A DNA stretch of 20,699 bases, taken from positions 1-20,699 of the forward strand of contig JAJRVC010000435.1 in assembly GCA_024277475.1 (NCBI GenBank), given 5' to 3'. The stretch is from Deltaproteobacteria bacterium. GTDB taxonomy: Bacteria > Desulfobacterota > Desulfobacteria > Desulfobacterales > JAFDCJ01. This document shows positions 1 through 20,699 of this stretch, piece after piece. Both the position numbers and the translations under genes were made by a program. How positions within the stretch are numbered: the first letter of the stretch is position 1; each line of letters opens with the position of its first letter. Under the pieces are notes generated by a model that saw only the letters and a program-made list of their open reading frames with translations, was not told where the DNA came from and ran no database searches.

Positions 1-107
1 AAGATTCCCTTATCGTTATTGCCAAGTATTAGCGGCTTACATGAGAGTAGAGTGTTTTTAGACAAATTAAGGCCAGATTATTTTTGTTCTAAATCTTCTA
101 TAGAATG

Positions 108-1079
108 TTAAATAAATAATGAGCCGCTGCTTAGTTCCATGGCCATCTGCCTTAAATCTTTCTGTTTTGTTTTTCGATCCAGCAGATCGCCAGCTTGTAC
201 ATTTCCAGCTTTAGCAACTTTTCCTATAATATGCTCAACAGATATATGGTGTTGTAATTTATTTAGCGACGGTACCTCACGCTGCCCCTGCCCTGGCAGC
301 TTCTTCTTCACCCATTCGACAAAGTCCCGGCTCCCAAGAATTGATGGTCTCGTAAAAAGTCCAAAAAAAGCCAATTATCGAATTTTATATCTTATAATTT
401 CAATAAGTTATAAGATCTAAATTTGACAATTCTGACTTTTTACGGGATTGTCAAGAATTGATTGATGAACCACTCCTTCAAATGGATTTTCAATTTTACC
501 TTCAATTGCACGGCACACATGCTCACGGCATTGGCGCCGGCCTGTTGCCGTGTCGCCACCGAAGTAGGTGCTCAACAACCAGTCATAATCGATATTCCTG
601 ATTCTTTTTCTAAGATAACAATATCCCGCAAAAGTGCTCCAGGGATAATTTATAAGATACTTTGATTTTGTTGCAATATCAGCATTTTTTAACCGACTGG
701 TACGGATCGGATTTAAATGTATATAGCGACTCAGGGGTAAAAGATACTCATCTTCATCGACCAGCAATGATTTAAACCGTCCTTGAAAAACACGGCCGCT
801 ACGGCCATTGCGGCGATTAAACCTCACGGTGCAACTGACTAAAAAATGCCGCATAAACTCGCTTAAATTAACTTGTGGTGTCTGGACAAGCAGGTGGAAA
901 TGATTGGACATCAATACGTAAGAAATGAGTTTAATGCGGTAGGTTTCACTGCTATCTATCAATCCATTCAGAAAAACCTTGCGGTCTTTGTCTGTCAGAA
1001 AGATATCCTCTTGACGGTTGCCCCGATTCATTACGTGATAATACGCACCCGGATAGTCTATTCTCAGTGGTCTCGCCAT
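108..1079 (-). pseudogene. REP-associated-type Y1/HUH transposase, interrupted by a small insertion
   Basis: This encodes a single-strand DNA transposase of the IS200/IS605-like TnpA-REP (Y1_Tnp) group, which nicks DNA through a tyrosine. The N-terminal part (1079 down to 417) begins MARPLRIDYPGAYYHVMNRG, the usual family start, and has the HUH-type motif H60-F-H62 (SNHFHLL). Tyrosines in EYLLPLSRYIHLNP (about residues 111-124) are the catalytic candidates. After residue 209 (…HQSIL) the frame runs into foreign sequence with stops TAG, TAA and TAA. The same frame resumes as GSRDFVEWVKKKL at about 334 and continues to 108. It resembles the C-terminal helix-turn-helix-like (DnaA-domain-like) tail of larger family members. 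Removing the insert plus one copy of the flanking repeat (117 bp, 39 codons) restores one frame of about 284 aa. The tail ends abruptly (ELSSGSLFI), without the usual last helices, so the 3' end is probably also lost. No good ribosome binding site precedes the ATG. Almost certainly inactive. Confidence 0.85.
335..462. mobile_element. MITE-like insertion (about 106 bp) with terminal inverted repeats and 11-bp flanking direct repeat
   Basis: The direct repeat CAAGAATTGAT lies at 335-345 and again at 452-462. Just inside are inverted ends: GGTCTCGTAAAAAGTC at 346-361 and, read on the other strand, AATCCCGTAAAAAGTC at 434-449 (13 of 16 match). The interior is AT-rich and holds a smaller perfect inverted repeat, ATCTTATAA (389-397) with TTATAAGAT (408-416). 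No protein is encoded. The insertion interrupts the transposase gene, and excision with one repeat copy restores its frame exactly, so the boundaries are well supported. They could still shift by a few bases, because TTGA next to both ends could belong to the element. The mobilising transposase is not in this window. Confidence 0.8.
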
Positions 1080-1451
1080 GGGGTTTTATAGGCACAGTAT
1101 ATCATAATTATCAAATACAAAGATCTGACCCCAATATTTCCAATATTTAAAAAAATGGCATCACCGTTGTCTGGAATAGGAAAAAGCCACGAGTTGCGTG
1201 TTGAGCGTTAAAATTCAGGATCGGCCCTGGCTTCCGGTGAGCCGGCAACACGGAGAGCGGGAAAACGCAGAGATTAAATCTGTCCATTTTTGCGACCTGG
1301 CACGTCTCGAGCGACTTGTCCCGTCGTAGCCCGAAGAGCGTAGTCGGAAGTTGGCGGTGAGACCGACATCAGGGTGCAAAGCGGTGACATCGGAAGTGAG
1401 AATGATTATTGTTGTTGTCATATTCAGTTTTATTTTAGGAGTTCTTTTGAT
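1080..1451. other. Intergenic stretch upstream of the transposase remnant and MBL-fold gene
   Basis: I see no convincing gene here. Near the transposase start is ACAAAGATCTGACCCC (1117-1132). I recall a GACCCC-type motif in the flanks of similar delta-proteobacterial transposase genes, so it may mark the element's left end, but this is only an inference. The middle (about 1200-1400) is G+C-richer with fragments such as CACGGAGAGC and AACGCAGAGA that resemble common dispersed non-coding debris. The last 20 bases hold the ribosome binding site of the next gene. Confidence 0.4.
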
Positions 1452-2573
1452 ATGACAAGAAGACAGTTCATTCGAAATTTTATGATCACCTTTAAAAGTC
1501 TGGCGATGTTGAGTCTTATACCGAAAACACCCTTTGCGATTGCTTCCGCTGATTCCGAAACAGAGACCTCCCATTATAAACCGTTAAACGGGCGCAGTTT
1601 GCGTGATATTGCCAAAGAAAAGACACATCATAACTCCGGTGGTTTTGTGAACCCCCTGGGGCTGGGCCGCAACGGGCGCCTCTGGGAAGTCATGAAATGG
1701 AAACTTTTCGGTAACAACCGGTTTAAAAAAAGTTACGACGAGGAACAGGTCATTCCGGTATCCATTGATTGGGAGCCGATTCGACAACACCGGGGCTGTT
1801 CGATAACCTTTGTCAAACATGCCAGTGTGATGATCAAAGATGAGGATCGGTATATTCTGGTAGATCCGGTATTTCTTGATATCTTCTGGTTTATCAAGGA
1901 CTTTTCCCCGCTGAAATTTGATCTGCAAACCATGCCGCAACCGCAGCATGTACTGATTACCCACGGCCACTATGACCATCTTGACAAACCATCTTTGGCA
2001 TCTTTGAATAAAAACACCCATGTTATTACACCCCTGGGTTACAACCGAATCTTTCGAGACCTGCCCATGAGTAACCGGACCCAGTTGGACTGGTTTGATT
2101 CGTATGGGGATGGAAAACAGAACATCACATTTTTACCCTGCAATCACTGGACGATGCGCAATCCGCTGTCAGGTCCCAACCGGTCCCTGTGGGGTTCATA
2201 CCTGATCAGAACCACCGGTGGTTATACAATTTATATATCCGGCGATACCGCCTATTTTGACGGATTTGAGCAATTGGGGAGGGAATTCGATATCGATCTG
2301 GCCGTTTTCAACGTGGGCGCGTACGAACCCCGCTGGTTCATGGCACCCAGCCACATGAATCCACGCGAAACGGTTCAGGCGTTTAAAGAGTTAAAAGCCC
2401 GCAAATTAATGATCGTTCACTGGGGAACCTTTCGTCTGGGTGACGAACCGGTGCATTTCCCTCCCATCCAGGTGAAAGAGGAGCTGAAAAAAGAAGGGCT
2501 TCTTGACCGCTGGGTTAATCTTAAACATGGTGAGACTTTCTTTCCGGACTCCATCGGGTCGATTACAGCGTAA
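1452..2573 (+). CDS. MBL-fold metallo-hydrolase, NAPE-PLD/RomA-like, with Tat-type signal
   Basis: A 373-aa zinc-dependent hydrolase of the metallo-beta-lactamase fold (Lactamase_B_2 / N-acyl-phosphatidylethanolamine phospholipase D-like branch). The metal site is complete: H171-x-H173-x-D175-H176 (THGHYDHLD), H232 (CNHWTM), D265 (SGDTAYF) and H323 (IVHWGTF). The segment GAYEPRWFM…HMNP (about 289-304) is typical of the NAPE-PLD/RomA branch. I chose the ATG at 1452 because AGGAG (1437-1441) lies 10 bases upstream and the protein then starts TRRQFIRNF, a twin-arginine-type signal, followed by a hydrophobic stretch to about residue 32. An in-frame start at 1374 would bury that signal. Export to the periplasm in folded, metal-loaded form is likely. 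The substrate is unknown; phospholipids or N-acyl compounds are guesses from family membership. The gene stands alone, convergent with the PBP gene. Confidence 0.9.
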   Translation: MTRRQFIRNFMITFKSLAMLSLIPKTPFAIASADSETETSHYKPLNGRSLRDIAKEKTHHNSGGFVNPLGLGRNGRLWEVMKWKLFGNNRFKKSYDEEQVIPVSIDWEPIRQHRGCSITFVKHASVMIKDEDRYILVDPVFLDIFWFIKDFSPLKFDLQTMPQPQHVLITHGHYDHLDKPSLASLNKNTHVITPLGYNRIFRDLPMSNRTQLDWFDSYGDGKQNITFLPCNHWTMRNPLSGPNRSLWGSYLIRTTGGYTIYISGDTAYFDGFEQLGREFDIDLAVFNVGAYEPRWFMAPSHMNPRETVQAFKELKARKLMIVHWGTFRLGDEPVHFPPIQVKEELKKEGLLDRWVNLKHGETFFPDSIGSITA

Positions 2574-2724
2574 TACGACAGGTTATCTTTTTATATTTTC
2601 CACCGCGGCGCAAAGTACGCAGCAATTAGTCGTAACCGTTCACAGACAGGTTTAGGGTTAAGGACAAAGAGCCGCATCGAGAGAGCAAATCCGATTCAGA
2701 CTGCAGTACTTATGGGACGGGGTC

Positions 2725-4065
2725 TTATCCCATTTTTGATGAAAAATAATAATTGATAATGGCACGGCCCATTTCCGTTGATCTCGTGCCGAGGATTTTC
2801 CCGTGAACCCCCAAAATACCGATGCAGATTCCGCGAGTTCCATCCGGGGCCAAGGCATATGCTGCGAGCCAGTCATATTTGAATCGATCCGTTTTATCAT
2901 TGATGGTGCCGGTTTTGGCCCCAAGCTTAAATCTTTTAAATAATCTTTTCCGGCGCAAACTGCGAAAGGCCCTTCGGCTGGTCCCGTAACGGACGGCATC
3001 CTGCATCAAAGCCCTCAAATCCGCCGCTGTTTGGCTGCTTACCGCAGAGTTCAGCACACCGGTGTCGGCATTATAGACAATGTTACCCGTATCATCCTGG
3101 ATTGTTTCCACCAGCCATGGTATCGGCATCTCTCCCCCGTTCGCTGCAACCGCTGCAAGCAATGTGGCATGAAGCGTCGAAATGAGCGTTTTTTTATTAA
3201 AACCGGAGGCTATTTCAGCCAGTCCGAAATCATCCGCAGGTACCTCGATGGTGCTCATTTCCAAAGGAATATCAAAGGTAATCGGCTTGTTAAAGAGAAA
3301 TTTTTCGGCATATCCGATAAGGACCTCTTGCCCGAGATCATATATGCCCAACTTCCCGAAAACAGAATTGTTCGATAATGCAAAGGCCCTGCGAAAAGTT
3401 GTCTTGGTACTGTAGCGCCCCTTGGACGGTTTCAATTGATTTTTGTATAGCGTGTGTCTGCGACCTCTGAAATATAGCGTTTTATCCGGAGTATATCCCG
3501 CTGACTCCAGCGCTGCAGCCGCCGACACGATTTTAAAGAGGCTGGCAGCAGGATAATCCGCCTTGAGACTCAGATTACCTGTGCTGCCGTTTGCATCGTG
3601 ACCGGCCATGGCGATGACGCGGCCGTCATAGGGACTCAGCACTACCACTGCCGACTGCAATGTTCTGGATCGATTCTGTAGCCGGGCGATATAATTTTGA
3701 AGCTTTTTATTTATGGTCGTCCTGATAGTGTAACGCCCGCCCTCATTTTTATGGACGATCTGATCAGTCAGCGGCAATGGATTTCCGCTAATATCGGTTA
3801 GAAAAACGGCAAGATCCCCGCGGGTAAGCTTTAACGGAGTGTCATTGATATCTTTTTCCAATGGGGACGAATTTTGCTCAGCGCGGTTCCAATGGTCTGA
3901 AATTCGGAAACCCGCCAGCAAAAAAATAGCCAGGACCGTTAAAAGACAGCCTGAAATCGCTAGCAGAAACGACAGTTTTTTTTTAAAATATCTTCGTTTG
4001 GGGCTTTTCTGGAGTCCTGCCTGATACTTTCGCCATTTGGCAGGATATTTTGTATTATATCTCAT
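2725..4065 (-). CDS. Penicillin-binding protein transpeptidase, single membrane anchor
   Basis: A 446-aa D,D-transpeptidase-type protein for peptidoglycan cross-linking. It has a short basic cytoplasmic tail, one membrane segment (about residues 31-53) and a periplasmic domain. The three active-site motifs of the penicillin-binding fold are present in order: S175-L-F-K178 (PAASLFKI), S231-N-N and K384-T-G-T. The segment before the serine, LQSAVVVLSPYDGRVIAMAG, is the usual lead-in to the transpeptidase domain. There is no glycosyltransferase domain and no clear PBP dimerisation module, so it is smaller than class A or typical class B PBPs. It is best described as a short PbpA/FtsI-like transpeptidase; a specialised role is inference. 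The start is the only methionine before residue 153, but the ribosome binding site is poor. Monocistronic, convergent with the MBL-fold gene. Confidence 0.9.
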   Translation of the reverse strand: MRYNTKYPAKWRKYQAGLQKSPKRRYFKKKLSFLLAISGCLLTVLAIFLLAGFRISDHWNRAEQNSSPLEKDINDTPLKLTRGDLAVFLTDISGNPLPLTDQIVHKNEGGRYTIRTTINKKLQNYIARLQNRSRTLQSAVVVLSPYDGRVIAMAGHDANGSTGNLSLKADYPAASLFKIVSAAAALESAGYTPDKTLYFRGRRHTLYKNQLKPSKGRYSTKTTFRRAFALSNNSVFGKLGIYDLGQEVLIGYAEKFLFNKPITFDIPLEMSTIEVPADDFGLAEIASGFNKKTLISTLHATLLAAVAANGGEMPIPWLVETIQDDTGNIVYNADTGVLNSAVSSQTAADLRALMQDAVRYGTSRRAFRSLRRKRLFKRFKLGAKTGTINDKTDRFKYDWLAAYALAPDGTRGICIGILGVHGKILGTRSTEMGRAIINYYFSSKMG

Positions 4066-4448
4066 TTCGGCTTACGGTGGTCACAACGCTCTTATTTTTT
4101 TTGGCGGAACTATACGGAGTTGCTCTATCTGTGTCAAATAAAAAATAAATTTGCAATTTCAGTCTTAACGTCTTATCATACTGAATTGCAGACCTCGGCA
4201 TTCATCTTGGGAAATTAGCTGTGGATCCTTAACTTTCGGGGGATTGCATGGAAATTGGACACCGACACTCAGGTGTCAGTAGTAAAGAAGCGAAAACCGG
4301 CCTGAAACCTGATCCGCCTTCGGCGGAACACCTGAAACCTATGCTCCGAGAAGGTTTCACCACGCCCGATATTGTCCAAGAAAAAAACCTGTTTTTCTAT
4401 CATTTTACGGAATCTGGATCGAAGAAAACCTGAAGGTAAATAATTAAA
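4066..4448. other. Intergenic stretch with degenerate CTGAAACCT / GGTGTCAG repeats
   Basis: This divergent spacer lies between the PBP gene and the 116-aa unknown gene. It contains CAGGTGTCAG (4270-4279), two copies of CCTGAAACCT (4301-4310, 4331-4340) and a perfect hairpin TCCGCC-ttc-GGCGGA (4313-4327). The same words recur near 18374-18431. A 61-codon open frame (4248-4433) starts after a GGGGGA sequence, but it is made of this repeat material, so I do not call it a gene. Confidence 0.4.
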
Positions 4449-4799
4449 ATGTATTCATCCGATATCAAGCTGTGCGCCCGACAAATTGTCAAAGAATCAT
4501 TAAACCAGATATTGGCCAATATCTACCAAATTCCTACTCTGGAAGAGATGAAAATTTTTTTGGAAAAAAATTTCGATCATTCTTTTGATGAATACATAAT
4601 TACCCAAAAGATTAAGCGTTCGCACCCGGAGTGGAGCGATGATCAGGTAGCCGAAGAATTGGATAAGAAAAAAAGGCATTACGAAAATGAATTGCGGGTA
4701 AATTTGCGAATTGCCGCGTTAAATACCATTGAAGAGGTTGAAAATCTTATCATAAGTCTCAATAATGCCATCCGGGAATGGAAAATTATGCATCTTTAA
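4449..4799 (+). CDS. Hypothetical protein, 116 aa, helical and charged
   Basis: I do not recognise this protein. It is 116 aa, rich in Lys, Glu and Ile. It has predicted long amphipathic helices (for example residues 69-110, EELDKKKRHYENELRVN and onward) and no membrane segment, cysteine cluster or catalytic motif. The segment SHPEWSDDQVAEELDKKK (about 58-75) reads like a short helix-turn-helix pair. The start at 4449 follows only a weak purine stretch (GAAGGT around 4431-4436). Composition and codon pattern look like a real soluble protein and no competing frame is better. It may be co-transcribed with the small gene at 4957, but the 157-bp gap leaves this open. Function unknown. Confidence 0.6.
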   Translation: MYSSDIKLCARQIVKESLNQILANIYQIPTLEEMKIFLEKNFDHSFDEYIITQKIKRSHPEWSDDQVAEELDKKKRHYENELRVNLRIAALNTIEEVENLIISLNNAIREWKIMHL

Positions 4800-4956
4800 C
4801 CTTGCCGTTGAAACTCCCCTAAGCCGTCCTGGTTTACTTTGATCAATATTTTAGTCCGATCCGATCTCAATTCGGACAATTTAAAATCCCTCAAGTAGAT
4901 AATAAAACCTGCCGATAACTAATCTGAAAAAACTTTCAAGCAATCGGGGATGGAAA

Positions 4957-5127
4957 ATGAAAAATGTAATTAAACTATTCGGACTTGCTGCGGTACTTAC
5001 AATAGCCGCATTCTTTGCGAATTATTTCGATTTCGTATCCATTCCCTGGCTGGAATTTAATTCAGTTCCCACCTACAGTGATAGTGCCATCCGCGCGGAT
5101 GAGGCTGTTAAGGAAGTGTTTAAATAA
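4957..5127 (+). CDS. Small predicted membrane or secreted protein, 56 aa
   Basis: This short frame begins MKNVIKLFGLAAVLTIAAFF, with a basic N-terminus followed by a hydrophobic segment (about residues 4-22). It continues with an aromatic stretch (NYFDFVSIPWLEF) and a polar tail ending DEAVKEVFK. GGGGA at 4946-4950 lies 6 bases before the ATG, a good ribosome binding site; an overlapping ATG at 4950 gives only 7 codons. It may be an inner-membrane microprotein or a cleaved small exported peptide. I do not recognise the family. It ends 11 bp before the convergent rubrerythrin gene. Confidence 0.55.
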   Translation: MKNVIKLFGLAAVLTIAAFFANYFDFVSIPWLEFNSVPTYSDSAIRADEAVKEVFK

Positions 5128-5138
5128 TTTTGAAACGA

Positions 5139-5639
5139 TCATGAAACACCCTTAAATTTGTCTTTTACAGCCCCACAGACCGGACATTTTTGCGGCGCCC
5201 CATCTTCACGGATATACCCGCAGACCTGGCATACATAATAGTCGGTCTCACGATCAGAAACCATATCGTTCAAGGCCTTTTTGTAAAGTTCGGCATGGAG
5301 GCTTTCTACATCGCGGGCCTGGGAAAAAGCTTTTAATACGGCCCTGTTTCCTTCATCGGCGGCATCCTTTATCAGTTTGGGATATTCTTCCACATTGGCC
5401 TTAATCTCATTCTGGAAGGCTGTTTCAAGATTTTCTTCGGTCGATCCGATTTTCCCACGCATCAGTAACAGGTACCGGCGCGCATGAACGGATTCAGCAT
5501 CGGAAACCGCCCGGAACAAGCGCGCTATCTGGGAATAGTTTTCCATTTCAGCTTTTCTGGCGAATGTTGCATTTCGGGTTGAAGCTTTTGATTCGGCGGC
5601 AAATGCATAGGCAAGGTTCTTTTCCGTTTTATCGGACAT
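5139..5639 (-). CDS. rbr: Rubrerythrin
   Basis: A 166-aa non-haem iron protein that reduces hydrogen peroxide (NADH- or rubredoxin-linked) in the cytoplasm of anaerobes. The N-terminal four-helix ferritin-like domain carries the diiron ligands E16, E49-x-x-H52, E78 and E112-x-x-H115. The C-terminal rubredoxin-like domain has C137-x-x-C140-G and C152-P-x-C155-G for an Fe(Cys)4 site. Length and domain order are those of short classical rubrerythrins. AAGGAGG sits 8 bases upstream of the ATG. The gene lies 49 bp downstream of the 97-aa unknown gene on the same strand, so they may share a transcript. I saw no clear PerR/Fur box. Confidence 0.95.
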   Translation of the reverse strand: MSDKTEKNLAYAFAAESKASTRNATFARKAEMENYSQIARLFRAVSDAESVHARRYLLLMRGKIGSTEENLETAFQNEIKANVEEYPKLIKDAADEGNRAVLKAFSQARDVESLHAELYKKALNDMVSDRETDYYVCQVCGYIREDGAPQKCPVCGAVKDKFKGVS

Positions 5640-5688
5640 GATTCAGGCCTCCTTATTTTTTCTCTGTTTCTATGTTATAGAGACGAAG

Positions 5689-5982
5689 TTACAATAATCC
5701 GAGCATTTCCTCCACCAGCAGCTTCCACTCTTCTGCAAGGGGTATATTGGATCTCTTCCGGCCGGCACGGGCGTACCAGTAGTCGGCATTCCATAAAACC
5801 CCCTCCACCCGGTGGAGATACGCGTGTACGGCGCTGCCCTCTCTGGTCGGAATGCCCTGGGCTATTGTGTGCGCCGTATCCCATTTTCCCTTTTTGTCCC
5901 ACCACAGAGAGGTGAGTGTCTCGGAAAACCGAGAGGACGGGCTGCCCTCATCGATACTTTTGAGATATTCTTTAAAGTTCAT
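5689..5982 (-). CDS. Conserved hypothetical protein, 97 aa
   Basis: A small soluble protein without membrane segments. It has a pattern I recognise from widespread uncharacterised proteins of about 95 aa: SLWWDKKGKWDTAHTIAQG, then VHAYLHRVEGVLWNADYWY, then AEEWKLLVEEML. The alternating Trp/His-rich helices resemble a pair of TPR-like helical hairpins, but no named domain or function comes to mind. An excellent AAGGAGG lies just upstream of the ATG (5988-5994). The neighbour downstream is rubrerythrin (49-bp gap). A link to oxidative stress is only guilt by association. Confidence 0.8.
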   Translation of the reverse strand: MNFKEYLKSIDEGSPSSRFSETLTSLWWDKKGKWDTAHTIAQGIPTREGSAVHAYLHRVEGVLWNADYWYARAGRKRSNIPLAEEWKLLVEEMLGLL

Positions 5983-6205
5983 TGTGCCTCCTTAGGATTC
6001 GGCAACAAATTATTTCCCAATCGTCTTGACTTATAGCTTTTCTGCCGGGTTTTGGATTGATTTTATCTAATGAAGCTCAACAGCTATTCAGTTGCTGCTA
6101 TTTCCTTGGGAATACGCTATTATACATAGAAAATCAACGCTATTATTGGTATAACCCCATCCTCTTAACAGCCCAATTTGTTGTATCGAATCAGGTAGTT
6201 CAAAC

Positions 6206-7414
6206 ATGCCCATTCAATCAACCATAACCGGTCCGGGAGAATCCCGGCTACAGCTAATCGTTAAAATCGTGGTTGTGGTGATCTGCCGGCTGGTGCTGAG
6301 CACGGCACGCCGTTTTGCATATCCGTTTGCACCGGTTTTAAGCCGGGGGCTGGGAGTACCGCTGACATCCATCACTTCACTGATCGCTGTAAATTGGGCA
6401 ACGTCTCTTCTTGGTATTTTTTTCGGCCCAATGGCAGATCGATTCGGATACAGAAAAATGATGGTCTTCGGACTGGTCATGCTGACCGTGGGAATGTTCG
6501 CGGGCGGCTTCTTCCCCCTATATGGTGTTATTCTGGTCACATTATTTCTAGCCGGGCTGGGAAAAATTGTTTTTGATCCGGCCGTTCAGGCTTACGTCAG
6601 CGAACGGGTGCCTTATAACCGAAGAGCAACGGCAATCGGTTTTCTTGAAATCAGCTGGGCCGGGAGCACGCTTTTAGGCATACCGCTGATCGCACTGCTG
6701 ATAGACAACGTGGGATGGCGTTCGCCCTTTTTTGCCATGGGAGCCATCGGACTTGTAGGAATAATTGCGCTGGTCGTATTATTTCCACCGGACGAAAGGT
6801 TGATAGCAAAACCCCGCCGGTCGCTATCGGTAAAAAAGGTGCTGCCACTTATAGTGCAGGACAAAGCCTCACTGGGTACGCTGGCCTATGTCTTTTTTTT
6901 CAGTGCCGCCATCGATAATCTTTTTGTGGTTTACGGTGCCTGGCTCGAAAAAGCGTTTAGTGTGAGTATCGTTACTCTGGGCATGGCAACCGGGGTCATT
7001 GGGATGGCGGAATTGGTGGGAGAGATCCTGGTGGCCACCCTATCCGACCGTTTCGGTTTGAAAAGGGTTGTCATGATCGGGGTGACAATCTGTATTTTTA
7101 CCTATGGCCTTCTACCCTTTGCAGGCCAGTCGTTGTTGCCGGCATTGGCCGGTCTGTTTATTCATTTTTTAATCTTCGAGTTTACAATCATTTCCAGCGT
7201 CGCCTTGTGTACCTAATTGCAGCCTGAAATGCGGGCTACGGTAATTGCCAGCTTCTTTGCAGCCGCCGGCCTGGGAAGGATCCTCGGTGCTTTAATCGGC
7301 GGACCGATCTGGCTGGCCGGCGGCATTGTCGCTACAGGTCTTATTTCGGCCGGCATCACCACCATGGCCCTGATATCACTCTACTGGGGTTTGCGCGGGT
7401 GGCGTAAGGGATAG
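6206..7414 (+). pseudogene. MFS transporter with an in-frame TAA (nonsense mutation)
   Basis: A major facilitator permease, about 402 aa if read through, with around 12 hydrophobic segments. The loop 2-3 signature is GPMADRFGYRKMM and its echo in the second half is LSDRFGLKRVVM. The frame is open from 6206 to a TAA at 7214-7216 and continues without shift from 7217 to 7414 (LQPEMRATVIASFFAAAGLG…), supplying the last two membrane helices. Without them the product would lack TM11-12. The most likely ancestral codon is GAA (Glu), giving a …CTELQPEMRAT… loop as in relatives, so one base change explains the stop. UAA is not a known selenocysteine or pyrrolysine codon. A sequencing error is possible. 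The gene runs tail-to-tail with the amidohydrolase operon (68-bp gap) and might have served its substrates; that is inference. Confidence 0.8.
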
Positions 7415-7482
7415 CAGCACGAATTCGTTTCAATTGCAACGGACCACAGACTCTGCCAACAGGCACAATGGCTTTTAAAATA

Positions 7483-8673
7483 TCAAACCTCCGAGCTTTC
7501 CTTTTCAAGAAACCGAACCAGGGCGTGTGCAAAAAGCGTGACGCCTACATCCAGTACTGTTTCATCCATATCAAAATGGGATGAATGCAGCGGAAACTGG
7601 AATCCTTTAACCGGATCATGACAACCGAGTCCAAACATGGCTCCCGGCCATTTTTGGCAAAAATAGGAAAAATCCTCCGCGCCCATTCGGGGACTGCTGA
7701 TCTGGACAGCAGCGGTGCCCAGAACGTCCTCTGTACATGATTTTATAAATTCTACAAGTCCGGTATGATTGGCCTGGGGCGGATATCCTTCGATATTTTC
7801 AAAGATCGTAGTGACACCAAATGCGAGATCCAACCCCCTGACCATTTCTTCAATCCGCCGGATGGCCAGTGTCCTTACCTCCGGCGACAGAGTTCGCAGG
7901 GTGCCGAGAAGGTGTGCCTCTTCCGGGATAATGTTTTCTTTGGTTCCGGCGTGAAATTCACCGATGGTCAGGACAGCACTGTCCAGCGGCGCAAGATTGC
8001 GGCTGGCAAATACCTGCAGCTGGGTAACCAGATGGGCACCCGCGACAATCGGGTCGATGCACAGGTGGGGAGAGGCCCCATGACCGCCTTTGCCTTTTAT
8101 CCTGATCCGCAGGGTATTGGTGGCCGCATGTGCGGTTCCAAAAATTAACTCCACCTGGCCAACCGGCAACTCCGGATTCATGTGTCCTGCAAAAATAGCC
8201 GCTACCGGCTCAGTGTCAAACAGGCCCGTATCCAGCATGGCTTTTGCTCCCGCACCGCCTTCTTCCGCGGGTTGGAAAAAGAAAAGAATTTCACCGCAAC
8301 CGTTCTGCGGCCAGTTCTGTTCCTGCAGCCGGCGGATGATTCCCAGGGCGACAGTCACATGTCCGTCATGACCGCAGGCATGCATAAGCCCCGGATGCAG
8401 CGATTTATAGGAGACATCATTGGATTCTTCCAGCGGCAGGGCATCCATGTCTGCCCGAAAGGCTACCACCGGCCCTTTTTTTTGAGATTTGACTCTGGCG
8501 ACGACACCTGTTTTTCCCACGCCCGTTTGATAAGGGATTCCCAGTTCATCCAAAACCCGGCAGATTTTTGCCGCAGTTTTTTCTTCTTTGTAACCAAGCT
8601 CCGGAATCTGGTGTAATTCATGGCGCAGACCGACCAGCCAGTCGTGAAAGGAAAGTAATTGTATGTTTGACAT
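7483..8673 (-). CDS. M20 family metallo-amidohydrolase (N-acyl-amino-acid / hippurate hydrolase-like)
   Basis: A 396-aa cytoplasmic zinc peptidase-fold enzyme of the M20D/ama-hipO-HyuC group that hydrolyses N-acyl-L-amino acids. Motifs: RADMDALP (73-80), the metal-binding MHACGHDGH (97-105, with C100 and H102), PAEEGGAGA (135-143, with E137/E138), H164 (AGHMNPE), the dimerisation-domain KGGHGASPH (195-203), PRMGAEDFSYF and LHSSHFDMDE (H363/H366). Length is normal for the family. GAGGAG lies 6-7 bases before the ATG. It starts 34 bp downstream of the D-acylase stop on the same strand, so one operon is likely. The exact acyl group and amino acid cannot be told from sequence. Confidence 0.93.
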   Translation of the reverse strand: MSNIQLLSFHDWLVGLRHELHQIPELGYKEEKTAAKICRVLDELGIPYQTGVGKTGVVARVKSQKKGPVVAFRADMDALPLEESNDVSYKSLHPGLMHACGHDGHVTVALGIIRRLQEQNWPQNGCGEILFFFQPAEEGGAGAKAMLDTGLFDTEPVAAIFAGHMNPELPVGQVELIFGTAHAATNTLRIRIKGKGGHGASPHLCIDPIVAGAHLVTQLQVFASRNLAPLDSAVLTIGEFHAGTKENIIPEEAHLLGTLRTLSPEVRTLAIRRIEEMVRGLDLAFGVTTIFENIEGYPPQANHTGLVEFIKSCTEDVLGTAAVQISSPRMGAEDFSYFCQKWPGAMFGLGCHDPVKGFQFPLHSSHFDMDETVLDVGVTLFAHALVRFLEKESSEV

Positions 8674-8707
8674 TTTTTCTCCTCATTTGAGAGTAATAGT
8701 TCTACTA

Positions 8708-10366
8708 TTAATGAGCCCTCAACACCCTGCCGTATTTTTTGTCCCTGAGATAGCTTCCTTCTTCAACGACAAGTACACCGTTGATAAAAACCTTCTCGAT
8801 CCCTGTGGGGCGTTTGGCTGTTTCTTTGACAGTCGTATTATCCGCTATGGTGTCCGGGTTGAAAAGAACGAGATCGGCAAAGTAGCCGGGATTAATTTCT
8901 CCCCTTTCCGTAATCCCCATCCAGCGTGCGGTCTTACCACTCATCCTGCTTATGGCGTCACCCAGTCTCAGTATTTTTTTATCCCTGACGAATCTGCCGA
9001 GTATGCGCGGGAAAGCACCATATGAAGCCGGGTTGGGGAACCCGCTTGATCTCAAAATGGCGTCGGTTTCAAACAGGCAGAGCTTGTTTGCCATTAATTT
9101 TTCAATAAGCTGCTCATTATTGTCATCTCCGCTGTATCCGTAAGTGAGCTGCAATGCTTTGCCGTGGCTTTCTTTAATGATCTTCAGCATGGCTTCCACC
9201 GGATCGATTCCCTCTTGTCTTGCAATTTCAACCAAATTCAACTGGTTATACTTTTCGCCGGCAGGATAGCCCGCATCCATGATCTGGATGTCGGACATGC
9301 TGAGCCCCACAAGAAATCTTGCTATGTTCAGCTCAAGCTTGAGCTTCCTGATTGCCCTGTGATTTTCAAGGTTATACTCCAGGTTCTCGACAAACCAGGC
9401 CGGCAGGAAAACAGTGAGATAGCTGTTTCCGCAAAAATACGGATAAATGTCCCACATCACTTCAAGCCCCTTCTCTTTCGTTTCTTCAACCATTTTGACC
9501 GCTTTTGGGGCTGTCGGCCAGCTCTTTCGGCCGGCAAAGATAAAATGAGATATCTGCAACCTGACCCCGGTTTCGAGTCCGATGGAAAGTATCTCGTCCA
9601 AGGCCTTCAAATTATGTGGCTTGTCTATAAAAGGAATAATCGGATAAGAACCGGAATACTTTGACAGCGCTCTCATATGCACGGTTAAAATGCGGCCGCT
9701 GTCGGATGCGGCCCGGGCCATCACCATCAGATCGTCCCTGGTGGAAAAAAGTCCCGGCGGATACATCAAGCCAAAAGACAGACCGAAGGCACCGCTGTCA
9801 AAAGCCTCGCCAAGCCGGCTAATCATTTGGGCCGATTCAGCGGGACCGGGCCGTCGCTTGATGTCCTGAACAGCCTCCAGGTGAACAGCACCGTGTCCAA
9901 CGAGTTGGGCATTGTTGAACAGAAGTCCACCGGTCGAATCCAAATAATCTAAAAATCCGCCCATTCCTTCCCAATTATAAGAAAACGGCTCTGCAACCAG
10001 AATATCGGAAAAATTACGGACAAGTTCCTTGCTGTCTTCGGAAATCGGTGCCGGAGAGAACCCGCAGTTTCCCGTGACCACCGTCGTGATCCCCTGCTCG
10101 ATTAAGGGAAAGAGAAATTCCTGATGATGGTGCAACGGCAACACCCAGTCGAAATGACTGTGGCAATCGATAAAACCGGGAGCTATTACCAGCCCTTCAG
10201 CATCGATGATATCGCAAATCCCTGCACTTTCGATATCATCGGTTTCCGCCGCATTTGCTGGAATGACCGCTTCTATCCTATCTCCGACGACATATACGGA
10301 ACCCCTGAATCCTTCAGCGCCGGTACCATCAATAATAATTCCGTCCCGAATCAATAGGTTCGGCAT
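8708..10366 (-). CDS. N-acyl-D-amino-acid deacylase (D-aminoacylase) family amidohydrolase
   Basis: A 552-aa metal-dependent amidohydrolase that removes acyl groups from N-acyl-D-amino acids. The family pattern is complete: APGFIDCHSHFD (62-73, metal ligands H69 and H71), the metal-bridging cysteine C101 in TGNCGFS, H230 in TVHMR, H274 in QISHF, and D435 in FETDA. The C-terminal beta-sandwich ends with ADLVLFNPDTI and EKVFINGVLVV, typical of the superfamily. I chose the ATG at 10366 (MPNLLIRDGIIIDGTG) because the family begins at this strand and AGGATA lies a few bases upstream; an upstream in-frame start at 10417 adds 17 unlikely residues. It is first in a probable two-gene operon with the M20 hydrolase. 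Specificity (D-Asp, D-Glu or broad) is undetermined. Confidence 0.92.
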   Translation of the reverse strand: MPNLLIRDGIIIDGTGAEGFRGSVYVVGDRIEAVIPANAAETDDIESAGICDIIDAEGLVIAPGFIDCHSHFDWVLPLHHHQEFLFPLIEQGITTVVTGNCGFSPAPISEDSKELVRNFSDILVAEPFSYNWEGMGGFLDYLDSTGGLLFNNAQLVGHGAVHLEAVQDIKRRPGPAESAQMISRLGEAFDSGAFGLSFGLMYPPGLFSTRDDLMVMARAASDSGRILTVHMRALSKYSGSYPIIPFIDKPHNLKALDEILSIGLETGVRLQISHFIFAGRKSWPTAPKAVKMVEETKEKGLEVMWDIYPYFCGNSYLTVFLPAWFVENLEYNLENHRAIRKLKLELNIARFLVGLSMSDIQIMDAGYPAGEKYNQLNLVEIARQEGIDPVEAMLKIIKESHGKALQLTYGYSGDDNNEQLIEKLMANKLCLFETDAILRSSGFPNPASYGAFPRILGRFVRDKKILRLGDAISRMSGKTARWMGITERGEINPGYFADLVLFNPDTIADNTTVKETAKRPTGIEKVFINGVLVVEEGSYLRDKKYGRVLRAH

Positions 10367-10505
10367 AAAAATTATCCTATTCCTTTGTTTGGGATCTGAT
10401 CGGTCCCGTCCAGACAATCCATCATTTCCATAGCGGTTTTAAGGTCAGCTGATCGTTTGCTGTATTTTTAGCTCTTTCATCATCGGGTAGACCCTATTAG
10501 TGCAA

Positions 10506-10967
10506 CTATGGGGTAGAATGAAGGACCTTAAGCTTTATGGCGATCAGTTGGTCGTGGGAGAGACGCAATAAGTTTTTAAGCTTGTTCATCAGGTAGTGCT
10601 CGTACCTGTCCATTTTCCCGTCTACAAACACCATCCGCCAGAGGATTTCGATAATCTCGATTTTTTCGTCTGTGGAATAATTTTCATTGATCAGTCGGGC
10701 AAACTGCCAGAGGTCCACACTTTTGTCCAGTTCCTTATCGGCTTCCGCCATCAGGGCGTCAGCGTGCTCCCGGGACAAATTATATCTTTTTTGCAGAATG
10801 GAAAGAATCACACTCATCTCCGCTTCGGTAAATTTTTCGTCTATGCGTGCCATCTCTACAAATAGCGCACAGGCAGCAACACGCACATCGTGCTCTGTTT
10901 CCTGTCCCACATTTTTAGACGTCTCGGCTGTAGTTTTGCTGAAAAACCGTTTTACGATATCAAGCAT
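10506..10967 (-). CDS. TerB-family protein
   Basis: A 153-aa all-helical protein of the TerB (tellurite-resistance B-like, DUF533-related) fold. The pattern HDVRVAACALFVEMARIDEK (25-44) followed by FTEAEMSVILSILQKRYNLS, and later IEIIEILWRMVFVDGKMDRYE, shows the two acidic metal-binding-like repeats (ARIDEKFTEAE and VFVDGKMDRYE) of the family. No membrane segment. I start it at 10967 (MLDIVKRFF), which has GAAGGA about 9 bases upstream; the frame extends further upstream but would then overlap the djlA-like gene. The gene follows that gene by 31 bp on the same strand, so two TerB-fold proteins are probably co-expressed. The biochemical role is unknown. Confidence 0.85.
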   Translation of the reverse strand: MLDIVKRFFSKTTAETSKNVGQETEHDVRVAACALFVEMARIDEKFTEAEMSVILSILQKRYNLSREHADALMAEADKELDKSVDLWQFARLINENYSTDEKIEIIEILWRMVFVDGKMDRYEHYLMNKLKNLLRLSHDQLIAIKLKVLHSTP

Positions 10968-10998
10968 CAAATACTGTCCTTCATTTTTTTGTAATAGT

Positions 10999-11763
10999 TC
11001 AAAAGCCCCGTTCCTGTCTGATTTTGTCATAGCTCTCTTTAATTTCACGAAAGCGGTTGGAGGCAAAGTCTATAAATTCCTCCGGGAGTCCTTTAGAAAC
11101 AATCGTGTCGGGATGAAAATCCTTCACGAGTTTTTTGTAACTGGACTTAATTTCCTGATTAGAAGACTCGGGTGTACAGTGCAGGATTTTGTAATATTTA
11201 TCAAAATCCTTGAAGTAGATGGCCTTAATATTTTCAAATTGCCCGTCGCTGATTTTAAAAATATCTTTTACACTCTTCAGAGAATTTTCTTCTGCGGGGT
11301 GAAGTGTACCGTCCGCTGCTGCAATTTTGAAGAGAAGGTCAAGAAAAGACAGGAGCAGCGTAGGTTGGGTTTTAACCGCTTGGTACAATTGCATTGCAAA
11401 ATCTTCGATTGAGTATTGGGACTCTCTTGCCTCGTTAAAAACCTGCCTGGCAAATTGTTTTTCTCCTTCCCCTATAGGCAAATTGCTGATGAAATCTTGT
11501 ACAACTGCAATTTCATCCCCGGTGACCACGCCATCGATCTTGGAAAGTTTGCCCATGATTGAAAATAAACTGATGAAATAGGCGGCCTGGGTCTTTTCGG
11601 TTGTCCTGAATTGAAGCCGCTGCGTGGGTCTTATTGTCTGATTGACAAAATCACCCTTATTATCAATCAGAAGGTGTCCCAAAGCCGCACCGGCAACAGC
11701 TCCAAGAGGTCCGCCGAAAATAAGACCCAATGACCCCAGCGTTAGTTTTCCAAACCAGCTCAT
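10999..11763 (-). CDS. djlA: DjlA-like co-chaperone: membrane anchor, TerB domain, J domain
   Basis: A 254-aa protein with three parts. An N-terminal glycine-rich hydrophobic segment (about residues 8-33, LGLIFGGPLGAVAGAALGH) is like the dimerising anchor of DjlA. A central TerB-like helical domain (about 55-170) contains KLSKIDGVVTGDE and KIAAADGTLHPAEEN acidic repeats. A C-terminal J domain (188-250) has the HPD motif at 217-219, which stimulates DnaK ATPase activity. Length and order match DjlA of other proteobacteria. I chose the ATG at 11763 because AAGGAG precedes it and MSWFGKL is a natural DjlA start. It is probably the first gene of a two-gene operon with the TerB protein. A 266-bp gap holding a long palindromic repeat separates it from the yhbP-like gene upstream. 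Confidence 0.9.
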   Translation of the reverse strand: MSWFGKLTLGSLGLIFGGPLGAVAGAALGHLLIDNKGDFVNQTIRPTQRLQFRTTEKTQAAYFISLFSIMGKLSKIDGVVTGDEIAVVQDFISNLPIGEGEKQFARQVFNEARESQYSIEDFAMQLYQAVKTQPTLLLSFLDLLFKIAAADGTLHPAEENSLKSVKDIFKISDGQFENIKAIYFKDFDKYYKILHCTPESSNQEIKSSYKKLVKDFHPDTIVSKGLPEEFIDFASNRFREIKESYDKIRQERGF

Positions 11764-11873
11764 ATCTTTTCTCCTTAATTTCTTTGTCTTTCGCGGATAA
11801 ACCGGGAAATGGCCCCAAAGACACAAAACAAAACTGTTTGCCATACAGCATGTTGTCAGAAAATCGATGCAAA

Positions 11874-12036
11874 GAGTTTACGAAGAAATAAATTCATAAT
11901 TTCGGGAGTTGAGGCGCCCGGCCGGCAAAACGCGGAAGCACAGGAATATCAAGCATATTTCGAGCTTCCACAACGTAGCCGGACGGGATGGATCGACGTC
12001 CAAAATGTGAAGTTATTTTTGAGTGGGCCTTAAGGG
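11874..12036 (+). repeat. Long imperfect palindrome, copy A of three
   Basis: About 160 bp whose two arms pair along most of their length. The inner stem is GCGGAAGC (11931-11938) with GCTTCC (11964-11969). The middle stem is CCCGGCCGGC (11917-11926) with GCCGGACGGG (11978-11987). An outer AT-rich arm pairs sequence around AAATAAATT with AGTTATTTTT. By eye it differs from copy B at about 17 positions. Its right end overlaps the 3' end of the yhbP-like gene and contains that gene's stop codon (TAA, read on the minus strand at 12030-12032). The open frame that crosses it on the plus strand is not a gene. Confidence 0.85.
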
Positions 12037-12542
12037 CCTAAGGTTACTTCCTCTCTGAAAGCGAATCGAATCCGGTTGTCCAGATAGTACACTAAGGAGG
12101 GCTTGAACCGGTAAAGTTTAACGCCGAAGCGCTTCCAAAAATTTTGCGGATCCATAGATGTATCTTTTTTGAAAAATTCTTTGGTAAAAGGAAATTTTTT
12201 AAGGTACACGTGCAGCACCTGAAATGCCTCCAGCCTGCCCTCGACGGCCTGGATGCTACCGCTCATTTGAAGACCTCGGATTTCCTGCCAGGTCGAACCG
12301 GATGCATATATTGCCGAAGACGCCAGGCCGTTTTCAAGGGCCTCTTTTATGTGCCTGGATTCAGGGGCAGACAAAAAATAGAATACAGCTTTGAAAAAAA
12401 CATAGTATACCGGCACAGCCCAAGCTACCTCGCCTCTGGCGGTGGCCAGTGTCATGGTAGTTTGTCCGGATGCAAGACGTCCGGCCAGATCGTTCAGCTC
12501 CTGTTTGGTTTTGGTACTGTTTGAATCACGGGATTGCACCAT
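12030..12542 (-). CDS. YhbP/UPF0306-like FMN split-barrel protein
   Basis: A 170-aa protein of the pyridoxamine-phosphate-oxidase-like split beta-barrel fold. Family-like segments are TTMTLATARGEVAWAVPVYY (28-47), FYFLSAPESRHIKEALEN (about 54-71) and a central GLQMSGSIQAVEG strand pair. The order resembles E. coli YhbP. Such proteins often bind flavin, but the actual substrate of this subgroup is unknown. The ribosome binding site is weak (CAGG a few bases upstream of ATG). Its C-terminal residues (VTLGP) and stop codon lie inside or at the edge of repeat copy A, so the original 3' end may have been replaced. It lies downstream of the NifX-like gene (124-bp gap, same strand). Confidence 0.75.
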   Translation of the reverse strand: MVQSRDSNSTKTKQELNDLAGRLASGQTTMTLATARGEVAWAVPVYYVFFKAVFYFLSAPESRHIKEALENGLASSAIYASGSTWQEIRGLQMSGSIQAVEGRLEAFQVLHVYLKKFPFTKEFFKKDTSMDPQNFWKRFGVKLYRFKPSLVYYLDNRIRFAFREEVTLGP

Positions 12543-12666
12543 GGTAACCTGACGTCCAGTTTTTATTCACTTTCCTTTCGAAAAACCCTACCCCGGATAT
12601 TGAGAATTGACGATAGGTTATTGGAAGAGGGTGAATATATCCCCAAACCATTTTGTCCGGGTTAGA

Positions 12667-13047
12667 TTAGTGCGGACAGCTGTCTCCGATACCATGCCCG
12701 GCACACGTCTGGTCCGGGGTGAACAGCGGCAGTTTGCCGGCCGTCAACAGTTCAAGATTGTCCTGCACTGAGCCCTCTGCTGCCCGATAAGCTTTAACCC
12801 CTTCCACTAAAAGCTTGCGCAAAGCACCGCCGCCGATCCCACCGACGATCACTGCGTCCACCCGCCGGCCGTTCAGGGCCTTCATCGGCTGGCAGTGGCC
12901 GTGGAGGTGATCCTGATCGGGATTTTCAATAATTTCGGTTGAATCTTGCTCGGTATCCACAACCACAAAATAGTGTGCGGAGCCGAAATGGCCATAAACC
13001 CGGCTCTCAATCCCCTTATTTTCCTGAGTGGGAAATGCTATCTTCAT
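12667..13047 (-). CDS. NifX/NafY/DINI-family iron-molybdenum cofactor-binding-like protein
   Basis: A 126-aa protein of the dinitrogenase iron-molybdenum cofactor biosynthesis fold (NifB C-terminal/NifX/MTH1175-like). It shows the family start MKIAFPTQ, then VYGHFGSAHYFVVVD and the ribonuclease-H-like core VDAVIVGGIGGGALRKL, with a GVKAYRA strand. Stand-alone members like this are common in sulfate reducers and archaea, often with no nitrogenase nearby, as here. Histidine/cysteine-rich spots (DHLHGHC; DQTCAGHGIGDSCPH at the C-terminus) suggest binding of a metal or cluster; this is inference. AGAGGT precedes the ATG by about 7 bases. An inverted repeat at 13111-13124 could be its operator. 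Confidence 0.9.
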   Translation of the reverse strand: MKIAFPTQENKGIESRVYGHFGSAHYFVVVDTEQDSTEIIENPDQDHLHGHCQPMKALNGRRVDAVIVGGIGGGALRKLLVEGVKAYRAAEGSVQDNLELLTAGKLPLFTPDQTCAGHGIGDSCPH

Positions 13048-13110
13048 CGTTATACCTCTTTGATTTCTTTTGGATTATTTGCCTTACAGCTTGCCCGGCA
13101 ATGGGTACGC

Positions 13111-13124
13111 GATCGGCACCGATC
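13111..13124. promoter_or_regulatory. Inverted repeat GATCGG-ca-CCGATC, possible operator
   Basis: A perfect 6+6 inverted repeat with a 2-base centre, 64 bp upstream of the NifX-like start codon. About 25 bp further out lies TTTAGC…GCTAAA around CCAATTGG (13151-13172). The position fits a promoter-proximal repressor site, but I recognise no regulator consensus, and repeats this short can arise by chance. Confidence 0.2.
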
Positions 13125-13396
13125 TGCCGCACAACCCTGCATGCTGCAATTTTAGCACACCAATTGGCTAAAAAAGTATCCATTTAACTTATAAACACTC
13201 AACATTATGGCTAAAAACCTCTTATGTCAAGCCCCGGATGCGGGGAACATCAAAACCTGAAACCTTCATTTTCTTAAACATGTAGCCAGATAAGGTAAAC
13301 CTTAAAATCGCAGATGAATGCTACGGGGACTATCAAGAGGTGAGTTTCCAGACGGTAATGAATACCATTTGAAAAATAGAAAGTCAAAAAATGTGT
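13125..13396. other. Intergenic stretch, no gene seen
   Basis: AT-rich DNA upstream of the NifX-like gene. It must hold that gene's promoter, but I cannot place one with confidence. A fragment CAAAACCTGAAACCTTCATT (13250-13269) recalls the CTGAAACCT motif seen elsewhere in the window. No open frame of coding character is present. Confidence 0.4.
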
Positions 13397-13576
13397 TCAT
13401 TTCAGTGGAGAAAAGAGAACTATAACCATTCTCAATTTTTTCCACCATTTAAAAACAGAGCTGACAGAAATATGAGACTTCACCGACCATTTTCTTTTTA
13501 AATGCGACACTTCTTTTTTTGAAAGTGTTTTGTCGTTCACAACCACACCACCGTGCGGATTCCAAAATGCTCCCAT
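13397..13576 (-). CDS. Possible small protein, 59 aa
   Basis: This short frame starts MGAFWNPHGGVVVNDKTLSK and is rich in Lys, Ser and Trp (KWSVKSHISVSSVFKWWKKL), with a hydrophobic end (MVIVLFSPLK). It is basic and could be a small DNA- or membrane-associated protein, or a fragment of a decayed gene. No Shine-Dalgarno sequence precedes the ATG, and an in-frame stop lies eight codons upstream. I do not recognise it. It is listed because it is the only frame with protein-like composition in a roughly 590-bp gene-free region. Confidence 0.25.
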   Translation of the reverse strand: MGAFWNPHGGVVVNDKTLSKKEVSHLKRKWSVKSHISVSSVFKWWKKLRMVIVLFSPLK

Positions 13577-13633
13577 ATCAAATCTTACAATAATCTACAG
13601 CATTCCAATTATTATGCTCCCATGAGCCGGCCG

Positions 13634-13800
13634 CTTAGGGTTTACGAAGAAATAAATTAACAATTTTGGAAGTTGAGGCGCCCGGCCCGCAAGGCGCGGA
13701 AGCACAGGAACATCAAGTATATTTCGAGCTTCCGCAACGCAGCGGGATGGGATGGATCGACGTCCAAAATGTGAAGTTATTTTTGAGTGAGCCCTTAGGG
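13634..13800 (+). repeat. Long imperfect palindrome, copy B of three
   Basis: The best-preserved copy. Reading inward, the left end AGGGTTTACGAAGAAATAAA (13637-13656) pairs with the right end GTTATTTTTGAGTGAGCCCT, and next TTTTGGA pairs with TCCAAAA. CCCGGCCCGC (13681-13690) pairs with GCGGGATGGG (13742-13751), and GCGGAAGC with GCTTCCGC. Relative to copy A, G11924 is C13688 and its partner C11980 is G13744, a compensatory exchange that keeps the pair. The element lies in an intergenic region with no nearby gene end. Confidence 0.85.
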
Positions 13801-14192
13801 TAGCGACAGTAATTAATTTTTGCCGAGGCTCTTAAGGGGGAGCAGACGAGACAACACCAGAAAAAACTGCCGTAGTCGGAAAATCCGCCCCCCCTATGCA
13901 AAAGAAGACCTGACCATTATGTAAAACAGAAATTTCAAGCAAGTGCTTGATGACAAAAGCATTCCATTTGATCCATAAATGGTTGGCCAGGCACTTCAAT
14001 TAAAGCAAAATATGTGCCATATTCCAGTTTGCAAAAATTTATTATGATATTCGGAGGATAAGTAATTTGGGTGTAGGGAGGGCTATTCATATTATGAAAT
14101 AAACTGGATAAAATTGTGAATAAAACTCCATATTCAGTGTTTAGGACCAAGCATTTTCATTACAATTATGCGCTGTTTCTCAGGGTTCCTGC
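13801..14192. other. Intergenic stretch, no convincing gene
   Basis: AT-rich sequence between palindrome copy B and the maoC-like promoter. A 71-codon minus-strand frame (13935-14150) opens with TTG, has no ribosome binding site and shows poor coding character. GAAGACCTGACC (13906-13917) loosely resembles the GATCTGACCCC near the transposase remnant. Nothing else recognised. Confidence 0.4.
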
Positions 14193-14221
14193 TTGACACA
14201 TTTTTCCGCTTTTGACATAGT
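14193..14221 (+). promoter_or_regulatory. Sigma-70-type promoter, predicted leaderless transcript
   Basis: A perfect -35 hexamer TTGACA (14193-14198), a 17-base spacer and a -10-like CATAGT (14216-14221, 4 of 6 matches). The expected transcription start, 6-8 bases further on, falls on or next to the ATG at 14228. No Shine-Dalgarno sequence lies before that ATG, which is consistent with a leaderless mRNA. Confidence 0.5.
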
Positions 14222-14227
14222 TCCGCT

Positions 14228-14707
14228 ATGAACAATTATTCTTTCAAAGTCCCGGTTGAGAACCGCTATTTCGAAGATTATGAGCCCGGATCGGTTCACG
14301 AATTCGGGACCATTTCGGTCGAAGAGTCGGATATCATAGAGTTCGCCCGGCGCTTCGACCCACAAATTTTTCATACCGTTCCTCAGGCCGCAAGGCATAC
14401 GATTTACGGTGGATTGATTGCCAGTGGGTGGCATACTGCCGGCTTGATGATGCGCTTATTTGTGGATCACTATTTATCCGGTATCGCCAGCCTCGGGTCG
14501 CCGGGAGTAGACGAATTGCGCTGGAAAAAGCCCGTTCGTCCCGGCGATACACTTTCGCTGCGGGTGACTGTCCTGGAGACAAAGCGTTCACGTTCCAAGC
14601 CGGATCGCGGGGTTCTCACTTCATTTATTGAAATCATAAATCAGGAACGTTCTATTGTGATGAGCATGAAGGCTGTCAATTTTCTGCTGTGCCGGCAGGC
14701 GTCTTGA
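14228..14707 (+). CDS. MaoC-like hotdog-fold dehydratase ((R)-enoyl-CoA hydratase type)
   Basis: A 159-aa single hotdog-domain protein expected to hydrate 2-enoyl-CoA thioesters. It starts with the characteristic RYFEDYEPGSVHEFG (13-27). The active-site helix region is FARRFDPQIFHTVPQAA (39-55), with D44 and H49 as the catalytic pair, and then GGLIASGWHTAGLMMRL (61-77). The strand DELRWKKPVRPGDTLSLRV (95-113) is the typical substrate-loop segment. Length is normal for the stand-alone family. No ribosome binding site is visible; a strong promoter directly abuts the start. No fatty-acid or polyester genes are adjacent, so the pathway is undetermined. Confidence 0.9.
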   Translation: MNNYSFKVPVENRYFEDYEPGSVHEFGTISVEESDIIEFARRFDPQIFHTVPQAARHTIYGGLIASGWHTAGLMMRLFVDHYLSGIASLGSPGVDELRWKKPVRPGDTLSLRVTVLETKRSRSKPDRGVLTSFIEIINQERSIVMSMKAVNFLLCRQAS

Positions 14708-15057
14708 TTCTTTCCGGAGCACGTCCTATAAGAGCTAAGTTGGATTATAAGCATTCACAGTTTGTAAAGGGAGTTGGCAGAGATGCAATCTGCTGTGCCG
14801 ATTGCGACACTTCGATATCTGCATTTGATATAACTAACGGATGTACAATGATTTTTTGATGATAAACGCACAGTGGGGGTTACAGTTCCCAATCGCGTAG
14901 CCGAAGAAATAGCCGGAAATGCGGCAGACTATTCCGGAGCACCTGCGGGATCTACGTGCCATTCGATATTGATTTTTGCTCTGGCAGATATGCCTGCTGG
15001 AATTGTACGGTTTATAAATCATCGATTTAGAACTTTGAAGGAAAAAAGGATTTACAA
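14708..15057. other. Intergenic stretch with a weak small open frame
   Basis: No firm gene. A frame from GTG at 14873 to TGA at 15061 (62 aa, VTVPNRVAEEIAGNAADYSG…) overlaps the next gene's start as ATGA, an arrangement typical of translational coupling. However, it has no ribosome binding site, resembles nothing I know and is matched by an open frame on the other strand. The purine-rich AAGGAAAAAAGGA just before 15058 is the ribosome binding site of the next gene. Confidence 0.35.
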
Positions 15058-16347
15058 ATGAATGATCAATTGTCCCAATACGTACGAAAACAGTTTCCAG
15101 CTCTAAAAAGAAAAGTCAATGGTTACCCTGCCGGCTATCTTGACGGCCCCGGCGGCTATCAGGTGCCGGAATGCGTGATTGCAGCCGTAAAACATTATTT
15201 TGTCAACATGAACGCCAATGTAGGGCATCAGTTTGAAACAGCGCAAAACACATCCGCCATGATTCGAGATGCACGCGGCATCTTTGCCGACTTTTTCAAT
15301 TGCAGTTGGGACGAGGTCGTCTTCGGTGCCAATATGACCACGCTGAATTTCACTCTGGCGCAAGCCCTGGTGCGGCAGTTGACGCCCGGGGATACAGTGC
15401 TGATCACTGAATTGGACCACGAAGCCAACCGGGGGCCCTGGTTGCAGTTACAGGACCGGGGTATTGATGTGGCAGATGTCGCCATGGATACCAACACCTG
15501 TACCCTCGATATGGAAGATCTCCAAAACAAGCTTTTAAAAAAACCGAAGGTGGTAGCAGTAAATTACGCCAGTAATGGGGTGGGTACCATCAGCGATGTT
15601 CAAAAAATTATTCAGATGTCTCATGAAATCGGTGCAATTGTGGTGGTGGATGCCGTTCATTATGCGGCCCACGGCCCCCTCGATGTAAAAAAACTGGATG
15701 CGGATTTTCTTTTGTGCTCCGCCTATAAATTTTTCGGACCCCACATCGGGGTGATGTATGCTAAAAAAGAGGTACTGAGCCGGCTGAACCCCCTAAATCT
15801 TCGAATCCAGCACCAGTCTCCGCCGTTTATGATTGAAACCGGCACCCTCTCCCACGAAGGAATTGCCGGTGCGGCCGCGGCGGTGGAATTTATTGCGGAC
15901 ATCGGCCTGAAATTTGAAAGTGAATTTGATGAGCAAAGCGGGGATTTGAAAAAAAACCGGAGGACTCAGATCCTGTCCGGGCTGCGGGCCTTTGAAAACT
16001 ACGAAATGGCACTGACCGAGTATTTAATCGAGGCCATCACATCCAATATTTCCAAAGCAACCCTTTATGGTCCGGCCCCGGGACATCCTCGCACCTCCAC
16101 CGTTTCTTTTACTTACGAGGGATACACCGCCGATCAGGTTGCTAAATACCTGGGAAACAGGGGGCTGTTTGTCTGGGGTGGTCATTTCTATGCCATTCGC
16201 CTGGTTGAAAAGCTGGGGCTTTTGGATCGAGGTGGACTGGTGCGGGTCGGCATTGCGCCTTACAATAGCAAAACGGAACTGGACCGTCTCATAGAAGCGT
16301 TGAGTGAGGAAGATGCACTGAAGCGTTTTGTGGAAACCCGGAGTTGA
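15058..16347 (+). CDS. Cysteine-desulfurase-like PLP protein (class V aminotransferase fold), catalytic Cys absent
   Basis: A 429-aa cytoplasmic fold-type-I PLP enzyme resembling the 'cysteine desulfurase-like, SufS subfamily' group (TIGR01976). Cofactor-site residues are visible: H121 (ELDHEAN, ring stacking), D198-A-V-H201 (VVDAVHYAAHG) and the Schiff-base lysine K224 in CSAYKFFGPH. The loop that carries the persulfide-forming cysteine in SufS/CsdA is here WGGHFYAIRL (about 373-382), with no cysteine. The protein's four cysteines (39, 82, 148, 220) all lie elsewhere, so it is probably not a true sulfur donor. Related sequences often share this trait; the reaction is unknown. AAGGA lies about 9 bases before the ATG. 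It is followed by ywbE (45-bp gap), possibly co-transcribed. Confidence 0.9.
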   Translation: MNDQLSQYVRKQFPALKRKVNGYPAGYLDGPGGYQVPECVIAAVKHYFVNMNANVGHQFETAQNTSAMIRDARGIFADFFNCSWDEVVFGANMTTLNFTLAQALVRQLTPGDTVLITELDHEANRGPWLQLQDRGIDVADVAMDTNTCTLDMEDLQNKLLKKPKVVAVNYASNGVGTISDVQKIIQMSHEIGAIVVVDAVHYAAHGPLDVKKLDADFLLCSAYKFFGPHIGVMYAKKEVLSRLNPLNLRIQHQSPPFMIETGTLSHEGIAGAAAAVEFIADIGLKFESEFDEQSGDLKKNRRTQILSGLRAFENYEMALTEYLIEAITSNISKATLYGPAPGHPRTSTVSFTYEGYTADQVAKYLGNRGLFVWGGHFYAIRLVEKLGLLDRGGLVRVGIAPYNSKTELDRLIEALSEEDALKRFVETRS

Positions 16348-16392
16348 TAAGGATCTAACGTTGCAACATTGGAGTAAAGAGGAGTGTTTCCA

Positions 16393-16587
16393 GTGGATGG
16401 AAAAAACCGGAAAGATATAAAATCCGGAGTTGAAGTCGATATCGTGCTGAAAAAGGACCAGCACACGGGGAGACTAACCCGGGGTGTTGTAAAGGATATT
16501 TTGACCAAATCGCCTCGTCATCCTCATGGCATCAAGGTACGGTTGACTGATAGCCAGGTGGGAAGGGTTAAGAAAATCCTCGCATAA
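16393..16587 (+). CDS. ywbE: YwbE family protein
   Basis: A 64-aa basic protein of the YwbE (DUF2196) family with nearly the whole conserved sequence: DGKNRKDIKSGVEVDIVLKK, then TGRLTRGVVKDILTKSPRHP, then HGIKVRLTDSQVGRVKKIL. The fold is a small beta-barrel, and an RNA- or nucleic-acid-related role is often supposed but not shown. I use the GTG at 16393, giving the usual MDGK start, because GAGGAG lies 8 bases upstream. The in-frame GTG at 16384 overlaps that ribosome binding site. The stop is 20 bp before palindrome copy C. Confidence 0.92.
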   Translation: MDGKNRKDIKSGVEVDIVLKKDQHTGRLTRGVVKDILTKSPRHPHGIKVRLTDSQVGRVKKILA

Positions 16588-16606
16588 AGGCAGGGGAGTC
16601 GCTATC

Positions 16607-16764
16607 CGTGATTCAAAAAATTTGCCCAATTTTAGAAGTTGAGGTGCCCGGTCGGCAAGACGTGGAAGCACAGAAATATCAAACACATTTCGAGCTTCCG
16701 CAACGCAGCCGGACGGGATGGATCGGCGTCCAAAATGTAAATTTATTTTTGAGTGAGCCCTTAG
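16607..16764 (+). repeat. Long imperfect palindrome, copy C of three
   Basis: The most diverged copy, especially in its left outer arm (ATTCAAAAAATTTGCCCAAT). It retains the core: AAGTTGAGG, CCCGGTCGGC (16648-16657) facing GCCGGACGGG, and GTGGAAGC facing GCTTCCGC, with a T-G wobble in each stem. The loop arm GAAAT…ATTTC pairs exactly here. It has the same orientation as copies A and B and lies just downstream of ywbE, where its hairpin could end or stabilise that transcript. A minus-strand open frame crossing it is not a gene. Confidence 0.8.
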
Positions 16765-16868
16765 TCCTGCGAAGCTGACACTTTTTTCGTAAATACGCAT
16801 CCCAACGCAGTCCGGGGACGAGAATGGAACGTCTGAGGCTTTGAACCCGTAAACGCTTATCCTCCCCT

Positions 16869-16894
16869 TTATATAAAACCGTTATATAAAACCG
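16869..16894. repeat. Tandem 13-bp repeat, two copies
   Basis: TTATATAAAACCG occurs twice head-to-tail (16869-16881 and 16882-16894), followed by TTTATG. It lies about 35 bp upstream of the -35 hexamer for the riboswitch transcript. It may be a protein-binding site or simple slippage; I cannot tell. Confidence 0.4.
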
Positions 16895-16928
16895 TTTATG
16901 CCTGATTTCACACCTTAAATTAAATCTC

Positions 16929-16957
16929 TTGACAAATAGAGACTTTTTAATTAACGA
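16929..16957 (+). promoter_or_regulatory. Candidate promoter of the riboswitch-cbiK transcript
   Basis: A perfect TTGACA at 16929-16934 lies just upstream of the riboswitch. With a 17-base spacer the -10 position reads TAACGA, a poor match, so the exact -10 is uncertain. Placement right before the aptamer supports it. Confidence 0.4.
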
Positions 16958-16960
16958 GAG

Positions 16961-17150
16961 TACAGGGTGCGCAAGCTTAATAGGGAATCCCGTGAGAATC
17001 GGGAGCGGTCCCGCTGCTGTAACCCCGCTCCAGCTGCATTTTATCGTCTGGAGAACCCTTTTCGCCGTAGTACGCCACTGTTTCGATTGATCGGAATGGG
17101 AAGGCTGTGAAAAGGGCGGGGGAGCCAGAAGACCTGCCTTAAAACATAAC
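16961..17150 (+). promoter_or_regulatory. Cobalamin (adenosylcobalamin) riboswitch aptamer
   Basis: The conserved parts are present in order: GGGTGCGC (16965-16972), GGGAATCCCGTGAGAATCGGG (split around 16983-17003), GGTCCCGCTGCTGTAA (17007-17022), a variable arm, and the B12 box AGCCAGAAGACCTGCC (17123-17138). Binding of a cobalamin should close the expression platform and favour the intrinsic terminator at 17218-17255, lowering cbiK expression when B12 is plentiful. This matches the role of the downstream gene in cobalt insertion for B12 synthesis. Exact 5' and 3' limits are approximate. Confidence 0.95.
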
Positions 17151-17217
17151 CAGACCTCTGCGAATAGACAGAGAAAATGGTTAAATAAAAAATAAAAGGG
17201 TTAAGTAAACTGGGTGC

Positions 17218-17260
17218 AGCCCTTCAAACTTATTTCAGTTTGAAGGGCTTTTTTTATTTT
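17218..17260 (+). terminator. Intrinsic terminator in riboswitch expression platform
   Basis: A perfect 13-bp stem AGCCCTTCAAACT / AGTTTGAAGGGCT (17218-17230, 17237-17249) with loop TATTTC, followed by seven T residues and a T-rich tail. It ends about 40 bp before the cbiK start codon, so it acts as an attenuator rather than as the end of an upstream gene. Confidence 0.93.
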
Positions 17261-17301
17261 CTATGGTTTACCCTAATTTAACGAACAAAAGGAGGTTTAA
17301 A

Positions 17302-18291
17302 ATGATCAAAAAAGTTTTATTGATTGCATTTGCAGGTATTATTATAGTCAGTGGGAATACTCCATCACTTCTAGCCGGTAGTCAGACGTCGAAACATGAC
17401 ACAAGTGTGGCCATCATTCTGGCCAGTTTCGGCACCACCGTGCCGTCGGCCGTCGCCTCCATCACCAATATCCAGGATCAGATCAAAAAGGCGTTTCCGG
17501 CTGTTCCGGTAAAGATGACGTTCACCTCCAACATCATTCGTTCCATCTGGAAGAAACGACAGGCGAATGCGCAAAAATGGCTGGATCAGGGTATCCCCGA
17601 GGAGGTTCTTTATGTCAAAAACATCATTGCCACCATCGGGGATCTAAGGGAGGAAGGCTACCGCAACATCATCGTGCAGCCCACCCATATTTTCTTCATG
17701 GAGCAGGCGCTGGATTTAAGCTCCTACGTCAATGCCTTTGCGTCCATAAAAACGCTCAAGGAAAAATGGATGCCCTTTGATAAAGTGGTCATGGGAAGGC
17801 CTGCTCTGGGAGGTTACGGCGATAAATATGATTATCATAAGGATCTGGAAAAAGCCTTAAAAACACTGGCCGGCGATGTCGAACTGGCCCGAAAAAATGA
17901 TGCCATACTGGTCTACATGGGCCATGGCAACGAGCACTGGTCAAGTGGAATTTACATGGAAGCCGCCAAAAAGATGCGGGAGCTCTACCCGGATGTGGTG
18001 ACTTATGTCGGTTCCGTGGAAGGTTTTCCGCTAATCGGGGATATTGCCCGTTATCTGTCCCGTTTTGACTCCGGAAAAATTGTGTTAAAACCGTTTATGA
18101 TTGTCGCCGGCGACCACGCCGTTAATGATATGGCCGGTGCCGGGGAAGATTCGTGGAAAACTATTCTGACCAAACAAGGCTTTGATGTCGTCCCCGTACT
18201 CGAAGGTTTGGGTTCCAATGACGCCTTTGCCCAAATCTTTGTCGACCACATTAAAGATGCCGCCCGGGACAATGGCATCAAACTGAAATAA
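17302..18291 (+). CDS. cbiK: Sirohydrochlorin cobaltochelatase CbiK, exported (periplasmic type)
   Basis: A 329-aa class II chelatase of the CbiK family that inserts Co2+ into sirohydrochlorin in the anaerobic B12 route. Active-site histidines are recognisable: H208 in YMGHGNEHW and H272 in VAGDHAVND. The family start is AIILASFGTT (37-46), and PTHIFFMEQ (127-135) is a further conserved segment. The N-terminus MIKKVLLIAFAGIIIVSG…LLAG (1-26) is a Sec-type signal peptide, as in the periplasmic CbiK-P known from Desulfovibrio, whose in vivo role is thought to concern metal or haem handling rather than core B12 synthesis. I chose the ATG at 17302 because AAAGGAGG lies 7 bases upstream; an in-frame ATG at 17263 would spoil the signal. 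Controlled by the cobalamin riboswitch and attenuator. No transporter follows. Confidence 0.95.
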   Translation: MIKKVLLIAFAGIIIVSGNTPSLLAGSQTSKHDTSVAIILASFGTTVPSAVASITNIQDQIKKAFPAVPVKMTFTSNIIRSIWKKRQANAQKWLDQGIPEEVLYVKNIIATIGDLREEGYRNIIVQPTHIFFMEQALDLSSYVNAFASIKTLKEKWMPFDKVVMGRPALGGYGDKYDYHKDLEKALKTLAGDVELARKNDAILVYMGHGNEHWSSGIYMEAAKKMRELYPDVVTYVGSVEGFPLIGDIARYLSRFDSGKIVLKPFMIVAGDHAVNDMAGAGEDSWKTILTKQGFDVVPVLEGLGSNDAFAQIFVDHIKDAARDNGIKLK

Positions 18292-18667
18292 ACGCATCTT
18301 TCCCAATGATATTCAAGGGACATGTTTTAGGCCCTTAGGGAGTTTTTTCCGACAACATGTTGTAAGGAACGTGAGGTGTCAGCGTTCAGGTTTCTGGATT
18401 TAGCACCTCAACTCCCTGACATCTGAAACCTTATATGAAACTACATTAAGCTGTATTGGCTTGTTTGGCTGTTAAGGGTTTGATTTTATAATAAATATTA
18501 TTCGTCATTTGATATTCGCTTTTTCAGAGTTTCTTTCTTGATCAGACCGGCCGTTTATTTGACTGGTGCGGGGCTGACACCTGTCGAAGATCCCGTCTAA
18601 AGCGAAGCGAAAGCGGGGAAAACGGCTGGTATAAGCAATCACCTCTATCATCCCTGAGGGGTGAACC
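18292..18667. other. Intergenic stretch with short palindromes and degenerate repeats
   Basis: No gene seen. It contains a perfect 12-bp palindrome ACAACATGTTGT (18352-18363), with ACATGTT also at 18320-18326. Motif words AGGTGTCAG (18374-18382), TTCAGGTTTC (18385-18394) and CTGACATCTGAAACCT (18416-18431) could fold on each other and match those at 4270-4340. TTTAGGCCCTTAGGG (18326-18340) resembles the outer end of the long palindromes, but no arm follows. Confidence 0.4.
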
Positions 18668-18696
18668 AAAGCCGGGCCCTATGGACCCGGCTTTTT
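18668..18696. terminator. Hairpin with T-tract, spans the hrpB stop codon
   Basis: AAAGCCGGGCCC and GGACCCGGCTTT form a stem with a single mismatch and a 3-base loop. On the plus strand five T residues follow, so it can end transcripts coming from cbiK. On the minus strand it ends hrpB, with its TAG stop at 18679-18681 in the loop region, but the T-tract there is short. Probably bidirectional. Confidence 0.7.
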
Positions 18697-20699
18697 ACCT
18701 TTCGGTCTGACCCGTGCGGTGGGCCGGGCTTGAAGGGGATCGTCCGGCCAATAATGTTTTGGGTAGCGCCCTTTTAGTTCTCTTTTCACCTCGTGATAGC
18801 CTGACTGCCAGAATCCCGCCAGATCGCGGGTGATCTGCACCGGCCGACCGGCCGGCGAAAGCAGATGAATCAGCAATGGCTGCCGGCCTCCGGCCACAGA
18901 AGGTGTTTGGGCCGGGCCGAACATCTCCTGCAGACGTACTGCCAGCACCGGTATATCGGCCGAATAGTCAATGGGAATCCGCGAACCGCTCGGCACGGTC
19001 AGGTGGGTGGGGGCCAGTTCGTCAAGCAGTTGATGCTGCCGATGGAGCAGCATACTGAATAACGCAGCTTTAAGCTCGACTCGGGCCAGGTCACGCAGCC
19101 GGGTCATTCCGGTCAGATAGGGTGCCAGCCACTGCATCAGATGCGACTCCAGACCCTCATTGGTGACATCGGGCCACTGCTGCTCATTTTCTGAAATCCG
19201 TCGTAAAAAGCAAACGCGTTCCTGCCAGCGTTTCAGGGACCGGGTCCATGGCAGACAATCAAGCCCCTGTTTGCGGATACCTTTGAGCAGCGCCTTCAAG
19301 ATCTGTTGAGAATCGGGTGCGGAAAGCGGGTCGCTGCGCAGTGTAAGGGCACCCAGTTTTAAATCGCGCCGCGCGGCGACAGCCAGACGATCGGGATCCC
19401 AGTCCACTGCTTCCGTCCAGTGGAGCTGCTCCGCGAACTGTTCCAAAAGAATCTCCAAGCTGTAAGCCGCGGCCCTGAAAATTCGCGCTTCGCGGCGCTC
19501 ACCATCCAGTTCAACCGCTACAAGAAATTCCTCGGCCGCCAGTGGAGCAGCAGGATCAAGATAGGCGCCGCGGCCGTTGGTTAACAGGAATTTCCCCCGT
19601 ACACCCGGGCGGCGTCGGGCGATTCGATCCGGATAAGCCCAGCCCAATAACCGGCCGATGGGCACAGTATCACCGCCGCCGGCTTTGCAGTCCATCTGTC
19701 GGCGCAGTTGATCCGCCGCACGAATTACCCGGCGGAGGGCGGAATGATCGATGGACGCGCCCTGACGGGTCAGGGGTCGTTTGTGCCGCAAGGCCTGAAC
19801 CTGATCCAGCCGGATACGCATGTCTGCATCCGCTTGGCCGGGGTCAAAGCGAACCACATCGCGTTCGCCGAGCAGGGCCGCCAGATCGCAAGCCATTCCT
19901 CCGTACCCGAGATGATCCGCTGCAACCAGCATGTGGGCCAGTCTTGGGTGCATCGGCAGGGCGGCCATCTGCCGGCCGTGATCGGTAATGCCGCAGTCAA
20001 GATCCAGAGCGCCGAGGGACCGGAGAAGGTCGCGGGCGCTGTCAAAAGCGGCCTGGGGTGGCGGATCGAGCCATTTCAGCTTACCCGGATTATCCACACC
20101 CCAGAAAGCCAGTTCGAGAACCAGACCGGCCAGGTCGGCTTCCAGAATTTCAGGCCGGTGCGCCGGGATCAGTGTGTGGTTCATATCTCGGGACCACAGG
20201 CGCAGACAGACTCCGGGACCGATCCGTCCGGCCCGCCCCCGCCGCTGATCGGCTGATGCCCGTGACACAGAAACCGTGACCAGCCGGGTCAGGCCGCTGC
20301 GCATTTCAAAACGCGGCACCCGCTGTAAACCGCTGTCCACCACCACCCGGATGTCCTCGATGGTCAGGCTGGTTTCGGCAATGGAAGTGGCCAGCACGAT
20401 CTTGCGCCGTCCGGCGGGTGCCGGCGCAATAGCTTGATTCTGGGCGCTATGCGTCAGGTTACCGAAAAGTGGGGCAATGATCCATTGCGGTCCCGGCCGG
20501 GCCTTCTCAAGCCGCTGCATCACCTGACGTATCTCGGATGCGCCGGGTAAAAAAACCAGGATACTGCCCGACTCATCACGGGCCGCGGAAAGCACCACAT
20601 CACAGAGAATATCAATGGATTTAGTGGGAGTGTGGCGGCCGGCATAACGGGTTTCAACAGGAAATTCCCGCCCCGGGCAGGTGAGCACCGGCGCATCGT
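18679..20699 (-). CDS. hrpB: ATP-dependent helicase HrpB, N-terminus beyond window
   Basis: About 672 aa of a DExH-box (DEAH/RHA-type) helicase; roughly the first 150-170 residues with the Walker A and DEAH motifs lie outside the window. The reading enters as DAPVLTCPGREFPVETRY, the HrpB-type segment just after motif III. Then come SILVFLPGASEIRQV (motif IV region), LATSIAETSLTIEDIRVVVD (motif V) and QRRGRAGR (motif VI), followed by the winged-helix/ratchet region and the long HrpB-specific C-terminal domain ending RPKGKKPGP. The frame stays open to the window edge, so the GTG at 20688 is not the true start. The role of HrpB is poorly known (RNA-related in some bacteria). The G+C content is clearly above that of its neighbours. 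A hairpin terminator covers its stop. Confidence 0.95.
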   Translation of the reverse strand, partial: DAPVLTCPGREFPVETRYAGRHTPTKSIDILCDVVLSAARDESGSILVFLPGASEIRQVMQRLEKARPGPQWIIAPLFGNLTHSAQNQAIAPAPAGRRKIVLATSIAETSLTIEDIRVVVDSGLQRVPRFEMRSGLTRLVTVSVSRASADQRRGRAGRIGPGVCLRLWSRDMNHTLIPAHRPEILEADLAGLVLELAFWGVDNPGKLKWLDPPPQAAFDSARDLLRSLGALDLDCGITDHGRQMAALPMHPRLAHMLVAADHLGYGGMACDLAALLGERDVVRFDPGQADADMRIRLDQVQALRHKRPLTRQGASIDHSALRRVIRAADQLRRQMDCKAGGGDTVPIGRLLGWAYPDRIARRRPGVRGKFLLTNGRGAYLDPAAPLAAEEFLVAVELDGERREARIFRAAAYSLEILLEQFAEQLHWTEAVDWDPDRLAVAARRDLKLGALTLRSDPLSAPDSQQILKALLKGIRKQGLDCLPWTRSLKRWQERVCFLRRISENEQQWPDVTNEGLESHLMQWLAPYLTGMTRLRDLARVELKAALFSMLLHRQHQLLDELAPTHLTVPSGSRIPIDYSADIPVLAVRLQEMFGPAQTPSVAGGRQPLLIHLLSPAGRPVQITRDLAGFWQSGYHEVKRELKGRYPKHYWPDDPLQARPTARVRPKGKKPGP

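What the first reader, a model, noticed from the sequence alone, without database searches (positions are those of the whole stretch)
11874..16764. Three-copy family of about 160-bp long palindromes with a compensatory base-pair change
Copies at 11874-12036, 13634-13800 and 16607-16764 share a core and orientation. The two arms pair along most of the element (outer AT-rich arm, CCCGG/CGGG stem, GGAAGC/GCTTCC stem, short loop arm). Between copies A and B, G11924-C11980 becomes C13688-G13744; copy C shows G-T wobbles in its stems. Conserved pairing across diverged copies suggests selection or mobility acting on the folded form, for example a palindromic MITE, a REP/BIME-like unit moved by a single-strand transposase, or a transcribed structured RNA. 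Three copies in 5 kb is dense. I cannot name the family.
Basis: seen in the sequence. Interest (0 to 1): 0.75.

Follow-up and report, generated by a model that had tools for sequence, protein, structure and literature searches.

The report
Mobile hairpin repeat in sulfate-reducer DNA
Three copies of a roughly 160-base DNA repeat that folds back on itself sit between genes here; relatives at unrelated sites elsewhere suggest that it is a small parasitic element that spreads around genomes, of a known general kind but in a family we could not name.

Summary
Three copies (A 11871-12032, B 13635-13797, C about 16605-16763) share one imperfect palindrome (B 90%, C 77% to A). A and B fold far better than shuffles, C modestly. 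In five copies, 7 of 56 pairs changed on both sides, including the named one. The family reaches further: a Desulfosarcina plasmid (80%), a probably misbinned MAG contig (96% to B), and a ~200-bp relative with rebuilt stems but the same ends and tip. Flanks are unrelated, so the unit has moved. Its ends are an 18-bp inverted repeat bounded by TTA, in one orientation where legible. No transposase or Rfam match belongs to it. Best reading: a non-autonomous REPIN/ERIC-like hairpin element. Kept pairing, a G-T over A-C excess in several copies and one-way TTA suggest that the folded top strand matters, perhaps as single-stranded DNA during transposition; this is inferred from few, related copies. 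The Y1 transposase at 417-1079 is not flanked by it. Known kind; I found no description of the family. The host genome was not held: copy number and empty sites are untested.

The parts
11871..12032 (+). Copy A of the palindromic element; left end worn (AAAGAG in place of TTAGGG), right end ...GGGCCTTA
   Evidence: (CM 173.1 bits). Reading the right end as TTA assumes a one-base deletion; without it the triplet is TAA
13635..13797 (+). Copy B, intact: TTA - 157 bp - TTA
   Evidence: (CM 193.1 bits)
16605..16763 (+). Copy C, most diverged copy of the window; left end partly deleted, right end ...GAGCCCTTA intact
   Evidence: (CM 146.7 bits)
13638..13655 (+). Left terminal inverted repeat of B (GGGTTTACGAAGAAATAA)
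   Evidence: read; aligned with other copies
13777..13794 (+). Right terminal inverted repeat of B (TTATTTTTGAGTGAGCCC)
   Evidence: read
13635..13637 (.). TTA triplet at left boundary of B (3-bp target duplication, or fixed target triplet)
13795..13797 (.). TTA triplet at right boundary of B
11939..11964 (+). Hairpin tip of A: CACAGGAATA...TATTTCGAG with asymmetric ACA/GA (3 by 2) internal loop
   Evidence: same block in G013a, nearly so in G013b
13703..13728 (+). Hairpin tip of B (CACAGGAACA...TATTTCGAG)
16669..16694 (+). Hairpin tip of C (CACAGAAATA...CATTTCGAG)
   Evidence: read; aligned; fold

Best explanation
A non-autonomous mobile hairpin element (MITE of the REPIN/ERIC/YPAL kind), about 157 bp between two TTA triplets, found in this window, on a Desulfosarcina plasmid and on contigs of two further bins. 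Shown: closely similar units at unrelated places; an 18-bp inverted repeat at the outer ends; a hairpin whose stems change sequence between copies while staying paired; a tip kept in most copies. Inferred: an enzyme encoded elsewhere recognises the ends and/or the tip of the folded top strand and inserts it 3' of (or at) TTA in a fixed orientation, as single-strand (HUH-type) transposases do (that behaviour is recalled). Possible side effect (inferred): where transcribed, a copy places a long hairpin near the 3' end of the neighbouring gene.
For: Dispersal: B and the L002 copy are 96% identical but lie in different places (between divergent genes; 25 nt after a rarA-type stop codon); the BuS5 plasmid copy is 80% identical and lies between annotated genes. 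Flanks, 40 nt compared without gaps over all pairs of 6 copies, agree at 5-18 of 40 positions, the highest being the left flanks of A and B. Ends: left and right 18-mers match as inverted repeats at 16 of 18 positions in BuS5 and in G013a (read); TTA at 4 of 6 left ends (A and C worn) and at 5 of 5 right ends, L002 being cut off by its contig end and G013b not counted because it lacks these ends. Fold: 95.8% of 262 cells paired against 31-49% with partners slid by 1-3 columns; 7 pairs changed on both sides, reached by 3 of 500 shuffles. Top strand: lower energy than the complement in 7 of 7 copies with RNA and with DNA parameters; G-T to A-C oppositions by a strand-symmetric alignment (transitions scored neutral): A 9:4, B 7:3, C 8:7, L002 4:4, BuS5 8:3, G013a 11:0, G013b 4:1. 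Tip: a 3 by 2 internal loop in the folds of 6 of 7 copies, BuS5 excepted.
Against: No transposase with these ends was found, and no empty site was available. One-way TTA rests on at most six insertions, and A's right end needs a one-base deletion to read TTA. RNAalifold's covariation term was slightly unfavourable (+1.16), and one of five covariation measures, further pair types, was reached by 75 of 500 shuffles. The G-T excess is missing in C and L002; a coarser alignment gave 28:16 over six related copies with no copy significant alone; counted on the consensus structure, itself derived on the top strand, G013a shows only 6:5; the 23:4 total (p 0.0003) uses the three most diverged copies, chosen afterwards. 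The copies share ancestry, so 7 of 7 is not seven independent cases, and an unrelated palindrome at 341-454 shows a similar energy difference. BuS5 has lost the tip loop.
Confidence: 0.6

Rival explanations
1. A classical MITE: deletion derivative of a DDE-type insertion sequence, moved as double-stranded DNA by terminal inverted repeats with a 3-bp TTA target duplication (as some IS5/PIF-Harbinger-like elements make; recalled, not from a call). The palindromic interior is a by-product. (The rivals overlap with one another and with mobility as such, so the odds do not sum to one.)
For: 18-bp terminal inverted repeats and TTA on both sides in B, BuS5 and G013a; outside annotated or plausible genes; no reading frame is open in all copies and no ATG-started frame inside a copy exceeds 41 codons.
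Against: Does not explain why the interior stays paired while its sequence changes, nor the kept tip, nor why the triplet has not been seen as a clear TAA relative to the element. No insertion sequence with these ends was met in 40 genomes searched with the right-end pattern: besides the two ends of the G013a element there was one match, inside a 518-codon frame. The host lineage itself could not be searched.
Confidence: 0.25
2. A structured RNA or mRNA-processing element: transcribed with its neighbours, the top-strand fold is what selection sees (for instance as an RNase III or mRNA-stability element), and its dispersal is a side issue.
For: Top strand folds better in 7 of 7 copies, with a clear G-T excess in 5 of 7; asymmetric tip loop in 6 of 7 folds; 6 of 7 copies lie within about 90 nt after a stop codon. 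ERIC and Correia copies are reported to act this way in transcripts (passages of PMC10969869 and PMC2229807).
Against: Orientation relative to that gene is mixed: sense for C, L002, BuS5 and G013b, antisense for A and G013a; B lies between divergent genes. Contexts share no evident function. No Rfam match at E up to 5; no terminator-like site in the copies and one weak promoter-like match (9 of 12, minus strand, in C).
Confidence: 0.2
3. Palindrome upkeep by mutation: hairpin-templated replication errors copy one arm onto the other, so compensatory changes arise without selection on the fold.
For: Known mechanism for imperfect palindromes (recalled); would give paired changes in a non-functional element.
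Against: Would turn wobbles into exact pairs rather than keep them: the T-G pair near the ends (columns 8/197 of A3) is present in 5 of the 5 copies that hold both columns, and two further wobbles in 5 of 5 copies of A2.
Confidence: 0.15

Closest known systems
REPIN (REP doublet forming a hairpin), linked to RAYT/TnpA-REP (PMC3116915, passages seen)
   Same: Conserved inverted ends, less conserved interior kept as a hairpin with compensatory changes on both sides, extragenic, non-autonomous.
   Different: Ends carry no GTAG/CGTC tag; length 157-196 bp between the TTA triplets; no RAYT-type gene flanked by this repeat was found in the window, the only part of the genome available.
ERIC / RU-1 and Correia/NEMIS elements (PMC10969869 and PMC2229807, passages seen)
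   Same: Small intergenic elements with terminal inverted repeats whose transcripts fold.
   Different: Most such elements have TA at their termini (PMC2229807 passage); here the boundary is TTA on both sides. A direct sequence comparison with ERIC or Correia was not made.
YPAL / RU-2 of Yersinia (PMC2229807, section 11 read)
   Same: About 168 bp, palindromic, intergenic, termini without the TA motif.
   Different: YPAL inverted repeats are internal and its target duplications vary from 3 to 26 bp; here the inverted repeats are terminal and the triplet is constant where legible.
TIR repeats of TIRtrons / TIRYT transposases (PMC3733652, section 16 read)
   Same: Y1 transposase relatives accompanied by long inverted repeats, some of which form dispersed families.
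   Different: The GGGGWSAS-type motif of some of those TIRs is not part of the element's ends; it occurs instead beside the window's own Y1 gene.

Membership tests
REPIN / REP-BIME | Inverted conserved ends enclosing a hairpin-forming spacer with compensatory changes | tested here: met
REPIN / REP-BIME | REP units tagged with GTAG or CGTC at the foot | tested here: not met
   Legible ends are GGGTTYRC.../...GAGCCC bounded by TTA
REPIN / REP-BIME | RAYT gene in the genome flanked by the same repeat | tested here: inconclusive
   The Y1_Tnp gene at 417-1079 is not flanked by it: the model scan of the window gives copies A-C only (with their reverse strands) at E below 1; the rest of the genome is not held
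REPIN / REP-BIME | High copy number per genome | not testable with these tools
   host genome not held; 3 copies in 20.7 kb, 1 in the 108.6-kb BuS5 plasmid
MITE of the ERIC/Correia kind | Terminal inverted repeats | tested here: met
   16 of 18 bases in BuS5 and G013a (read)
MITE of the ERIC/Correia kind | TA termini / TA target duplication | tested here: not met
   TTA on both sides; the bases next to the right end are TT, not TA
MITE of the ERIC/Correia kind | Target duplication proved by an empty site | not testable with these tools
   no orthologous empty site available
MITE of the ERIC/Correia kind | Autonomous insertion sequence with the same ends | tested here: inconclusive
   none in 40 genomes by end pattern; no convincing match in phages, and in plasmids BuS5 alone; the host lineage could not be searched
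Rfam RNA families | Match to a known structured RNA | tested here: not met
   0 matches at E up to 5 in 11800-16900; only the cobalamin riboswitch in the window at gathering scores

The most novel reading that the evidence does not exclude
The element moves as a folded top-strand single-stranded DNA hairpin, handled by an unidentified HUH-type enzyme that reads its asymmetric tip loop and cleaves next to TTA in a fixed orientation: a REPIN-like class that does not use REP tags, spread among sulfate reducers and possibly to another phylum.
Probability: 0.2. Interest if true: 0.6.

Novelty: new member of a known kind. Interest (0 to 1): 0.4.

Why it matters
Hairpin repeats of the REPIN, ERIC and YPAL kinds are, as I recall, best known from gamma-proteobacteria, and the REPIN paper calls their spread an unresolved issue (PMC3116915 passage). 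A family in Desulfosarcina-like sulfate reducers, with legible ends, an apparently one-way TTA boundary and changing but paired stems, would let the single-strand and double-strand models be told apart from sequence alone once many copies are collected. It is also a practical annotation point: such hairpins near gene 3' ends could be mistaken for terminators or RNA genes.

Tried and rejected
Rfam: nothing for the element. Terminator or promoter role: no terminator-like site in the copies; 10 promoter-like sites in the stretch against 7.6 (sd 2.6) in shuffles, one of them in C. Link to the window's Y1 transposase: a GGGGTCAG motif lies at 1125-1132 on its strand and its 3' end carries a different palindrome. 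Protein coding: no frame open in all copies.

Viral carriage: 6 scans of viral contigs with six patterns gave 0. Phages: none at E 1e-5; 19 and 2 records at E 6 and 0.2 cover only 12-18% of the query. Plasmids: BuS5 is the only convincing record; the others (8, 1, 1, E 0.5-6) cover 13-22%. Searches count a second place in the BuS5 record that was not listed and not inspected; the model finds only the one copy there, on both strands. One search used a wrong stretch (flank, not element) and is void. Model matches near 5680-5746 of L001 (E 0.003) are a hairpin beside CCAACGGTATT-type repeats, judged unrelated by eye.

Cross-phylum spread: weakened. L002 lies in a MAG labelled Calditrichota that holds a second rarA (53% identical), so that contig is probably foreign there; its trinucleotide make-up is nearer the window than G013 or the BuS5 plasmid. 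The G013 contig is composed like nine other stretches of its bin, but one of its genes recurs in only 2 of 40 genomes including itself, and model matches in that bin lie on that contig only (in which 72 of 762 first-look candidates were scored). Its owner is undecided. In one search the comparison with G001 is invalid because one fetched stretch (L061) read as N.

The tip pattern in the 40 genomes hit 5 further places besides the two on the G013 contig; by eye none of the 5 folds as a long palindrome. An attC site was considered and dropped from memory of its core sequence, without a call.

Literature: searches. Among the papers listed (often only the top of many: for example 15 of 641, 10 of 113, 8 of 19) no title or abstract start names such a repeat in Desulfosarcina or relatives; 'palindromic repeat' in the Desulfococcus multivorans paper concerns CRISPR (passages). 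Most subscription papers are not held, so this is weak evidence of absence.

Full report
What is there. The window holds three same-direction copies of one imperfect palindrome: A 11871-12032, B 13635-13797, C about 16605-16763. The repeat finder gives 90% and 77% identity of B and C to A, and the folds beat dinucleotide shuffles with z -6.3, -6.9 and -2.4. A covariance model built from six copies, these three included, finds them at 173, 193 and 147 bits; apart from their own reverse strands nothing else in the window reaches E 1. The named compensatory pair (G11924-C11980 in A, C13688-G13744 in B) is right.

It is a dispersed family. A Desulfosarcina sp. BuS5 plasmid carries a copy, 80% identical over 98% of the query, between annotated genes; it is the only one of 72,556 plasmid records with a match at E 1e-5. 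One strict scan of genome contigs found one more, L002, 96% identical to B over 141 bases before the contig ends, 25 nt after the stop codon of a rarA-type gene. That pattern fixes 28 bases and would itself miss the BuS5 copy, so it says little on abundance. The L002 contig is labelled Calditrichota, but its bin has a second rarA at 53% identity and the contig is nearer the window in trinucleotide use than the other sequences compared: it is probably from a relative of the window's host. In 40 genomes of that phylum, 2 held a match: the L002 bin and G013. The G013 copy (G013a) is longer (202 bp with both TTA), keeps the ends and the tip, and has different and extra stems that are again largely paired. 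A second, tentative relative on the same contig (G013b, model E 0.0016 for that genome) shares the tip nearly but not the ends.

Anatomy. From outside in: TTA; an 18-bp inverted repeat (GGGTTCGCGCAAAAATAA on the left, TTATTTTTTCGCGAGCCC on the right in G013a); paired arms; a tip CACAGGAATA...TATTTCGAG with an ACA/GA internal loop, kept exactly or nearly so except in BuS5, where the tip has become fully paired. TTA stands at 4 of 6 left ends and 5 of 5 right ends, in one orientation; A's right end needs a one-base deletion to read so, and G013b is left out because it lacks these ends. Flanking 40-mers agree at 5-18 of 40 positions between copies, that is, they are unrelated or nearly so; the highest value is for the left flanks of A and B.

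Is the fold kept? Over five copies (A, B, C, L002, BuS5), 56 pairs, 95.8% of 262 cells are standard pairs against 31-49% with slid partners; 7 pairs show double changes (3 of 500 shuffles reach this), the covariation score is reached by 0 of 500, but the number of further pair types by 75 of 500, and RNAalifold's covariation term was slightly unfavourable at +1.16. The structure was derived from these same sequences and the copies are related, so this is good but not final evidence. G013a adds a further case: stems replaced, pairing kept (71 exact pairs by the symmetric alignment).

Which strand? The top strand has the lower energy in 7 of 7 copies with RNA and with DNA parameters. A strand-symmetric hairpin alignment gives G-T to A-C counts of 9:4, 7:3, 8:7, 4:4, 8:3, 11:0 and 4:1 for A, B, C, L002, BuS5, G013a and G013b. 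Against this: the copies share ancestry, two show no real excess, a coarser alignment of six copies gave 28:16 with no single copy significant, the consensus-structure count for G013a is 6:5, and the unrelated palindrome at 341-454 shows a similar energy difference. For the three most diverged copies, picked afterwards, the total is 23:4. I take this as moderate evidence that the folded top strand, as RNA or as single-stranded DNA, is what is kept.

Context. A ends at the stop codon of ORF 12030-12542(-) and lies 26 nt before the start of ORF 10999-11844(-) (TerB and DnaJ domains); B lies between divergent genes 12667-13047(-) and 14228-14707(+); C follows a DUF2196 gene 16393-16587(+) by 17 nt. 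Of seven copies, 6 lie within about 90 nt after a stop codon, four sense and two antisense to that gene. This is what intergenic mobile repeats look like and does not point to one regulatory function.

Mover. None identified. The window has a Y1_Tnp gene at 417-1079(-), but the element does not flank it; beside it stand a GGGGTCAG motif, which fits the GGGGWSAS motif described for some TIRYT transposases (PMC3733652, section 16 read), and a different 114-bp palindrome at 341-454. So the window offers a transposase of the right broad type without evidence that it serves this element.

Comparison. Conserved inverted ends, a changing but paired interior and an extragenic location are what was described for REPINs, where compensatory changes are said to be common (PMC3116915, passages). 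The element fails the REP tag test, and the RAYT-flank test could be made in the window only, where it fails. ERIC, Correia and YPAL are the other near relatives in kind (PMC10969869 passages; PMC2229807 passages and section 11), differing in boundary sequence. I therefore file it as a new, unnamed family of a known kind.

Limits.

Noticed in passing
window 417-1079 (-): Y1_Tnp (PF01797) gene of RAYT/TIRYT type, with GGGGTCAG 45 nt upstream of its start (1125-1132), fitting the GGGGWSAS motif of some TIR-associated tyrosine transposases.
   Followed up: partly
window 341-454: A different 114-bp palindrome (arms TTGATGGTCTCGTAAAAAGTC / GACTTTTTACGGGATTGTCAA) overlapping the 3' end of the Y1 transposase gene; its top strand also folds better than its complement.
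   Followed up: partly
window 16948-17155 (+): Cobalamin riboswitch (RF00174, 85.1 bits) before a CbiK-like cobalt chelatase gene 17263-18291 (PF06180).
   Followed up: no
L002 (JAJRYW010000180.1), G001: Contig carrying a rarA-type gene in a MAG labelled Calditrichota that has a second rarA at 53% identity: probably a foreign contig in that public genome.
   Followed up: partly
L001 5345-5510 and 5680-5752 (BuS5 plasmid): Repeated CCAACGGTATT-type units and a nearby hairpin, possibly plasmid iterons; judged unrelated to the element by eye.
   Followed up: no
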